In this document: positions 1 to 64,000 of the stretch, in pieces
Layout of the letters: each line of letters starts with the position of its first letter
Position numbering within the stretch: position 1 is the stretch's first letter
Source: Methanoregula sp.
GTDB taxonomy: Archaea > Halobacteriota > Methanomicrobia > Methanomicrobiales > Methanospirillaceae
Reading direction: 5' to 3'
DNA: 64,000 bases
Assembly (NCBI RefSeq): GCF_028679125.1
Contig: NZ_JAJRCG010000012.1
Span: 1-64,000 of the forward strand
Translations under genes and position numbers: made by a program
The notes under the pieces: model-generated
Databases searched by the model: none
What the model was told of the DNA's origin: nothing
The model's input: only the letters and a program-made list of their open reading frames with translations

Positions 1-1304
1 CCTGCCAGCCGCTCGGGGCCATGTATGCCGCGCTCGGTATCCACGGGTGCCTGCCCCACAGCCACGGCTCGCAGGGCTGCTGTGCGTACCACCGCATGCA
101 CCTCACCCGGCATTTCCGGGACCCGGTGCTCGCGTCATCCAGTTCCTTTACCGAAGGCGCCTCGGTCTTTGGCGGTGCGGCCAACTTAAAGACCTCGATA
201 AAAAACGTGTTTGCGATCTACAATCCCGAGATCATGGCGGTCCACACCACCTGCCTCTCCGAGACGATCGGGGACGATCTCCCCAACATCATCAAACAGG
301 CAGAGGTCCCGGAAGGAAAAGTGGTCATCCACGTCAACACCCCGAGCTACCAGGGCTCGCACATCACGGGATTCTCCGGCATGTGCAAGGCCATGGTCTC
401 GTATCTTGCGCAGTCCGATAGTGCCGTAAAAAAATCGCAGATGAACGTCCTGCCCGGCTTTGTCAATCCCGGCGACATGCGGGAGATCCGCCGCATCGTG
501 GACCTGCTGGGTGTAAAAATGATCATGTTCCCGGACACGTCGGGCGTGCTCGACACCCCGCTGACGAGCCGGTACCAGATGTATCCCGATGGCGGCACCA
601 CGGTTGCCGAGATCCGCGATTCCGGCAACTCGGAAGTCACCCTTGCGCTCGGTGCGTTCGCATCGCACGATGCTGCGGACGTGCTGCAGGAGAAATGCGG
701 TGTCACCGGTATTCCGCTCAGGCTGCCTATCGGCATCAAGGCCACGGATGATTTCATCATGGCGATCAGGGACTGGTTCGGGGTCGAGATCCCGGCATCG
801 CTCACGCTCGAACGCGGGCAGGTCATCGATACGCTGATCGACACGCACTTCCACTACCAGGGAAAACGCGTTGCGATCTTCGGCGATCCCGACCACGTGA
901 TCGCGCTCACTGAATTCCTGCTCGCCATGGGCATGGTCCCGGTGTACGTCCTCACGGGTACGCCCGGCAAGGCATTCGAGACCGGGGTAAAAAAGATGCT
1001 CGACGATGCAGGAGTCACCGGCGCCCGGGTGAAAGCGGAAGGCGACCTCTTCGAGCTCCAGCAATGGATCAAAGAGGCCCCGGTCGATCTGTTGATCGGC
1101 ACCTCGTATGGCAAGTATATTGCCCGGGCCGAGGATGTCCCGTTCGTCCGCTTCGGCTTTCCCATCCTGGACCGGGCCGTCCACCCGCTCATGCCGGTGG
1201 TCGGCTACCGGGGATGCCTGCGCCTGATCGAACAGATCTCAAACGCGCTCCTGGATCGCCGGGATCGCGACTGCCTGGATGAGGATTTCGAACTCGTGTT
1301 ATAG
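1..1304 (+). CDS. nifK: Nitrogenase MoFe protein beta chain NifK (5' truncated by window edge)
   Basis: Beta subunit of the MoFe nitrogenase that reduces N2 to ammonia; it shares the P-cluster with NifD. The reading frame is open from base 3 and begins CQPLGAM, so the first P-cluster cysteine of the family lies at the very edge and only the N-terminal extension is missing. The next two ligands are visible in HGSQGCCAYHR and HTTCLSETIGDD, and the FGGAANL segment is also typical. It is followed 26 bp later by nifE on the same strand, the usual methanogen order nifD-K-E-N. The internal ATG at 21 is not the true start because conserved codons precede it. Confidence 0.95.
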   Translation, partial: CQPLGAMYAALGIHGCLPHSHGSQGCCAYHRMHLTRHFRDPVLASSSSFTEGASVFGGAANLKTSIKNVFAIYNPEIMAVHTTCLSETIGDDLPNIIKQAEVPEGKVVIHVNTPSYQGSHITGFSGMCKAMVSYLAQSDSAVKKSQMNVLPGFVNPGDMREIRRIVDLLGVKMIMFPDTSGVLDTPLTSRYQMYPDGGTTVAEIRDSGNSEVTLALGAFASHDAADVLQEKCGVTGIPLRLPIGIKATDDFIMAIRDWFGVEIPASLTLERGQVIDTLIDTHFHYQGKRVAIFGDPDHVIALTEFLLAMGMVPVYVLTGTPGKAFETGVKKMLDDAGVTGARVKAEGDLFELQQWIKEAPVDLLIGTSYGKYIARAEDVPFVRFGFPILDRAVHPLMPVVGYRGCLRLIEQISNALLDRRDRDCLDEDFELVL

Positions 1305-1330
1305 TGGGAATTATCCGGACGTGAGATATC

Positions 1331-2710
1331 ATGGAAACCATCTCTCTCCCACCAGAAGAGGGGGCATGCATCAGCGAACGCCAGAACTCCATCCTGACTG
1401 CCGGAACGGGCAGGAAGAGCATCCACTGCGCTGACGACAGCCTGGCCGGCTCCGTCAGCCAACGGGCCTGCGTCTTCTGCGGGGCCCGTGTTGTCTTAAA
1501 CCCGGTCACGGATGCGGTCCACCTGGTCCACGGCCCGATCGGCTGCGCTGCCTATACCTGGGACATCCGGGGCAGCCTGTCGAGCGGGTCGGAGATGTAC
1601 CGGAACAGTTTCTCGACCGACATGAAGGAGCGGGACGTGGTCTTTGGCGGCGAGAAGAAACTCGCCGCCTGTATCGATGAGATCGTGGAGAAATACCACC
1701 CCCCCGCAATCTTCGTGTACGCAACCTGCGTTACCGGCATGATCGGTGACGACATCGTTGCGGTATGCAAAGAGGCCACGCGCCACCACAACACCGAGGT
1801 GATCCCAGTCGAGTCGAGCGGTTTCATCTCCGGCAACAAGGTGGTCGGGTACCGTGCCGCAGCCCTTGCCCTCATGCGGCTCATCACGCCAAAAGAAGGG
1901 GAGCAGATCGAGAAGACGCAGAAACTCAACTTCCTCGGCGAGTATAACCTGAGCGGCGAGATGTGGCTGGCCCGGCGCTATCTTGGCGAGATGGGCATTG
2001 AGATCAATGTCGCCTTCACCGGAGACTCGACCGTGGCGGCCTTAAAGCAGGCGCCCGGTGCGTGTCTCAACCTTGTACAGTGCACGGGCTCGATGCACTG
2101 GGTGGCCCAGCAGCTCGAAAAAGAGTTCGGCACTCCCTTCATGGACGTCAACTTCTTTGGCGCGGAGAACACTTCGGAGAGCCTGCGGAAGATCGCCCGG
2201 TTCTACGATGACCCGGTGATTACGGAACGGACCGAGCGGATCATCGAGCGGGAGACTGCCCGCATCCGCCCGGCCATCGAACGCTACCGGCAGAAACTGG
2301 CCGGAAAACGGGCCGCGATCTACGTGGGCGGGGCCTACAAGGCCGTTGCCCTGATCCGGCAGCTCCGCGAGCTCGGGATGGTGATCGTCCTGACCGGTAC
2401 CCAGACCGGCAAAACAGAGGAATACGCCACCATCACCAGTCTTCTTGATGCGGGGGCGATCGTAGTCGACGACACCAACCCGGCCGAGATCGAACGGTTC
2501 CTTATCGAGAAAAAAGTCGATGTCATGGCCGGCGGTGTCAAGGAACGCGTACTCGCCTACAAACTGGGTGTCGGCTTCGTGGACCACAACCATGACCGCA
2601 AGGAGTGCCTTGCCGGGTTCGACGGCGCCGTGAACTTTGCCCGCGAGGTGTACATCAGCACCTGCTCACCGGTCTGGAAGTACCTCCGGACCCCGACAGG
2701 AGGTGCCTGA
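1331..2710 (+). CDS. nifE: Nitrogenase FeMo-cofactor scaffold protein NifE
   Basis: NifE and NifN form the scaffold on which the FeMo-cofactor precursor matures before transfer to NifDK. The 459-residue product shows CVFCGARVVLNPVTDAVHL near residues 48-66, HGPIGCAAYTWDIRG, VFGGEKKL and YATCVTGMIGDD, a NifD-like arrangement that lacks NifD's cofactor-binding C-terminal features. The ATG follows GTGAGATATC, a weak ribosome-binding match. Its stop TGA overlaps the nifN ATG by one base, indicating translational coupling. Expression would come from a promoter upstream of the window. Confidence 0.94.
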   Translation: METISLPPEEGACISERQNSILTAGTGRKSIHCADDSLAGSVSQRACVFCGARVVLNPVTDAVHLVHGPIGCAAYTWDIRGSLSSGSEMYRNSFSTDMKERDVVFGGEKKLAACIDEIVEKYHPPAIFVYATCVTGMIGDDIVAVCKEATRHHNTEVIPVESSGFISGNKVVGYRAAALALMRLITPKEGEQIEKTQKLNFLGEYNLSGEMWLARRYLGEMGIEINVAFTGDSTVAALKQAPGACLNLVQCTGSMHWVAQQLEKEFGTPFMDVNFFGAENTSESLRKIARFYDDPVITERTERIIERETARIRPAIERYRQKLAGKRAAIYVGGAYKAVALIRQLRELGMVIVLTGTQTGKTEEYATITSLLDAGAIVVDDTNPAEIERFLIEKKVDVMAGGVKERVLAYKLGVGFVDHNHDRKECLAGFDGAVNFAREVYISTCSPVWKYLRTPTGGA

Positions 2711-4101
2711 TGGCACCCGCCGGAAATGCCGGTACGGTCCGGCAGGTGAACAAGAACCAGTGCCAGCACTGCATGCCGCTTGGAGCCATCATCGCGTTCC
2801 GGGGGATCGCGGGAGCAATGGCGCTCGTCCACGGCTCGCAGGGGTGCAGCACCTACATGCGCCTCACCTGCGTCAACCACTTCAACGAGCCGGTGGATAT
2901 TGCCTCCTCCTCGCTCAACGAGAAACAGACGATCCACGGTGGGGAAGCGAACCTGAAGAAGGCGCTCGACAACATGCGCCGGGTCTATGCCCCGTCCGTG
3001 GTAGGCGTCCTGACCACCTGCCTTGCCGAGACCATGGGTGAGGACCTGGACCGGATCATCCGCGATTACCAGACGGAACAGGCAACGGGCTGCCCCGACA
3101 TCATCGCGGTGCCTACGCCGAGCTACAGCGGGAGCCACACGGAAGGGTACTGGGCCGCGACAAAAGCGGTCATCGCCCACTATGCCCGGCCCTCGGGACC
3201 GCACCGGTGCATCAACGTGATAGTCCCGCATATCAGCCCCGCAGACATCCGGGAGATCCAGAGAATCTTCACCCTCATGGGTCTTGCGATTACTCTCATC
3301 CCCGACTACTCCCTGACCCTTGACCGCCCGTTTGCCGGGCGGTACCAGAAGATCCCGGCCGGCGGGACGAGACCCGAGGAGATCGCGGCCATGCCCGGCG
3401 CCCCGCTCACGATCCAGTTCGGCGCCACCTGCCCGGACAATCTCTCGCCCGGCCTCTGGCTCGAACAGGAGTACGGCGTTCCGCTCGTCACCCTGCCGCT
3501 TCCGGTAGGGATCGAGGCAGCCGACCAGCTCCTTGCCGTTCTCGAAAAGATCAGCGGGCATCCCCGGCCGGAATCCCTTGCAAACGAACGTGGCTGGCTT
3601 CTCGATGCCATGGCCGATGCCCACAAGCACAATGCGGAGGGCAGGGCTGTCATCTACGGCGAGCCGGAACTGGTGTATGCCCTCACCCGGGCCTGCACCG
3701 AGAATGGCATCGCCCCGGTCGTCATCGCGAGCGGAACCCGTGCAAGCCGGCTGGCCTCATGTCTCGAACCGCTCCTCCCGGGCCTGGATGAACAGCCCGT
3801 GGTCCTCGAAGAAACGGATTTTGCCGCAATTGAAGCAGCGGCACTCCGGGCCGGCGCGAATATCGCAATCGGTCATTCCGGCGGGAAGTTCTTCACCGAG
3901 CGGCACGGCATCCCGGTTGTCCGGACCGGCTTCCCCGTCCACGACCGGGTCGGCGGCCAGCGTATTCTCTCCGTGGGTTACGCGGGAACGCTTGCGCTCC
4001 TCGACCGGATCACGAACACGCTGCTTGAGCAGAAACACGGCTCGTACCGCCGGCTCCGGTACGAAGAGACGAACAGAACAGAAATCATGGAAGGTATCTG
4101 A
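2710..4101 (+). CDS. nifN: FeMo-cofactor scaffold partner NifN
   Basis: Partner of NifE in the FeMo-cofactor assembly complex. The start is set at 2710, where the ATG overlaps the nifE stop (TGATG); the open frame reaches further upstream but only inside nifE. The 463-residue product begins with NKNQCQHCMPLGA at about residues 14-26, followed by HGSQGCSTYMRL, HGGEANLKKAL and TTCLAETMGEDL, a NifK-like pattern with the shorter N-terminus typical of NifN. The gene is in line with nifK-nifE, and its stop is separated by a single base from the ferredoxin ATG at 4103. Confidence 0.93.
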   Translation: MAPAGNAGTVRQVNKNQCQHCMPLGAIIAFRGIAGAMALVHGSQGCSTYMRLTCVNHFNEPVDIASSSLNEKQTIHGGEANLKKALDNMRRVYAPSVVGVLTTCLAETMGEDLDRIIRDYQTEQATGCPDIIAVPTPSYSGSHTEGYWAATKAVIAHYARPSGPHRCINVIVPHISPADIREIQRIFTLMGLAITLIPDYSLTLDRPFAGRYQKIPAGGTRPEEIAAMPGAPLTIQFGATCPDNLSPGLWLEQEYGVPLVTLPLPVGIEAADQLLAVLEKISGHPRPESLANERGWLLDAMADAHKHNAEGRAVIYGEPELVYALTRACTENGIAPVVIASGTRASRLASCLEPLLPGLDEQPVVLEETDFAAIEAAALRAGANIAIGHSGGKFFTERHGIPVVRTGFPVHDRVGGQRILSVGYAGTLALLDRITNTLLEQKHGSYRRLRYEETNRTEIMEGI

Positions 4102-4102
4102 A

Positions 4103-4411
4103 ATGCAAAAACCCACCCATCATATCTTTGTCTGTACCAGCTCCCGTCCCAACGGGCAGCAGAAAGGGTTCTGCCACACCAAGGCGGGCCTTGAGGTGAT
4201 GGCAAAGTTCCAGGAAGAGATCGAAGAACGCGGCATCGGCGGGGAGGTCTTTCTCTCCAACACCGGTTGCTTTGGTATCTGCGAGCAGGGCCCGGTCGTG
4301 GTCGTGTATCCCGACAATATCTGGTACGGTTCGGTTACTGCCGACGACGTACCCGAGATCCTCGACTCGCACATCGAAGGGGGAAATCCCGTGGGGCGTC
4401 TCGCCCTGTAA
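4103..4411 (+). CDS. Thioredoxin-like [2Fe-2S] ferredoxin in the nif operon
   Basis: A 102-residue protein of the thioredoxin-fold [2Fe-2S] ferredoxin family (Shethna-type and NuoE-C-terminal-like). Four cysteines are in the expected layout: one in FVCTSSRPNG, one in GFCHTKAG, then NTGCFGICEQGP about 40 residues later. It ends with the family's VVVYPDNIWYGSV strand and DVPEIL helix. The ATG lies 2 bp after the nifN stop, so it belongs to the operon. By position it may donate electrons to nitrogenase or to cofactor synthesis; that role is inferred. The larger frame that starts inside nifN is not used. Confidence 0.88.
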   Translation: MQKPTHHIFVCTSSRPNGQQKGFCHTKAGLEVMAKFQEEIEERGIGGEVFLSNTGCFGICEQGPVVVVYPDNIWYGSVTADDVPEILDSHIEGGNPVGRLAL

Positions 4412-4425
4412 CGCAGGAGAAGGGT

Positions 4426-5064
4426 ATGTGTATATCAGAGATTGCGGTCATTACCGGCATTGACGGCCGGACCGTCCCGCTCAGCGAACCGGGCACGGTC
4501 ATTGTGTATCGCAGGGTGAACGGAACCTGGCTCGCGGAACGCCGGCTCCCGTTCTCGCTCGAATCAGACGGCGGGCTTGCCGGCCTGCGCAGGCGGATGG
4601 GGGAACTCATCGCATTCCTCGGGACCTGCCGGACCTTCGTTGCCCGTTCGGCGAGCGGGGCCTCCTTCTTCGAACTGGAGAAGGCGGAATGCCAGGTCTT
4701 CGAGATTGCCGGGAGCCCTTCTGAATTCCTCGGTACGGTCTGGCTGGAGGCAAAGGAGGAGCAGGAAGCAAAAATCCCATTGCCAGACGGTGCCGACATC
4801 CCGGCCCCGCTTGAGATTTCGCCCGGGAAATATTACATCTCCATCCGCGAGATCCAGGGAAAGCGTCCTGAGATGAGTAGCAAGCAGGTACTCCGGACGT
4901 TCGTACAGGCCGGCGCGTTCACCGAGCTGGAGATCACCTGCGATCATGTTCCCCCATGGATTGAGGTTGATGCCGAGCGGCTCGGGTACGATCTCACCCA
5001 TGAACAGACCGCGCTTCATGATGTGAAAGTGCTGCTCAAAAGGCCGGCAGGGGGCTGTTGCTGA
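4426..5064 (+). CDS. AnfO-family nitrogenase-associated protein
   Basis: A 212-residue protein resembling AnfO, a family first seen beside the Fe-only nitrogenase genes. Recognisable stretches are MCISEIAVITGIDG at the N-terminus, GTVIVYRR, FLGTCRTFVARSASG and an alpha/beta C-terminal half ending in GGCC. The terminal CC pair could be redox-active or bind metal, but no function is established. The start at 4426 follows AGGAGAAGGGT, an excellent ribosome-binding site, 14 bp after the ferredoxin stop. It is the last gene before the terminator. Its presence with Mo-type nifKEN rather than anfDGK is noteworthy. Family recognition is from memory of the N-terminal pattern. Confidence 0.7.
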   Translation: MCISEIAVITGIDGRTVPLSEPGTVIVYRRVNGTWLAERRLPFSLESDGGLAGLRRRMGELIAFLGTCRTFVARSASGASFFELEKAECQVFEIAGSPSEFLGTVWLEAKEEQEAKIPLPDGADIPAPLEISPGKYYISIREIQGKRPEMSSKQVLRTFVQAGAFTELEITCDHVPPWIEVDAERLGYDLTHEQTALHDVKVLLKRPAGGCC

Positions 5065-5186
5065 ACCACCCGCCCCCCGGTATGGCTGCGGCCGGAGCAG
5101 CGGGATATTCCCTTATTGCCAGCGGGAAGGACACTCTCATCTCACCGGGCTTACAACCATTTCCTTCCGCATGCACCTGCCAGCCG

Positions 5187-5232
5187 GTTGGCCGGGCGAT
5201 TCATCGTATGAATCCCGGGCTGGCCCTTTTTT
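5187..5232 (+). terminator. Terminator of the nif operon
   Basis: An imperfect hairpin with stems ATTCAT/ATGAAT (loop CG/CGT) extended by CCGGG/CCCGG, directly followed by CCC and six T. It lies about 130 bp after the AnfO-family gene, and no gene is recognisable between 5065 and 5360. Confidence 0.65.
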
Positions 5233-5360
5233 CCGACACGCAGGAACACGGGGACGCCATCATGTCCCGGCGGGGATAACCCGGGCGATATGCCCGGGAA
5301 ATGGATCCCTGCCGGTCCGGGAATATTCATAGACTTATCGATCATACCGTGAGGTCATCA

Positions 5361-6284
5361 ATGATTTCGGTACTCTATGTTGATGATGAATCAATTCTCC
5401 TCGAAATCGCGAAGATCTACCTGGAGCGGACAGGACAATTCCAGGTAGATACCCTTGTGTCTGCTCCGGCTGCCCTGGAACGTATGAAGACCCGGAGGTA
5501 TGATGTGATTATCTCTGACTACCAGATGCCCGAGATGGATGGCATTGAATTCTTAAAAAAGATCCGGGCAACCTGGCCGACACTCCCGGTCATCATTTTC
5601 ACGGGCCGGGGAAGGGAGGAGGTCGTCATCGAGGCCCTGAACGCAGGGGCGGATCACTACCTCCAGAAAGGCGGGGGGCCGAAATCGCAATTCGCTGAAC
5701 TTGTCCATATGATCACCCGGTCTGTCGAACGCCGCCAGGCGAGCGAGACGATCCTGCACTTAAACCGGCTCTACGCAGTCGTGTCGCGTATCAACCGGGC
5801 AGTCATCCATATCCGCGACCGGCAGGAACTTCTCGTGGAAGCCTGCCGGATCGCGATTGACGAAGGAAAATTCCTCATGGCATGGATCGGCATGATCGAT
5901 GGGGAAACGCATAATGTCATCCCGGTAGCTGCCTGCGGGTACGAGGAAGGGTATCTGAGTAACATCTCCGTGAGCACGGACAACATCCCTGCGGGGATGG
6001 GACTGACCGGGACTGCGATCCGCGAGGGCCGGCCCATGATAAGCAATGATATTGCATCCGATCCCCGTATGGAGAACTACCGGCATGAGGCGGCACGTCG
6101 GGGGTACCGCTCATCGGCAGCGCTTCCCCTCATCTGCCGGGGGAAAGCGATCGGGGCAATACGGTTCTATGCTGCCGAAGTGAATTTTTTTAATGACCGG
6201 GAGATCCGGCTCCTTGAGGAACTCGTAGAGGATCTCTGCTTTGCCCTGGATCTGATCGATAATAAGGAAAATTCTGCTGGATAG
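5361..6284 (+). CDS. Response regulator with GAF sensor domain
   Basis: A cytoplasmic 307-residue signalling protein. Residues 1-120 are a CheY-like receiver with acidic pair D8-D9, phospho-acceptor D53 (ISDYQMPEMDG) and the conserved lysine in YLQKGG. Residues about 145-300 are a GAF domain (LLVEACRIAIDEG...LTGTAIREGRPM...SSAALPL). There is no DNA-binding or kinase domain, so it probably signals through protein contacts or a ligand-modulated phosphorelay. The start is at ATG 5361 because GAGGT precedes it by 6 bp; an open frame begins 60 bp earlier without such a signal. Close relatives of this receiver occur at 9413 and 26882. Confidence 0.85.
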   Translation: MISVLYVDDESILLEIAKIYLERTGQFQVDTLVSAPAALERMKTRRYDVIISDYQMPEMDGIEFLKKIRATWPTLPVIIFTGRGREEVVIEALNAGADHYLQKGGGPKSQFAELVHMITRSVERRQASETILHLNRLYAVVSRINRAVIHIRDRQELLVEACRIAIDEGKFLMAWIGMIDGETHNVIPVAACGYEEGYLSNISVSTDNIPAGMGLTGTAIREGRPMISNDIASDPRMENYRHEAARRGYRSSAALPLICRGKAIGAIRFYAAEVNFFNDREIRLLEELVEDLCFALDLIDNKENSAG

Positions 6285-6353
6285 GGGAGACAACGGACCT
6301 GCACCGGGCTGGATCTCCCGGCGGACCGTGGCCTGGTCAAGCCGAATCATTTC

Positions 6354-6381
6354 AAAAAAGATTTGCCGGGATTATCCCGGC
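6354..6381 (-). terminator. Hairpin terminator of the glutamate synthase gene
   Basis: Perfect inverted repeat GCCGGGA-TTA-TCCCGGC at 6365-6381, followed on the minus strand by AAATC and six T (the A-run at 6355-6360). It sits between the converging receiver-GAF and glutamate synthase genes. Confidence 0.7.
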
Positions 6382-6411
6382 GCAGACGTAACCGGACTGA
6401 TATGTCAGCGA

Positions 6412-8001
6412 TCAGTCGAGCAGCTGCCCCATTGCCTCGTCATACCGTGCGGACATGACGTACTCGATGCCCGAGACCCCGGCCGCTTCCTCGGTCAGTG
6501 CCATTAAGTCATCACGGGTAATGGTGGAGAGGTTGAAGTTCCTGCTGCCTGCCATGAGCTGCTGGAGGCCGGTGCGGAATTTCGATGCATGCGTGTAGAT
6601 ACCGACTGCACCCATGGGGATCTCCTTCATCTTGTTGCCGTATTTCTCCTTGAGCTCCTCGTAGCAGACGAAGATCTCCTGGACACTGCTGCCATACTTG
6701 GAGACGGACTTCGGCAGTTCGCCGTCCTTGATCCACTTCTCGATGTTTTTGCCAACGAATCCGGGGATCATGAGGGCACGGCCCATGCAGACCGCCTTGA
6801 AGTACGGGCTGCCCATCGCGAGTGCCTTGAAGACGCCGGGCTCATCGGAGAATCCGCCGGCCATGGCGAGGTCGGGCACGCGGTAGCCCTTCTTCTCAAG
6901 TTTCTGGGCAAACTCGTAGGTGAGTGCCTGCAGGTAGAACGTCGGGATACCCCATTCGTTCATCATCGGCCACGGGCTCATACCAGTTCCGCCGGGTGCA
7001 CCGTCGATGGTCAAAAGGTCGATCTTGGCTTCCGAACAGTAGCGGAGTGCCATGGCGAGTTCAACCATGGAGTACGCCCCGGTCTTGAGCGTTACCCGCT
7101 TGAAACCGATGTCGCGGAGCCGGTCGATCTCTTCGAGGAATCCTTCCTTCGTGACAAAACCGAGGCGTGAGTGGCGCTCGAACTCCTTGATGGCGCCGGC
7201 CTTGAATGCTGCCTGGTTCTCCTTGACCGTCGGGTCGGGGAGGACGATGTAGCCGCGCTTCTTGAGTTCGATGGCGCGTTCCAGGCTCTTGACCTTGATC
7301 TCGCCGCCGATACACTTGGCGCCCTGTCCCCACTTGAGCTCGATGGTGTCGAGGTTGTGCTTGCTTGCAACGTACTCGGCGACACCGAGGCGGGTGTCTT
7401 CGACATTCATCTGGACGAGGATCTCACCGTACTTGCTCTGGAATTTTCTGTACGTGTTGATCCGGCGGTCCATCTCGGGGGATTCCTTGACCTTGTGCTT
7501 TGCGTCAAGCTTGAGGCCCGGGTCGATACCGCAGACGTTTTCCCCGCATACGAGGGTGATACCGGAGATCGCGGCACCAACGGCGAAGTGCTCCCAGTTT
7601 GCCCGGGCAATCTCGGTCGAGCCGAGCGCACCGGTGAAGATCGGGACTTTCATCTGGACTTTCTTGGACCAGCCGTACTCGGTCTCGGTGTCAACGGAGG
7701 AGAAAACCGCTGAGTCCGGGCCGATCTCGGTGCCTTCGGGAAGCCCCTTGGCGCCCTGTGCATATCCCTGGATGTTCAGGTGCGAGTAATCGATCGGGTA
7801 GTTCTTGTCGGCACCTGCGGTGATCTCGCCGAACGGGCCGGGGTATAAAACCTCCCGTCCTCTGAAAGAAGAAAGCCAGATCTCACAGCTGCCCTTGCAG
7901 CCATCCATGCAGCGGGTACAGATACCGGAGCACGGAGCAACACTCCGCGAGCGGTTTACAGTCCCGGTCGCTTCATTGGCATTGGGTTGTCTAAGATTCA
8001 T
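6412..8001 (-). CDS. gltB: Archaeal-type glutamate synthase, FMN-binding synthase domain
   Basis: Synthase part of glutamate synthase (2-oxoglutarate plus glutamine-derived ammonia gives glutamate), acting in ammonia assimilation. The 529-residue product has an N-terminal cysteine cluster (CSGICTRCMDGCKGSCE), then the FMN-binding TIM barrel: GALGSTEIARANWEHFAVGAA, KWGQGAKCIGGEIK, TIDGAPGGTGMSPWPMMNEWG and AMAGGFSD. The glutaminase domain is not here; archaea encode it as a separate subunit. ATG 8001 is preferred over an ATG 24 bp upstream because GGAG lies 7 bp before it. The gene stands alone with its own promoter and terminator and a candidate nitrogen-regulator site about 156 bp upstream. 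Confidence 0.92.
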   Translation of the reverse strand: MNLRQPNANEATGTVNRSRSVAPCSGICTRCMDGCKGSCEIWLSSFRGREVLYPGPFGEITAGADKNYPIDYSHLNIQGYAQGAKGLPEGTEIGPDSAVFSSVDTETEYGWSKKVQMKVPIFTGALGSTEIARANWEHFAVGAAISGITLVCGENVCGIDPGLKLDAKHKVKESPEMDRRINTYRKFQSKYGEILVQMNVEDTRLGVAEYVASKHNLDTIELKWGQGAKCIGGEIKVKSLERAIELKKRGYIVLPDPTVKENQAAFKAGAIKEFERHSRLGFVTKEGFLEEIDRLRDIGFKRVTLKTGAYSMVELAMALRYCSEAKIDLLTIDGAPGGTGMSPWPMMNEWGIPTFYLQALTYEFAQKLEKKGYRVPDLAMAGGFSDEPGVFKALAMGSPYFKAVCMGRALMIPGFVGKNIEKWIKDGELPKSVSKYGSSVQEIFVCYEELKEKYGNKMKEIPMGAVGIYTHASKFRTGLQQLMAGSRNFNLSTITRDDLMALTEEAAGVSGIEYVMSARYDEAMGQLLD

Positions 8002-8126
8002 AATGACACTCCATGGAAATTGCAAAATTTCCCTCGATAATGCGAAGGTACCGTCTGAGCGATAATAATTCTCAAACTTAATTTTTATTAAAACTCATTG
8101 GGTAATAAGCGCTTGCTTTCCACCCT

Positions 8127-8134
8127 CTTATAAG
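8127..8134 (-). promoter_or_regulatory. TATA-like box for the glutamate synthase gene
   Basis: CTTATAAG, 126 bp upstream of the glutamate synthase ATG and 22 bp downstream (in transcription direction) of the GGAA-N6-TTCC palindrome. The alternative T/A-rich stretch at 8079-8092 is nearer the start, so the exact promoter is uncertain. Confidence 0.4.
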
Positions 8135-8156
8135 ATTTTCGATTTTTATCGATGAT

Positions 8157-8170
8157 GGAAGTGCATTTCC
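8157..8170. promoter_or_regulatory. Candidate NrpR operator GGAA-N6-TTCC
   Basis: The sequence GGAA-GTGCAT-TTCC matches exactly the 14-bp operator bound by NrpR, the repressor of nitrogen-assimilation genes in methanogens (known from Methanococcus and Methanosarcina nif and glnA). It lies in the 245-bp gap upstream of glutamate synthase, next to a TATA-like box. Regulation by NrpR is inferred; nrpR itself is not in this window. Confidence 0.6.
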
Positions 8171-8238
8171 ACCTACTTTTTCCTTATATTGCAGGGTAAA
8201 AGTGCAAAAAATGAGAAATTTTTAAAAACTGGTTTTTC

Positions 8239-8246
8239 AAAAAAAA
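8239..8246 (-). terminator. Oligo-T terminator after the DUF362 gene
   Basis: Eight T on the minus strand start immediately after the TGA stop of the DUF362 gene (A-run 8239-8246 on the plus strand). This is a typical archaeal intrinsic termination signal without a hairpin. Confidence 0.5.
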
Positions 8247-9353
8247 TCAGATTTTAATGAGATCATACCTGCTGGATCCCATACCGATCTCCCCGGCATA
8301 GGTTACCTGCCTGAACCCATCCGTCTGCGCATGCACGCCGGTAAATTTGTCCTCTCCCGTGTGGTGGTGTGCTGTGAGCATCGAATCCATAAATCCCTGC
8401 TGCTGGTTGACGAGATCGAAACTTGCCGCATCGATCGCCACCGGGTCGGTTGAAGCAAGGATCCCGATATCCGGCACAATCGGCGCATCGGTGAACGGGA
8501 AGCAGTCGCATTCCGGCGTGATCCGTATGAGGAAGTTCATGTACCCGACCTTGTTCTCCTTTCCCTGGACAGCACCGTACGCGTACTCGACCATCCGCTC
8601 CATGAACTGCGGGATCTCGGTCTCCCAGTCGATGTCGATCGCATGTTCCGGGCAGGCGTGCATACACTCGAAGCAGCCGATGCAGAGCTCCTGCGTGATG
8701 ACCGACTTCTTCTTTTTTACGGTAATCGCCTTGTTCGGGCAGACCTTCATGCAGGATGCGCACCCCGTGCATTTCTCCGGTATCGTGAACGGGCGGGCAT
8801 TGTGCTGGGCCCGCTTCCCCTCCGGGGCAGCGCATCCCATGGCGAGATTTTTGATCGCGCCCCCGAAGCCGGCAACGCAGTGCCCCTTGAAATGGCTCAA
8901 TACGATCATGCTGTCGGCTGCCGCGATGTCACCGGCAATAGACACTTCATCGAAATGCTTCTTCCCGATGGCGACCTTCCGGATATTTTTCCCGGTGAGT
9001 CCGTCAGCAATGATGACCGGCGCCCCGGCCACTGCATAATCGAACCCGTGGTGGATTGCGGTCCCGATATGCTCAACGGCATTCGTGCGGCCGCCAAGGT
9101 ACAGCGTGTTCGTATCGGTCAGGAACGGCAGACCCCTGCACTCCTGTACCTTCTCCACAACCTGCCGGACATAGACCGGGCTGATGAACCCGTCGCTCCC
9201 CGTCTCGCCGAAATGGAGCTTGACGGCAGTCTTGTCCTGCGGCGCAATCAGGTTTTGAAAGCCGGCACGATCGAACAGCCTCCGCACTTTTTCCGTTGTG
9301 CTCTCATGATCGGAATGGGCACGGATGCTGGCAAAATAAACTGGGCTCTTCAC
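8247..9353 (-). CDS. DUF362 domain protein with two [4Fe-4S] ferredoxin motifs
   Basis: A soluble iron-sulfur protein of unknown substrate. The N-terminal and C-terminal parts belong to the DUF362 family (VKLHFGETGSDGFISP, HFKGHCVAGFGGAIKN, ILASTDPVAIDAASFDLVN). In the middle are two ferredoxin clusters, CTGCASCMKVCPNKAI and CIGCFECMHACPEHAI, enough for two [4Fe-4S] centres. The open frame allows a GTG at 9362, but GTG 9353 is preferred because GGAGTGATC, nearly the full anti-Shine-Dalgarno complement, stands 6 bp before it; the product is then 368 residues. The upstream region carries two copies of TCCCTTAAG. It likely transfers electrons, but its partner cannot be named. Confidence 0.85.
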   Translation of the reverse strand: MKSPVYFASIRAHSDHESTTEKVRRLFDRAGFQNLIAPQDKTAVKLHFGETGSDGFISPVYVRQVVEKVQECRGLPFLTDTNTLYLGGRTNAVEHIGTAIHHGFDYAVAGAPVIIADGLTGKNIRKVAIGKKHFDEVSIAGDIAAADSMIVLSHFKGHCVAGFGGAIKNLAMGCAAPEGKRAQHNARPFTIPEKCTGCASCMKVCPNKAITVKKKKSVITQELCIGCFECMHACPEHAIDIDWETEIPQFMERMVEYAYGAVQGKENKVGYMNFLIRITPECDCFPFTDAPIVPDIGILASTDPVAIDAASFDLVNQQQGFMDSMLTAHHHTGEDKFTGVHAQTDGFRQVTYAGEIGMGSSRYDLIKI

Positions 9354-9362
9354 TGAGATCAC

Positions 9363-9391
9363 TCCCTTAAGGCTATGCTGATTCCCTTAAG
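9363..9391. repeat. Direct repeat TCCCTTAAG upstream of DUF362 gene
   Basis: TCCCTTAAG occurs at 9363-9371 and again at 9383-9391, exactly 20 bp (two helical turns) apart, just upstream of the DUF362 start. Such phasing suits an operator bound on one face of DNA; the proximal copy overlaps the ribosome-binding region. Confidence 0.4.
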
Positions 9392-9412
9392 ATATTTTCT
9401 CCCGGTTCGCGA

Positions 9413-10789
9413 TCAGACCATGCCCTCAAGATTCCGTTTTTTATACCGTTCCCAGCCCATCTTGATCAGTTCATTGGAGCGATCGAAATACTGCTGAGCC
9501 GTCTCGCTCTGTCCCATCGCTTTCATGCAGATGCCAAGGCTGTTCCATGCACGGGCATGGTGCGGGTTGACCTCGAGGGTGCGGTTCAGGGCCCGGATTG
9601 CGGCATTGAAAATTTTTGCCTCTCCCCGCTGCAACGCCATCGTATTCAGGAGATCCGCCCTGCTGAACAACACTTCCTCGTCATCCGGCAGGAGCTTCGC
9701 TGCCTGGTTGAAATCCCGCAGGGCCTCCTCATCCCTTCCCAGTTCCCGGAAGCAGACCCCCCGGTCATGCCATGCAAACGCGAATGCCGGGTCAGTTTCA
9801 ATGGCCCGGGTGAACAGGGGGATTGCTTCATCATATTTTCCTTCCCGGAAGGAGAGGTAAAGCGCATCCCTGTGGATTGATTTGGCTTTCCCGAAGATCC
9901 TGCCGAGCATTCCGCCTTGTGCCGGACCGGGGGTATCCGGCAGGCTCCCCAGGTCCGGGACGGAAGTTGCCAGTTCCCGGATCTCCCTGCTCTTTTCCAC
10001 GGTGATATCCCGGATCATCGTGATCACGGCAATGAATGCCCCTTTGGTATCGTGCAGGTGCTTTGCTTTCATCCAGAATGCTTTTTTGTTCCCGTTGTTT
10101 CCACGGGTGAACGTCCACGCCAGCACCGTATCTTTGTCCCGGGTGATGATCGTATACCCGTTTTTTACAATCGTCTCGTCTGGTTCAAAGATCAGGTCGC
10201 CCAGCACCGGGCCCTTCTGCCCGAGAATCGGAACCGAATAGCACAGGTTCCCTTTCCCGATCAGATCCCCGGGACCGGTACCGGTAATCTCAGCCATGCC
10301 CTCGTTCCATGCAAGTACTTTGCCTTCATGATCGATGGCAAACGCGGCCTCCGGGAAAAAACTGATCGTATCGGCAATGACTTTTTGCGACATGCCCATG
10401 GACTTTCCCAGGAATCTCCGGTCCACGGCCCGGTTGATCATATCGACCAGTTCCCGGAGTTCTACGACCGGGCCGTCGCCCTTTTTTAGGAAAAAGTCCG
10501 CCCCGTTGTTGAGCGCCTCGATCGCTGCATTCTCCCGGCCAATCCCGGTGAACACGATCACCGGAGTCGTATCCCCCTTTGCACGGAGGATCTTCAGCAA
10601 TTCGATACCGGTAATCTCCGGCATGTAGTAATCGAGAACCAGTGCGTCAAAAGACTGATCCTCCAGGATATCCAGGGCCTCTTTTGAAGATGCCGCAGTC
10701 CGGACGGTCATGCTGCCGGCCCGCTCAAGAAACAATCGCATTACGTCAAGCAGTTCTTCTTCATCATCGACGACAAGAACCGAGTGCAT
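9413..10789 (-). CDS. Response regulator with PAS domain and TPR repeats
   Basis: A 458-residue cytoplasmic signalling protein with an unusual domain order: receiver (residues 1-120, D8-D9, acceptor D53 in LVLDYYMPEITG, lysine in FFLKKGDG), a PAS domain (about 145-270: FFPEAAFAIDHEGKVLAWNEGMAE) with its PAC tail, then C-terminal TPR repeats (about 310-450: FAFAWHDRGVCFRELGRDEEAL, ARAWNSLGICMKAMGQSETA). There is no output DNA-binding domain, so the TPR part presumably gives phosphorylation- or ligand-dependent protein docking. ATG 10789 is chosen; a TTG one codon earlier is the only alternative. It shares its receiver type with the proteins at 5361 and 26882. Confidence 0.85.
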   Translation of the reverse strand: MHSVLVVDDEEELLDVMRLFLERAGSMTVRTAASSKEALDILEDQSFDALVLDYYMPEITGIELLKILRAKGDTTPVIVFTGIGRENAAIEALNNGADFFLKKGDGPVVELRELVDMINRAVDRRFLGKSMGMSQKVIADTISFFPEAAFAIDHEGKVLAWNEGMAEITGTGPGDLIGKGNLCYSVPILGQKGPVLGDLIFEPDETIVKNGYTIITRDKDTVLAWTFTRGNNGNKKAFWMKAKHLHDTKGAFIAVITMIRDITVEKSREIRELATSVPDLGSLPDTPGPAQGGMLGRIFGKAKSIHRDALYLSFREGKYDEAIPLFTRAIETDPAFAFAWHDRGVCFRELGRDEEALRDFNQAAKLLPDDEEVLFSRADLLNTMALQRGEAKIFNAAIRALNRTLEVNPHHARAWNSLGICMKAMGQSETAQQYFDRSNELIKMGWERYKKRNLEGMV

Positions 10790-10840
10790 CAAATCATCGA
10801 ATTATGACCAATGAGGTATAAAAGGAAAAAGATTCCGAAA

Positions 10841-11329
10841 TTATTCCCGCTTCGCGAGATGGTGGTCGAGATAGAAGAGATGGCCGGGTACATCGCCAGT
10901 CATCTGGATCTGCGCGAGGATCGCGCTTGCATGCTCCTCTTCCTCCACCTGCTCTTTGACAAACCACTGGAGCATCTCGAACGTGGCATGATCGTTCTCT
11001 TTCATGGAGAGATCAACGAGATTGTTGATCATGCCCGTCACTTTCTGCTCATGGGCACAGACCTCCTCAAAGACCTTACCGGCCGAAGTCCATTTCACCT
11101 TTGGTGCCTCGATCTCCTCAAGGGAAACCTTTCCCCCGCGGGCAAGCAGGTAGTCGTAGATCTTCATGGCATGGGCCTGCTCCTCCTTTGCCTGGATGCG
11201 CATCCATTTCGCGAATCCCTTCAGGTTTGCGCTCTCAAAACAGGCGGACATTGCCAGATACAGGTACGCAGAGTACAGCTCGCGGTTGACCTGGCGGTTC
11301 AGTGCAGATTCTACCGTTTTGGAAATCAT
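10841..11329 (-). CDS. ftn: Ferritin
   Basis: A non-haem ferritin of 162 residues, the usual prokaryotic length, which oxidises and stores iron in a 24-subunit shell. Diiron ligands are in place: E17 (NRELYSAYLYLAMSA), then the ExxH pair in KEEQAHAMKIYDYL, and KEQVEEEEHASAIL in the fourth helix. The C-terminus ends in HLFYLDHHLAKRE. The ATG follows GGAGGAGTCCGG, a strong ribosome-binding site. It is monocistronic; the TATA-like TTTTTATAAG about 100 bp upstream may be its promoter. Confidence 0.93.
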   Translation of the reverse strand: MISKTVESALNRQVNRELYSAYLYLAMSACFESANLKGFAKWMRIQAKEEQAHAMKIYDYLLARGGKVSLEEIEAPKVKWTSAGKVFEEVCAHEQKVTGMINNLVDLSMKENDHATFEMLQWFVKEQVEEEEHASAILAQIQMTGDVPGHLFYLDHHLAKRE

Positions 11330-11741
11330 CCGGACTCCTCCGTTTGAAGTGCCATTGGTTTAGCGTTTCATAATGCTTTCTGTTGCAGCAGATGCCGTAC
11401 CGTGCGCCTGCCCCAGTCCTTATAAAAAAAGGTGATTAGGTAAAGTCCACCACGAACCCATGGTTAGTATTGAGCCAATTCAGGATTTTTTAGATTTGCG
11501 CTCCGGAGAACACAAAAAACAGTCCGCCTCTTGCGCTGGCAGTCCCCGAGGGGGACAGGAAGCATTGCGATGCCTCGGCATTACCTTAATTGGGGGCACA
11601 CACAGGTACAGGTAATACGGCACTATCGCAACCGGGGGATGCCCGAGCGGCGGGGGCGGAGGCTTGCCGGGGCCCCCAAGAGCGGTAATGAAAATTTTGT
11701 TTCAGGTTTATCGCACGTTTGGTGGATGGTACACAATCACC
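11330..11741. other. 412-bp gene-free interval with clustered stem-loops
   Basis: No convincing coding frame is present. Besides the ferritin leader and a TATA-like CTTATAAAAA near 11420, it holds a run of possible stems: GTCCCC-GAG-GGGGAC (11542-11556), GCAT/ATGC (11562-11573), ATTACC (11580) with GGTAAT (11610), and GGGGGC pairing with GCCCCC near 11652-11681. A six-A run at 11514-11519 would act as a terminator on the minus strand. A structured RNA is possible on either strand but unproven. Confidence 0.35.
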
Positions 11742-11750
11742 AAAAAAAAA
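11742..11750 (-). terminator. Oligo-T terminator after the TPR gene
   Basis: Nine T on the minus strand begin immediately after the TAA stop of the TPR protein gene (plus-strand A-run 11742-11750). Confidence 0.5.
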
Positions 11751-12212
11751 TTATCTTTCCCGGACCTTTTTACTCTCTGCCTGGATATCGAGGATGATCT
11801 CCAGTTCAAGGGATTTCCCGTACGCTTCCTGGGCCTCATCGCTCCTGCCCATCTCGTCCAGGCAGACCCCTTTGATGTACCATGCCGACACATCGTTGCC
11901 GTTCAGCGTGGTTGCCCGGGTACTGGCCTGGATCGCATCCTCAAACCGTTCAAGGTAGAACATGATCAGCGCTTTCTTCGACCAGGCATCGGCATAATTA
12001 CTGTCCCGTGACAATGCCCTGTCACAGTCTGCAAGCGCTTCGGGGTATTTTCCGGTATCGATATAGACTGATGCCCGGAGAACCAGGCTCTCCGGGTAAC
12101 CCGGTTCCAGCGCGAGCGCCTTGTTGTAGTAAAAAAGGGCATCCTTGAATTTCGTCCGCGTTGCGTAGGATTTTCCTTTTCTCAACAGTTCCTGTACTTC
12201 CTTGCCTGGCAT
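11751..12212 (-). CDS. TPR-repeat protein
   Basis: A 153-residue protein made almost wholly of tetratricopeptide repeats: ATRTKFKDALFYYNKALALEP, PESLVLRASVYIDTGKYPEAL, ADAWSKKALIMFYLERFEDAI and SAWYIKGVCLDEMGRSDEA, about four units, ending in a charged tail. TPR arrays are protein-interaction scaffolds, so the partner rather than a reaction defines its role, and no partner is evident. There is no signal peptide or membrane segment. It lies 35 bp downstream of the hypothetical gene at 12248 on the same strand, so the two may be co-transcribed. The repeats resemble those in the receiver-PAS-TPR protein at 9413. Confidence 0.8.
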   Translation of the reverse strand: MPGKEVQELLRKGKSYATRTKFKDALFYYNKALALEPGYPESLVLRASVYIDTGKYPEALADCDRALSRDSNYADAWSKKALIMFYLERFEDAIQASTRATTLNGNDVSAWYIKGVCLDEMGRSDEAQEAYGKSLELEIILDIQAESKKVRER

Positions 12213-12247
12213 AGTTCACCAGCCTCGCTGTTTTTTGGGAAGAGGGC

Positions 12248-13261
12248 TCATGAATCCTCCCATACATCGGACAAGAGATCCCCGAATATTTTCTTTAATG
12301 CCTTCTTCTCGTACTCATCTTTGTTCTCATTGGCAGTGATCAGGTGCTTTGGCGTCTCCCAGGAGAACCAGTCCCGCATGGTCATGTACGAGAGGAGGTT
12401 GTCGGTTACGAGAACCCCGACCTTGTAGAGGTCATGGAAATACTCCAGGGTTGGCTCTTCATCCCACTTCACCAGCCCGAGCGGCTTGTCAATGATCTCG
12501 AGCATGTTGTCGCCAAAGACCTTGGACTGGTACCATGCGGTCTGCGTCCACCGTGTCGTCAGCATCTCCTTGACCTCAAGATGGTTGAACTTTTTCATCT
12601 GGGGGATATTCAGCACCGGCATCAGTTCATCTGCGGGAAGGGTCTTAGCCAGGAACATGTCGCGGGCATAGAACATCGCCTTGTTCATGACAAAATACCG
12701 GCGGGGGATGATGGTCTCCTGCTCCATCATCTCGTCCATGTCATGCTTGCTCTCCTTCATGATATGGTAGAGCTGGGTCTTGCGGATCTTGGGCATGCGG
12801 TGATAGACGCTGGCATTGTTGATCGCATTCCACGGGATCTCGTTGACATCGTCATTGAAATGGGTGAAGAGGATGAAGAGCATCTGGATGAGTTTCTGGA
12901 CCGGGAGTTTGTTCTCCTTCTTTGCCTCGTCCTTGAGCGCATCGATATAGATCTGGCGCATGCCCCGGTACACGGAATCCTGATCATACGAACAGACCTT
13001 GTACGCAGAGAGTTTCGTTGCAGCGCCTTTCATGAGCAGGTGCGTGCAGTGTTTTGCGATGACGAAGTCCTTGAGCAGGCCGATATACTGTGCGGGAAAG
13101 ATGATGACGTTCGTGTCAATATCGTACGTATATTGATCGACCAGGGTGCCGGCCGGATCTGCTTCCGGCTGCCGCAAGAGCGAGATCTCCGTGTCGAGAA
13201 GTTCTTCCGTCTGGGTGATGAACCTCCGGATTGGTTTGGATAAGGGCATCTCGGTCTTCAT
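12248..13261 (-). CDS. Hypothetical protein, 337 residues
   Basis: I do not recognise a family. ATG 13261 (MKTEMPLSKPIRRFI) is preferred over an ATG 69 bp upstream, whose extra residues look like leader sequence. The product is soluble, charged and mostly helical, with no signal peptide, and is rich in Met, Tyr and Trp in its second half (NKAMFYARDMFLAKTL, TRWTQTAWYQSKVFGDNM, MTMRDWFSWETPKHLI). No nucleotide-binding loop or metal-binding cysteine cluster is visible. A TATA-like GATATAAAAAG lies near 13337-13347. It is followed 35 bp later by the TPR gene. Clean codon use and full-length frame make it a real gene; its function is unknown. Confidence 0.7.
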   Translation of the reverse strand: MKTEMPLSKPIRRFITQTEELLDTEISLLRQPEADPAGTLVDQYTYDIDTNVIIFPAQYIGLLKDFVIAKHCTHLLMKGAATKLSAYKVCSYDQDSVYRGMRQIYIDALKDEAKKENKLPVQKLIQMLFILFTHFNDDVNEIPWNAINNASVYHRMPKIRKTQLYHIMKESKHDMDEMMEQETIIPRRYFVMNKAMFYARDMFLAKTLPADELMPVLNIPQMKKFNHLEVKEMLTTRWTQTAWYQSKVFGDNMLEIIDKPLGLVKWDEEPTLEYFHDLYKVGVLVTDNLLSYMTMRDWFSWETPKHLITANENKDEYEKKALKKIFGDLLSDVWEDS

Positions 13262-13382
13262 GTCGCGGTCCCGGTTATGTCCCTGGCACACTCGCGTCCA
13301 GGGTTTTATTCCAGTGAGCTTATGTTTCACTGCTTTTTATATCATGCACATGAAAAAATACCGGATCTCAATCCGGATAACC

Positions 13383-13390
13383 AAAAAAAA
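13383..13390 (-). terminator. Oligo-T terminator after the UPF0316-like gene
   Basis: Eight T on the minus strand directly follow the TAA stop of the membrane protein gene (A-run 13383-13390), the same arrangement as after the DUF362 and TPR genes. Confidence 0.5.
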
Positions 13391-13993
13391 TTATTTCCTT
13401 TTATGGGAATGGGTGAGCGATTCAAAGAGTCCCGAGAATGCATGGGGCTGTTTTGGCCTGAATACGCCCTGGTTTACGTACCGGACATCTTCAATCGAAA
13501 AGAATGCCCCGGGATTGGTATCTTCGATATGCTCCGTGATCCGCGGTACATCCGTGCGGTTGACCAGCGAGAGGATCATCCGCACGCTGCCCCGGGTTCC
13601 CTGGGCATCCAGTCTCGTAGCACCATAGTGTTCCGCTTCAAGGAATGCCACGATCTTATCGGTGGATTCTTCTGTTGTGACAATCCGCAGGATCACGGTA
13701 CCGATCGAAAGTTTCTCCTCGATGACAAGCCCGATATAGGTCCCGGAGGCAAACCCGAACGCGTAGGCCATGAAATTCGCCACGTTCGAGAGATCCTTTA
13801 AGACAACTTCCATGGCGAGCAGCCAGATGATGATCTCGAAGAATGCGATGATAGGAGCGAGGTACTTGATCCCCCGCGATATGTACACGACCCGGATGGT
13901 CTCCATGCTCACATCGGCTATGCGGGCAAGGAAGATGAGCAGGGGAAGGATGACCCATGCATATAGTTCAGGACTGATGACGAAGAACGACAT
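13391..13993 (-). CDS. UPF0316/DUF2179-type membrane protein
   Basis: A 200-residue integral membrane protein. Three hydrophobic segments are visible (about residues 10-30 AWVILPLLIFLARIADV, 45-65 LAPIIAFFEIIIWLLAMEVV, 72-90 FMAYAFGFASGTYIGLVI), followed by a cytosolic domain of about 100 residues (IGTVILRIVTTEESTDKIVAFLE) resembling DUF2179. The TM arrangement with ARIADVSMETIRVVYISRG is typical of UPF0316 proteins. Function is unknown; related domains sense small ligands in other proteins. It ends in basic residues HSHKRK. It appears monocistronic with its own T-rich terminator. Confidence 0.78.
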   Translation of the reverse strand: MSFFVISPELYAWVILPLLIFLARIADVSMETIRVVYISRGIKYLAPIIAFFEIIIWLLAMEVVLKDLSNVANFMAYAFGFASGTYIGLVIEEKLSIGTVILRIVTTEESTDKIVAFLEAEHYGATRLDAQGTRGSVRMILSLVNRTDVPRITEHIEDTNPGAFFSIEDVRYVNQGVFRPKQPHAFSGLFESLTHSHKRK

Positions 13994-14139
13994 ATGTTCA
14001 CCGTAGTTGTGACTGGATTCCGATGGACTCTTTAAAAAGGGTTGTTGAGTATTTCTATATCAATATTCCTCGTAATCCGGGAAAAAAAGAACAATCTGGG
14101 GAAATATCCGCTCTAGCGCGGATGATCTGGCCCGGATGA

Positions 14140-14280
14140 TCACACGTACTTCGCGGGATCGGCATCGAACTTCTTCTTGCAGCCCGGGGCACAGAAATAA
14201 TACTTCTTTCCCTTGTGTTCGCTCGTGAACTTTGCCGTCTTCTCATCAACGGTCATTTTGCAGATCGGGTCAATCGCCAT
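14140..14280 (-). CDS. YHS-domain small metal-binding protein
   Basis: A 46-residue protein, MAIDPICKMTVDEKTAKF at the start and GKKYYFCAPGCKKKFDADP further on. The DPICKM, YYFC and GCKKKF elements are the hallmark of the YHS domain, which occurs at the ends of copper ATPases and in small copper-binding proteins. The three cysteines C7, C30 and C34 would bind the metal. It starts 12 bp after the copA stop on the same strand, so it forms the last gene of a marR-copA-YHS copper unit and may act as a metallochaperone or sink for CopA; that role is inferred. Confidence 0.88.
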   Translation of the reverse strand: MAIDPICKMTVDEKTAKFTSEHKGKKYYFCAPGCKKKFDADPAKYV

Positions 14281-14292
14281 GATACACCTCAG

Positions 14293-16725
14293 TCACCTGA
14301 CTTTCTTTGCATCGGGTATATACTTTTTTAACAGGAGCGAGAGGGAGACAACGGTAACCGAACTCGCGGCCATCGCCAGTGCTGCCAGTTCCGGACGGAA
14401 CATAATCCCGAATGCGGGATACAAAACCCCGGCCGCAACCGGGATGAGTGCCGCATTGTAGGCAAAGGCCCAGAAGATGTTGCCCTTGATCCGTCCCATC
14501 ACTTTCTTCGAGAGCTGGATGGCGGCTACGGCATCGAGCAGGTCGTCCCGGACCAGCACGATCTCCCCGCTCTCGATGGCGACATCGGTGCCGCTCCCGA
14601 TGGCAATGCCGACGTCCGCCTGCGCAAGGGCCGGGGCATCGTTGATCCCGTCGCCCACGAAAGCAACGACTTCTCCTCGTGCCTGCAGGGCCCGGACTTC
14701 GGTTTCCTTGTCCTGCGGCATCACCTCCGCTATGACCGTTTCGATCCCGGCCTGGCGGGCGATTACGTCGGCAGTCCGCCGGTTGTCTCCCGTGATCATG
14801 GCAACATGGATTCCCATCTGCTTGAGCCGGGAGATCGCATCTCCTGTTGTTGTCTTGAGGGAATCTGCAATTGCGATCACGCCGGAAATTTTCCCACCGG
14901 CAGCAACAAGGACCGCGGTCTTTCCCTCCAGTTCAAGTTCCGTGATGCGGGAATCGATCACGTCAGGGATCGTCACCGATCGCTCGCCGAGAAACGCCCG
15001 GTTGCCTACTAGCACCGTCTCGCCCAGCACCACTGCTGAGACTCCTTTTCCTCCGAAGGTATCAAAATTGCCGGCCTCTTCGATCTTCACGCCCCGGTCC
15101 TGCGCTGCCCGGACCACGGCAACAGCCAGCGGGTGCTGCGAGTTCTTCTCGACACCGGCGGCCAGTGCGAGCAGCGTATCTTCTGAGATACCGGAAGGTA
15201 CGACATCGGTCACTTCGGGCGTTCCTTTTGTCAGCGTCCCGGTTTTATCAAAAACAACGGTGGTCACCTTCCCGGCCGATTCGAGTGCCGAACCGTTCCG
15301 GATCAGGATCCCGAGTTCTGCTCCCCGGCCTACGCCAACGGTGACTGCGGTCGGCGTGGCAAGCCCGAGGGCACAGGGGCAGGCAACCACGAGCACGGAG
15401 ATGAGGGCGGTCAGGGCAAAGAGCGCTGTCTCGTGGAAGACGAAATACCAGAGCACGAACGAACTAAAAGCGATGATGAGAACCGCGGGGATGAAGTACG
15501 CCACGGCAATGTCAGCGATCCGCTGGACCGGCGGCTTCGAGCCCTGCGCATCCTCCACGAGCTGGATGATTTGTGCAAGTACCGTATCCCTCCCGACCTT
15601 CTCGGCCCGGATGGTGATGATGCTGTTCGTGTTCAGCGTGCCTCCGACAACGTGGCTGCCCGCTTTTTTCAGCGGGGGCACCGGTTCACCGGTGATCATC
15701 GCCTCGTTTACATAGCTCTCGCCCGCGACTACGATCCCGTCCACCGGTACGCTTGCGCCGGGCTTCACGATCACGAGATCGCCCACGATAACATCCTCAA
15801 CCGGGATCTCCTGTTCGATCCCGTTGCGGGTGACCGTTGCGACCTTCACCCGGAGACCGGCCAGTTTTTTGATCGCGTCCGATGTCCGTCCCTTTGCCCG
15901 GGCCTCGAGGAACCGCCCGAGCATCAGGAATGCGGCAAGCATGATGGCCGTATCATAGAACATGTACTCGTGCGTGAGGACAATGCCGAACGTGCCCATC
16001 ACGCTCGCGACAAACGATACGCCCGTGCCCATCGCGTACATCACGTCCATCGAGAGCGTCTTGTGCGAGAGCGAGATCCAGGCAGCCCGGAAGATCGGGG
16101 CCGCGACAAAGACGAAGACCGGTGTTGAGATGATGAGCATCGCGTAGGAGAGTGCCTGCATGGAGATCGGGAGCGGCAGGTACATTGCGATCATCAGGGG
16201 AATGCTGACCGCAAAGCCGATCATGAACCGGACGAACTTGTCATGCAGGTCGGCATCCCGTGCTTTCTTCTCCGCCTCCTCGCTCACCTCGCCGGCAATT
16301 CCGAGGTACTGGTAGCCCGCGTCCTCGATCGCTTTCTTCATGTCCGGAATATCCGAAAGCGAGGGATTGTAGGTCACGTATGCCTTCTCGGTGCCGAGGT
16401 TTACCGTCACCGCGACAACCCCGGGCAGGGCCCGGAGGGCGGCCCCGATGGTCTCGACGCAGGTGGCGCACATCATGCCCCCGACCGTGATCACGACTTC
16501 GCTGTTTGCCACATCATAGCCTGCGTCCTTCACCGCCTTCTCCAGCATCTGGAGCGAGACTTTTGCAGGATCGAATTCCACGTGGGCCTTCTCTGTCCCG
16601 AAGTTCACCTGTGCGCTCTTGACATCCCCGACCTTTGACAGGGCTTCCTCGACACCCGCGGCACACATGGCGCAGTGCATGCCCGCAATCTTCAGTTCGG
16701 CCTTTTTCTTCTCCGGTTCCGGCAT
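14293..16725 (-). CDS. copA: Copper-exporting P-type ATPase CopA
   Basis: An ATP-driven Cu(I) exporter of the inner membrane. In the 810-residue product two N-terminal heavy-metal domains are seen, with CxxC at C18-C21 (GMHCAMC) and C86-C89 (GGMMCATC). Eight membrane spans include the CPC motif at 449-451 (VVACPCALGLATPTA). The phosphorylation site is D493 (DKTGTLT), with TGEP in the actuator loop and VGDGINDAPAL in the hinge. The last span carries MAASSVTVVSLSLLL, typical of Cu(I) pumps. The gene lies directly after the MarR regulator (3-bp gap) and before the YHS protein. A decayed copy of its 5' end lies at 17285-17356. Confidence 0.95.
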   Translation of the reverse strand: MPEPEKKKAELKIAGMHCAMCAAGVEEALSKVGDVKSAQVNFGTEKAHVEFDPAKVSLQMLEKAVKDAGYDVANSEVVITVGGMMCATCVETIGAALRALPGVVAVTVNLGTEKAYVTYNPSLSDIPDMKKAIEDAGYQYLGIAGEVSEEAEKKARDADLHDKFVRFMIGFAVSIPLMIAMYLPLPISMQALSYAMLIISTPVFVFVAAPIFRAAWISLSHKTLSMDVMYAMGTGVSFVASVMGTFGIVLTHEYMFYDTAIMLAAFLMLGRFLEARAKGRTSDAIKKLAGLRVKVATVTRNGIEQEIPVEDVIVGDLVIVKPGASVPVDGIVVAGESYVNEAMITGEPVPPLKKAGSHVVGGTLNTNSIITIRAEKVGRDTVLAQIIQLVEDAQGSKPPVQRIADIAVAYFIPAVLIIAFSSFVLWYFVFHETALFALTALISVLVVACPCALGLATPTAVTVGVGRGAELGILIRNGSALESAGKVTTVVFDKTGTLTKGTPEVTDVVPSGISEDTLLALAAGVEKNSQHPLAVAVVRAAQDRGVKIEEAGNFDTFGGKGVSAVVLGETVLVGNRAFLGERSVTIPDVIDSRITELELEGKTAVLVAAGGKISGVIAIADSLKTTTGDAISRLKQMGIHVAMITGDNRRTADVIARQAGIETVIAEVMPQDKETEVRALQARGEVVAFVGDGINDAPALAQADVGIAIGSGTDVAIESGEIVLVRDDLLDAVAAIQLSKKVMGRIKGNIFWAFAYNAALIPVAAGVLYPAFGIMFRPELAALAMAASSVTVVSLSLLLKKYIPDAKKVR

Positions 16726-16728
16726 AAA

Positions 16729-17244
16729 TCAGATCTCCTTCAATGGCTGTATTTTTGGTATTGACACCTGTGTGAGTTCCTCAATACGTTCCTCATATAC
16801 CAATTCGAACGCGCTGAAGATCCGCGCCATGGATGCCCGCTCCTCTGCACTCAGGGTACCGATCTGTCCAACGATACGGGCATAGGTTTGTGCGTGGATC
16901 TCCTCGTGGCTGCGATAGGCAACCCTACCGTTTTTCGTCAGTTCGAGTGAAACCTCTTTTTCATTGCGGATTCCCCTTACTTTACGCACCAGCCCGCGTT
17001 TTGTCAGCCTGGTGACTACCTGAGATGCTGCTGATGGTGTAACTCCGAGAATATCCGCGATGATCCTGACATTGTTCTCCGGGGTGTTCCCGATTGCCTG
17101 GATTGCATGGATCTCGGAAAACGTGAGTGATTCGTTAACCCCGAAATTATTGGGGATATTTTCCATGACATTCATTTTATGCCAGATCCGTATCCAGATC
17201 CGGTACAATTCCGGCATTTCAGGGGCAGCAGGTTTCATATTCAT
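16729..17244 (-). CDS. MarR-family transcriptional regulator of the copper unit
   Basis: A 171-residue winged-helix regulator. The DNA-binding core spans about residues 40-115: LTFSEIHAIQAIG, NNVRIIADILGVTPSAASQVV (recognition helix), TRLTKRGLVRKVRGIRNEKEV (wing), flanked by dimerisation helices. It is first in a three-gene unit with copA and the YHS gene, so it probably controls copper export and itself. An inverted repeat ACTTAA-CGA-TTAAGT just upstream is a good operator candidate. No cysteine cluster for metal sensing is apparent, so the effector is uncertain. A second in-frame ATG two codons in is possible. Confidence 0.85.
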   Translation of the reverse strand: MNMKPAAPEMPELYRIWIRIWHKMNVMENIPNNFGVNESLTFSEIHAIQAIGNTPENNVRIIADILGVTPSAASQVVTRLTKRGLVRKVRGIRNEKEVSLELTKNGRVAYRSHEEIHAQTYARIVGQIGTLSAEERASMARIFSAFELVYEERIEELTQVSIPKIQPLKEI

Positions 17245-17249
17245 ATCAG

Positions 17250-17289
17250 TTAATCAATTAGTTACTTAACGATTAAGTTATTAATCAAT
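17250..17289. promoter_or_regulatory. Promoter/operator region of marR-copA
   Basis: Perfect inverted repeat ACTTAA-CGA-TTAAGT at 17264-17278, flanked by two copies of TTAATCAAT at 17250-17258 and 17281-17289 (31 bp apart, three helical turns). It is very AT-rich in a GC-rich setting and lies 6-45 bp upstream of the marR start, suiting an autoregulatory operator over the promoter. Confidence 0.55.
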
Positions 17290-17356
17290 CTATCCAAATG
17301 GTGTAGTGGGTACCCGCGATCTTCAGTTCGGACTTTTTCTTCTCCGGTTCCGGCAT
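17285..17356 (-). pseudogene. Truncated duplicate of the copA 5' end
   Basis: The minus strand reads MPEPEKKKSELKIAGTHY and then TIWID-stop. The first 15 residues match the CopA N-terminus (MPEPEKKKAELKIAG) except for A9S, and the next residues align only weakly with the first metal-binding loop, whose CxxC cysteines are lost (C to Y and C to W). The similarity also holds at DNA level over about 45 bp against 16681-16725. It is a remnant of a second copA-like or HMA-domain gene, or a partial duplication, lying just upstream of the marR promoter; no functional product is expected. Confidence 0.75.
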
Positions 17357-17500
17357 GGGTTCTCCTTGTGTGGTTTCTCTGGCTTTGGGATAATAACCGT
17401 TGTGAATGTACCATCGGATCCACCGGAATTCCGGGTGACCCTGGGATACCGCCAATATCATTAATACCGCCGGCAGATGATCCTGATCGGGAGATCATTT

Positions 17501-17788
17501 TTGGGAATCTTTCGCTATGACAACAAGTATGCCGCACCGACCAAGGAGCAGCGGGCGCGGTACATGCAGGGTGAATGCGAGGAGCATACGTTCGGGAAGG
17601 ATGGCGAGATCCTCCTCATCCTGTACGATGAAGCTGCCTACCTGAAGGATGACAAGGAAGGGGTCCGGATCCTGTTCACGGGCGTGCATGACAAGAAAAA
17701 AGTCCAGGACGAAGTGAGCCGGCTGATCGAAGAGCACGAGCAGCGGGAGAAGACACCGGACGAGTTCCGGAACGGCAACGGGCAGTGA
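17501..17788 (+). CDS. Hypothetical small charged protein
   Basis: I do not recognise this family. TTG 17501 is chosen because GGGAG precedes it by exactly 7 bp; an ATG in the same frame at 17477 lacks such a signal. The 95-residue product begins MGIFRYDNKYAAPTKEQ, has a central beta-rich stretch (GEILLILYDEAAYL, GVRILFTGVHDKKKV) and ends in a Glu/Arg/Lys-rich helix (SRLIEEHEQREKTPDE). No membrane segment or cysteine cluster is present; one Cys occurs in GECEEHTFG. It is followed by two hairpins and the AN1 zinc-finger gene on the same strand. Confidence 0.55.
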   Translation: MGIFRYDNKYAAPTKEQRARYMQGECEEHTFGKDGEILLILYDEAAYLKDDKEGVRILFTGVHDKKKVQDEVSRLIEEHEQREKTPDEFRNGNGQ

Positions 17789-17828
17789 CGGGACCGGCAG
17801 GAGCCCCGTACTCCCCATGCAGGCGGAT

Positions 17829-17899
17829 CCCGGGCTCCGGTGCAGGGAAGCCCGGGCCGGATTATCCACCGGTTCTGGTTATGCGCTGCATAGAACCGG
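17829..17899. other. Two adjacent strong hairpins
   Basis: CCCGGGC (17829-17835) pairs with GCCCGGG (17850-17856), and CCGGTTCT (17869-17876) pairs with AGAACCGG (17892-17899) enclosing an inner ATGC-GCT-GCAT stem. They lie in the gap between the hypothetical gene and the AN1 gene. They may form a terminator or a small structured RNA; no T-run follows. Confidence 0.4.
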
Positions 17900-18000
17900 A
17901 TCAGAACCATACATAACTGATTATTCACCGCAAAATAGCCGGAGTGCAGACAGCGGGAACCGGATTACGTTTTTCAGCCGGTGCAGCAAACAAATCCTTT

Positions 18001-18210
18001 ATGGGAATTGGCGAACGGGTTGCCCGCTTCTTTTCAGGGTTCAGGAAGAAGAAGGAGTATCCCCTGTACGAAACCTGTGCGGTCTGCGGCGAGCGGGTGT
18101 ACCTCCCGTTCTTCTGCGAATACTGCCGCCGCTATTATTGCGACCGGCACCGGCTCCCGTTCGATCATGAGTGTAAAAATATCGGGAAATGGAAAGAGCA
18201 GCGGAAGTGA
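18001..18210 (+). CDS. AN1-type zinc-finger protein
   Basis: A 69-residue protein with a single AN1-type zinc finger. Ligands are laid out as CAVCGERVYLPFFCEYCRRYYC followed by DRH and FDHEC, giving the CxxC...CxxC...C...H...HxC pattern that binds two zinc ions. The N-terminus (MGIGERVARFFSGFRKKKEY) is basic and amphipathic. Such short AN1 proteins are common in methanogens; their partner, by analogy with eukaryotic AN1 proteins, may be in protein quality control, but this is inference. The in-frame extension upstream of ATG 18001 is not conserved-looking and is left out. Confidence 0.8.
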   Translation: MGIGERVARFFSGFRKKKEYPLYETCAVCGERVYLPFFCEYCRRYYCDRHRLPFDHECKNIGKWKEQRK

Positions 18211-18256
18211 AAAGCACCCGGTATAACCGGTAAAAAATCCGGAGAGAATTGCTTTT

Positions 18257-18610
18257 TTATTCCTCGCACTTGAACTCGATGTCGTCATTCATGTGCTCAT
18301 ATCCCCAGTCACAGAGCTGGTCGAGGATCGGGATGAGGGATTGTGCGGTCTCCGTGAGCGAGTACTCCACTTTGGGAGGTACCTGCGGGTAGACTTTCCT
18401 GATCACAAGGCCGTCCGTCTCCAGTTCGCGGAGCTCTTTGGTCAGCATCCTCTGGGTGATCCGGGGCGTTACCCGGTCCACGATCTGGTTGAAGCGCAGC
18501 GTCCCGTCCCTGAGCTGGTAGATGACCAGCGGCTTCCATTTGCCCCCGATCACGTCCAGCGTTGCCTCGATCCCCCAGCTGTACTTGTATTTTTTCGGCG
18601 TGGCGCTCAT
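18257..18610 (-). CDS. HxlR-family transcriptional regulator
   Basis: A 117-residue winged-helix regulator of the HxlR family. Core motifs are LDVIGGKWKPLVIYQLRDGTLRFNQI, the recognition helix region RITQRMLTKELRELETDGLVIRK (the family's most typical stretch), and the wing KVYPQVPPKVEYSLTETAQSL. It is divergent from the iron-sulfur flavoprotein gene across a 119-bp gap rich in palindromes, so it probably controls that gene and itself, likely in response to redox-active compounds or electrophiles, as known HxlR proteins do. It has no conserved N-terminal cysteine, and a single Cys lies in LDQLCDWG plus one at the C-terminus. Confidence 0.88.
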   Translation of the reverse strand: MSATPKKYKYSWGIEATLDVIGGKWKPLVIYQLRDGTLRFNQIVDRVTPRITQRMLTKELRELETDGLVIRKVYPQVPPKVEYSLTETAQSLIPILDQLCDWGYEHMNDDIEFKCEE

Positions 18611-18729
18611 AGTATCAAATCTGTTAGTATGTCACATATGTGTTTGTATGCACTATATCTGTCATACATATTTGATATATACTACAATTACACAGGCGAT
18701 ACTGACAGAATCGGTTGGAGGATGGAGCA
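18611..18729. promoter_or_regulatory. Divergent HxlR / flavoprotein promoter with palindromes
   Basis: TATCAAAT at 18613-18620 is repeated inverted as ATTTGATA at 18670-18677, and between them is the perfect palindrome CACATATGTG (18633-18642). Several TATG/CATA elements recur (18627, 18646, 18663). The symmetry around the middle of the divergent gap suggests operators serving both directions. Confidence 0.55.
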
Positions 18730-19269
18730 ATGAGTCAAAGAGTGTTAATTTTATCAGCCAGTCCCCGGAAGGGCGGAAATTCAGATCTGTTATGCGACCA
18801 GTTCATGAAAGGTGCAATCGAAGCCGGGAACCAGGCAGAGAAAATCCATGTACCGGATAAGAACATCAATTTCTGCACTGGTTGCCTGACCTGTCAGAGC
18901 AACGGGGGAGAATGTGTCCATGACGATGACATGGGAGAAATCCTGGAAAAAATGATTCGGGCAGATGTTCTTGTACTGGCGACCCCGGTCTATTTCTACA
19001 ACATGGATGCCCAGATGAAAGTGCTGATTGACAGGACGTGTCCGCGATACACCGAGATCTCGAATAAGAAAGTGTACCTGATCGCCACCAGCACGGACAC
19101 CGGGCCGGGAGCCATGGAGGGTACTATCAATGGGTTCAGGGCAGCTCTCTCCTGCTATCCCCATGCTGAGGTGGCAGGGATCATCTGCGGAAAAGGCGTG
19201 ACGAATGCCGGCGATATCCGGGGAAAACCGGAGATGGCTCGTGCGTATGAAATGGGAAAAAGTGTGTGA
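18730..19269 (+). CDS. Iron-sulfur flavoprotein (flavodoxin-fold NAD(P)H-dependent oxidoreductase)
   Basis: A 179-residue FMN flavoprotein. The N-terminus VLILSASPRKGGNSDLLC is the FMN-binding loop of the NADPH-dependent FMN reductase fold. It carries the compact cysteine motif CTGCLTCQSNGGEC, spaced CX2CX2CX6C, within the range that binds a [4Fe-4S] cluster in methanogen Isf. LATPVYFYNMDAQMKVLIDR is the second flavin loop. ATG 18730 is preferred to ATG 18715, which abuts its GGAGG too closely. Isf-like proteins reduce O2, peroxide or quinone-like acceptors; it is divergent from an HxlR regulator and followed by a flavodoxin, suggesting a redox-stress unit. Confidence 0.85.
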   Translation: MSQRVLILSASPRKGGNSDLLCDQFMKGAIEAGNQAEKIHVPDKNINFCTGCLTCQSNGGECVHDDDMGEILEKMIRADVLVLATPVYFYNMDAQMKVLIDRTCPRYTEISNKKVYLIATSTDTGPGAMEGTINGFRAALSCYPHAEVAGIICGKGVTNAGDIRGKPEMARAYEMGKSV

Positions 19270-19910
19270 ATGCATGGCCGGATGACACCGGATGGCCGGG
19301 ACCCGTGACCGATGAAGAATGTATGGTGACCCATTGGGGACGTGAGATCCCCCAGAGGATGAACGTGAAGAACGTAAACGGAAATGATGCAAAATGCCTG
19401 ATCGCGTATTTTTCGCGCCCGGGCAACAACTATGTCAACGGGACGATCGTGGACCTGCCCGCTGGCAACACCGAAGTCATAGCAAAAATGATCCGGGAAA
19501 TGACGGGAGGCGACCTGTTCCCTATTGAAGCGGTACACGCGTATCCCGCAGACTATACGGAAACCACCGAAGTTGCACAGGAAGAACTTCGCGCCAATGC
19601 CCGGCCGGATCTTACCCGTCATCTGGAAACCCCGGATTCCTATGCTGTGATCTTTCTCGGCTATCCCAACTGGTGGGGAACGATGCCGATGCCGGTCTTC
19701 ACCTTCCTTGAGAAATATGACCCCGCCGGAAAAACGATCGTCCCGTTCTGCACGCACGAGGGGAGTGGTCTCGGGCGGAGTGTTTCAGATATCAGGAAGA
19801 TTTGCCCGCAGTCTGCCGTCAAGGAAGGCCTTGCGGTTCGTGGCGGCGATGTAAAAAATGCACGGGATGAGGTTGCCGGGTGGCTGCAGGACAGCGGGAT
19901 GAGATTTTAA
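19266..19910 (+). CDS. Flavodoxin-family protein
   Basis: A flavodoxin-fold FMN protein with the loop KCLIAYFSRPGNNYVNG followed by AGNTEVIAKMI, an acidic ETPDSYAVIFLGYPNWWG region (second FMN loop), and IVPFCTHEGSGLGRS, typical of the Flavodoxin_4 type. Such proteins are low-potential electron carriers. The start is uncertain: GTG 19266 overlaps the upstream stop with GGGA 8 bp before it, but the first 40 residues look unconserved, and ATG 19323 or ATG 19359 would give 195 or 183 residues. It is coupled to the iron-sulfur flavoprotein and followed 67 bp later by an aldo/keto reductase. Confidence 0.8.
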   Translation: MNAWPDDTGWPGPVTDEECMVTHWGREIPQRMNVKNVNGNDAKCLIAYFSRPGNNYVNGTIVDLPAGNTEVIAKMIREMTGGDLFPIEAVHAYPADYTETTEVAQEELRANARPDLTRHLETPDSYAVIFLGYPNWWGTMPMPVFTFLEKYDPAGKTIVPFCTHEGSGLGRSVSDIRKICPQSAVKEGLAVRGGDVKNARDEVAGWLQDSGMRF

Positions 19911-19977
19911 AAGAACAAAATAATTGAATCGGAAATTACCACTGATTACCAGAATCGCCAGAAAACCGGGTGAATAA

Positions 19978-21177
19978 ATGCTGTACAGGAAAATGCCAAA
20001 AAACGGGGATGAACTCTCCATTCTCGGGTTCGGGTGCATGCGCCTTGCCTCAAAAGCGGATGGATCGATCGATGAAGAACGGGCCAGAAAGCAGCTGCGT
20101 TCGGCAATCGATCATGGTGTAAATTATGTTGATACCGCATGGCCCTACCATATGGGGCAGAGCGAGCCGTTCGTGGGTCGTGCCCTTGCGGACGGGTACC
20201 GTGAAAAAGTAAAACTCGCGACAAAACTTCCCTCATGGCTCATCGAAAAGCGGGAGGATATGGATAAATTCCTGGATGCCCAGCTGGAGAAACTCCAGAC
20301 CGACCACATCGACTATTACCTTGTCCACGCGCTTGTTGGCGACCTGTGGGATACGGTCGAGAAGTTAGGCGTGGCGGACTTCCTCGACAAAGCCAAGGCC
20401 GACGGCCGCATCCGGAACGCAGGCTTCTCCTTCCACGGTGCAGGGGAGGATTTTAACCGGATCGTGGATGCTTATGACTGGGACTTCTGCCAGATCCAGT
20501 ACAACTTCCTTGACGAGAAGAACCAGGCCGGTACCGCGGGCCTGGAATACGCAGCGTCCAAAGGTCTGGGTGTCATCATCATGGAGCCCCTCCGGGGAGG
20601 GAACCTGACGAGGTCAGTACCTCCTGCGGTGAAAACAATCTGGGACAATGCCCCGGTACAGCGGACTCCTGCGGAATGGGCCTTCCGCTGGATACGGGAC
20701 CATCCGGAAGTCACGGTCGTCCTCTCCGGGATGAATGACGAGACACATATCCGGGAGAATCTCACGGTGGCAGACCAGGCCCGCCCCCATTCGCTGACGG
20801 AAGCGGAACTGTTGCTGGTAAATACGGTGGAGAAGAAGTACCGTGAACTGATGAAAGTGGGCTGTACCGGCTGCCGGTACTGCATGCCCTGTCCGTCAGG
20901 TGTCAACATCCCGTTGTGTTTCGAGGAGTACAACAACCTGTACATGGTGGATAATTCCGATGAGGAAAAATTCATGTACGCTGCACGGGCGGGCGGCGCC
21001 GTTGGCATCGGAACGCCCGAGTTTGCATCCCTGTGCGTCCAGTGCAGACTGTGCGCAGAAAAATGCCCCCAGCACATCGACATACCAACGGTCCTCGAAT
21101 CCGTTGTGGCAGAACTCGAAGGGCCCGGTTTCGACGAGAGAGTTGCCATGGCACGGCAGATTTTCAAACAGACGTGA
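19978..21177 (+). CDS. Aldo/keto reductase with C-terminal [4Fe-4S] ferredoxin domain
   Basis: A 399-residue enzyme: residues 1-280 are the aldo/keto reductase TIM barrel (FGCMRLASKADGSID, catalytic D-Y-K-H set in YVDTAWPY, KLATKLPSW and YYLVHAL, ENLTVADQ near the end). Residues about 280-399 add two iron-sulfur motifs, GCTGCRYCMPCPSGVNIP and CVQCRLCAEKCPQHIDIP. This is the methanogen and clostridial subtype that probably exchanges electrons with ferredoxin or a flavodoxin rather than only NADPH. The upstream flavodoxin and iron-sulfur flavoprotein on the same strand support that. The substrate is unknown. Confidence 0.9.
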   Translation: MLYRKMPKNGDELSILGFGCMRLASKADGSIDEERARKQLRSAIDHGVNYVDTAWPYHMGQSEPFVGRALADGYREKVKLATKLPSWLIEKREDMDKFLDAQLEKLQTDHIDYYLVHALVGDLWDTVEKLGVADFLDKAKADGRIRNAGFSFHGAGEDFNRIVDAYDWDFCQIQYNFLDEKNQAGTAGLEYAASKGLGVIIMEPLRGGNLTRSVPPAVKTIWDNAPVQRTPAEWAFRWIRDHPEVTVVLSGMNDETHIRENLTVADQARPHSLTEAELLLVNTVEKKYRELMKVGCTGCRYCMPCPSGVNIPLCFEEYNNLYMVDNSDEEKFMYAARAGGAVGIGTPEFASLCVQCRLCAEKCPQHIDIPTVLESVVAELEGPGFDERVAMARQIFKQT

Positions 21178-21241
21178 GAACGCTGCAGCGTCACTATTTT
21201 TTTGTCACTCATCCCGGTATGCCGGGTAAAAAGAGCGGCCC

Positions 21242-22276
21242 TTATTTCCGGGCTTTTCCCTTCGTCATCTCCGGTTCCTGCTCCATGAGCAGGTTGATGA
21301 TAGTCTCCGATATATCCCCGGCATATTCGCCCGATCTGCGGATACTTTCGGCAATGTAGCCCACGTGGATGGCGATCATCGTGTCCTGTTTCAGGACCAT
21401 GTTGTTGATGTCGCCGCAGATCTTCTCCAGTGCTGCGATGGACTCGATATTCCGGTGGGCGTCCTTCATATCGGAATTGAAGAAGGACACGATTGACTTG
21501 TTGAAGATCTCCATCGACATCGTGCTCGCTTTCCGGATGGCGCTCGTTATTTTCCTGTCCAGATCGAACCCGGCAATCGGCTGGACATTCTCCGCGATCC
21601 GCACGGCATGGTCCCCGACCCGCTCGATGATCCGGCTGAGCATGAAATAATGCATCGCCATGGTGGGGGAGACACCCATCCTGCGGGAGAGGCTGGCGTT
21701 CTGCATCAGCATGTTGGTCTGCCGGGCAACCAGCCAGTTGAGCCGGTCCGGGTCCGTGTCGCGGGCAACAACATCCTCCGCGAGCGTCTTGTTCTGCGTC
21801 TCAAGAGCCGCGATCGCGTCCTCGTGCATGTTCTTGACGATCACGAACATCCGCCGGATAGTGTTGTCGAACGGCATCTCCGCCGGGTTGAGCAGGTCTT
21901 TTATCGCGATGACGGTCTCCGTCTCCTCGACAACTTCCTGGCCGATGGTCATCTGGGTATAATCCCGGACAACTGCCCGGACAAAGGGCGGGAACCGCTG
22001 TTTCGTGGTGATCCGGATCATGGTATAGCCGGTAATATACGTCCCGATAAGAATGCGGAAGAGGAATGCCGGATCGGAGATCGTGGTGCTGTCGATCTCC
22101 CTGACCTTGTGGACCGGCTCATCGGTCACTTTCGTGGTCACGAGCAGCGTCCCGTCCGTCTGGACGATGAGCCCGACGGGATCGTTCTTCTTGATCTTCT
22201 GTCCGTCCGCCCAGTCCTTAGGGAGCGTCACGACAAATGACGACCCCCCGGTCACCTGCACTCTCCGGATCTCCAT
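21242..22276 (-). CDS. AbrB-PhoU phosphate uptake regulator
   Basis: A 344-residue archaeal phosphate regulator. The N-terminal 45 residues are a SpoVT/AbrB-type DNA-binding fold (EIRRVQVTGGSSFVVTLPKDWADG), and the remainder is PhoU-like, with the helical repeats EVVEETETVIAIKDLL and HYFMLSRIIERVGDHAVRIAENV (ERxxDHA metal motif). It is divergent from pstS across a 131-bp gap, so it is likely to regulate the pst genes directly, unlike bacterial PhoU. A second, short PhoU is encoded downstream at 26182. GGAG is lacking before the ATG, but no better start is seen. Confidence 0.88.
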   Translation of the reverse strand: MEIRRVQVTGGSSFVVTLPKDWADGQKIKKNDPVGLIVQTDGTLLVTTKVTDEPVHKVREIDSTTISDPAFLFRILIGTYITGYTMIRITTKQRFPPFVRAVVRDYTQMTIGQEVVEETETVIAIKDLLNPAEMPFDNTIRRMFVIVKNMHEDAIAALETQNKTLAEDVVARDTDPDRLNWLVARQTNMLMQNASLSRRMGVSPTMAMHYFMLSRIIERVGDHAVRIAENVQPIAGFDLDRKITSAIRKASTMSMEIFNKSIVSFFNSDMKDAHRNIESIAALEKICGDINNMVLKQDTMIAIHVGYIAESIRRSGEYAGDISETIINLLMEQEPEMTKGKARK

Positions 22277-22407
22277 GGTCTCACTCTATTTCCCGAGAAG
22301 TATGATAAATCTATGTCTCTCTATATCTCACTATCTTGTATATATACTAATATAGTCTATGTCGACAATCAGTATATAGTCAGGCGATGGATGGATGATA
22401 GAACACC
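22277..22407. promoter_or_regulatory. Divergent promoter region of abrB-phoU and pstS
   Basis: A 131-bp AT-rich gap in GC-rich surroundings with several CTAT elements (CTATGTC, CTATATC, CTATCTT at 10-bp intervals, 22311-22334) and TATA-like stretches TATATAC. CTATGTC recurs at 22355. The 10-bp phasing suggests binding sites on one face of the helix, for example for the AbrB-PhoU protein; this is inference. Confidence 0.45.
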
Positions 22408-23406
22408 ATGAATCAGAAACGGAGTTCATACCTGACAATCACCTTCAGTCTCATCGCGATCTTCCTGTTCGCGATCACTGCGGGATGTACCGGCGCTGAA
22501 TCGACAAAGGCTGTTGCCACCCAGGCACCTGCCGTATCAACCCCTGTGGCGGATGCGGTTACCCCGGTGGCAGTCTCTTCCCCGGCTGCGGCAACAACCG
22601 CTGCACCGGCAGCAACCACAGCCGTGGCATCAACCGGCCAGAAACAGACGATCAAGATCAGCGGGTCTACCACCGTCCTCCCCATCGTGCAGAAAGCTGC
22701 CGACCAGTACATGGCCACCCACCCGGATGCGGACATCCAGATATCCGGGGGCGGATCGGGTGTAGGTATCCAGGCAATCGGTGCAAAGACCGTGGACATC
22801 GGCATGACGTCGCGTGAAGTGACCAGCGCCGAGAAAGCAAAGTACCCGAACTTTGTGATCACCACGGTTGCCCAGGATGGCATTGCGATTGTCGTCAACC
22901 CGGCCAACACGATCCCGTACATCACGCTCGACCAGGCAAAGAAAATCTATCTCGGCAAGATCACCAAGTGGTCCGAAATTACCGGGGCGGATGTTCCGGG
23001 CACCAACAACCAGATCGTGATCATCGGCCGCGACAGCGCTTCGGGCACCCGCACCTACTTCGATGAGACGGTTCTCCTGAAAGCAACACCCACAAGCAAG
23101 ATGCTGGAGAAGAACTCCAATGGCGCCGTGCTCCAGACCGTTGCACAGACCCCCGGGTCCATCGGGTACATCTCCATCGGGTTCGTCAGCAGTGACGTCA
23201 AGGCACTCCCGATCTGGTACAATGCCAACAAGATTATTCCGGCATCCCTTGAGAACGTCAAAACCAAAACCTACCCGGTCTCCCGTGACCTCTACGTGAT
23301 CACCAACGGCCAGCCTTCCGGCCTTACCGGCGACTTCATCAATTACATCCTCAGTGCGGACGGCCAGAAGATCGTGTCCGATGAGGGCTACGTGACCCTG
23401 AGTTGA
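22408..23406 (+). CDS. pstS: Phosphate ABC transporter, substrate-binding lipoprotein PstS
   Basis: The 332-residue phosphate-binding protein of the high-affinity uptake system. An N-terminal signal peptide with lipobox (FAITAGC) anchors it through lipidated Cys27. A flexible Ala/Thr/Pro/Val-rich linker (about residues 30-75) follows. The binding domain begins with ISGSTTVLPIVQKAADQY and has ISGGGSGVGIQAIG and RDSASGTRTYFDETV, the phosphate-contact loops of the family. It starts the pst cluster, 47 bp before the fused permease. Expression is probably induced by phosphate limitation from the divergent promoter region. Confidence 0.93.
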   Translation: MNQKRSSYLTITFSLIAIFLFAITAGCTGAESTKAVATQAPAVSTPVADAVTPVAVSSPAAATTAAPAATTAVASTGQKQTIKISGSTTVLPIVQKAADQYMATHPDADIQISGGGSGVGIQAIGAKTVDIGMTSREVTSAEKAKYPNFVITTVAQDGIAIVVNPANTIPYITLDQAKKIYLGKITKWSEITGADVPGTNNQIVIIGRDSASGTRTYFDETVLLKATPTSKMLEKNSNGAVLQTVAQTPGSIGYISIGFVSSDVKALPIWYNANKIIPASLENVKTKTYPVSRDLYVITNGQPSGLTGDFINYILSADGQKIVSDEGYVTLS

Positions 23407-23452
23407 AGGAGAGGAGATCACAACCCATTTTTGACAACGGAGGCGAACCACC

Positions 23453-25408
23453 ATGATCACCGGTAGTTACAAAGAACCCGGACATACCGTCTCCTCCCGC
23501 ACGGCCCGCGCCTCGCTGCTGAAAGAGCAGGCGATAAAAACCGTATTCTTCTGCACAGCATCTCTTGCAGTCATTGTCGTCACGTTCATTCTCCTCTTCT
23601 TGTTACGGGACGGATACCCGGCCTTTGCACAGGTTGGCATCATCGACTTCCTGTCCGGCATGACCTGGGCCCCGACCGCGGCAGAACCCCTCTACGGGAT
23701 CTACCCTCTCATTGTCGGGACACTCCTGGTCACGCTCGGTGCCATGGTATTTTCCGTCCCGCTTTCCATCGGCTGTGCAATCTACATATCGGAACTTGCG
23801 TCCCCCCGGGTGAAACAGGTTCTCAAGCCGGCCATAGAACTCCTCGCGGGCATACCGTCTGTTGTGTACGGGTTCTTCGGCCTCATCATTCTCACGAATT
23901 TTATCCGGGTCACGTTCGATCTCCCGACCGGGGAGACCTGGCTCGCGGCATCGGTCCTGCTCGGCATCATGGCGCTGCCAACCATCATCAGCGTATCAGA
24001 AGACGCGATCAGCGCCGTGCCCCGCGAGTACAGGGAGGGATCGCTCGCCATCGGGGCAACCCGCTGGCAGACGATCAGCCGGGTCATTGTGCCCGCCGCC
24101 CTCTCGGGCATTGCCGCCGCGATCATCCTTGGCATCGGGCGGGCGGTGGGCGAGACCATGGCGGTCATGATGGTTGCCGGAAATGCAGCGATCATCCCGG
24201 ATCCTATCTGGAACATCCTATCCCCGGTACGGACACTCACCGGCACGCTCGGCATCGAGATGGGGGAGGTTGCGGTGGGGAGCGAGCACTACAGCGCACT
24301 CTTCGGAGTCGCGGTCGTCCTGCTCCTCATCACGCTCATCATCAACCTCTCGGCCGTTGCGATCCTGCGCCATCTCCATGAAGGGCAGACTGCCCGGTCC
24401 GGCAGACAGTCCCTCATCCCGGAGTACCTGAAAGCATCGTTTGCCCGGTTCCTGAAGATCGCGCTCGTGCTCCTGCTGCTGGTCTTCCTCGTTGCCGCGC
24501 TCCCGTGGTACCTGGTCATCCTGGTCCTGCTTGCCGCAGGTGCCTGGTATTATGGGAAGGACCGGCTCTCGCAGAAGCAGATCGAGAAGATCTCCTTTGG
24601 CCTGATCATCGCGTCGGCCGTCATCGTCCTTGCCATCCTTGTCATCATCCTGCAGGACATCGTGGTCAACGGCCTTCCTGCACTCTCGTGGGAGTTCCTG
24701 ACCCAGCCGCCCCGGGATCTCGGCCGGGCAGGGGGCATTTACCCGGCGATCATCGGCACGCTCTGCCTGGTTGCCGGGGCGATCGCCATCGCCCTCCCGC
24801 TGGGGATCGGGGCCGCGATCTATCTCGTGGAATACACCCGCGAGGGGAGGATCACCCGGCTGATCCGGACTGGTGTCGACCTCCTGAACGGGACGCCATC
24901 GATCGTCTTTGGCCTCTTCGGGTTCGCCTTCATCGTTCTCTATCTCCACGTGGGGGTCTCGATGTTGGCCGGCCAGGTCACGCTCGCCCTGATGGTACTC
25001 CCGACCATTATCCGGACCACCGAGGAATCCTTAAAAAGTATCCCGCAGGCCCTCCGCGAGGGAAGCCTTGCGCTCGGGGCAACCAAATGGCAGACGATCA
25101 GCCGGGTCGTCCTCCCGCCGGCCGTGCCCGGCATTGTTACCGGGTCCATCCTCTCGATCGGGAGGGCAGCGGGCGAGACTGCACCGATCATGTTCACGGC
25201 TGTTGTCTTCTCGCAGCGCTTTTTGCCGGACTCGGTCTTCGCGCCGGTGATGGCCCTGCCGTACCATCTCTTCATCCTTGCCACCAATGTGCCCGGCGCA
25301 TCCACCAACCAGTACGGCACGGCGCTGGTCCTGCTGATCCTTGTCATCGGGTTTTACTCGGTCGCGATCCTGGTGAGAACCCATTTCCAGAACAAGTCAC
25401 GGGGGTAA
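23453..25408 (+). CDS. Phosphate ABC transporter permease, PstC-PstA fusion
   Basis: A single 651-residue membrane protein holding both permease halves. Residues about 1-310 are PstC-like, with the coupling loop [19 protein letters not shown]. Residues about 330-651 are PstA-like with its own coupling loop [20 protein letters not shown] short cytosolic linker with charged residues ([19 protein letters not shown]) joins two sets of about six spans. No stop or reading-frame shift lies between them. Separate genes pstC and pstA are the rule; fusion keeps the halves in equal amounts. The gene lies between pstS and pstB. Confidence 0.9.
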
Positions 25409-25412
25409 CCGT

Positions 25413-26174
25413 ATGTCTGAAAACTGTACCATTTCCACAACCAACCTCAACCTCTGGTATAGCGGGAAGCACGCGCTCCAGAGTGTCTCCATGACGATCC
25501 CGAAGAACCGGGTCACGGCCCTGATCGGCCCGTCCGGCTGCGGGAAGTCGACGCTGCTGCGGTGCTTCAACCGGCTCAACGATCTCATCGACCACGTGAA
25601 GATCACCGGCGAGATAGCACTGGATGGCGAGAACATCCACGCACCGGATACCGATGTGGTCACGCTCCGGAAACGGGTCGGCATGGTCTTCCAGAAGCCC
25701 AACCCGTTCCCGAAATCGATCTACGAGAATATCGCGTACGGCCCGCGGGTCCATGGCGTGAAGGACAAGGCAGAGCTCGATAAAATTGTCGAAGAGAGCC
25801 TGCGCCACGCCGCGATCTGGGACGAAGTATGTGACCGGCTCAATGATTCGGCGCTCGGCCTCTCGGGCGGCCAGCAGCAGCGGCTCTGCATTGCCCGGAC
25901 GCTCGCAGTCGAGCCCGAAGTGATCCTGATGGACGAGCCCTGCTCGGCCCTCGACCCGATTGCAACCGCTAAGATCGAGAACCTCATCGAGCTGCTCAAG
26001 ACCGAGTATACGGTCATCATCGTCACGCACAACATGCAGCAGGCAGCCCGGGTCAGCGATTATACCGGGTTCATGTATCTCGGAAAACTGATCGAATGCG
26101 GGAAGACAAAGGAGATCTTCGAGCACCCGAAGGAAGAACTCACGGAAAATTATATCACCGGGCGGTTCGGGTAG
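25413..26174 (+). CDS. pstB: Phosphate ABC transporter ATP-binding protein PstB
   Basis: The ATPase of the phosphate importer, 253 residues. Walker A is GPSGCGKST at residues 39-47; the family-specific RCFNRLNDL follows. The Q-loop is in VFQKPNPFP, the signature is [16 protein letters not shown], Walker B is [13 protein letters not shown] and the switch histidine is in [10 protein letters not shown]. The C-terminal [16 protein letters not shown] is typical of PstB. It starts 4 bp after the permease gene and is followed 7 bp later by phoU, so the three are translationally linked. Confidence 0.95.
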
Positions 26175-26181
26175 GTGGAAC

Positions 26182-26832
26182 ATGGCAGAAAAATTTCACA
26201 CGGAACTCAAAAGCCTGAAGAAGGATACGGTTGCGATGGCGGCACTCGGGCGGTCAATGCTCAGGATCGCGGTCGATGCCCTGATCCGGCAGGATAAGGA
26301 GATGGCCGCCTCGGTCATTGCGCAGAAGGACGAGATCCACCGGATGGAAGTGCAGATCGAAGAGCACTGCTACCAGCTCATTGCCCTCAACCAGCCGATG
26401 GCAAAGGACATGCGGGTCATTGCCTGCACGCTCAAGGTCATCACCGCATCGCTCCGGATCGGGCGGTACGGCAAGGTGATCGCAAATATCGTCCGGGAGA
26501 TCTCCGACAAGCCCCACATCGCGAACCTGATGAGCATCCCCCACATGGCCGATCTCGTCATCGACATGGTCGACGATGCGGTGAAAGCCTATGACGAGGA
26601 GGATATCGCGCTCATCGGGGATTTCTCGGCACGGGACGATACGATCGATGCGCTCCGGCACTCGATCTTCCGCGAGGGCATCACGTACATGATGGAGGAT
26701 CCCAAGAACATCTCGCGCTGCACGCACTACATCATGGCCGCCCGGTACCTCGAGCGCTGTGCGGACCATGCCTGCAAGATCGCCGAGAACGTCCACTACA
26801 TGCAGACCGGCGAACGGATCGAGATCCACTGA
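26182..26832 (+). CDS. phoU: Phosphate transport regulator PhoU
   Basis: A 216-residue PhoU of normal length, made of two three-helix bundles with metal-binding ExxxD-type helices (LRIGRYGKVIANIVREISD in repeat 1, AARYLERCADHACKIAENV in repeat 2). PhoU restrains Pst uptake and signals phosphate sufficiency. It is the last gene of pstS-pstCA-pstB-phoU. The cell therefore has two PhoU-type proteins in one locus: this stand-alone form and the AbrB-fused form at 21242. Confidence 0.92.
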   Translation: MAEKFHTELKSLKKDTVAMAALGRSMLRIAVDALIRQDKEMAASVIAQKDEIHRMEVQIEEHCYQLIALNQPMAKDMRVIACTLKVITASLRIGRYGKVIANIVREISDKPHIANLMSIPHMADLVIDMVDDAVKAYDEEDIALIGDFSARDDTIDALRHSIFREGITYMMEDPKNISRCTHYIMAARYLERCADHACKIAENVHYMQTGERIEIH

Positions 26833-26881
26833 CCGGCCCCGGCTCAATTGACACCATCAGAAATCCTGCGAAGAGGATACC

Positions 26882-28147
26882 ATGCTACACTCTGCACTTC
26901 AACGAGCAGCACATCACGTAACCAGTTTTCAGGACAGCACCCGGATCACGCATGAGGCCGGGGGCGTTACCCCGCAGGACGCGGTGAGCAGCAGCCGGCA
27001 GCCGGCCGTATCAGCGGATGCCCCGCACCCCATCTCCGTCCTCCTGGTGGATGACGAAGACGTTCTTCTCGATGTCGGGAAAGTCTTTCTTGAGCGATCG
27101 CCGGGCATCCAGGTCACGGTCGCCCCGTCCGCTGTTGAGGCACTCGCACTCATGAGACATACCCCGTACGATGCCATCGTCTCCGATTACCAGATGCCGG
27201 AGATGGACGGCCTTGCCTTTCTCCGGGAAGTCCGCAGGACGGATGCGTCCATCCCGTTCATCATCTTTACCGGCAAGGGGCGGGAAGAGGTCGTGATCGA
27301 AGCCCTCAACGGGGGAGCGGATTCCTACATCCAGAAAGGCGGGGAGCCCAAAGCCCAGTACGCTGAACTCCTGCATAAAATACACCGGGCAGTCCGGCAG
27401 CGGAGGGCCGATGCGGAACTGAAGAAGAAGCACGAGATCCTCCAGGCAATCCTCCGGGCATCGCCCAATGGCATTGCATTTGTCCGGAACCGGACGTTCC
27501 AGTGGGTGAACGGATCGCTTGCAAAGGTTCTCGGTTTCACGCCGGCAGAGCTCCGCGGTATGCACCTCCGGGACCTCTATGAGAACAAGGAGACCTACGA
27601 GCGCATTGGTGCAAAAATCCATGAAGACCTCCTGAACCATGGCACTTCGAGAATTACCACCCGGTTCCGGCACAAGAACGGGATCGCGCTCGAATACACC
27701 ATTCACATCGCTCCCCTTGACCGGGGAAATCTCCATTTCGGCCACATGATCATGATGACCGATCCCTCGCGGAGAATGGACGTGACCCGCGGGTTACCGG
27801 ACCCGGCGCCGTTTCCGCATATGGAACTGACGCCGGTGATCGAACTGAACCGGGAGTGCCAGATCACGTACTTCAACGACGCCGCGATCGATGCTATGGT
27901 CCGCTACGGGAGCCGGGGCACGCTGGAAGAGTTCTTTCCCTCCGATATCCGGGATATCCTGCGGGGGATGGAGAAGAACCATACCGAATCGGTATCCCGG
28001 GATGTCCTGATCGGCCCGGTGATCTTCCGGGTCCACATCACCCTCAGCCCCCGGTTCGGCGTTGCCCGGCTCTCGGCAGTCCGGCAGCCGGCCGGTGAAC
28101 AACCCACCGGTATTATGAACACAGGACCCATGGGTAACGGGAGATAA
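26882..28147 (+). CDS. Response regulator with PAS domains
   Basis: A 421-residue signalling protein. After about 50 residues without recognisable domain comes a receiver (about 52-170) with DDED at 57-60, acceptor D102 (VSDYQMPEMDG) and lysine in SYIQKGGEP. A PAS domain follows (LQAILRASPNGIAFVRNRTFQWVNG, about 185-300), and a second PAS-like region is probable in the last 120 residues (VIELNRECQITYFNDAAIDAMV). There is no DNA-binding domain. The histidine kinase 14 bp downstream is the obvious phosphorelay partner. The receiver is nearly identical in motifs to the one at 5361. Confidence 0.85.
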   Translation: MLHSALQRAAHHVTSFQDSTRITHEAGGVTPQDAVSSSRQPAVSADAPHPISVLLVDDEDVLLDVGKVFLERSPGIQVTVAPSAVEALALMRHTPYDAIVSDYQMPEMDGLAFLREVRRTDASIPFIIFTGKGREEVVIEALNGGADSYIQKGGEPKAQYAELLHKIHRAVRQRRADAELKKKHEILQAILRASPNGIAFVRNRTFQWVNGSLAKVLGFTPAELRGMHLRDLYENKETYERIGAKIHEDLLNHGTSRITTRFRHKNGIALEYTIHIAPLDRGNLHFGHMIMMTDPSRRMDVTRGLPDPAPFPHMELTPVIELNRECQITYFNDAAIDAMVRYGSRGTLEEFFPSDIRDILRGMEKNHTESVSRDVLIGPVIFRVHITLSPRFGVARLSAVRQPAGEQPTGIMNTGPMGNGR

Positions 28148-28161
28148 CCGGGAGCATACTT

Positions 28162-29463
28162 TTGCCACGCGTACTTACGATCCCTGACAATCTTTTTACC
28201 CGGCTGCACACGACGCTTGCTCTTGTCTTTCTCTTCATGGCCGCACTGATGACCATGTTCGAGCTGGCCAAGCAGGTCATCTTCCCGGCGGTGACGATCT
28301 GGGAATCCCATCTTATCACGATCGGTTTTACCAGCATCATCGCCATTATCATCATGTCAGTTCCCCTGTCGGCCATGCACCGGGAGCAGCAGAGATCGCA
28401 GGAAGCCCTCATGCGCCAGAAGGAAGCCGAAGAGCGGCTGCGGAACTCGGAGATGCAGTACCGCACGTTCGTGGAATCGGTCGACGACTCGATCTATACG
28501 GTTGACCGGGATCTCCGGTATCTCCTGATCAATACCCGGCATCTCCTCCGCAGGGGACTGCTGCCGGAGACTTATGCCGGAAAGACGTACGGTGATTTCC
28601 ATACCCCGGATGAAACTGCGGCATTCCGGGCGGAAGTGAGCCGGGTGCTTGCCACAAAGAGCGGCGTGCAGGACGAGTACGAACGGGACAAGAAGTACTT
28701 CCTCCGGAAACTCCACCCGGTATTCGATCCCGCGAGCAACACGATCACTGCCGTAACGGTCATATCAACGGAGATCACCCGGCAGAAGATCGCTGAACGG
28801 AATCTCGAAGTCATCAACCGGAAACTGAACCTGATGAACGAGATCACCCGGCACGACATCCTCAACCAGCTCACGGTCCTGAACTCCTACCTGTCCCTTG
28901 CTGAGGAGCAGTCAGAGAATGCGAGCGTGAAGAAATACCTGCTGCGCAGCGAACACGTTTCCGATACCATCTACTCGCAGATCCTGTTCACCCGCGATTA
29001 CCAGAACATAGGTGTCAGTTCGCCCCAGTGGCAGAACCTGTGTGCCACGATCCAGCGTGCACGCCACCCCCTGAAGATCCCGTCTGTTGCATTCGAGGGT
29101 GCCTTCTCTTCCATGGAGATCCTTGCCGATCCGCTTCTTGAGAAGGTCTTCTTCAATCTCATGGACAACAGCCTGCGCTATGCAGGACCCCATGCAGTAA
29201 TCCGGTTTACCTGCATTGAAGAGGAACGGGTGCTCCGTATTATCTGTGAAGACAACGGACCCGGCATCCCCGCGGACCAGAAAGAGAAGATCTTCACCCG
29301 GGGCTTTGGCAGGAATACCGGTCTTGGCCTCTTCCTGATACGGGAGATCCTCGCAATAACCTGCATCACCATGTACGAGACCGGTGAGCCGGGAAGCGGC
29401 AGCAGGTTCGAGATGATTGTCCCTGCCGGGTATTACCGGAAACGATCCGGGGGACAAGACTGA
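28162..29463 (+). CDS. Membrane sensor histidine kinase with PAS domain
   Basis: A 433-residue two-component sensor. TTG 28162 is the start, supported by GGGAG 7 bp upstream. Two membrane spans (residues about 17-33 and 52-70) bracket a very short external loop, so sensing is likely within the membrane or by the cytosolic PAS domain (about 95-215). The phospho-accepting H231 is in EITRHDILNQL, an HisKA variant common in methanogens, and the ATPase domain shows NLMDNSLRYAG, CEDNGPGIP and TGLGLFLIREI. It is co-transcribed with the receiver-PAS gene upstream. Confidence 0.88.
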   Translation: MPRVLTIPDNLFTRLHTTLALVFLFMAALMTMFELAKQVIFPAVTIWESHLITIGFTSIIAIIIMSVPLSAMHREQQRSQEALMRQKEAEERLRNSEMQYRTFVESVDDSIYTVDRDLRYLLINTRHLLRRGLLPETYAGKTYGDFHTPDETAAFRAEVSRVLATKSGVQDEYERDKKYFLRKLHPVFDPASNTITAVTVISTEITRQKIAERNLEVINRKLNLMNEITRHDILNQLTVLNSYLSLAEEQSENASVKKYLLRSEHVSDTIYSQILFTRDYQNIGVSSPQWQNLCATIQRARHPLKIPSVAFEGAFSSMEILADPLLEKVFFNLMDNSLRYAGPHAVIRFTCIEEERVLRIICEDNGPGIPADQKEKIFTRGFGRNTGLGLFLIREILAITCITMYETGEPGSGSRFEMIVPAGYYRKRSGGQD

Positions 29464-29588
29464 CCGTGCGGGCGTATCCTCTCGTATCCCCCGGGGGATC
29501 TGCATGGCCGGGCCCTCCTCCGGTGTGGAAGGCTTTTGTAGTTGCATTATAAAAGAATGATAATCCATATCAGTATTCAGTGATTACC

Positions 29589-29924
29589 ATGACCGAAAAG
29601 AAAGGACACTTTGACAAGGGCGTCTGGGTGGAAGAACCCGTGGCCCCAGCAGCAAAACCAGAGGAGCCGATTGATATCCGCCTTGCCGCCGCAACCAAAT
29701 CGGTCATCTCCGCCATGGATGACCTTGCAAAGGCCACGCACGATCTCGTGGCAACGGAAGAGGGCAAGAAGCATATCGAGAAGACCGTGAAAGAGACAAC
29801 GGTCCAGGTCCAGAAATCCTTTGACGATATTCTTGCCCGGGCAAAGGCTGAAGTGGACAAGGCGAAGGCCGATATTGAAAAGGCAAAGGCCGAAGCAGGC
29901 AAGAAGATCGAGCCAAAAAAGTAA
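29589..29924 (+). CDS. Hypothetical coiled-coil protein
   Basis: A 111-residue acidic and lysine-rich protein with no family that I recognise. Residues 1-30 are Pro/Ala-rich (VEEPVAPAAKPEEPIDI) and the rest is one long amphipathic helix with Ala/Lys/Glu heptads (ARAKAEVDKAKADIEKAKAE), predicted to be a coiled coil. The start at ATG 29589 is preferred over GTG 29580 because GTGAT, part of the anti-Shine-Dalgarno complement, precedes it. It stands alone, convergent with the small gene at 29951. Confidence 0.6.
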   Translation: MTEKKGHFDKGVWVEEPVAPAAKPEEPIDIRLAAATKSVISAMDDLAKATHDLVATEEGKKHIEKTVKETTVQVQKSFDDILARAKAEVDKAKADIEKAKAEAGKKIEPKK

Positions 29925-29950
29925 GACTCGTTCGGCATCCCGCAGGGGAT

Positions 29951-30238
29951 CTAATCTCTTTTTTCCCGTGACTTTTTGTATTCGGCCAGCAGCCCGCTTG
30001 CGTACACGTCCGTCTTCTTTGTCGGCACGTAATTGAACTGCTGCACCCGTTTCAGGAGCTCTTCGGCCAGCCGGGTGTCGTTCGTGATCCCGAGTTTCTT
30101 CACTTCGTCAACGATCCAGTCGAGGTGATCGATGCCGGTCTCCTTCCCATCGATCAGGACCCTCTTGGTCGTGATCCGGTCCGGGGGAATGCCGCCGCAG
30201 ATCGTGCAGTAATTCCCGTCGCTCTCGTTGCCGCCCAT
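29951..30238 (-). CDS. Small protein with CxxC motif, upstream cupin-linked
   Basis: A 95-residue protein of unknown function. The N-terminus has YCTICGGIPPDRITTKRVLIDG with a single CxxC pair, too few for a full zinc ribbon alone, followed by helical segments (LDWIVDEVKKLG, AEELLKRVQQFNYVP). Methanomicrobiales contain similar short proteins, but I cannot name the family with confidence. The gene starts 4 bp after the first cupin stop, in one run with the two cupin genes and read last, so co-expression is likely. Confidence 0.6.
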   Translation of the reverse strand: MGGNESDGNYCTICGGIPPDRITTKRVLIDGKETGIDHLDWIVDEVKKLGITNDTRLAEELLKRVQQFNYVPTKKTDVYASGLLAEYKKSREKRD

Positions 30239-30242
30239 CCAC

Positions 30243-30608
30243 TCACTCCTTGATCATGACAAGCGACATCTTGAACTTCGTGATGGCCGAGAGGGCGTGC
30301 GGGGCACCCGCCGGGAAGATGATCGTTTCGCCGGTCTTCATCGGGAATGTTTTTCCCGCTACCCAGACCTCGCACTCGCCGTCAAGGATCGTGACCACGG
30401 CATCGAACGGGGCCGTATGCTCACTGAGTCCCTCGTTCTCGTCAAAGGAGAAGATCGTGATGCTGCCGCTCTTCCGGTTGATCACCATCCGGCTTGCGAC
30501 CGTGCCGTCCGCATAGTCAACGAGATCTTTCAGGGCCAGGACTTTTCCTTTCAGTTCCTCGCGCTTCTTATCCTGCTTGTTCCCGTGTTCAATGCTGAAT
30601 TCCGCCAT
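30243..30608 (-). CDS. Cupin-domain protein (tandem copy 2)
   Basis: A 121-residue single-domain cupin. The two conserved cupin motifs are visible: FDENEGLSEHTAPFDAVVTILDGE (motif 1, with metal-ligand His and Glu) and FPAGAPHAL (motif 2, His). The rest is the beta-barrel typical of small archaeal cupins (TGETIIF, FKMSLVMIKE). Its substrate is unknown. It is a close paralogue of the cupin 5 bp upstream at 30614, sharing GTVASRM, GLSEH-APFDA, GETIIF/GEMIIL and MIKE/MIRE, so the pair arose by tandem duplication. Confidence 0.8.
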   Translation of the reverse strand: MAEFSIEHGNKQDKKREELKGKVLALKDLVDYADGTVASRMVINRKSGSITIFSFDENEGLSEHTAPFDAVVTILDGECEVWVAGKTFPMKTGETIIFPAGAPHALSAITKFKMSLVMIKE

Positions 30609-30613
30609 ATCGT

Positions 30614-30976
30614 TTACTCCCGGATCATGGTCAGCGTCATCTTAAACTGCTGCTTTGCCTGCACGCCGTGCGGGATGTTCGCGGGGAGGATGATCATCTC
30701 CCCGGCTTTGACTGTGAACGGTGTGCCGGCGATCGTGATATCCGCTACGCCATCCGTGACGGTGAGGATGGCATCGAACGGGGCGGAATGTTCCGAAAGC
30801 CCCTCGCCGGCATCGAACGCAAAGAGCGTGATGGTGCCGGTCTTCTTGAAGACGATCATCCGGCTTGCGACCGTCCCTTCCTGGTACTGGACGAGGTCGT
30901 TCGTTGCCAGGACTTTTCCTGCCAGTTCCTTGCGCTTCGTTTCAGCGCCTGCCTGTTCCTCACGGGGTTCTGCCAT
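30614..30976 (-). CDS. Cupin-domain protein (tandem copy 1)
   Basis: A 120-residue cupin (ATG 30976; the longer open frame upstream gives a Pro/Arg/His-rich stretch that is not cupin-like and overlaps the leader of hcp's terminator region). Motif 1 is AFDAGEGLSEHSAPFDAILTV and motif 2 is LPANIPHGV; the missing acidic residue after HSAPFDAI compared with canonical cupins suggests an altered metal site. It is first in a run of three genes (cupin, cupin, CxxC protein). In many methanogens such cupins adjoin oxidative-stress genes, and here hcp lies 57 bp upstream. Confidence 0.8.
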   Translation of the reverse strand: MAEPREEQAGAETKRKELAGKVLATNDLVQYQEGTVASRMIVFKKTGTITLFAFDAGEGLSEHSAPFDAILTVTDGVADITIAGTPFTVKAGEMIILPANIPHGVQAKQQFKMTLTMIRE

Positions 30977-31032
30977 AGCGGTTCCTTGTCTGTGGATATG
31001 TGCTCCGGGGATTATAGCGGTATGCTTTGGGA

Positions 31033-32646
31033 TCATGCAGGGACCATGCGGGCAAGGTCTTCCTCGACCGTGCTGTTCTTCCTGATCCCGAAGTTCTTTA
31101 CGAGCACGTCCAGGACACCGGGCGAGACGAATGCCGGGAGTTTTGGCCCGAGCGCAATGTCTTTTACGCCAAGGTTCAGCAGGGCCAGGAGGACGAGCGC
31201 TGCCTTCTGTTCGTACCACGCGATGTTGTAGGAGACCGGCAGCTCGTTGATCCCGACATTGAATGCTTTTGCAAGCGCCTGGGCGATCACGACCAGCGAG
31301 TAGCAGTCATTGCACTGGCCGGCATCGATGACCCGGGGTATGCCGCCGATGGTGCCGAGGTCGAGGCCATTGTACCGGTACTTTGCGCAGCCCGCGGTCA
31401 GGATGACGGTGTTCTTCGGGAGCGCCTGCGCAAAGTCCGTGTAATACTGGCGCTCGCTCTGCCGCCCGTCGCAGCCTGCCATGACCACGAAGCGTTTGAT
31501 GTCGCCTTTCTTCACGGCCTCGATGACGGTGCTGGCGATCGCGAGGACTGCCCCGTGGGCGCAGCCGGTGATGAGGTCACGGCCCGGGGCCTTGAGATCC
31601 GTTGGGGGCTGGCTGGTTTTTGCATGGGCGATGACGGCCGAGAAATCTTTCTTCCCGTCCTTTCCGGCAGCAATGTGTTTCACGCCCGGGTATCCGGCGG
31701 GCCCGGTGGTATAGATCCGGTCCTTGTAACTGTCCTTTGGCGGGACGATGCAGTTGGTGGTGACGAGCACCGGGCCGTTGAATGTTTCGAACTCTTCTTT
31801 CTGGTGCCACCACGAGCTCCCGTAGTTGCCGTAGAGGTGCGTGTAATTCTTCAGGACCGGGTAGGCATTGGCCGGCAGCATCTCGCCGTGCGTGTAGATG
31901 TCGACCCCGCTGCCCTTCGACTGCTCCAGCAGCTGCTGGAGATCTTTCAGGTCATGGCCGGTGACCAGGATGCCGGGACGCGTGCCGGGTACGGTCTTCA
32001 CGCTCGTGATCTCCGGGTTGCCATAGGTCTTCGTGTTCGCGGTATCGAGCAGGGCAAGCGTGCTGACACCCACACCGCCGCATTCGAGCACGAGCGCGGT
32101 CATCTCTCCCGCGGGGAGATCGTGGAGCGTGGACGCGAGTCCTTTCTGCATGAAGTCTGTGATCTTCGCGTCGGTGTACCCGAGCACGGCCGCGTGGTGG
32201 TAATACGCAGCAACGCCCTTGAGGCCGAAGAGGAGGAGGGCCCGTAAGGACCGGATATCATCGTTGCCTGCTGCGTCTTTTGCGATCTGTTCAGCTTTTG
32301 CGAGAATCTCCGCATCATTGCGCGGCTTCCACGTGCAGGCGTCCGGTTCCCCGGCCGCCGGCGGCAGCGCATCGCGGATGGCGATAGCCTTCGTGATGAG
32401 CGATGTGAGCCGGGCGTCATCGAAGTTCGTGTTGGTCAGCGTGGCAAACAGGGCTTCGGCAATGAAGATGCCGGCGTCTTTGTTTTCTTTGCCGGTCTTT
32501 GCCGCGGCGATGTTGCGCTCGGAGATTCCCTTGCAGACATAGATCAGGACATCCATCAGGCCGGCGGTTGCGCCTTCCTTGCCGCACACGCCTTTGACGG
32601 TGCAGCTGGTTCCTCTTGCGGTTTCCTCGCACTGGTAACAGAACAT
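31033..32646 (-). CDS. hcp: Hybrid-cluster protein / hydroxylamine reductase
   Basis: The 537-residue hybrid-cluster (prismane) protein, which reduces hydroxylamine or nitric oxide and protects against nitrosative stress. The N-terminal cluster ligands are C3, C6, C15 and C21 (MFCYQCEET...GTSCTVKGVCGK). The hybrid-cluster cysteines appear in ITGCAHGAV, MAGCDGRQ, TAGCAKYRYN and AGQCNDCYSL, together with the conserved ECGGVGVSTLALLD and THGEMLPANAYP. It is divergent from a Cys-rich HxlR regulator across 83 bp. Its GC content and codon use fit the host chromosome. Confidence 0.95.
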   Translation of the reverse strand: MFCYQCEETARGTSCTVKGVCGKEGATAGLMDVLIYVCKGISERNIAAAKTGKENKDAGIFIAEALFATLTNTNFDDARLTSLITKAIAIRDALPPAAGEPDACTWKPRNDAEILAKAEQIAKDAAGNDDIRSLRALLLFGLKGVAAYYHHAAVLGYTDAKITDFMQKGLASTLHDLPAGEMTALVLECGGVGVSTLALLDTANTKTYGNPEITSVKTVPGTRPGILVTGHDLKDLQQLLEQSKGSGVDIYTHGEMLPANAYPVLKNYTHLYGNYGSSWWHQKEEFETFNGPVLVTTNCIVPPKDSYKDRIYTTGPAGYPGVKHIAAGKDGKKDFSAVIAHAKTSQPPTDLKAPGRDLITGCAHGAVLAIASTVIEAVKKGDIKRFVVMAGCDGRQSERQYYTDFAQALPKNTVILTAGCAKYRYNGLDLGTIGGIPRVIDAGQCNDCYSLVVIAQALAKAFNVGINELPVSYNIAWYEQKAALVLLALLNLGVKDIALGPKLPAFVSPGVLDVLVKNFGIRKNSTVEEDLARMVPA

Positions 32647-32729
32647 GGTTCGACTCCTTCGTATGTTTTTACTACAAGGTTTCTTTTGTATACTATGGTT
32701 AAATAGGAAAGAGTTTCAGAAACTATACC
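32647..32729. promoter_or_regulatory. Divergent hcp / HxlR promoter with operator palindrome
   Basis: Between the two start codons lies the perfect palindrome AGTTTC-A-GAAACT (32712-32724), 5 bp before the HxlR ATG, and the pair GTATACTATGG (32687) / CTATACCATGG (32723) is related to it. ACAAGGTTTCTTTTGT is a further partial palindrome (32674-32689). These are candidate operators by which the HxlR protein would regulate hcp and itself. Confidence 0.5.
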
Positions 32730-33089
32730 ATGGACGAAGCGTGCACGGTCAACATGACCGTGAAGTACCTGACAAAGAAGTGGACTTTGTTGATTATTCT
32801 TGAATTGTACAAGGGGCCTCAGCATACCCGGCGGTTTTCGGAGCTGAAGGATTCGCTTGGCGATATTACGCAGAAGATTTTGTCGGAGCGTCTCCGGGAA
32901 CTGGAAGCGGAGGGGATTGTTACCCGGCGGGTGGATGCTTCAACGTTTCCTGTGAAGAGTGAGTACACGTTGACTTCAAGCGGTCTTGAGCTGGTGGATG
33001 TGATCCGGGGGATCAAGATGTGGGCGCTGAAGTGGAAGATTGATAATATTCCGTGCGGGGGGCAGGATTGCAGCGTGTGCGTGCTGTAG
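32730..33089 (+). CDS. HxlR-family regulator with terminal cysteines
   Basis: A 119-residue HxlR-type winged-helix regulator: LTKKWTLLIILELYKGPQHTRRFSELKD, then GDITQKILSERLRELEAEGIVTRR, the diagnostic recognition-helix and wing stretch. Unusual are a cysteine at residue 5 (MDEACTVN) and a C-terminal cluster CGGQDCSVCVL with three cysteines, which could bind an iron-sulfur cluster or zinc, or form disulfides, and so serve as redox or NO sensor. It is divergent from hcp, so a nitrosative-stress sensor is a reasonable inference. Codon use is somewhat more T-rich than in neighbouring genes. Confidence 0.85.
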   Translation: MDEACTVNMTVKYLTKKWTLLIILELYKGPQHTRRFSELKDSLGDITQKILSERLRELEAEGIVTRRVDASTFPVKSEYTLTSSGLELVDVIRGIKMWALKWKIDNIPCGGQDCSVCVL

Positions 33090-33718
33090 AGATTTTTTCC
33101 GAGACTTTTTTTCTTTGGAAAAACATGAGGAGGTTTGACGCTCTTGGGGGCTTACAGCCCCCGCCGCGTGGGCAGTCCCCTGTCGGATGGTTTGTGATGG
33201 GTTATAGCCATATATGTTCTGGCGATTGTGGGGGGTTGTAACCACATATCTTCATGATCGGGCGCCGGAAAATTTTCTGGCATGGACTCGGATAAAAAAA
33301 TTCTCCGGGAATTTTTCGCCGACTCATACTCGCTCCGGCCGGTTCAACGGCCGGCGTTATCAGAGGACACAGTCGGTGAGTGAGAGTGGGCTGTTTTTGT
33401 TAGAGTGGTTGCCCGTTGTTTGTTTGAAGCTCAGTAACGTGTTGTTTTGGTTTCGATCTTTTGCCGGTGTTTGTGCGATGGCGTCGAAGTTTTTCGTCGG
33501 TTTGCTGGAATGCTTTTTCGCCGAAGTTTGTGATGTCGCCTTTTTTGTGCAGGTTGTTTTTGCCAGATACTTCGTGTTGGGTGGGGGAACGGGCGTGAGG
33601 ATGAGCGGAGGGGTGGGTCAGATCTATTGTACCAGAAAACTTAGAGAATTATGCATATTTTAGTAGAGATATCTCTTTCATTGTCGATTAAAAATAAAAT
33701 GACTCCATAGATTACTTG
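33090..33718. other. 629-bp gene-free junction leading into AT-rich DNA
   Basis: A T-rich stretch right after the HxlR stop (33094-33113) is a likely terminator. The G/T-rich DNA up to about 33,600 has a 149-codon open frame, but its residue mix (F, V, W, C rich) is not protein-like and I do not call it. A perfect hairpin CCGGCCG-GTTCAA-CGGCCGG lies at 33335-33354. GC content drops sharply near 33,640, marking the start of the island. Confidence 0.5.
33335..33354. repeat. Perfect inverted repeat at the island edge
   Basis: CCGGCCG and CGGCCGG are perfectly paired around a GTTCAA loop. The loop resembles a tRNA T-loop in sequence, but no other tRNA element is present. It may be a terminator remnant or a recombination mark, as it lies about 300 bp before the composition change. 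Confidence 0.35.
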
Positions 33719-33916
33719 ATGATCGCTGAAAGGATGAGCATATTTTTGGATATAAGCAATAACAAGAAATATAGTGAAAAAGTAGCCGATAACATTTCGA
33801 AATATTTAATCGAAGGTTTGATTTCTGTTGCGTTAGATCTTATATACATCCAAAGAAAATTTAACCTAGAAAGTAAATCGTTTGTTTTATCGGAATGTAG
33901 TATAAGAGGACTCTAA
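33719..33916 (+). CDS. Small hypothetical protein upstream of the ATPase
   Basis: A 65-residue AT-rich frame starting with ATG 33719 (MIAERMSIFLDISNNKKYSE) that ends 43 bp before the ATPase gene. Its content is helical and lysine- and leucine-rich (SKYLIEGLISVALDLIYIQR). Composition equals that of the ATPase and nuclease genes. No family is recognised. It may be a real third member of the module, an antitoxin-like partner, or a chance frame in AT-rich DNA. Confidence 0.35.
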   Translation: MIAERMSIFLDISNNKKYSEKVADNISKYLIEGLISVALDLIYIQRKFNLESKSFVLSECSIRGL

Positions 33917-33959
33917 TATGGTGGAAAATCAAACCCCTCTCGCGAGGAAAAGATAAATC

Positions 33960-35369
33960 ATGAAAATCGAAATACAGAATTTAGGAGCAGCAAAAAGAGC
34001 GAATATTGATCTCAAACCTCTCACTGTATTTATCGGTGAAAATAATACTGGAAAAACATGGGTTGCATATACAATATGTGGACTTTTTGGGCAAGAAAGT
34101 TGGCTGACCTATCGTTCTCATTTTTCGAACGGTAAGTTAAAGGAAAAATATCCTCCGATTGAACAATTGCTTGATCAATTATTTGCTCAGGGTAACGCAA
34201 AAATTGACATAGTGGATTTTTTTAATGAGTATGCAAAAAAATATTATTCGAATTTATCAAAATTCTCTCCGATCTGGTTAAATCCTATGATGGGAACAAA
34301 TAAGAAGATTTTTGAGGACGTAAAAATTTCCGTAAATATTAGTGATGATTTTGAAGAGATGAAAAAAAACGTATTGTCTCGAAAAATTGACCTTTCATAT
34401 CCAAAAGGGACAGATAAAAAAGGACTAATTAATATTAAAAAAAATAGAGATGAAACAATACTGTACTTCTATTTCTCAGAAAATCGTTCATCTAGTGATT
34501 TACCTAAAGAAGTTATTAGGATGTTTGTTTATGGTTCAATTTTCCAAGTTATTCATAGATCATTGTACATAGACAATTTGTATCTCCCGGCCGAAAGAAC
34601 AGGGATAATGGCGTTTTTAGATGCCTTCCATATTGATAAGAGAATAGTGGATAATTCCAAAGAAGAAAAACAAACTGCAGAAGATGAACGAATATTACCA
34701 TTCCCAATATCAAAACTGATCTCATCGCTAGCAAGTTTGCAAAGTGAGAAAAAACTTAAAAAAATTACCCACCAGAGAACAAATAATTCAAATAAAAAGT
34801 TTTTAGATCTTGCAGATATTCTTGAAAAACAAGTCCTAGGTGGCAAATTTGAATATAAAGAAGGGGAAGGTCAACTATCCGATTCTCTCTATTATAGGCA
34901 TGGACGAGCAGCGGATTTGGATCTTGAATTAGCTGTCACCTCGTCTACAGTAAAAGACTTAGCTCCACTTACCCTGTATTTGCGTTATTTAATTCAATCA
35001 CGAGATTTGCTCTTAATCGATGAACCCGAGATGAATCTACATCCAGAAAACCAAGCAAAGCTTATGGAATTTTTGGTTATGTTGGTTCAGAATGGAGTTA
35101 GCGTGATTATGGTAACTCATAGTCCATACATGGTCAATCATTTAGAAAATCTAATGCGAGCTTATCCCAAAAAAACTGAAGAAAAAGTTATTGAAAAATT
35201 TTATCTAAAAAACAGTAATGCATTTATTTCAAAAGAAGACGTGTCAGTTTATCTATTTACTAACGATAATGAGAATGTTGAGAAAATAATTGACAAAAAA
35301 GGAAATATCAATTTAAAATCTTTTAGCTCAGTCGCAGAGGACATTGCAGAAATTTATTATGATGTTTAA
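33960..35369 (+). CDS. OLD/ABC-type AAA ATPase of a putative defence module
   Basis: A 469-residue ATPase of the AAA_15/AAA_21-like (OLD-type) group. Walker A is GENNTGKT at residues 26-33, a Q-loop-like region follows, the signature-like stretch is in TSSTVKDLAPL, Walker B is LLLIDEPEMNLHP (about 350-358) and the H-loop VTHSPYMVNHLENL (about 386). No TOPRIM domain follows, unlike true OLD nucleases. The gene is AT-rich, unlike the host. Its stop is 14 bp before the nuclease-like gene at 35384. It probably senses a phage trigger and controls the downstream nuclease; this is inferred from domain type and layout. Confidence 0.82.
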   Translation: MKIEIQNLGAAKRANIDLKPLTVFIGENNTGKTWVAYTICGLFGQESWLTYRSHFSNGKLKEKYPPIEQLLDQLFAQGNAKIDIVDFFNEYAKKYYSNLSKFSPIWLNPMMGTNKKIFEDVKISVNISDDFEEMKKNVLSRKIDLSYPKGTDKKGLINIKKNRDETILYFYFSENRSSSDLPKEVIRMFVYGSIFQVIHRSLYIDNLYLPAERTGIMAFLDAFHIDKRIVDNSKEEKQTAEDERILPFPISKLISSLASLQSEKKLKKITHQRTNNSNKKFLDLADILEKQVLGGKFEYKEGEGQLSDSLYYRHGRAADLDLELAVTSSTVKDLAPLTLYLRYLIQSRDLLLIDEPEMNLHPENQAKLMEFLVMLVQNGVSVIMVTHSPYMVNHLENLMRAYPKKTEEKVIEKFYLKNSNAFISKEDVSVYLFTNDNENVEKIIDKKGNINLKSFSSVAEDIAEIYYDV

Positions 35370-35383
35370 AGGCGGGGACATTC

Positions 35384-35920
35384 GTGACTTTCAATTTATT
35401 AGTGACTTCGTGTTTTCATCAAGGAACAACCTTTAAAGATGCGGACAATAGTCCTAGAATTGCTATATCACCTGATCCATCTCGCGAACAAATAATTTTT
35501 TTTAGAATTGATGAGGATGGACATATCCAAACTCCGTTCAGAAATGAATTCAATATGAATCACGATGGAGAGCGGATCTGTGATTTGCTGGTTTATTACA
35601 AAGATTTGTTAACCGGCAAACATTTTTTAGTCCTAACTGAATTAAAAGGGACCGATTTTGATGGAGCAGCAGATCAAATCATCAATACTTATAAAAAAAT
35701 GGCATTATACAATTGTCTTCGCAATAAGAAATATTGTGAGAATATTATTGTTAGAGCATGCGGTGTCTCAAAAAGACTGAATAAAAACGCAAATACTGAT
35801 GCAAAAAAAGCTAAAGGAAAAATTCTTAAAAGTATTCATATTGATAAAAAAGATTGTGATTTCGTCGATCCACGTGATTTTCTTCGTTTTTTAAGAGGCG
35901 AGAAGGTTTCGACAATATAG
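35384..35920 (+). CDS. Putative PD-(D/E)xK nuclease partner of the ATPase
   Basis: A 178-residue protein with no named family that I recognise. It shows a restriction-endonuclease-like catalytic pattern: D67 in ERICDLLVYY, then 19 residues on, E86-L-K88 in FLVLTELKG, followed by GAADQIINTYKKMALYN, which fits D-(X)n-ExK in a core beta-sheet. The C-terminal part is lysine-rich with KGKILKSIHIDKKDCDFVDPRDFLRFLRG. The start is GTG 35384, preceded by GGCGGGGA. It forms a pair with the ATPase, in AT-rich DNA. The nuclease assignment rests on the motif only. Confidence 0.6.
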   Translation: MTFNLLVTSCFHQGTTFKDADNSPRIAISPDPSREQIIFFRIDEDGHIQTPFRNEFNMNHDGERICDLLVYYKDLLTGKHFLVLTELKGTDFDGAADQIINTYKKMALYNCLRNKKYCENIIVRACGVSKRLNKNANTDAKKAKGKILKSIHIDKKDCDFVDPRDFLRFLRGEKVSTI

Positions 35921-36076
35921 ATTTATTCTCGGATTTAATGAATCGAAATAATTTGAAAATGAGAATTATTCTCGGCTTCCTACCGCCTCTTGCAGTGGAT
36001 CTGCCGCAACCAAAAAAAAGTTATAAAATTCCCAAACCCAGAACGTTCTCACGCTCACTAACCCAGAACTCCGGAC

Positions 36077-36766
36077 TTATGATCGCCCGCTGATCAACCG
36101 TGCCGTCGCGTCCTGTGTGAGCAGGGTCATCTGGTGGATCGCGATTGCATTCAGTTTTACCAGCCGCTCGGGCTGGGGAATATCTTCGCCAATAAAATGT
36201 GCGTTCAGGTTCTCAAGATTCGAGAGGCAGACCATCTGCGAGATATCGGCGTAATCCCGGATATTTCCTTTCTTGTCCGGGTTGCTGTCGCGCCATTCTT
36301 TTGCGGTGAACCCGAAGAGGGCCATGTTGAGAAGATCGGCTTCTGATGCGTACACCCGGTTGATCTGAGCCGGATTGAGCTCTTTTGGGATCAGGTTCTC
36401 CTTGATCGCATCCGTGTGAATACGGTAGTTGATCTTTGCAAGGTTACGCCGGATATCCCAACCCAGTTGTTTGCGTTCCTCATCCTTGAGTCGCTGGAAT
36501 TCCTTGATCAGGTAGAGTTTGAACTCCACCGAGATCCAGGAAGCGAATTCAAACGCGATATCCTTGTGAGCATAGGTACCGCCATACCGTCCGGGTTTTG
36601 CCTTGATACCATGGGCGTTTGTTTTCCCGATCCATTGTCGTGCAGTGAGGATGAAACTGTTGAGTCCTGCCTGTTTTCTAATCCCATCGAATTCGATGGG
36701 ATTAAAATCCGGGTTATTGAGCTGCTCCCGACAGTGATCCTTTGTCGGCTCTCTTTCCCCCCATAT
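36077..36766 (-). pseudogene. KilA-N domain protein, N-terminus missing
   Basis: The C-terminal two-thirds of a KilA-N (phage/archaeal DNA-binding) protein. On the minus strand the frame is open from 36766 to the TAA at 36077 with conserved stretches REQLNNPDFNPIEFDGI, GLNSFILTARQWIGKTNA, KPGRYGGTYAHKDIAFEF and EFKLYLIKEFQRLKDEE. No ATG, GTG or TTG occurs in this conserved upstream part; the first is GTG 36529, which would lose the domain core. Homology breaks near 36730, where AT-rich DNA begins, so about 60-70 N-terminal residues are gone. The gene was probably cut by the insertion of the adjacent element. Confidence 0.75.
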
Positions 36767-36906
36767 TTATTGACAGGTATCATCCTGGACTCCAGAGCTG
36801 CTATCTTAAAATCGTTCAGCTGACAAAATCAAATGCAAATGAATTTATTATTAAAATAACCATTTTTAAAAGACACATCTCAATATCCACATTGGAATTT
36901 TTAAAA

Positions 36907-37455
36907 ATGAACCCCGATGAAGATATAATATCGGATTGGATAACATTTGGTTTTTGCATAAATAATTACCTGAAAAATCCTGATACAATTCCGCAAGAAT
37001 CCCGAGAAAAGGTAGGGTATATTGTTCAATCTCTCGACGGAATAATTGCAAAATCGGTACTATCCGAACATCAATTTCAAACTATTTCAGATCTTCAAAG
37101 TGATGAAAACCCACAATTGTTTCGAGCGGTCTGGGGCCCTTATGCCAAAGAAATAAAAGACAAACTTGCCAAGGGTTTTTCATCCATCGATCCGAATCCC
37201 GGATTTGAATCGTGGACTGTTGATATTCAAATCGCCCTGAAAAAATTTACAAATACCGAATCACAGCACAACATAATTTTTATCACCGATTGTTTAGTAA
37301 ATGAAAAGGCATTGTTTATTGACGGGGAAGCACATGAAATTCTTTTTCCACGACATACTGCGTGGCGAATTATTTCACATCGGATTTATGAAGAAGATAG
37401 CAGGACAATTACGTTTATTTATGTAAAAAAGAGAACTATATTCAGTAGTGGCTAA
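36907..37455 (+). CDS. Putative ADP-ribosyltransferase-fold protein
   Basis: A 182-residue AT-rich gene product with no close named family. The pattern resembles the R-S-E class of mono-ADP-ribosyltransferases: R73 in QLFRAVW, S102-W-T in FESWTVDIQIALKKF (equivalent to the S-T-S/SWT motif), and E144 preceding ILFP in GEAHEILFPRHTAWRI. The first residue of the ExE pair is Ala (A142), which in this class affects the target residue. The start at ATG 36907 is preferred; the longer open frame overlaps KilA-N-derived DNA. It is followed by an overlapping gene. It may be a toxin or effector that modifies a host or phage protein; this is inferred. Confidence 0.45.
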   Translation: MNPDEDIISDWITFGFCINNYLKNPDTIPQESREKVGYIVQSLDGIIAKSVLSEHQFQTISDLQSDENPQLFRAVWGPYAKEIKDKLAKGFSSIDPNPGFESWTVDIQIALKKFTNTESQHNIIFITDCLVNEKALFIDGEAHEILFPRHTAWRIISHRIYEEDSRTITFIYVKKRTIFSSG

Positions 37456-37810
37456 AATGGCAGCGAAAATCAGAACATTTACTCAATCGAATGTGAACAC
37501 CATTACGGAAGTTCAGGCTCGGTCAAACGGAGTAAATAAATTGGGCCACCGCATTGCCAGAGAAAGACCTGGCCGTTGCATTGCAGGAGCGAAGGATAAA
37601 ATTGTGGTCGCTCATGCGTTAAGAGCGAGAGCTATTCATCAAGCAAAAAAACCAGAATATGTCCTTCCCAAGGAAGATTATAACGAACGGTTTTTTTGGA
37701 ATACCGATGAAATTGCTCTTTCAAAAATAAAAATTCCACCTACACCGGCAGAATTGAGACATGCCCGTGAAGTTATTGCAAAAATCGGAACAAAATTTTT
37801 ACATCAATAA
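37448..37810 (+). CDS. Hypothetical basic protein coupled to the ART-like gene
   Basis: A 120-residue basic protein (GTG 37448, overlapping the stop of the previous gene by 8 bp; ATG 37457 three codons later is an alternative). It is rich in Arg/Lys/Ala (ARERPGRCIAGAKDKIVVAHALRARAIHQAKKP), with an acidic C-terminal part (KEDYNERFFWNTDEIALSKI). No family is recognised. The overlap suggests translational coupling, so it may be an immunity or antitoxin partner of the ART-like protein, or a nucleic-acid-binding subunit. Confidence 0.5.
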   Translation: MAKMAAKIRTFTQSNVNTITEVQARSNGVNKLGHRIARERPGRCIAGAKDKIVVAHALRARAIHQAKKPEYVLPKEDYNERFFWNTDEIALSKIKIPPTPAELRHAREVIAKIGTKFLHQ

Positions 37811-38126
37811 TTTATTCTGAATGTAGCGTGAAATCCATATCGTCTGCCATCAGCGAAATAAATTAATTTTCCCGCATATTTTTTTTCGAAACTATTTTCC
37901 GCGTACAAAACATTTTCAGAAAACTTTTCAAAAAATTTTCCCGGCCCGGCTCCAACAAAACTCGGGCACCGTAATCCCCGCCACCCCCCCGTAAACCCTC
38001 TCAGAAAACCACCCCCCGGACCCCCTGTTTCGCAATGAAGACCCTCCCCAATCCGGCCCCTATACGTGCCCCGAATCCCCAGTTTTCCGGAACGGAGCCC
38101 TATACGAGCCCGGTTTGGGATCGAAC

Positions 38127-38177
38127 GACCCCCTGTTTGATGCAAAACTCCTGGAGTTTTTCACTGAACAGGGGGTC
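38127..38177. repeat. Two-tier palindrome, 51 nt
   Basis: Outer arms GACCCCCTGTT (38127-38137) and AACAGGGGGTC (38167-38177) are a perfect 11-bp inverted repeat. Inside, AAAACTCC (38144-38151) and GGAGTTTT (38153-38160) form a perfect 8-bp inner stem around a single T. This could be a REP/MITE-like element, a terminator-like RNA structure, or a recombinase target. Confidence 0.7.
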
Positions 38178-38516
38178 CGGCAGGATAGTCTACGACGTAA
38201 CCGCATAGTTCACGTCGGAGATCATCCCTGCGGAATACCCGGGGGAAGATAGACTCATCTAATCACAATTCACCGTCGGAGAATGATGTCGGCTAACTGA
38301 CCCGGACCCGCCCGGAAGTGCGTAATTCGCCAAAAACGGTAAACTGGGGAGATTTTATCGGGCTATACGGGCTCCGATTGGATTTTCACCGTCGGAGATT
38401 TCAAAGTGCGCAAATAGACGCTATTGGAGGGCCGATCGCGTTCTATACGGGCTCTGGTGCGGGAAAATGAAAAGAAGCCCTGTTTTGGCAGGGGGTCTCA
38501 CGTCGGAGAGGGGTAG

Positions 38517-38531
38517 TTCTCCGTCGGAGAA
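38517..38531. repeat. Palindrome TTCTCCG-T-CGGAGAA
   Basis: A perfect 7-1-7 inverted repeat made from the CGTCGGAGA element that recurs four more times in the preceding 310 bp. It may represent the full palindromic form of the binding element, the other copies being half-sites. Confidence 0.55.
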
Positions 38532-38621
38532 TTGAGTCTAAAGAAGATTCCGAAGAAATCTTCGAATGGGATGTTCTCCATCGTGAAATCAGGCCAAGAA
38601 TCGGTTACTGAACAGAAAAAA

Positions 38622-38831
38622 TCAGAGCCGGGATTTTGTCTTCCGGCGCTCCATGATCCCGGCAACAACCGTATCGAAATCCTTCTCCAGCGAGGATTTG
38701 CGCTCTTTTGTATAATCCCCGCTTCCATGGGAATAACTCTGGATGAAACGGATCGCGTCCGCAGGACCGAGATTTTTCACCAGCACATCGAATCCCTGAA
38801 TGCGGATTTCATCGAGCGTCTTTGCTTCCAT
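38622..38831 (-). CDS. Small antitoxin-like protein
   Basis: A 69-residue helical protein, MEAKTLDEIRIQGFDVLVKN, then GPADAIRFIQSYSHGSGDYT and KERKSSLEKDFD. Proteins of this kind (small, with LGPxDAIRF and GSGDYTKER) are known beside PIN-like or other toxin genes in archaea and cyanobacteria; I give it no gene symbol. The ATG follows GGAGGTGACAACTG, an excellent ribosome-binding site. It overlaps the end of the PIN-like remnant at 38809 by 23 bp, so it was second in a coupled pair. The pair's toxin is incomplete, so this gene may be orphaned. Confidence 0.65.
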   Translation of the reverse strand: MEAKTLDEIRIQGFDVLVKNLGPADAIRFIQSYSHGSGDYTKERKSSLEKDFDTVVAGIMERRKTKSRL

Positions 38832-39009
38832 CAGTTGTCACCTCCATAAACCACTCTACAGGATTTTTTGTTTCAACAGTAATCTTATCCGCGTGCTTCT
38901 CAATAACTTTGATGAGGGCATCATCAGTCGTGAAAAATACCCATGCGCCCCTGCACTGTCCGCGGAGATCCCGTATGAAACTATTCCGGTTGTGCGACTC
39001 ATAGACATA
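38809..39009 (-). pseudogene. PIN-like toxin remnant lacking its N-terminus
   Basis: A 66-residue open frame on the minus strand: YVYESHNRNSFIRDLRGQ, AWVFFTTDDALIKVIEKH, VETKNPVEWFMEV. FFTTDDALIK followed by NPVEWF is like the end of a PIN domain, where the last acidic site lies in TTDD. There is no start codon between the upstream stop at 39010 and the conserved region, and the acidic N-terminal part of a PIN domain is absent, so the gene is truncated. It overlaps the antitoxin-like gene at 38622 by 23 bp, as toxin-antitoxin pairs do. Confidence 0.45.
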
Positions 39010-39048
39010 TCAGAATATATTTAATCGTTCATTACCCTCTTTAAATAA

Positions 39049-40257
39049 ATGCAGATGCGGGAGTGCTGACCGATCATTCAGTTTTTTTCAGTTACCTGGC
39101 GTTCATGGAGGATCACCCTCGTTATTCTCCTCCTCATCGTACTGGTGCAGGGAGTTCTGGCAGAAGAGACCTGCCCGGTTATCCGATCGTGGAACGGGTT
39201 ATCCAATGTAACAGCCGCCGGTTTTGCCATCCATCCCTACGGCAATGTGTATGTGACTGACAGCGCAAACAACCGGGTCATGGTGTTCAGTGAAACCGGG
39301 AAGTATTTATTTTCCTGGGGAAGTGAGAGGCCCGGGGACGGGCAGTTCAAAGCCCCCCGGGGTATTGCAATAGACCGGTCCGGCACGGTGTATGTTGCAG
39401 ACACCGGGAACCACACGATCCAGAAGATCAGTTCGCGGGGATTTTTCCTCTGGGGCCGTGAGGGGACCGAGAGCGGGCAGTTTGACTCTCCCGTCGGAAT
39501 TGCTGTTGATTCGTCCGGCAACGTGTATGTTGCGGATACGGGCAATGACCGGATACAGGTATTCCATTCAACCGGCCAGTACCTGGTGACCTGGGGATCG
39601 TATGGATCCCTGAACGGGTATTTTATTGCACCGGAGGGGATCGCCATCGATTCATCCGGCACGATGTATGTTGCGGATACGGGCAACAACCGGATACAGA
39701 AGATCAGTCGTGACGGGACCGTCATCACAACCTGGGGCAGCGGGGGAACCGAAAGCGGGCAGTTCACCGCCCCTTCCGGTGTTGCTCTTGATTACTGGGG
39801 CAATGTGTACGTATCCGATGCCAGTTCCCGGATCCAGACGTTCAGCCCGGCCGGGGAATTTCTTTCATCGTGCAGGACCGGCGGGAGGAACATTGCGATT
39901 GCCACGGATTCGTCCGGCACGGTGTACGCACTCTGGCAATCCGGTACCCGGTGGACGATCGGGCAACTCGGCCCCCGGTCTCCGACATACGTAACGGCCT
40001 CCACCCCGAGAGTCCGGTCCACTATTTCGATTATTGCAGAACGGGAAAATCCCCGGGTTACACCGGCAACCCGTCTCACGACCGCAGTAACCACCTCCCC
40101 GGTGACAACGGCAACGCCCGCTCCCGCACCCGCTGCGGATGATAATGCAACGATGGCAGCGCCCGTTGTTGAAGAAACGCTCCAGAAGACCGGAACACAC
40201 GAGACCCTCCTGGATCCGATCGCCAGGTTTTTCCGGAATCTGTTTGGCGGGAAATAA
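39049..40257 (+). CDS. Secreted NHL-repeat beta-propeller protein, start interrupted by UGA
   Basis: A secreted six-bladed NHL propeller: repeats of the form GNVYVTDSANNRVMVF, GTVYVADTGNHTIQKI, GNVYVADTGNDRIQVF, GTMYVADTGNNRIQKI, GNVYVSDASSRIQTF, each about 47 residues, then a Thr/Pro/Ala-rich tail and a C-terminal helix FRNLFGGK. A clear signal peptide RSWRITLVILLLIVLVQGVLA (39103-39165) lies in frame upstream of GTG 39145, but the only ATGs in that frame (39049, 39055) are cut off by a TGA at 39067-39069. So it is a start-lacking gene, a readthrough case or a sequence error. NHL propellers bind proteins or ligands outside the cell. Confidence 0.7.
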
Positions 40258-40442
40258 TTTTTTATCGTGAGAATCATCCCGGTTTTTTTTCAAAACCGGT
40301 TTCCATCCATTTTTTCTTGAAGATACTGTAAAAAATTCGTATACGATGACCCGGCACCCCCCTCCCTCAAACATCCGTTTAACCGGAACGTGCATCTTTA
40401 GAAAAAAATAATAGTGTTGAAACAGAAGTAATGTTCAGTGCT

Positions 40443-40571
40443 ATGGCAACAAAACGAATCCATAATCCTGTCACCGGAAAATATTATGAGTTACGGCAGC
40501 GTTCGACTGTAAATGGTGAGGCCGGACAGATCAAGGGATTATGGAAACCCAAAAAGAAAGTCGGGAGATAA
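40443..40571 (+). CDS. Small basic protein paired with the PIN gene
   Basis: A 42-residue basic protein, MATKRIHNPVTGKYYELR at the start and GLWKPKKKVGR at the end (an ATG 12 bp upstream gives 46 residues). It contains a short beta-hairpin-like HNPVTGKYYEL. Its stop is 4 bp before the TTG start of the PIN-domain gene, so the two are translated together. Size and position suit an antitoxin, though no known antitoxin fold is recognised and such a basic character is unusual. Confidence 0.55.
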   Translation: MATKRIHNPVTGKYYELRQRSTVNGEAGQIKGLWKPKKKVGR

Positions 40572-40574
40572 CAT

Positions 40575-41252
40575 TTGGCGGATTCCGGTTCCCGGTGGTG
40601 CATCGACACCAATACTCTTGTTCCCTGGCTGATAACGGACTCCGGTGTTCTGGACCTTCTTATTAAAAAATATGGAATCCCTGCAGATTTCCGGGAGATC
40701 TATCTGAACCGTCATAAACAATCGATCGAATTTATCCAGAGAATTATTGACATGAAATCCGAAGGGTTTCAGGACGAGTTTTATTTTTCCTATCTTGCAA
40801 TGAATGAAGTTTTTTCGGCAGTCCGTGATGAAATGCGGAGTATCCTGTTATTTAAAAATGGTACCCCTCTGTCCCGGTGGAGCGAGGAGAAAAATTCCCT
40901 TGACCTTCCCGGTGATTCAATGGAGACTGTATTTGAGGAGATCGAAAACAAGTTCGATATCTTATTCGGAAACAACACGATATTACCGTTATCCGATGAA
41001 CCGGAAGAAAAAGGCGACAATTTTTCTGAAATAGTGGCTTCTTTGATCTTCACATTCAAACGTGTCAAGACGCAGGATGCAATATTACTGACAACCGCCA
41101 TCTCCGTCCGGGCGAACTATTTTGTTACGTTCGACAAGAGATTAATCTCCGAAGTTTCGAAAGATCTTAATAAAAAATATCATCTGCACCTTATTCTTCC
41201 TGCCCATGGCAATACGTTGCTCAAAAAAGGAAAACATCCCATGAGATTCTGA
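40575..41252 (+). CDS. PIN-domain putative ribonuclease
   Basis: A 225-residue PIN-domain protein. Metal-binding acids are in CIDTNTLVPWL (D10), SYLAMNEVFSAVRDE and VKTQDAILLTTAISVRANYFVTFDKRL; the final ATA and FVTFDKR elements fit the PIN fold. The start is TTG 40575 with GGGAG 7 bp upstream, and no ATG fits. It is longer than typical VapC toxins (about 130) owing to an insertion of about 60 residues (ENKFDILFGNNTILPLSDEP). It is coupled to the 42-residue gene upstream. Likely an RNase toxin; the target is unknown. Confidence 0.7.
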   Translation: MADSGSRWCIDTNTLVPWLITDSGVLDLLIKKYGIPADFREIYLNRHKQSIEFIQRIIDMKSEGFQDEFYFSYLAMNEVFSAVRDEMRSILLFKNGTPLSRWSEEKNSLDLPGDSMETVFEEIENKFDILFGNNTILPLSDEPEEKGDNFSEIVASLIFTFKRVKTQDAILLTTAISVRANYFVTFDKRLISEVSKDLNKKYHLHLILPAHGNTLLKKGKHPMRF

Positions 41253-41631
41253 TTATCCTAAAAAAAAACTCAAAGATTTTCAAATTTTTCCCGGCAAAAA
41301 AAATTCGGGAAATAAAAAAATCCGGAAAAAATTTTCCAGAATATTTTCCCAAAATCTTCCGGACCTAACAAAACCCGGCACCGGAGTCCTCGCATCTCAC
41401 GTCAGAGGGGGGTATCTATCCGTCATGAAACAAGACACCCGCTCCTTGTATCCGAACGGATTACGTGATCCATGACACGCCGGATACCCGGCACCGGTTG
41501 AGTGGCCCTGTCAGAACCGGGTCGCAGCCATTGTAACCGTGTTCGATCATGCTCCGGTAAAAACCAGATAATGACAAAACCGTATAAAAAAATCCGGATT
41601 TTTCCGGAACCGTGGTTGCCGACCGGCCCTG
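41253..41631. other. 379-bp gene-free region at the island's right edge
   Basis: No gene is seen. The sequence has runs such as AAAAAAAAAC and ATTTTTCCCGG, several TTTTCCGG copies (41320, 41333, 41358, 41600) and a variant of the 38-kb element, CACGTCAGAGG, at 41399. GGCCCTGTCAGA occurs twice (41507, 41628). The GC content returns to the host level here, marking the end of the accessory island. Confidence 0.4.
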
Positions 41632-42174
41632 TCAGAGGGACTGGAAACTTCGTTTCAGCGCAAGCACCCGGCACGAGTGTTCGGCAAGAGACGTAAACTG
41701 GTATGCCTCGTCAAGGTTTTTTCCCGCGGCAAAGGTACCATGCCCTTTCACGATCACCAGTTTTTGTTTTGCAAGGACTGCTGCCACATTATCCGCAAGC
41801 TCCTGCGATCCCGGTGCACCCCCCACAACACGAATCTCGGGGCAGAACATCCGGCCTTCGCTGTCTTCCGGGATAACCCGGTCCATGACAAGCGAAGCGG
41901 CAATCGCGGCCTGGGGGTGCGCATGGACAATCGCCATGTGCGGGGAATTCCGGTACACCGCGAGATGGACCCGGTACTCGCTGGAGGCATTCTTTGGGAC
42001 CGTACCCTCAAACGGGACAAAGACCAGCCCGCTGACCGCATCCAGATAATCACCGGTTTGTTTGATATGAAAACCTTTGTTCGCATCGCGGACACTCATG
42101 TTGCCGAAGTTCCCACCCACGAGATGCTCGGCAAAGAGCCGCTTTCCTATCCGTTCGAATTCACGAGTATACAT
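41632..42174 (-). CDS. Class II aldolase-family protein
   Basis: A 180-residue class II aldolase/adducin-fold protein (ATG 42174, MYTREFERIG). Zn ligands are seen in the HAHPQAAIA pair and in VIVKGHGTFAAG, with the N-terminal GGNFGNMSVRDANKG loop. It is similar to L-fuculose-phosphate aldolase and the archaeal methylthioribulose-related group; the substrate cannot be fixed from sequence. Its start overlaps the 3' end of the HhH glycosylase gene by 28 bp, so it is last in the run thioredoxin-npdG-glycosylase-aldolase. The open frame begins three codons earlier without a better signal. Confidence 0.85.
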   Translation of the reverse strand: MYTREFERIGKRLFAEHLVGGNFGNMSVRDANKGFHIKQTGDYLDAVSGLVFVPFEGTVPKNASSEYRVHLAVYRNSPHMAIVHAHPQAAIAASLVMDRVIPEDSEGRMFCPEIRVVGGAPGSQELADNVAAVLAKQKLVIVKGHGTFAAGKNLDEAYQFTSLAEHSCRVLALKRSFQSL

Positions 42175-42782
42175 GCATCGCACCTGTTCTTTCCACAGAA
42201 CTCTTTTGCATATTCCACGATATGTGCATGGGTCTGGCGGCAGGCTTCATCAGTCTTTGGCAACACGTGCTCGAACAACGGCTTCAGCCGGTTGCGGGGC
42301 TCGGTCACGCCAATACACCGCACCACCCGGTCCGTATAGGCATCGATCACAAAACACGGGCGGGAGAACCCGTAACAGAGAATACTGTCTGCGGTCTCCT
42401 CGCCGATCCCGTGCACAGACAGCAGCCCTTCGCGAAGGGCAGGAGTTGACATTGCCGCCATCATATCGATACCGCCGCAGGTCACTTCCACAAATACTGC
42501 AAGATTTTTCAGTCGCTGGGCCTTCATCCGGTAAAACCCGGTGCACCGGATTGCCTCTTCAATACCCCGGATATCCGCGACCCGTATCGCGGCAAGGGTT
42601 GAGAGATCCCTCCGGCGGAGTTCGTCAAGAGCCTTCGTGACGTTCGCCCACCGGGTCTGCTGCGTAAGGATCGCACCGATCATCACCTCGTCGTAGTCCC
42701 CGGGCCACCACGGGATCTTCCCGTACCTGCTCTCCAGGGCCTGGACGAGCTGACGGATTTTAAATGAACTGGATGCCGACAT
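42147..42782 (-). CDS. HhH-GPD DNA glycosylase (endonuclease III-related)
   Basis: A 211-residue DNA base-excision enzyme. The helix-hairpin-helix is LLSVHGIGEETADSIL with the catalytic aspartate in FVIDAYTDRVV. The lysine that gives endonuclease III its lyase activity is replaced (GEETAD instead of GxKTA), so it should act as a monofunctional glycosylase. The C-terminal cysteines CGKNRCDAC are three instead of four and end early, so the [4Fe-4S] cluster site looks incomplete. It overlaps npdG by 23 bp. The substrate may be alkylated bases or T/G mismatches, both seen in archaeal relatives. Confidence 0.85.
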   Translation of the reverse strand: MSASSSFKIRQLVQALESRYGKIPWWPGDYDEVMIGAILTQQTRWANVTKALDELRRRDLSTLAAIRVADIRGIEEAIRCTGFYRMKAQRLKNLAVFVEVTCGGIDMMAAMSTPALREGLLSVHGIGEETADSILCYGFSRPCFVIDAYTDRVVRCIGVTEPRNRLKPLFEHVLPKTDEACRQTHAHIVEYAKEFCGKNRCDACILVNSNG

Positions 42783-43410
42783 CCCGCATCTTATTGTACC
42801 GGGCGATATTGAGCAGGAGCGGCGTTAACGATTCCACCATGCAGGAAGACGCGAGCGGACCGGCATCGAACGCCCTGAAGCGGGAGACCCTGTTCACGAT
42901 CTCCATGACGGTCTTCTTCGCCTCTGCATCGTCACCGGTGACCGGCACCGAGTAGTTGAGCTCCTCATCAAGGGCCTTCCACTTGTTTGCGGCAATCGTG
43001 TTGAACGCTGAGCAAATCCGGGCTTCTTTTGGCAGTATCTTCTGGATCATGAGCGCCGCAGATCCTTCTTTCGGGGGTACAAAGATAAAGTGGTCCGTCT
43101 TTTCCATCGGGTTGACTGGGCTCACCACGATCTTGTTCTCGAACCCGTGCAGCGTAGACAGCGTACCGGCAACATGTTTGAAGGGGATGGCGAGGATAAC
43201 CACATCTGCGGCATCGATTGCGCCCTGGTTGGTAACTCCCGTGAGCGAGCAGGGTCCTCCGCGTTTCTTCATCACGTCGCGACCCATGGTGCAGGTTGCC
43301 TCGGCCTTCTCCGGTTCCCGGGAACCGACCATCACATCGAACAGGGGCGAAAGGCGCAATGCCATACCTTCGCCGATATCGCCGGTGCCCCCGACAATAC
43401 CGATCTTCAC
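42760..43410 (-). CDS. npdG: F420H2:NADP oxidoreductase
   Basis: Transfers hydride between reduced coenzyme F420 and NADP, giving NADPH for biosynthesis in methanogens. The 216-residue product starts with the Rossmann motif KIGIVGGTGDIGEGMALRL, then the NADP-phosphate-binding GSREPEKAE, VILAIPFKH and the F420-contact SAFNTIAANKW region, ending in SLTPLLLNIARYNKM. The start is GTG 43410, the first base after the thioredoxin stop, so the two are coupled. It is diagnostic of an F420-using archaeon. Confidence 0.93.
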   Translation of the reverse strand: MKIGIVGGTGDIGEGMALRLSPLFDVMVGSREPEKAEATCTMGRDVMKKRGGPCSLTGVTNQGAIDAADVVILAIPFKHVAGTLSTLHGFENKIVVSPVNPMEKTDHFIFVPPKEGSAALMIQKILPKEARICSAFNTIAANKWKALDEELNYSVPVTGDDAEAKKTVMEIVNRVSRFRAFDAGPLASSCMVESLTPLLLNIARYNKMRDVGIQFI

Positions 43411-43683
43411 TTATCCCACCAGCGGCAATAATAGTTTTTCAAGCGTCGCCGCGTTCGTGACCCCTTCCAGGGACTGGATCACTTTTCCGTCCTTTTCGAT
43501 GATCAGGGTCGGGACAACGCGAATCCCGTATTTTTCCGCAAGATCCATGTTCTGGTCCACATCGATCTTCCGGATCTCCACCGCATCACCCATCTTTTTT
43601 GCCAGTTCCTCTAAAATGGGGGTCTGCATTTTGCAGGGACCGCACCATGTGGCGAAAAAATCAAACAATACCGGTTTGCTCAT
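43411..43683 (-). CDS. trx: Thioredoxin
   Basis: A 90-residue thioredoxin with the CxxC active site in ATWCGPCKMQTPILEE (C14, C17), the cis-proline loop VVPTLIIEKDG and a typical C-terminal helix. It is short like other archaeal thioredoxins. As first gene of a four-gene unit with npdG it could be linked to NADPH supply; reduction is probably through an F420- or NADPH-dependent reductase elsewhere. Confidence 0.92.
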   Translation of the reverse strand: MSKPVLFDFFATWCGPCKMQTPILEELAKKMGDAVEIRKIDVDQNMDLAEKYGIRVVPTLIIEKDGKVIQSLEGVTNAATLEKLLLPLVG

Positions 43684-43736
43684 TCGAACGTACCCGGAAT
43701 TGTTGTGGATGAAAAAAAGATAAATCTATGGTATTG

Positions 43737-45197
43737 TTACTTGGAGAGGATCTCCATGATGATCTTGCCGTATGCCGGCCGGGTGATGATAACACCGACA
43801 AGCACACCGAGGATCGTGATGATGGCAAAACCCTTGAGGGTCGAGAGATCCATCAGGACCAGCGGGACCATGGCAATGACGACCGTTGCTGCTGCAGCAA
43901 TGATGATGGTGAGTGCCCGGGCCAGCCGCTTGAGATAGAGGTTCGGTGACGGCACCTTTCCTTCATGCAGGATCTCGTCCGTGATGATGACGAGCTGGTC
44001 GATACCGGTTCCAACCACGGCAATCAGTCCGGCGATTGTCGGCAGATCCAGCTGGAACTTGATCGCCGCAATGAACCCGAGCAGGATGAGCACTTCAGAT
44101 GCATTGATCAGCACCATCGGGAGCACGATGCCCGCTTCACGGTACCGGTAATAGATGACCAGTCCCACGGTGATCAGGGCGAGGATACCCGCGATGATGA
44201 CAAACATCTTGTACCGCTCGCCGAGGGGAGCCGATGTGCTGCCGGAACCGGCAATATTCACATCAACCGGTAATGCCCCGGCACGGAGATGGACTTCAAG
44301 GTTGGTTGCCTGCTGGGATCCTTGTGTTCCGCTCCCGGTCGTTGCAACCAGCTCGCGGACCGGTTCGGTCTTCAGGGACGCGGCAAGTTTCGTGTTCAGG
44401 GGGGCGGAATAGACCGTCTTGTTGTCGAGGAGCATGAGCAGTTCGTGTTTTTCAGGATCCGATGTTGCGCCGTACTTGATCGCAGCATCCTGGAATGCCG
44501 TGGACCCTGCCTCGTTCAGGGTGAACTGGACACCCCAGATATTGCTTCCGGCAGGTGTCTGGGCCGGCATCTGGACACTGGAGATCTGTTCACCGAACAG
44601 CACGTGCTCGGTCTGGTTTCCTTCGGACTGGATACGGATCTCGAATTTGCCCTGCTTTCCGACAATCTGCTGGGCTTCATCCATATTGACACCGGCCAGC
44701 TCAATCCGGACATACCGGACCACATTGTTGAGACCGGCGAGCGTGTTGACCTTGGCGTCCTTGGTCCCCATTGAATTGATCTTGGTCTCAAGAACGGTCT
44801 TCACATCTCCGGCCGTGGTCTTGGAAACACCCTGCTGGTAGCTGGTGAGTTTCCCGCCGGCATTACTGAACTGTGTTTCCAGTTCCTGCTGGGTGAACGA
44901 TTTCCGGATCTCAAGATGGTTGGCATCAACCTGTTCGACTTCAGCATTGAGATTTGTGGACAGGTTGGTGACGAAATCATTGACCGGGAGATCCGTGGTG
45001 TACCCGACAACTTCTCCACGGAGTTCCAGCTGGATCCATGCCCCCTGCTGGAGGTCGAGCCCGTACTGGAGGTTGGTTGCAAGATCGCCCTTCTCGTCGA
45101 TATGCGGGTAGATTGCGACAAGAGAGAGGACGATGAGGATGATCAGGATGGCAACTCTCCAGTCCGTGAAGATCCCCTTAATCTCCTTTGAGTTCAT
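43737..45197 (-). CDS. secD: Preprotein translocase subunit SecD
   Basis: Membrane subunit that uses the proton gradient to pull secreted proteins through SecYE. The 486-residue product has one N-terminal span (AILIILIVLSLVAIYPH), a large external domain (about residues 40-300, with the signature FDYGLDLQQGAWIQ-like LQYGLDLQQGAWIQL) and five C-terminal spans beginning at FVIIAGILALITVGL, with GLIAVVGTGIDQLVIITDEI. ATG 45197 is chosen: GGAGG lies 7 bp upstream and it overlaps the secF stop (ATGA). Order secF-secD, the reverse of bacteria, is archaeal. Confidence 0.95.
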   Translation of the reverse strand: MNSKEIKGIFTDWRVAILIILIVLSLVAIYPHIDEKGDLATNLQYGLDLQQGAWIQLELRGEVVGYTTDLPVNDFVTNLSTNLNAEVEQVDANHLEIRKSFTQQELETQFSNAGGKLTSYQQGVSKTTAGDVKTVLETKINSMGTKDAKVNTLAGLNNVVRYVRIELAGVNMDEAQQIVGKQGKFEIRIQSEGNQTEHVLFGEQISSVQMPAQTPAGSNIWGVQFTLNEAGSTAFQDAAIKYGATSDPEKHELLMLLDNKTVYSAPLNTKLAASLKTEPVRELVATTGSGTQGSQQATNLEVHLRAGALPVDVNIAGSGSTSAPLGERYKMFVIIAGILALITVGLVIYYRYREAGIVLPMVLINASEVLILLGFIAAIKFQLDLPTIAGLIAVVGTGIDQLVIITDEILHEGKVPSPNLYLKRLARALTIIIAAAATVVIAMVPLVLMDLSTLKGFAIITILGVLVGVIITRPAYGKIIMEILSK

Positions 45198-46045
45198 TTC
45201 CCGCCTCCTTTCAGGACATACCACTTAAGGATGCCCACGTTTGTCAGCCACGTATTCATGATATCGGCAACGAGACCGATGAGCAGGACGGCTGAGATCT
45301 CGATGAGGATCTGGATGGACCCGATCCATGATACGATGAACAGGACCGAGATCGCGGCCAGGGTGGTTGACGTCATGATGATACCGGTGTGGAATGCCCC
45401 GGTAAGCTTGTCATTCAGCTTGCCCTGGCGTTTCAGCACGCGGTTGGTGAGCAGGATATCGCTGTCCACCGAATAACCGATGAGCATCAGGAGCGCCGCG
45501 GTTGTACCGAGCGTAAGGGTGATTCCCAGGACATTCATCACCGCTGCGGTCATCACCATGTCGGCAAATGCGGACAGGACGACGGCAACTGAGGGGACAA
45601 AGGTACGGAACGAAATAAAGACAACGATTGCCATGCCGATGAACGAAAAGATCAGGGCAATGAATGCCTGGTACTGCAACGTCTTGCCGAAAGTTTCGCT
45701 GATCTGGTTGATGCTGGCATCCGGGTATTTCTGGCTGACCAGTGCTGCCAGGGACCGGGACTTGGCATCATCCATGGTGCCGAATTTCAGGAATTTGGCA
45801 TCGTTCATGTCGCTGATCTCTGCCAGGGGGTAATCGGCAAACACGGTCTGCAGCTGTTCATGCGTTTCGGTTGTCCTGATGGTTACCGCTGTACCTCCGG
45901 AAAAATCCAGGCCGGGCGTAACCGGCATCCCTGTTGTCATCATGTTGAGAGCGATGAAGACAACGGAGATTACCAGAAGTACAAGCGGGATTACTACCAA
46001 CTGTTTGGGAGTGTATTTCTCGATATTGTAGTTGATCAATCCCAT
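45194..46045 (-). CDS. secF: Preprotein translocase subunit SecF
   Basis: Partner of SecD, 283 residues with six spans. Family motifs are PGLDFSGGTAVTI in the external loop, FVSFRTFVPSVAVVLSAFADM-like FISFRTFVPSVAVV, and IGYSVDSDILLTNRVL in the transmembrane domain, plus TTLAAISVLFI. Its stop overlaps the secD ATG by 4 bp. It is read first from a promoter in the 217-bp gap to the DUF2551 gene. Together with SecD it gives the archaeal accessory translocase. Confidence 0.94.
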   Translation of the reverse strand: MGLINYNIEKYTPKQLVVIPLVLLVISVVFIALNMMTTGMPVTPGLDFSGGTAVTIRTTETHEQLQTVFADYPLAEISDMNDAKFLKFGTMDDAKSRSLAALVSQKYPDASINQISETFGKTLQYQAFIALIFSFIGMAIVVFISFRTFVPSVAVVLSAFADMVMTAAVMNVLGITLTLGTTAALLMLIGYSVDSDILLTNRVLKRQGKLNDKLTGAFHTGIIMTSTTLAAISVLFIVSWIGSIQILIEISAVLLIGLVADIMNTWLTNVGILKWYVLKGGGK

Positions 46046-46262
46046 AGCGTATTCATCTGTTAATGTTCGATTAAATAGTTATCAGGAAATCACCCCATGA
46101 TATACCGATAAATACCGTCATAACCGGATTCGCGCGGACACAGATTTTCCGGATTGCGCAGAAAATTTTTGTTTCTTTTTAAAATGCTCCAATCTGCTAT
46201 TGGGGATTTAAAATCGCGCAAAATGACAAAATATATATACCGTGACCTTTGACACTACAACT
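46046..46262. promoter_or_regulatory. Divergent promoter gap of secFD and DUF2551 gene
   Basis: AT-rich gap without a gene. A TATA-like AAAATATATATACC (46229-46242) stands about 20-34 bp upstream of the plus-strand ATG at 46263, so that transcript would be nearly leaderless. Towards secF the sequence GATTAAATAG near 46069 may be a promoter. Confidence 0.45.
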
Positions 46263-46574
46263 ATGAGATCTCCTTCCGAGATCAAGAGAGTGATTGAGGG
46301 CAGGTTGCGGTCATACCTGTCCCGTGACAGGACCGGGATCCGGCGCGAAGTCCTCAGGCTCTTTGTAAAAAACCAATCGATCACGATCGCGGAAATCGTA
46401 TCTGAACTGCAAAAACAGTTCTCCGTTACGTTCCATGCGATTGCCTCCATGGTCGGTATCATTGCTTCCCGCATCGGCATTCTCCGTGCAACGCGGAAAA
46501 CCGATGGAGTGAACAGTTACGAGCTCAAGGAAAAGTATGTCGACATTGTGACCGGAATTGTCGGGGTTGTATAA
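46263..46574 (+). CDS. DUF2551-type archaeal protein
   Basis: A 103-residue protein similar to the archaeal DUF2551 family, of unknown function. Its core (SPSEIKRVIEGRLRSYLSRD, RREVLRLFVKNQSITIAEIV, VTFHAIASMVGIIASRIGIL) looks like a winged-helix DNA-binding fold, so a regulatory role is plausible. The start at ATG 46263 is preferred over an in-frame start 21 bp earlier because the TATA box abuts it. It is followed by a run of genes with archease and RtcB. Confidence 0.75.
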   Translation: MRSPSEIKRVIEGRLRSYLSRDRTGIRREVLRLFVKNQSITIAEIVSELQKQFSVTFHAIASMVGIIASRIGILRATRKTDGVNSYELKEKYVDIVTGIVGVV

Positions 46575-46631
46575 CCTCCCTTTTCGGATCCACAATGGTT
46601 TTTACTCTGCCATTCCTATGCTATTAGCATC

Positions 46632-46922
46632 ATGCACATGCATTCTTCTGACAACGCCGACATGAGCGGTGTCATGGTTGTTCCTGAAGTTATCTCTTAT
46701 ATCAATAAACGGGACTGTGATTTCCGTATCAGCACTTCATGCGGAGGCCCGGTATTATTGCCCGTCAAGGTCAAGCCCCCCAAAGATACCGATCTTCTTC
46801 TGAAAGCGGGTAACCACACTATCTATGTCTCAATCCACCAGGCACGGTTTCTCAGCCACATCCATATGGATATGATCCCGTTCTTTGATGACAATGATCT
46901 TGCCGGGTATGACCGTGAATGA
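46632..46922 (+). CDS. Hypothetical archaeal protein upstream of archease
   Basis: A 96-residue protein of unknown function. After a His/Met-rich start (MHMHSSDNADMSG) it has a beta-rich core VMVVPEVISYINKRDCDFRISTSCGGPVLLPVKVKP-type sequence, with two cysteines (RDCDF, TSCGG), and ends in HMDMIPFFDDNDLAGYDRE. It overlaps the archease ATG by 4 bp (ATGA), so it is co-translated with archease and RtcB. The conserved context suggests a role in RNA ligation or metal handling, but this is inference only. Confidence 0.75.
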   Translation: MHMHSSDNADMSGVMVVPEVISYINKRDCDFRISTSCGGPVLLPVKVKPPKDTDLLLKAGNHTIYVSIHQARFLSHIHMDMIPFFDDNDLAGYDRE

Positions 46923-47326
46923 GTTTTGAGGAACTTCCGCATACGGCGGATGTGAAGATCCGGGCGCATGCGCCGACGCTTGAAACCCTCTTTTCCGAGG
47001 CCCTCCGTGCGCTGATGCAGGTGATGTACGGGGATGATCGGGAGGGCGGTATCCTGCGGGAGGTGGATATTGAAGCTCCTGATGATGAAGAACTCCTCGC
47101 GGATTTCCTCTCTGAGATCCTCTTCATCTCGGAAGTCGACGGCCTGGTCTTTGCGGGCGCAGATATCAGGATCCACGGAACCACGCTGCACGCGGTTCTT
47201 GACGGGGAACTGTTTGACCGGGTCCGGCACGCCGGCGGGAGTGAAGTGAAGGGGATCTCCTATTCCGGGTTGTCCATTACCCGCGATACGAACGGATATA
47301 TGCTGGATATCATATTTGATGTATAG
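46919..47326 (+). CDS. Archease
   Basis: Activator of the RNA ligase RtcB: it speeds guanylylation and allows multiple turnover. The 135-residue product shows the family start FEELPHTADVKIRAHAPTLE, the acidic metal-binding residues in HTADV and FLSEILFISEVDGLVF, and the end GYMLDIIFDV. It overlaps the upstream gene by 4 bp and precedes rtcB by 20 bp, an archaeal arrangement repeatedly seen. Confidence 0.94.
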   Translation: MSFEELPHTADVKIRAHAPTLETLFSEALRALMQVMYGDDREGGILREVDIEAPDDEELLADFLSEILFISEVDGLVFAGADIRIHGTTLHAVLDGELFDRVRHAGGSEVKGISYSGLSITRDTNGYMLDIIFDV

Positions 47327-47346
47327 ATCTGCGGCAGGGTGAGACG

Positions 47347-48780
47347 ATGATAGAAGGCGTGAAACGAATCAGTAACATCGAATGGGAGGTGCCGGTGGGA
47401 TATATTCCCGACATGCGGGTCCCGGGAAGGTTCTTCCTTTCAGAATCCCTCGGGAACATGCTTGAACCCGGTGCATTGCAGCAGCTTGCCAATGTTGCTA
47501 CCATGCCCGGGATCATCAGACATTCCCTTGCCATGCCGGATATCCACTGGGGCTATGGTTTTCCCATCGGCGGCGTTGCTGCCTTTTCCCTTGAGTCCGG
47601 GGTCATCTCGCCCGGCGGCGTCGGGTTCGATATCAACTGCGGCGTGAGGCTCATCACAACGCCCCTCTCGCTCAAGGATGTCAGCGGCAGGCGGGACTTA
47701 ATCGATCAGCTCTTCAACGCCGTACCTACGGGAGTTGGCGCGAAGAGTGCAAAGAAACTGCCGGCCCGCGCTCTTGAAGAGATGATGGTGAAAGGGGCCC
47801 GATGGGCAGTTGAGAACGGGTTTGGTCTTCCGCGTGACCTCGTGCGGTGCGAGGAGAGCGGCTGCATGAAAGGGGCATCCATCAGTACGGTATCGGATAA
47901 GGCACGCCAGCGGGGCATTCCCCAGGGCGGCACCCTCGGATCCGGCAACCATTTCCTTGAAGTGCAGGTTGTCAGCGAGATCTTCGATCCCGTTGCTGCA
48001 AAAGCATTCGGGATCCGGGAGGGACAGGTCTGCTGCATGATCCACTGCGGATCCCGGGGTCTCGGGCACCAGGTATGCACCGATCACCTCAAACTCCTTG
48101 AAGCCGCAACGAAAAAGTACCAGATCAAGCTCCCCGACCGGCAGCTTGCCTGCGCACCGCTCACCTCCCCTGAGGGAAAAGATTACTTCAGCGCCATGGC
48201 AGCGGCGGCCAATTATGCGTGGGCCAACCGCCAGATGATCACACACGAGACGCGCAGGGTGCTCTCAAAGATGTTCCGGATCGCCTATGAAGATATGCCG
48301 CTTGTCTATGACGTTGCCCACAATGTGGCAAAGTTCGAGGACCATGTCGTCGATGGCAAATCCATGCGGGTCTGCGTCCACCGCAAGGGCGCCACCCGGG
48401 CATTCGGCCCGGGTTCGGCAGATATTCCCCCGGAACTCTCAACGATCGGCCAGCCGGTCATCATCCCCGGCAGCATGGGGACATCCTCCTATGTGCTACG
48501 GGGTACCGCAACTGCCATGGAGAAGACCTTTGGCAGTACCTGCCATGGAGCCGGCCGGGTCATGAGCCGCTCGCAGGCAAAGAAGAAAATGACCGGAAAG
48601 GAGGTAACGGAGAACCTGTTGAAGCAGGGAATCATTGTCCGGGCCCCGCACGACAATGCGATTGCCGATGAGGCACCGGATGTATACAAGCCGAGCGACG
48701 AGGTGGTCGGGGTTGTCCATGAGGCCGGTATCTCACGGCTCGTGGCCCGCCTCACGCCGGTCGGAGTGATCAAGGGATGA
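47347..48780 (+). CDS. rtcB: tRNA-splicing RNA ligase RtcB
   Basis: Joins 2',3'-cyclic phosphate and 5'-OH RNA ends in tRNA splicing, using GTP and Mn2+. The 477-residue product has MPDIHWGYGFPIGGVAAF, the metal cysteine in GFDINCGVRL, GTLGSGNHFLEVQ, the MIHCGSRGLGHQ histidine pair and the guanylylated histidine in TCHGAGRVMSR near residue 400. No intein is inserted, although many archaeal RtcB carry one. Its stop overlaps the start of the next gene (ATGA). Confidence 0.96.
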   Translation: MIEGVKRISNIEWEVPVGYIPDMRVPGRFFLSESLGNMLEPGALQQLANVATMPGIIRHSLAMPDIHWGYGFPIGGVAAFSLESGVISPGGVGFDINCGVRLITTPLSLKDVSGRRDLIDQLFNAVPTGVGAKSAKKLPARALEEMMVKGARWAVENGFGLPRDLVRCEESGCMKGASISTVSDKARQRGIPQGGTLGSGNHFLEVQVVSEIFDPVAAKAFGIREGQVCCMIHCGSRGLGHQVCTDHLKLLEAATKKYQIKLPDRQLACAPLTSPEGKDYFSAMAAAANYAWANRQMITHETRRVLSKMFRIAYEDMPLVYDVAHNVAKFEDHVVDGKSMRVCVHRKGATRAFGPGSADIPPELSTIGQPVIIPGSMGTSSYVLRGTATAMEKTFGSTCHGAGRVMSRSQAKKKMTGKEVTENLLKQGIIVRAPHDNAIADEAPDVYKPSDEVVGVVHEAGISRLVARLTPVGVIKG

Positions 48781-49352
48781 GTTGCCGGGCCGGGTTTGTC
48801 TGGGACTCGCCCCAGCATTTCAGCCGGTTGATCGAAGACTGCGGGATCGTCTGCGAGATTGTCACACCACAGATGCTTGCGGCCCCCTTCTTCCGGGGGT
48901 CATTCAACTGCCTGGTCATCCCGACCGGGTTTGGCAATGCCCGGTACTCGAACCTGCTCCCGGCACTCCGTGCATCATCCCCCCGTATCGAAAGGTTTGT
49001 CGAACAGGGCGGAAATCTCCTTGTGTATGGCGCTGCCGATACCAGGCCGGATGCCTACGACTGGTTGCCATTCAGGGTGACCTACCGTCACGACTGTCAC
49101 CCGCGAAGCATCTCGTTCTTGGGAGACTCGGTTGCCCGGTGCATTGCCGATGAATATGATCCTGCCCATATCGAATGCGACGGGTCGTTCCCGGAATATG
49201 AGGGAACCTGTGTCGGGACAGACGGATCTGCGCCGGTAATCCTTGAGCACCGGTACGGGAAGGGAACGATTGTTGTCACCAGCGTTCACGAATTCCCCTC
49301 ACGGAATTTCGTGAAACAGTTCTGTTGCAAGGGTGCAACGACTACGTTTTGA
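48777..49352 (+). CDS. Glutamine amidotransferase-like hypothetical protein
   Basis: A 191-residue protein coupled to rtcB by an ATGA overlap. The fold looks like a class I glutamine amidotransferase or DJ-1 type (VIPTGFGNARYSNLLPAL, FVEQGGNLLVYGAA), followed by beta strands with HDCHPRSISF, and IVVTSVHEFPSRNFVK. The nucleophilic cysteine of a glutaminase in the GGxxLGxC context is not seen (NLLVYGAAD instead), so catalysis by that route is unlikely. Function unknown; the coupling hints at an RNA-repair-related job. Confidence 0.65.
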   Translation: MSCRAGFVWDSPQHFSRLIEDCGIVCEIVTPQMLAAPFFRGSFNCLVIPTGFGNARYSNLLPALRASSPRIERFVEQGGNLLVYGAADTRPDAYDWLPFRVTYRHDCHPRSISFLGDSVARCIADEYDPAHIECDGSFPEYEGTCVGTDGSAPVILEHRYGKGTIVVTSVHEFPSRNFVKQFCCKGATTTF

Positions 49353-49519
49353 TCTCTTTTGAGAGCGCGATGCGTTTTTTATTTACCTATGGTCACTGAT
49401 CGGCGCGAGGAGATACCCCTGTGGGGGGAGCCCTCCCCAAATTACATTCTCACAATTTTCATGATTCGGGTGCGAACCGGGAGTTCATGTGCGTTTCTAC
49501 AGAGAAAAAAATTCAACAA

Positions 49520-50656
49520 TTATTCATCCCGGTATCCTTTGATGACGGTCATGTAGTACTGTTCCGCACGGACAGCCACCGCGTCCCAGTCAAATGATTT
49601 TGAGGCAGCGATACATGCCGGTCTTATTATTATTCCTGATACAAGCGCTTTTTTTATGCATGCTGCAAGAGAGTCGGGGGACAATGACGAGAGAAAACCG
49701 GTCTTTTCCGTGACCAGGTCGCAGATCGCATTTTCGGGATGATCCACGGTCACCACGGGCAACCCGCACGCGAGCGCTTCGAGTGCAGCAATGCCGAACC
49801 CTTCGCGTGTCGAGGGAAGAACAAAAACCCGCGAGGATTTCATTGCTGCGAGAACGTCATCGTGATTATTAAAAAAACCCGCCATCCGGATAGTTCTCTT
49901 GAGTCCCTGCACGCGGACCTGTTGCCGTAACACATCCCATTCGGGTCCATCACCCACGATCAGCAGCCGGAGATCCGGATGATCCCGGATGAGGATCGCC
50001 ATTGCATCCACCAGGATGTCGGCATGTTTCTCCCTGATCAGCCTTCCGACAAAGATCAGGTCGGAATCTTCCGGAGAGGGCGGTATGGAGTCCATGCGGG
50101 AGAGATCGATCCCGTTTTGGATGATTGTGGCCACCGGTATCCCAAGAGATTTGCCATTCTGTGCGGTCGTTTCCGATACCGCCACGTTATTTTGTGTCAG
50201 CAGGGCAACAACCCGTTCCGTCAGTTTCCCGAAGCATCCTTTCCACCCGAGATACGTGTACCAGTATTCGCCCCACACTTCATGCCAGGTGATGACAAGG
50301 GGTGTATGCCGTATCGCTGCCGCAGCCCGGGCGGTAATGCAGGAAAAATACGGGAACTGCTGGCAGTCGATGATATCGAATTTCTCCCGTACCAGCGCAG
50401 GGAAGATGCGGATGCTGAATATCAAAGCATCAGGAATTTTTCTCCGTCCGTCAGAATAGAGTGGATATGACGGGCAGACACCATGCAGGATCACCCCCTC
50501 TTTTTTTTGGATATCATCTCCATCCCAGTATTTCATGCCGAACAGGTGGACTTCATGGCCCCGCGACGCGAGTCGCACACCCAGTTCCCAGACACGCTTC
50601 TCCACGCCGCCTTTCACATAGGGGTAGATGACATCGTAGACGAGTGCGATCTTCAT
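49520..50656 (-). CDS. Glycosyltransferase family 4
   Basis: A 378-residue GT-B glycosyltransferase that builds polysaccharide from a nucleotide sugar. The N-terminal acceptor domain starts with KIALVYDVIYPYVKGGVEKR (glycine-rich loop). The donor domain has LIFVGRLIREKHADILVDA and the E-x7-E motif in STREGFGIAALEALACGLP. There is no membrane span. It is 9 bp downstream of the GT2 gene on the same strand, so both make one unit on the left of the glycan locus. The acceptor is unknown. Confidence 0.88.
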   Translation of the reverse strand: MKIALVYDVIYPYVKGGVEKRVWELGVRLASRGHEVHLFGMKYWDGDDIQKKEGVILHGVCPSYPLYSDGRRKIPDALIFSIRIFPALVREKFDIIDCQQFPYFSCITARAAAAIRHTPLVITWHEVWGEYWYTYLGWKGCFGKLTERVVALLTQNNVAVSETTAQNGKSLGIPVATIIQNGIDLSRMDSIPPSPEDSDLIFVGRLIREKHADILVDAMAILIRDHPDLRLLIVGDGPEWDVLRQQVRVQGLKRTIRMAGFFNNHDDVLAAMKSSRVFVLPSTREGFGIAALEALACGLPVVTVDHPENAICDLVTEKTGFLSSLSPDSLAACIKKALVSGIIIRPACIAASKSFDWDAVAVRAEQYYMTVIKGYRDE

Positions 50657-50665
50657 CCCTGCTCC

Positions 50666-51823
50666 CTATGCATGGCCATTGTTCTCGTTTAAGAGCATCA
50701 TACTCTGGAACACTGCAAAGAGAAAGACCTGGATGCCACTCGTGATAAGGACTAATGCGACGATAGCGGTGGATATCTCCGACAGGAAACCAAAACTCAC
50801 CGAGAACCACTGGATCACGATGTTGATCCCGAGGAGTACCCCGACAATAAACAGGCCGGATCCAAGAACAAGGAATTTTTCCAGGTTACTGTACTGCATC
50901 AGGCTCACGATGATACCGGCTTTGTTCTCGTACCCGTGGACAACCGAATAGGTCTTCATCAGGAAGCCGGTGAGGATGACCTGGAGGCCGCCCATGACGA
51001 GAATTGCACCGAGAATGAACGTGTGTAGGTGCGAGGATTCGACATTCCCTTCGAAGAAAAAGAAGCCCATGAGCAGCGCTCCGATAAGTAAGAACAAGAG
51101 GCCGGGAACTGCGACAAACGGCAGGGGTTTCATGAGCAGGACGAACCGGATATGCCGCCAGCCATCCGCAAAACTATGCAGTTTTGAGGGAGTGAGCCGG
51201 GGATAATAATCGATCGGCACTTCCACGACCTTCAACTGCTCTTTTGCTGCCATCACCAGCATTTCCGAGGCAAACTCCATGCCCCCGGTATTTAACGCGA
51301 GACGATCGAGCGCTTCGCGGGTGATCGCGCGGAAGCCACTGTGCGTATCGGAATACTGCGTTCCAAAAATGACATTGATCATCCACGTGAGGAGGGGATT
51401 GCCAATATAGCGGTGGAGCGGTGTCATGGCGGTGGGGAGGATTGTCCCCTTGAACCGGGATCCGATGACAAAGTCTGCGCCATTGTCAAGCGGGGCAAGC
51501 AGGCGTGGGATTTGGGAAAAATCATACGTATTGTCGGAATCACCGAGAATGATGACGCGGCCCCTGGCATGGTGGAGCCCGGCAAGGTACGCATTACCAT
51601 ATCCGGATTTTTCCGGTTTTATGACGATTGCGCCGAGGGATTGGGCGATTGAGCCGGTTTTGTCGGTGGACGAATCCGAAACAATGATCTCGCCATTGAT
51701 TGCGTTATCATGGAATACAGTCTGGATCTTACGGATGCAGTCTGCGATAGCGCGTTCTTCATCAAGCGCGGGAAGGACAACGGAGATATCAACCGGAGAA
51801 CCGGGAATAGATGAGGGTATCAT
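50666..51823 (-). CDS. Family 2 glycosyltransferase with C-terminal membrane domain
   Basis: A 385-residue DPM1-like glycosyltransferase. ATG 51823 (MIPSSIPGS) is chosen: the TATA-like TTTTATAC near 51855-51862 lies about 30 bp upstream, and the open frame further up lacks coding character. Catalytic residues are in ISVVLPALDEERAIADC, VSDSSTDKTGS and ILGDSDNTYDF (DxD), with the acceptor loop GSRFKGTILP and HSGFRAITREAL. Four C-terminal spans (about residues 240-385: VPGLLFLLIGALLMGFFFF and others) anchor it. Such enzymes load a sugar from a nucleotide donor onto a polyprenyl phosphate. Confidence 0.85.
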   Translation of the reverse strand: MIPSSIPGSPVDISVVLPALDEERAIADCIRKIQTVFHDNAINGEIIVSDSSTDKTGSIAQSLGAIVIKPEKSGYGNAYLAGLHHARGRVIILGDSDNTYDFSQIPRLLAPLDNGADFVIGSRFKGTILPTAMTPLHRYIGNPLLTWMINVIFGTQYSDTHSGFRAITREALDRLALNTGGMEFASEMLVMAAKEQLKVVEVPIDYYPRLTPSKLHSFADGWRHIRFVLLMKPLPFVAVPGLLFLLIGALLMGFFFFEGNVESSHLHTFILGAILVMGGLQVILTGFLMKTYSVVHGYENKAGIIVSLMQYSNLEKFLVLGSGLFIVGVLLGINIVIQWFSVSFGFLSEISTAIVALVLITSGIQVFLFAVFQSMMLLNENNGHA

Positions 51824-52037
51824 GAGAGATCCAGCAGGCAGGAGTCTGAATTGTATAAAACAATAGTTTTCGTATTGAATAAATCCATGGGATTCATACG
51901 GGTTTTTCGGAGATCCTGTCAGAATATGCCAAAGTTCATGTGAGAAAAAAATAATATTTATGGTATTGAAAAATGAAGACACCTCTCAATACACAAGAGA
52001 TGAGTACATTCATTTTTCTGATGCACCGAGAGCACTC
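51824..52037. promoter_or_regulatory. Divergent promoter region of GT2 and the rmd-like gene
   Basis: TATA-like TTTTATAC (minus strand, about 51855-51862) serves the GT2 gene, which would be nearly leaderless. AATAATATTTATGG (51948-51961) serves the plus-strand epimerase/reductase gene. The in-frame ATG at 51960 sits within this TATA element, so the ATG at 52038 is the likelier start. Confidence 0.5.
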
Positions 52038-53039
52038 ATGAAGAAACTCCTCATCACCGGTATCAGCGGGTTTGTCGGGGGCCACATGGTGGATTTCCTG
52101 ACGCGTAACCGGCAGGATCTCGAGATCCATGGCATCAGCCGTTCGCAGCCGGCATGGGATTTTGTTCCTGCCAGACCGAAACTTCTTACAAACCACTATT
52201 TCCACAAAGCTGACCTGCTAGATATCCCCAAAATAAAATCATTTCTTGAAAAGGTCCAGCCGGATTATATCCTCCACATGGCCGCACAGAGTTCCGTTGC
52301 AGAGAGCTGGAAAACGCCGGTCTTTTCGTTCATGAACAATACCAATATTTTCTTAAATATTATCGACACGGTCCGGCTCAATGACAACGGGGCCCGCGTG
52401 CTCTCGATCGGATCCTCGGAGCAGTATGGCGTAGTATCCGAAGAGAACCTGCCCCTTTCTGAAGAGACCCCCCAGCATCCTGCCAATCCGTATGCCGTTG
52501 CCCGTGTTGCCCAAGAGCAATTAGCAAAAATCTATGCGGATGGGTACGGTCTCGATATCTGCTGCACGCGATCCTTCAACCACTGCGGCCCCGGCCAGAC
52601 AGACCGTTTCGTGGTAAGCGCAATAGTGAAACAATTTGTGAAGATTGCCCACGGACTCCAGGATCCGGTAATTCATATTGGTAATGGCTCCATTGTGCGC
52701 GATTTTGTTGATGTTCACGACGTCGTGGTAGCATATGATCTCCTCCTCTCGAAAGGGAAACGCGGTGAAATATACAATGTCTGTAGCGGTACAGGCAGGA
52801 CCATTAATGAGATTATAACCCTGCTTTCAGCTATGAAAGGAATCGACGTGAAGGTACATGAGGAGATGGCACAGATGCGGCCGATCGATAACCCCCGCAT
52901 CATCGGCAGCAACGAGAAGATCCGGCGTGATCTGGGTTGGAAGCCGGAGATCCCGTTTGAGAAAAGCCTGGAGTCCATGTATCATTACTGGGATCTTCGC
53001 ATGCGGCAGGAATTGCCACACGGAAAAATAATTGAATGA
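52038..53039 (+). CDS. GDP-4-keto-6-deoxy-D-mannose reductase-like NAD-dependent epimerase
   Basis: A 333-residue extended SDR enzyme, most like RMD, which reduces the GMD product to GDP-D-rhamnose. The Rossmann motif is [23 protein letters not shown] is the catalytic Ser/Thr region; the C-terminal [25 protein letters not shown] is typical of RMD. The catalytic YxxxK reads Y-A-V-A-R in [12 protein letters not shown]: the lysine is an arginine, which is unusual. The gene precedes gmd by 64 bp, supporting the pathway. Alternatives are a GDP-fucose synthase-like or another sugar epimerase. Confidence 0.75.
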
Positions 53040-53103
53040 CGGGTACAATACTCGTGATCTGTTGCATTTTGAATATGTTGAGAGTAAAATAGGGAATGAT
53101 TGC

Positions 53104-54156
53104 ATGACGCGCCAGAAAAAAGCACTCATCACCGGCATTACAGGGCAGGATGGATCCTATCTCGCGGAGTTACTGCTTTCAAAAGGCTACGAGGTCCATG
53201 GCCTTATCCGCAGGGCATCGACGTTTAATACTTCAAGGATTGACCACATCTATGTCGACCCGCACGAATCCGGCGCCAAATTTTTCCTGCATTTCGGGGA
53301 CCTCTCGGATTCCGAACAGATCGCTAATATCATCTACAATACCAAGCCTGATGAGGTTTACCACCTTGGGGCGCAGAGTCACGTCAGGGTGAGCTTCGAT
53401 ATCCCGGAGTACACCGGGAATGTTACGGGGCTTGGCACCACGCGTATCCTCGAATCGATCCGTCGGAGTGGATTGCCCATCAAGTTTTACCAGGCATCCT
53501 CCAGCGAGATGTTTGGCGGGGCCAAACCCCCCCAGGACGAGCAGACCGCATTCGTTCCGCGAAGCCCGTATGCCTGTGCGAAAGTCTATTCGTACTGGAT
53601 GGTCCGGAATTACCGCGAGGGATACAATATGTTTGTCACAAACGGTATTCTCTTCAACCACGAATCCCCCCGTCGCGGCGAGACGTTTGTGACCCGGAAG
53701 ATCACCCGGGGGATCGCAGCCATCCTTGCAAAGAAAGCAGAGCACCTGTACCTGGGGAACCTGGAAGCAAAGCGGGACTGGGGTTTCTCACCGGAGTACG
53801 TGGAGGCAATGTGGAGGATGCTCCAGGCAAAAGTTCCGGATGATTTTGTCATCGGCACCGGGGAGACACATTCGGTCAGGGAGTTCCTGGAGGCCTCGTT
53901 TGCGTATGCCGGCCTGGATATGGATGTGCACGTTAAGATCGATCAGAAATATTTCCGGCCCACGGAAGTTGACGTGCTCAGTGGCGATGCCAGTAAAGCC
54001 GACAGGACCCTTGGATGGAAACCCCAGATAAAGTTCGGCGATCTCGTGAAGATCATGGTCGATGCCGACCTCCGGGTCGCGGGCCTTGAAGTGCCCGGCG
54101 AAGGCGATGCGATCATTGCAAAGAAGTTCCCGACGAAATGGTGGAAAGGGGACTAA
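53104..54156 (+). CDS. gmd: GDP-mannose 4,6-dehydratase
   Basis: Converts GDP-D-mannose to GDP-4-keto-6-deoxy-D-mannose, the precursor of GDP-D-rhamnose and GDP-fucose. The 350-residue product (ATG 53104) has [50 protein letters not shown] and the catalytic YxxxK in [12 protein letters not shown], with [18 protein letters not shown] and [15 protein letters not shown]. All are GMD signatures. It follows the RMD-like gene and precedes a glycosyltransferase. The 24-residue upstream extension in the open frame is not conserved and is excluded. Confidence 0.94.
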
Positions 54157-54173
54157 GGTCCCGGGAATGAACC

Positions 54174-55253
54174 GTGAGAATTGCCATCTTCCATGATTAT
54201 TTCGGAGCCATTGGCGGGGGCGAGAAAGTAGTTATCGAGATGGCGAAGATCCTCGATGCGGATATCATCACTACCGATACCGATGCGGTAAAAAAGATTG
54301 ATGCTGGCGTTCGGGTTATCAGTTTGGGGAAGACGGTGAAATTTCCCGGGCTCAAGCAGATCTCCGCTACACTGAAATTTTATTTCTGTAATTTTTCTCA
54401 AAACTATGACCTGTTCATTTTCAGTGGCAACTGGGCACATTATGCTTCGAACCGGCACCATCCAAACCTGTGGTACTGCCATACTCCAGTAAGGGCATTT
54501 TACGACAATTATTCAACCTTTCTGGAAGGATTGTCATTTTTCAAACAGGTGTTTTTCCGGGGATATGTATGGATTTTCCGTATTGCTGACCGGAGGTCTG
54601 TCTCGCATATCGATTACATTGTTGCAAATTCGCATAATGTTCAGATGCGAATCCGGCAATTTTACCACCGGGAATCGGATATTATTTATCCCCCGATAAA
54701 TTCATCAAAATTTTATTTTTCAGAATATGGTAATTTCTGGTTGTCCGTAAACCGATTGTACCCGGAGAAACAGATTGAATTGCAAATTGAGAGTTTCCAG
54801 GTCATGCCGGAACAAAAACTTGTGATTGCCGGGGGTTTTGCCCAAGGCGATCATTCAGCACCGTATGCAAAACAAATTCAATCGGATATGCCGACTAACG
54901 TATCATTTCTCAGTGAAATACCCGATGCGGAATTGCGTAACCTGCTTGCACACTGCCGGGGAATAATTTGCACTGCAAAGGACGAAGACTTTGGTCTCAC
55001 CCCTCTTGAGGCAATGGCGAGCGGTAAGCCGGTCGTTGCCGTGAATTCCGGGGGGTTCCGGGAGACCGTAACTCCTGATACCGGCACGCTGGTAAATCCT
55101 GATGCATTGGCCATTGTTTCTGCAATCCGCCGGATATCTGAAAAACCGGATCAGTATCATGATGCATGTATCGCCAGGGCACAGGAATTTGATATATCAG
55201 TGTTTGCAGAAAAACTGTGTAAAAAGGTACATGAGATCTCAAGAATTGTATAA
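54174..55253 (+). CDS. Glycosyltransferase family 4
   Basis: A 359-residue GT-B glycosyltransferase; the GTG start at 54174 begins with MRIAIFHDYFGAIGGGEKVV, a glycine loop like those of WbaZ-type mannosyltransferases. The donor domain shows VNRLYPEKQIELQIESF and the E-x7-E motif in DEDFGLTPLEAMASGKP. It probably transfers mannose or rhamnose from the GDP-sugar made by the two preceding genes; that is position-based inference. It has a slightly higher AT content than the rfb genes after it, perhaps from a separate acquisition. Confidence 0.85.
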   Translation: MRIAIFHDYFGAIGGGEKVVIEMAKILDADIITTDTDAVKKIDAGVRVISLGKTVKFPGLKQISATLKFYFCNFSQNYDLFIFSGNWAHYASNRHHPNLWYCHTPVRAFYDNYSTFLEGLSFFKQVFFRGYVWIFRIADRRSVSHIDYIVANSHNVQMRIRQFYHRESDIIYPPINSSKFYFSEYGNFWLSVNRLYPEKQIELQIESFQVMPEQKLVIAGGFAQGDHSAPYAKQIQSDMPTNVSFLSEIPDAELRNLLAHCRGIICTAKDEDFGLTPLEAMASGKPVVAVNSGGFRETVTPDTGTLVNPDALAIVSAIRRISEKPDQYHDACIARAQEFDISVFAEKLCKKVHEISRIV

Positions 55254-55325
55254 TTTGTTTTAAGTGGAACTGAACGGATTCTTTTGTAATTAGTATTTTT
55301 ATGTACTCACGTCAAACAATACACT

Positions 55326-55802
55326 ATGGGAAAATCCATTGAAGGGGTCATTTTAAAAAACCTGCGGGTTATTCCGGATGAGCGGGGCTGGCTCATGGAG
55401 ATCCTGCGGTGCGATGATCCTATTTTTGAAAAATTCGGCCAGGTGTATATCACCACAGCCTATCCCAATGTTGTGAAGGGATGGCATTACCACAAGATAC
55501 AGACCGATAATTTTACCTGTGTCCATGGCATGATGAAAGTCGCATTATACGATGCCCGAAAAGATTCCCCGACATACCGGGAACTGATGGAAATTTTTGT
55601 TGGTGAGAAAAATCCGATCCTCATCAGTGTGCCCCCCGGGGTCTATCATGGCTTCAAGGCGATCGGAACCGAGACTGCTTTTTTTATGAGTATTCCCACG
55701 ATGCCGTATAACTACAAAGAGCCTGACGAGTACCGTCTTCCTCCGGATTCACCGGAAATTCCCTATGACTGGGGACTCATTCCGGGACTGAAGCACGGAT
55801 AA
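55326..55802 (+). CDS. rfbC: dTDP-4-dehydrorhamnose 3,5-epimerase-type protein
   Basis: A 158-residue cupin-fold enzyme. It contains EGVILKNLRVIPDERGWLMEIL, WHYHKIQTDNFTCVHGMMKVALYDARKDSPT and VPPGVYHGFKAIG, the RmlC-like set with the catalytic His in the HYH element. It opens the dTDP-L-rhamnose genes (rfbC-B-D-A). Archaeal RmlC-like proteins of this length and the GWLMEIL variant also include sugar 3,4-ketoisomerases, so exact specificity needs care; the neighbours support rhamnose. A TATA-like AGTATTTTTATG lies at 55294-55305. Confidence 0.85.
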   Translation: MGKSIEGVILKNLRVIPDERGWLMEILRCDDPIFEKFGQVYITTAYPNVVKGWHYHKIQTDNFTCVHGMMKVALYDARKDSPTYRELMEIFVGEKNPILISVPPGVYHGFKAIGTETAFFMSIPTMPYNYKEPDEYRLPPDSPEIPYDWGLIPGLKHG

Positions 55803-55825
55803 CTCCGCATATGGAGAGAAGTACC

Positions 55826-56791
55826 ATGAAACTCCTTGTCACCGGTGGCGCAGGATTTATCGGCAGCAATTTTATCCGACATATGCTCGATGCGCATCCG
55901 GATCTGGAAATTATCAATTATGATGTTCTTACCTATGCCGGTAACCCGGATAACCTGAAGGGAATCGACAAACAACCGGGGTATACATTCATCAAGGGGG
56001 ATATCTGCGACCAGGCGCTGGTTGACGCAACCCTCAAAAAAATCCCGGTAGATGCGATCGTCCATTTTGCCGCAGAAAGCCATGTCGATCGTTCCATAAC
56101 CGATCCTTCAGCATTCGTGAAGACAAATGTCCTCGGGACGCACACCCTTCTCGAAGCTGCCCGGAAACATTCCGTGCCAAAATTCATCCATATCTCTACG
56201 GATGAGACCTACGGGAGCATTATGAAGGGATCATTCAAAGAGACGGATATCCTTTCACCATCCAGCCCCTATTCGGCGAGCAAAGCCGGATCGGATTTAC
56301 TTGCACTCTCGTATTACACGACATTCCATCTTCCGGTCATCGTTACCCGGTGCACGAATAATTTCGGACCCTACCAGTTCCCGGAGAAACTTATCCCGCT
56401 TTTCATCACGAATCTCGTTAAAGGGAAGAAAGTCCCGGTGTATGGGACCGGAAAAAATATCCGGGACTGGATCCATGTGAACGATCACTGCCGTGCCGTG
56501 GAATTTTTATTGGGCCACGGCGTTCCGGGCGAGGTATACAATATCGGAGGCGGTCACGAGAAGACAAACCTCGAGATTACCAACAAGATCCTCGAACTTC
56601 TTGGGAAAGATGAGTCCATGATGGAGTATGTGACCGATCGTCCAGGGCATGACTTCCGCTATTCTCTTGACTGTTCAAAACTCCGGAAGATGGGGTGGAA
56701 GCCCCGGTATTCCTTTGAGGATGCTCTTCTTGAGACGGTCACCTGGTACCGTCAGAACGAGTGGTGGTGGCAGCCATTAAAGAAGAAGTAA
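55826..56791 (+). CDS. rfbB: dTDP-glucose 4,6-dehydratase
   Basis: Oxidises and dehydrates dTDP-D-glucose to the 4-keto-6-deoxy sugar. The 321-residue product (ATG 55826, with GGAG upstream) has KLLVTGGAGFIGSNFIRHML, the HFAAESHVDRSI loop, STDETYGSI with the catalytic DE pair and YSASKAGSD with YxxxK, and RDWIHVNDHCRAVEFLL. It overlaps rfbD by 31 bp. Second gene of the rhamnose set. The extra five upstream residues in the open frame are not needed. Confidence 0.95.
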   Translation: MKLLVTGGAGFIGSNFIRHMLDAHPDLEIINYDVLTYAGNPDNLKGIDKQPGYTFIKGDICDQALVDATLKKIPVDAIVHFAAESHVDRSITDPSAFVKTNVLGTHTLLEAARKHSVPKFIHISTDETYGSIMKGSFKETDILSPSSPYSASKAGSDLLALSYYTTFHLPVIVTRCTNNFGPYQFPEKLIPLFITNLVKGKKVPVYGTGKNIRDWIHVNDHCRAVEFLLGHGVPGEVYNIGGGHEKTNLEITNKILELLGKDESMMEYVTDRPGHDFRYSLDCSKLRKMGWKPRYSFEDALLETVTWYRQNEWWWQPLKKK

Positions 56792-57594
56792 ATTCACGTA
56801 CCATTCTGATTTTTGGCGCAAACGGGATGCTCGGCCATGCACTCATGAACGTTTTTCCCGATGCGTCTTTCCTTGGACACCGGGATGTGGAAATAACGGA
56901 TGCGGTTTCGGTGAGAAAAGTGATTCTCCAGGAGCGGCCATCAGCTGTGATCAATGCTGCGGCATATACTGACGTTGACGGATGCGAGGATAACCCGGAT
57001 CTGGCAAATGCAGTAAACGGTGACGCACCGGGATATCTGGCTTCCGCGTGTTCTGAAACCGGGGCAATCCTTGTCCACTACAGTACGGATTATATTTTCG
57101 ATGGCAGCCGGATGGATTACCGGGAAGATGAGGTACCCGGCCCCCTCAGCGCGTACGGCAGATCAAAGCTGCTGGGTGAATTGGCAATACAAAAAAATAC
57201 GAAGAATTACCGTATCATCCGAACAGCCTGGCTTTTCGGACCTCATGGGAAGAATTTTGTTGACACGATTCTTTCGCTTTCCAAACAGATGCCACAGGTC
57301 AAAGTGGTAAACGATCAGGTTGGAAAGCCGACATATACGGTCGATCTTGCCCGGAAGACACCGGAGATTATTTCCCGGGAGCCCGGGATCTACCATATTA
57401 CCAACGATGGCGTCTGCAGCTGGTACGAGTTTGCATGTGCATTTATCCCGAATGCAGTTCCCTGTTCCACCGCAGAGTTTCCCCGGAAAGCAAAGAGGCC
57501 GGCATTTTCCGTGCTGGTGAACTCGAAGACAACTCCGCTCCGTCACTGGAGTGAAGCAGTAAAAGAATATGTACACTTAAAAGAGGCGATTTAA
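56761..57594 (+). CDS. rfbD: dTDP-4-dehydrorhamnose reductase
   Basis: Final step of dTDP-L-rhamnose synthesis. The 277-residue product begins in a run of GTG codons (56761, 56764, 56767); the first is used here and the true start may be one of the next two. The Rossmann loop is TILIFGANGMLGHAL; STDYIFDGSRMDYREDE and AYGRSKLLGELAI carry the catalytic residues (YxxxK), and RTAWLFGPHGKNFVDTIL is typical. It overlaps rfbB by 31 bp and ends 1 bp before the rfbA ATG, indicating tight coupling. Confidence 0.93.
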   Translation: MVVAAIKEEVNSRTILIFGANGMLGHALMNVFPDASFLGHRDVEITDAVSVRKVILQERPSAVINAAAYTDVDGCEDNPDLANAVNGDAPGYLASACSETGAILVHYSTDYIFDGSRMDYREDEVPGPLSAYGRSKLLGELAIQKNTKNYRIIRTAWLFGPHGKNFVDTILSLSKQMPQVKVVNDQVGKPTYTVDLARKTPEIISREPGIYHITNDGVCSWYEFACAFIPNAVPCSTAEFPRKAKRPAFSVLVNSKTTPLRHWSEAVKEYVHLKEAI

Positions 57595-57595
57595 T

Positions 57596-58303
57596 ATGAG
57601 AGGCATTATCCTTGCCGGCGGAACCGGCTCAAGATTATTTCCTTTGACCAAAGTAACGAACAAACACCTTCTGCCGGTCTATGACAAGCCGATGATCTAC
57701 TATCCCCTGCAGACACTGGTGAATGCGGGAATCACGGATATCATGATCGTATCCGGCCGGGGGCATGCAGGACATTTCCTGGAATTGCTCGGATCCGGTG
57801 CGGACTTTGGTGTGCGTCTGACCTATGAGATCCAGGAGAAAGCCGGGGGGATTGCCCAGGCGCTCGGGCTTGCAGAGAAATGGGCTGACGAGGATGCGGT
57901 TGCGGTTATCCTTGGGGATAATATCTTCCAGGATGACGTGAAGAACGATGTTGCTTCGTTCAAAGAAGGGGCGAAGATTTTCTTAAAAACGGTTCCGGAT
58001 GCCGAGCGGTTCGGAGTTGCCGAACTTGAAGGAGACCGAGTCCTCTCGATTGAAGAGAAACCCAAACAGCCGAAATCAAACTATGCCGTTACCGGCCTGT
58101 ATCTCTATGATGCGGATGTGTTCTCCATCATCCGGACGCTGAAACCCTCTGGTCGTGGTGAACTCGAGATCACCGATGTAAATAATGCCTATCTGAAGAA
58201 GGGTATGATGACGTATGGGATCCTGGATGGGTTCTGGTCGGATGCCGGGACCTTTGACAGTCTACTCCGGGCGAGCGTTCTCGTGCAGAAAAACAGTATG
58301 TAG
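57596..58303 (+). CDS. rfbA: Glucose-1-phosphate thymidylyltransferase
   Basis: Makes dTDP-glucose from dTTP and glucose-1-phosphate, the entry step of the rhamnose pathway. The 235-residue product has GIILAGGTGSRLFPLTK with the activating Arg/Lys, PVYDKPMIYYPLQTLV, the VILGDNIFQD metal site and the EEKPKQPKSNYAVTGLYLYD segment. Its length matches archaeal and short RmlA enzymes (bacterial ones near 290). It ends the rfbCBDA run; a 277-bp gap follows. Confidence 0.94.
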   Translation: MRGIILAGGTGSRLFPLTKVTNKHLLPVYDKPMIYYPLQTLVNAGITDIMIVSGRGHAGHFLELLGSGADFGVRLTYEIQEKAGGIAQALGLAEKWADEDAVAVILGDNIFQDDVKNDVASFKEGAKIFLKTVPDAERFGVAELEGDRVLSIEEKPKQPKSNYAVTGLYLYDADVFSIIRTLKPSGRGELEITDVNNAYLKKGMMTYGILDGFWSDAGTFDSLLRASVLVQKNSM

Positions 58304-58580
58304 AAATACGGAGATGATTGAACCACTTATACTGATGGTTCAACCATCCGTGGGATCCATAAAAGTAAATTTCATATACATCAATAAAATCACTTGGCTC
58401 GCTGGGGAATTACTGACAATGTTATAACCTCATCATCCGAGAAATAAATTCCCTGTAACAATACCCTCAAAAGATACCCTTAATAGAGAATGCATGCGAG
58501 AACAGGTCACAATAATTTCTTACTAAAACACAAGGGTAAAGAGATGTCCCACCACACTCTCTCCGTATAAAAGGAATACT
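58304..58580. promoter_or_regulatory. 277-bp gap before the export operon
   Basis: No gene is seen. The sequence is AT-rich and has TATA-like elements such as TTCATATACATC near 58370-58381 and GTATAAAAGG near 58565-58574, the latter about 7-16 bp before the ATG at 58581. A promoter for the following glycosyltransferase and ABC exporter genes is likely here. Confidence 0.4.
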
Positions 58581-59552
58581 ATGTCTGATGATCATCGCAC
58601 AAACCTGGTCAGCGTAATCATCGTGAATTTTAATGGCAACCGATTTTTACAGGATTGCCTCAGCTCGCTCCTGAGGCAGACATATTCCCCGTTTGAAGTA
58701 ATACTGGTCGACAACGCCTCCCATGATGGCAGTGTTGCATTCGTCCAGGAGCATTTTCCGCACGTGAAAATTTTCATCCAGAAAGAAAATCTCGGTTTTG
58801 CCGGGGGTTCCAATGCAGGTATCCGGGAAGCACACGGGGAATATATTCTCACGTTGAACAACGACACAATAGTTTCTCCCGGATTTATCGAAGAACTTGT
58901 ACAACCCATGATGTCGGATCCTTCCGTTGGGATGTGCGCTTCAAAGATGATTTTTCCCGATGGCAGGATCAACTCCACAGCGATCTGCATTTCGCGAAGC
59001 GGTGCTGCGTGGGACCGGGGTGGGGGCGAGCCGGATCGCGGACAGTACGATTCCGCGGAGGAAGTCTTTGGACCCTGTGCCGGGGCGGCGCTTTATCGGC
59101 GTTCGATGTTAGAAGAGATCGGGCTCTTTGATGAGGATTTTTTCCTCTTTATGGAAGATGTTGATCTTGCGTTCCGTGCCCGGTTGTCCGGGTGGAAGTG
59201 CAGGTATGTGCCGATGGCCCGGGTGGTGCATATTCATGGGGGGACGACTGGATTCAAATCGGATATTTCGATTTATTATGGGAACCGGAATCTTGTCTGG
59301 TATGTTGTGAAAAATTTTCCCTCACAGACTCTGTTGTTATCGAGTCCGTGGATCATTGGCAGAAACTGTGCAGATCTTCCGTATTACATCCTTCTTCATG
59401 GGAAGGGGCGTGCAATCATCAAGGCAAAGATCGATATGTTAAAGGGACTTCGTATGATATTCCGGAAACGTCAGACTATTAAAAGACGAACAACGGTTGA
59501 TGCTATTGAAAGATGGATTCTGATGTGGAGTGCCATTCCTAAAGTCAAATAA
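58581..59552 (+). CDS. Glycosyltransferase family 2 (rhamnosyltransferase-like)
   Basis: A 323-residue GT-A transferase. Motifs are VSVIIVNFNGNRFLQDCLSS, ILVDNASHDGS, AGGSNAGIREAHGEYILTLNNDT (the NND metal-binding loop of rhamnosyltransferases), then GPCAGAALYRRSMLEEIGLFDEDFF and FMEDVDLAFRARLSG (EDVD acceptor base). WVYVVKNFP-like WYVVKNFPSQTL near the C-terminus may attach to the membrane. Given the upstream rfb genes, dTDP-L-rhamnose is the likely donor. The ABC exporter follows. Confidence 0.87.
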   Translation: MSDDHRTNLVSVIIVNFNGNRFLQDCLSSLLRQTYSPFEVILVDNASHDGSVAFVQEHFPHVKIFIQKENLGFAGGSNAGIREAHGEYILTLNNDTIVSPGFIEELVQPMMSDPSVGMCASKMIFPDGRINSTAICISRSGAAWDRGGGEPDRGQYDSAEEVFGPCAGAALYRRSMLEEIGLFDEDFFLFMEDVDLAFRARLSGWKCRYVPMARVVHIHGGTTGFKSDISIYYGNRNLVWYVVKNFPSQTLLLSSPWIIGRNCADLPYYILLHGKGRAIIKAKIDMLKGLRMIFRKRQTIKRRTTVDAIERWILMWSAIPKVK

Positions 59553-59651
59553 CTGCATTTTTTTACAAGATACGATCTCTCAAAAAATGCGAAAAGGGGA
59601 TCGTTTTATGAAAAGCGGATACAGATACTATTCACAAACGGAAATATCAGA

Positions 59652-60434
59652 ATGACCTCACTCTTTGAATACCGTGGACTTATCTGGAATTTTATCAAGA
59701 GGGATATCTCCCAGAAATACGTGGGGTCTCTCCTAGGGCTGTACTGGTCGATAATTAATCCAATCATCACCCTTGTTGTTTACATTCTGGTGTTCGGAGT
59801 TTTCCTGAAAGTCCGTCTTCCCGGGGATACGGATATCTGGGACTTTGCCCTGTACTTTGCCGCGGGGTTCCTGCCGTGGACGGCGTTCCAGAATTCGGTC
59901 TCGAGGGCGGCCGGTTCTATCATCAATAACAAGAACTATATCAAGAAAGTCCCGTTCCCCAGCGAAATTTTCCCAATCTATGTGACATTGTCGGAATGCG
60001 TGGACCTTCTCATCGGCCTTGTCATTTTCTTTGTGCTGTTTTTGATCCTGAAAGGCGTCCCGACGATCTTTATTCTCCTGCTGCCGCTTGCCATTATCCT
60101 GCAGATTATGTTTACCCTAGCACTGGCATTCTTTCTCTCAAGCGCGGCGGTCTATTTCCGGGATATCCCCCAGATGCTGGGGGCGATCTTTATGATCTGG
60201 TTCTGGGCAACACCGATTGCCTATACGGTAAACCTGATCCCAGCAGGGTTTCAGTGGATCGTTACCTATAATCCGGCATATTATATGCTGGAGATCTACC
60301 GGGATGCATTGTTCTACGGGAAAATTCCTGACCTGAGTATCCTGGTGCCATTCGTAATATTTTCGGTCGTGCTCTTCATCGCAAGTATCTGGTTCTTTAA
60401 GAAAACTAAACGCGGGTTCGGTGAGCTCCTGTGA
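59652..60434 (+). CDS. Polysaccharide ABC exporter permease (Wzm-type)
   Basis: The 260-residue permease of an ABC-2 polysaccharide exporter. Six spans are visible (SIINPIITLVVYILVFGVFL, LYFAAGFLPWTAFQNSV, ECVDLLIGLVIFFVLFLILK, IFILLLPLAIILQIMFTLAL, MLGAIFMIWFWATPIAYTV, LVPFVIFSVVLFIASIWFF), with the conserved N-terminal YRGLIWNFIKRDISQKYVGS. Its stop overlaps the ATPase start by 4 bp. With the ATPase it moves lipid-linked glycan across the cytoplasmic membrane. Confidence 0.92.
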   Translation: MTSLFEYRGLIWNFIKRDISQKYVGSLLGLYWSIINPIITLVVYILVFGVFLKVRLPGDTDIWDFALYFAAGFLPWTAFQNSVSRAAGSIINNKNYIKKVPFPSEIFPIYVTLSECVDLLIGLVIFFVLFLILKGVPTIFILLLPLAIILQIMFTLALAFFLSSAAVYFRDIPQMLGAIFMIWFWATPIAYTVNLIPAGFQWIVTYNPAYYMLEIYRDALFYGKIPDLSILVPFVIFSVVLFIASIWFFKKTKRGFGELL

Positions 60435-62185
60435 ATGCGATATCTGTTCAGCAACTGGGAAAAAAGTTCAAGATGTTCCCGTCACCGGGCGGGCGGTTTT
60501 TGGAGTACCTGAGTGCCGGCAGGCTCACCCGGCATACTGATTTCTGGGCGCTCCAGGACATCACGTTTGAGATTCCCGCCGGAACGACGCTCGGGATTCT
60601 CGGGCAGAACGGATCAGGAAAGAGTACCCTCTTGAGCATCCTCGCCGGGGTTCTTGAGCCGAGTGCAGGATCCTTTGCGATAAACGGGAAAGTCTCGGCC
60701 ATTCTCGAACTGGGATCCGGTTTCCACCCGGAATTTTCCGGGCGGGACAATGTGTATATGTACGGCTCGATCATGGGGCTGTCAAAAGAGGACGTCGATG
60801 AGCGTTTCGCCGAGATCGTAAGGTTTTCCGAACTTGGGGATTTTATTGATCAACCCCTCCGCACCTATTCCTCCGGTATGATCGTCCGGCTCGCATTTTC
60901 CGTTGCGGTGAATGTGAATGCCGATATCCTGATCGTGGACGAGGCGCTTGCGGTCGGTGATGCGATCTTCCAGCACCGGTGTTTCCGGAAGATCCGCGAG
61001 ATGCAGGAAGCAGGAAAAACCATTCTGTATGTGGGTCACGATACGGAAGCGGTCCGGAACCTTTGCACGTCCGCACTGCTGCTGGATGGAGGGCGGATCA
61101 TCGAGCGGGGGGATCCGAATACCGTGGTGAACAAGTACTACGCCCTGATTGCCGAACGGGAACGGACGTACAGCGAAGGGAATCTGATCGAACACGGAGA
61201 GGTTCCGGGGGAGGAATACGAGACCGCGTATGATTTTGTCCAGCATCTTTCTGAGGCAAAAATTGAGAGTGCTGAGGGGATCCCGGTCCAGCTACAAACA
61301 GTTGAGATCCAGTCCATTCCCCGTCACATAATTTTTGCACCCCCTCCGTCAAAGATCACCTACACCATTCCTGTCGGGACGGGATCTTCGCTTGCGTTTG
61401 CAATCGGGATTCTCCCTGCTGCCTGGGACAAGATTCCACAGGGTGTGAAATTTGATATTGAGATTGTGTGTGATGGGGTGAGTAAGAATATATTTTCCCG
61501 TATGCTCCAGCCCAAGCGGAATATTGGAGATAAAGGGTGGCATAATTTTGTTTTACCACTGGAGAAATTTGCCGGGAGGACGGTTTCTCTGGGGATGATT
61601 ACTTCGGGTTCCGGGGATGATCTGAGTTATTGTTGGAGTGCATGGGGATGGATGGCAATAGCAAGGATGAAAGAGATAATCAATAACACAAATACAACTC
61701 TTTCAGAGAATTCATTATCCGATTCTTTCACATCAGGTGAAGAACGATTTGGAAACAAACGAGGGGTGATCACCCGAGTGGAGCTGATGGATGCAAATCT
61801 CAATCACACTAATTGTTTTAATGCAGGGGATATCGCCATTGTCAGGATCCACTTTTTACTTCATGAGGATATCCCAGATAATCTGACCATTGGTTGTACG
61901 GTTAAAAATAAATTCTGTGATATCTATGGGACCAATACCAAATGGCAGCAGTTGGATCTGAGTAATAAAAAAAGAAATCGGCCATATATAGTGGAATTTT
62001 TACAGTCCCTAAAAATCAATTCGGGGACGTACTCGATCAATGCCGGTCTTGTTATCGTACGCTCCAATAACGAAATTGAAGTGTTGGATCGCCGTTATGA
62101 CAGTCTTATCTTCCGGGTCGAAAAACGAGATCCCATGGTGGGGATTATCGATCTTGAATCATCGGTAAAAGAAATTCAAATATGA
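60431..62185 (+). CDS. Polysaccharide ABC exporter ATPase (Wzt-type) with long C-terminal region
   Basis: A 584-residue protein. The ATPase (residues 1-235) has Walker A GQNGSGKST, signature TYSSGMIVRLAFSV, Walker B ILIVDEALAVGD and VGHDTEAVRNLC. The rest is unusually long: after a linker (about 240-270) an apparent beta-rich domain (about 275-415: PPPSKITYTIPVGTGSSL, RTVSLGMITSGSGDDL) precedes the classic Wzt substrate-binding beta-sandwich (about 440-584: RGVITRVELMDANLNHTN, AGDIAIVRIHFLL). GTG 60431 overlaps the permease stop. The C-terminal part recognises the finished glycan; the added domain suggests a special terminal structure. Confidence 0.9.
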   Translation: MNAISVQQLGKKFKMFPSPGGRFLEYLSAGRLTRHTDFWALQDITFEIPAGTTLGILGQNGSGKSTLLSILAGVLEPSAGSFAINGKVSAILELGSGFHPEFSGRDNVYMYGSIMGLSKEDVDERFAEIVRFSELGDFIDQPLRTYSSGMIVRLAFSVAVNVNADILIVDEALAVGDAIFQHRCFRKIREMQEAGKTILYVGHDTEAVRNLCTSALLLDGGRIIERGDPNTVVNKYYALIAERERTYSEGNLIEHGEVPGEEYETAYDFVQHLSEAKIESAEGIPVQLQTVEIQSIPRHIIFAPPPSKITYTIPVGTGSSLAFAIGILPAAWDKIPQGVKFDIEIVCDGVSKNIFSRMLQPKRNIGDKGWHNFVLPLEKFAGRTVSLGMITSGSGDDLSYCWSAWGWMAIARMKEIINNTNTTLSENSLSDSFTSGEERFGNKRGVITRVELMDANLNHTNCFNAGDIAIVRIHFLLHEDIPDNLTIGCTVKNKFCDIYGTNTKWQQLDLSNKKRNRPYIVEFLQSLKINSGTYSINAGLVIVRSNNEIEVLDRRYDSLIFRVEKRDPMVGIIDLESSVKEIQI

Positions 62186-62276
62186 TTCAAGTTAATATAT
62201 CATACAAAAGTCAGGTAGACCAGATTATTCCTATCATCATTTATAGGTCCTAACAAAAAACACGGGGAAATAAAAT

Positions 62277-64000
62277 ATGGAAGCACCATCTTCAAAAAAA
62301 GAGTATCCATTAAAAAAAAACAGTCAGTTTGTTTTTGATCAGGAACATGCGATCTATGTACATCCAGATAATATCACCATCGAATACCATGATGGTGGGG
62401 AAGCATATATTTTAGAATCAATGAAGAAAGTAAAAGACCTGTCATCGCATTCCCCTGAATTCAAACAATACATCAAAGACTGGCCTACCCGATATCATTT
62501 CTCAAACAAAAGGATCAATTTTCTTGAAGCGATAAAAGTAGTTCTTCCCAAAAACGCTGATGTACTGGAAATCGGATCGGGATGCGGAACCATTACCCGG
62601 TGGCTTGGAGAAAAGTTTCATAGCGTTGACGCACTGGAAGGAAATACTCAACGGGCGGGTATCACCCGGTACCGGACAAGGGATCTGGAAAACGTAACAG
62701 TCTATTGTGGGGACGTTCTCGCTACGGACTTTGATAAGAAATATGATATCATTACTTTGATCGGTTCACTTGAGTACATACCCCTTTACGATAATAATCA
62801 CGATAATCCAAAAGATGCCTGTACGGCCATTCTGACCAGATTAAAAAGTTCCTTAAAAGAGAACGGGATTCTCTTAATAGCCATCGAAAACAAGTTTGGC
62901 GCAAAATACTTCTCCGGCTGCAAGGAGGATCATACTGGAAGAGAGTTCGAAGGCATCATCGGTTACCCGGATAAGACACCAATTACATTCAGCCGGAACG
63001 AGATGGAATCGATGTTGTCCCAAACGGGATTTGAGCATACCCAGTTTTATCATGTCTTCCCGGATTATAAGATGACTGAGACAATTATTCCGGAAAATCC
63101 GGAAGTACTTTCATTGTATCCATACAACTGGATTCGGACACCATTTGAAGATTATTTTGGTGTGCGAGATTACCTGTTTCAAGAATTTTTGTTTTTGAAA
63201 AATATTACAAATTCTGGATTATTATGGCATTTTTCAAATTCATTTGTGATTCTGGCAACAAAAACCAATACAAAAAAACTGGATCCGCCTTGGCTGATAA
63301 AAAAGTATCATTGTAATAATAAGTTGGATTCGAAATTTACCCATGATATCACACTACTCAAAGAAGAGAGAATGGTTTGTCGCGATGCTAAATATGTTGT
63401 AAACCGAAATCCCCAGTTTGGGGGCATCTCTTATTACATGGATAATGATTTCGAATATAATCTAAAAGAAAATCAATTGGAGATTGGAGAAGCTTTAATT
63501 TATTATTTTTATATCGACATAATTAAAAGCAATCCAGATTTTCAACTTAAGCATGGATTACATATATTATATGAAAATTTAATTTCTCAATTCTCAATCG
63601 GTAAGACAGACGATGAAGGATATCCGTTCATCAAAGGTGAAGCAATTGATTTTACCGTTTGGAACTTAATCATTACATCAGATAAGCAATTGCATTTCAT
63701 TGATCGCAAATGGAAATCAAAAAAGCCGATAACTGCCGAATATATCCTATTCAGGAACTTATTTGCATTATATGATTTTCTTACTCCTTTTATAAAAGAT
63801 ATACAAAAGTCAGACTTTATTATAGATTCTATTCGGATAATTTATCCTCAGTATTCTTATGATCGATTAATAAAGAATTTGCATTCCGAAGAGATTTTTC
63901 AATCATTTGTTTCAGGAACAAATATTAATTTACAGATTGATGTCGAGGCACATCAATTATGTGATTATAGATATACCAAAATCAAACAACTGGGTTCCGA
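62277..64000 (+). CDS. SAM-dependent methyltransferase, 3' end beyond window
   Basis: An open frame of 574 codons from ATG 62277 to the window edge with no stop, so the gene is incomplete here. The N-terminal half has a class I SAM-binding fold: motif I VLEIGSGCGTITRWLGE (about residues 96-112), DALEGNTQRAG, DIITLIGSLEYIPLYD and SLKENGILLIAIENKFG. The rest (about 250-574) is AT-rich in sequence and unlike known domains, with FSNSFVILATKTN at its start. It probably caps or modifies the exported glycan, which would fit the terminator-recognising Wzt domain; that is inference. Confidence 0.75.
   Translation, partial: MEAPSSKKEYPLKKNSQFVFDQEHAIYVHPDNITIEYHDGGEAYILESMKKVKDLSSHSPEFKQYIKDWPTRYHFSNKRINFLEAIKVVLPKNADVLEIGSGCGTITRWLGEKFHSVDALEGNTQRAGITRYRTRDLENVTVYCGDVLATDFDKKYDIITLIGSLEYIPLYDNNHDNPKDACTAILTRLKSSLKENGILLIAIENKFGAKYFSGCKEDHTGREFEGIIGYPDKTPITFSRNEMESMLSQTGFEHTQFYHVFPDYKMTETIIPENPEVLSLYPYNWIRTPFEDYFGVRDYLFQEFLFLKNITNSGLLWHFSNSFVILATKTNTKKLDPPWLIKKYHCNNKLDSKFTHDITLLKEERMVCRDAKYVVNRNPQFGGISYYMDNDFEYNLKENQLEIGEALIYYFYIDIIKSNPDFQLKHGLHILYENLISQFSIGKTDDEGYPFIKGEAIDFTVWNLIITSDKQLHFIDRKWKSKKPITAEYILFRNLFALYDFLTPFIKDIQKSDFIIDSIRIIYPQYSYDRLIKNLHSEEIFQSFVSGTNINLQIDVEAHQLCDYRYTKIKQLGS

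Follow-up and report, generated by a model that had tools for sequence, protein, structure and literature searches.

Operons that pair an ATPase of the OLD/ABC type with a small PD-(D/E)xK protein are known from work on phage resistance. PD-T4-4 was found in E. coli through a selection against phage T4 (Vassallo et al. 2022, PMC9519451), and its domains have been tabulated as ATPase and PD-(D/E)XK (PMC10952713). WonAB, from the WASA-1 prophage of Vibrio cholerae, likewise consists of an OLD/ABC-type ATPase and a small PD-(D/E)xK protein (Adams et al. 2025, PMC12137116). Both genes are required, the outcome is abortive infection, and translation is stopped while the genomic DNA is left intact; the authors suggest rRNA or tRNA as the target. 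In WonA the residues K34, R182, E300 and H333 are essential (PMC12137116). Its authors place WonAB in a wider family in which ABC-ATPase sensors are combined with nuclease effectors (repeated in PMC12409358), and they relate such pairs to a broad in-silico class, the 'OLD-ABC ATPase + novel REase' operon (Krishnan et al. 2020, cited in PMC12137116).

Within the literature examined, this kind of operon is described from bacteria only. A limited literature search found no description of an archaeal member of PD-T4-4, WonAB or PDC-M47/M29/S22; the main text of a 2026 survey of archaeal immunity (PMC12988326) holds no occurrence of PD-T4, WonAB or OLD, and the available text of a review on OLD (PMC10568477) makes no mention of PD-T4. 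The locus described here lies in a 64,000-nucleotide stretch of DNA from Methanoregula sp., referred to as the window. We consider that its gene pair represents, in an archaeon, the kind of antiviral operon known from PD-T4-4 and WonAB, with a probability of about 0.7.

The pair is AT-rich and occupies the + strand as two open reading frames (33960-35369 and 35384-35920) with a stop-to-start gap of 14 bp. The features, in coordinates of the window, are the following.

33960..35369, + strand: gene A, OLD-type ABC ATPase of 469 aa with ATG start and no TOPRIM; putative sensor/regulator.
34035..34058, + strand: Walker A GENNTGKT (residues 26-33) with K32, by motif the equivalent of WonA K34.
34596..34598, + strand: R213, within the AERTG motif; as judged from the motif it probably corresponds to WonA R182.
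35007..35045, + strand: Walker B and D-loop region LLLIDEPEMNLHP (residues 350-362) with E355, read from the sequence.
35112..35132, + strand: H-loop VTHSPYM (residues 385-391) with H387, read from the sequence.
35133..35366, + strand: residues 392-469, the C-terminal extension that follows the H-loop; proposed to dock B by analogy with the WonAB model in PMC12137116.
35384..35920, + strand: gene B, 178 aa with GTG start; putative PD-(D/E)xK nuclease (effector).
35582..35584, + strand: D67, putative catalytic Asp, invariant in 8 archaeal rows.
35639..35647, + strand: E86-L87-K88, putative catalytic (D/E)xK; E86 and K88 do not vary among 8 archaeal rows.

The two reading frames, the 14-bp gap, the AT-richness and the Walker A, Walker B, H-loop and D67/E86/K88 motifs had all been given in a first-pass annotation of this DNA and are read directly from the sequence or its translation. 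Across 34-36 kb the GC is 0.33, as compared with 0.55-0.61 at 28-33 kb on the left and 0.39-0.55 at 36-40 kb on the right. Third-position GC is 0.26 in A and 0.25 in B, against 0.80 in the left neighbour hcp. The pair is flanked by hcp and an aldolase gene. In the one-contig genome G033 about 87 kb separate these two genes, and a comparison with an empty site was therefore abandoned. Direct repeats of the att type were sought around the pair in the window, and none was convincing. A third component had earlier been suggested at 33719. The small reading frame concerned (33716-33916) was rejected, as it finds a match in its own genome only (1/60) and has no family match.

Pfam AAA_15 spans residues 2-392 of A (6.2e-28), and no TOPRIM family is found among its Pfam matches. 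The top PADLOC matches are PD-T4-4_A (1.7e-66 over residues 1-466, with a second PD-T4-4_A model at 2.9e-43), PDC-M47A (7.5e-54) and AriA (2.1e-31), followed by lesser matches to PDC-M29A (3e-13), to GajA models (from 2.3e-12) and to PtuA models (from 1.9e-11). The earlier naming of A as an OLD-type ATPase without TOPRIM is borne out by these results. A PDB profile search with the ATPase (E <= 1e-8) returned 11 sequences, all PtuA-type ATPases, OLD or AriA.

The residues K32, R213, E355 and H387 of A correspond to K34, R182, E300 and H333 of WonA, a correspondence by motif and not from an alignment with WonA. Two ATPase alignments were used, one of 13 rows (archaea, plasmids and one phage) and one of 15 rows (the window, L012 and viral contigs). 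R213, E355 and H387 are invariant in both; K32 is invariant in the 15 rows and nearly so in the 13, where one row is without its N-terminus. F455, located in the C-terminal extension, is invariant in the 13 rows and nearly invariant in the 15. In a tree of 29 ATPases the window groups with four archaeal rows at a support of 89/91. This value is below the star mark of the tool, and the archaeal rows do not all come together (2 changes), so the exact place of the window in the tree is not firm.

Gene B alone has no significant Pfam, NCBIfam or PADLOC family, the best PADLOC match being PDC-S39 at 0.021. PD-T4-4_B gives no match at E <= 1, the PDC-M47B and PDC-M29B models of PADLOC are also unmatched, and no TOPRIM/AriB, HNH/PtuB or UvrD-type match was obtained from Pfam, NCBIfam or PADLOC. 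Counting the window genome each time, a one-sequence search with B found the gene in 3 of 100 relatives, and a search with an alignment profile found it in 8 of the 392 genomes of the phylum. Neither the single sequence nor the archaeal profile was found in public plasmids or viral contigs; in public genome_contigs a first search gave none and a second search one locus (L012).

An alignment of eight archaeal B rows was made, including the window, with G028 added from the one-sequence search and G371 omitted, where the gene is cut by the contig end. Fourteen columns are invariant across the eight rows, including D67, E86, K88 and Q98. A loose form of the D...(D/E)xK pattern was seen in 573 of 1700 shuffled sequences, so the pattern alone proves nothing, and a motif regular expression was rejected as evidence. 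It is the invariance of D67, E86 and K88 in these rows that supports the first-pass claim of an operon partner with a PD-(D/E)xK pattern.

The predicted structure of the window B has a pLDDT of 44; the order of its elements is compatible with PD-(D/E)xK, and it was otherwise given no weight. Foldseek and VIA searches with this model returned low-scoring unrelated folds and no PD-(D/E)xK enzyme. For a relative of the bacterial type, L034, the model reached a pLDDT of 69.1 and a pTM of 0.74 and shows a b-b-b-a-b core carrying D87 and D104-x-K106. By our own count, 41 of the 50 rows listed by VIA for the L034 model are what we take to be PD-(D/E)xK enzymes. Foldseek of the same model gave nothing at E <= 0.001, either against PDB (best row RecBCD, 0.039) or against BFVD, where the row in second place (E 0.019) carries the name PD-(D/E)XK. 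A PDB sequence search with B alone or with the archaeal B profile found nothing credible.

Profile comparison links the archaeal B proteins to the bacterial partners of such ATPases. With hhalign, 8 archaeal rows against 6 bacterial rows gave a probability of 83.9 and an E-value of 7.7e-6 over 65 columns, where CD falls on CD and ELK on (D/E)xK. For 7 archaeal rows against 11 rows from bacteria and viral contigs the score was 44.7 (probability 88.5), as compared with 15.4 for the best of 30 column shuffles and 11.3 for the reversed alignment. The archaeal B group of the window is weakly related to two further archaeal groups, group II (G257 and G064, 29.6) and group III (G169, G203, G224 and G218, 23.8), and has no profile link to the v33/v36 partners (13.8) or the v41/v45 partners (14.2). 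Group II itself is linked to the bacterial partners (43.9, probability 90.0), and for group III there is no link to them (17.1). At the level of sequence profiles, the archaeal B family is a remote relative of the bacterial partners of PD-T4-4_A-type ATPases. The PADLOC models PD-T4-4_B and PDC-M47B matched none of the 8 archaeal B rows (PD-T4-4_B none at E <= 0.1), and a tool needing both models would for this reason miss the archaeal operons. The PDC-M29B model matches the effector of G229 at 2e-4.

Conservation of the pair was examined from both sides. A profile search with the ATPase found 14 of the 392 genomes of the phylum at E <= 1e-25; at most 4 candidates were scored per genome, so extra copies of the ATPase may be missed. 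When ORFs and frames were read, all 14 genomes had a small CD...Ex(K/T) gene directly downstream, with CD...ExK in nine (G000, G021, G186, G229, G232, G401, G257, G064, G204) and CD...ExT in five (G169, G203, G218, G224, G333). Since the first six of the nine belonged to the profile from the start, having come from the effector search, the independent test of pairing is given by the other 8 genomes, which were found by the ATPase alone and of which all 8 are paired. This agrees with the conserved adjacency that the first-pass annotation had proposed to look for in other genomes. The copy in G204 may be incomplete, as its ATPase ORF has only 223 aa and the ORF after it 139 aa. Seven of the 8 effector-positive genomes are paired with an ATPase, the eighth, G371, being cut by the contig end, and six of the 8 are among the 14 ATPase-positive genomes. 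In G251 the C-terminus of an ATPase is located within the 247 bases before the effector, at a contig end. Taken as a reading of the sequences, A is a PD-T4-4_A-type ATPase, A and B are conserved neighbours, and B keeps the D, E, K triad.

The gene following the ATPase in the five CD...ExT genomes (L074-L078) reads CD...VECT(T/S)G(K/R). With Thr in place of the expected catalytic Lys, the active site has perhaps changed or been lost.

In bacteria, tblastn with the ATPase gave 34 plasmid and 3 phage records, many of them near-identical. Six of these 37 records were examined, none of the six being among the 10 Enterococcus records, and each has a hypothetical gene of 184-210 aa directly downstream, whose product matches PD-T4-4_B or PDC-M47B in PADLOC (6/6). 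A profile scan of viral contigs gave 45 ATPase loci, several of them near-identical. At 34 of the 45 there is a downstream ORF of 170-245 aa with the loose D...(D/E)xK pattern; given the frequency of this pattern in shuffled sequences, and as several of the matches are clearly not the motif, the count is evidence that a small partner gene is present, not that it is active. Among the other 11 loci, the partner at L029 is without the pattern, that at L025, L053 and L027 is split, partial or absent, and at L057-L063 the proteins are mostly long (382-614 aa) and such a partner is missing. At L029, L033, L036 and L041 the ATPase is followed by other small partners with no PADLOC match at E <= 0.01, perhaps representing further effector families of the same kind; those at L033/L036 and L041/L045 are the v33/v36 and v41/v45 partners above, for which the profile comparison gave no link to the archaeal family of the window.

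In comparison with PD-T4-4, the window has the same two-gene layout of an OLD/AAA_15-type ATPase and a small protein, of the PD-(D/E)xK type in PD-T4-4 and putatively so in the window, and A is matched by the model of the corresponding subunit. The differences are that B is without a PD-T4-4_B match, that the host is an archaeon, and that the effectors are linked only remotely, by profile. For want of a PD-T4-4_B match in the effector, we file the pair under the OLD-type ABC ATPase plus small PD-(D/E)xK nuclease kind and not as PD-T4-4. With WonAB the pair shares one operon of an OLD-type ABC ATPase carrying the same set of motifs and a small protein, putatively of the PD-(D/E)xK type in the window, and a prophage carries WonAB just as a provirus carries the relative in G229. 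WonB is smaller, however (16.1 kDa, against 178 residues for the window B), and activity has been demonstrated for WonAB only. PDC-M47 and PDC-M29, which are candidate systems of PADLOC, resemble the pair in A, whereas B matches neither of their B models. PARIS, Septu and Gabija share the OLD-type ATPase core, as seen from the AriA, PtuA and GajA matches; the window partner differs in having no match to the TOPRIM-type AriB of PARIS, to HNH or PtuB of Septu, or to a UvrD-type (GajB-like) protein of Gabija, and A has no TOPRIM.

The first-pass annotation had called the pair possibly undescribed and had limited the effectors of such ATPases to UvrD, TOPRIM or HNH proteins. The latter statement is wrong, since PD-T4-4 and WonAB have small PD-(D/E)xK effectors, and the same two systems take away the novelty of the combination. 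The system class is known, and the window pair is most probably a diverged archaeal form of it, only half recognised by PADLOC.

An antiviral function is the most likely one for the pair. The defence role that had been thought probable from the sequence is favoured by the PD-T4-4_A match, by the kind being known from phage resistance, by the copy within a provirus in G229 and by two archaeal copies beside defence genes. One of the latter (L084) adjoins BrxC of BREX (gene at 778-4101, 5.2e-190), and the other (L083) adjoins HsdS (7e-85) and HsdM (2.4e-120) of a type I RM system at 2460-8214. For the copies in G232, G401 and G021 no defence or provirus neighbours were recognised by eye in 20 kb. 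Among the window ORFs scanned, the sole defence-like neighbour is an ORF at 36077-36529 (- strand) that holds the C-terminal half of a transcriptional-regulator-type protein, PDC-S22 / phrog_2657, matching PDC-S22 at 3.6e-67 (model positions 127-270 of 281) and phrog_2657 at 1.1e-38 (positions 97-235 of 243). The N-terminal half is missing from the ORF, and the gene therefore looks truncated or degraded. Two GC-poor ORFs at 36742-37810 (+ strand; third-position GC about 0.30) have no PADLOC match at E <= 1e-5, the first of them also no PHROGs match, and possibly belong to the same acquired stretch as the pair. Further along the + strand are a protein with repeats of about 141 nt and, by eye, an NHL/beta-propeller look (39145-40257) and a 225-aa ORF with weak PIN-domain similarity only (40575-41252; TIGR00305 0.0082, PIN_3 0.086).

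Protection might also be given by direct immunity, where B would be a DNase cutting incoming viral or plasmid DNA, A would respond to some property of DNA that is foreign or being replicated, and the cell would survive. The studied relative WonAB, which spares host DNA and arrests translation (PMC12137116), argues against this, and we regard direct immunity as possible though not the expected outcome. The pair could instead act for a mobile element (provirus or plasmid), in superinfection exclusion or as an addiction unit resembling a toxin-antitoxin pair, with B held in check by A. In G229 a diverged pair (L082, 8742-10752) sits in an archaeal head-tail provirus, with head genes on one side and tail genes on the other (head protease at 1.9e-22, a virion structural protein at 2.6e-93 and tape measure at 4.1e-103), relatives occur on plasmids and in viral contigs, and the window pair has a low third-position GC and adjoins the remnant of the phage-family regulator. 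Against such a role, the toxicity of WonB requires the ATPase, which its authors count against a plain antitoxin function (PMC12137116), and no integrase or other mobility gene was identified beside the window pair among the few ORFs scanned. Service to an element is, on balance, unlikely to be the main function.

Pairs of an ABC ATPase and a nuclease also act in repair, and in G028 the pair adjoins ORFs read by eye as uvrA and uvrC. A housekeeping pair for DNA repair would, however, hardly be expected to occur as sparsely as the B and A profiles indicate (8/392 and 14/392 genomes), with neighbours that differ in three genomes of the same genus, with PD-T4-4_A as the best PADLOC match and with such low GC, and this explanation is very improbable. 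In G021 the pair is about 820 kb from the hcp homologue.

For an antiviral operon of the PD-T4-4/WonAB kind, a mechanism can be carried over by analogy from WonAB, namely an ATPase-gated effector causing abortive infection through RNA cleavage. A would dimerise and form two ATP sites, and its C-terminal extension, the proposed docking surface, would hold B. Viral infection would lead A to permit or cause the cleavage of nucleic acid by B. Abortive infection would be the likeliest result, in which B attacks a tRNA or rRNA on which translation depends and the infected cell stops before making virions.

We put forward, as a tentative suggestion with the odds against it, that the window group is a branch of its own with an effector family undetected by PADLOC, that related archaeal operons reside in head-tailed proviruses, and that the effector arrests translation in infected methanogens. 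If true, archaea would possess an abortive-infection system of this type gated by an ATPase, and it would serve as a weapon when viruses compete with one another. If the archaeal operons are functional, these diverged natural variants, including those with ExT for ExK, would help to show how the ATPase controls the nuclease, and the abortive-infection design of an ATPase plus a nuclease would extend to methanogens.
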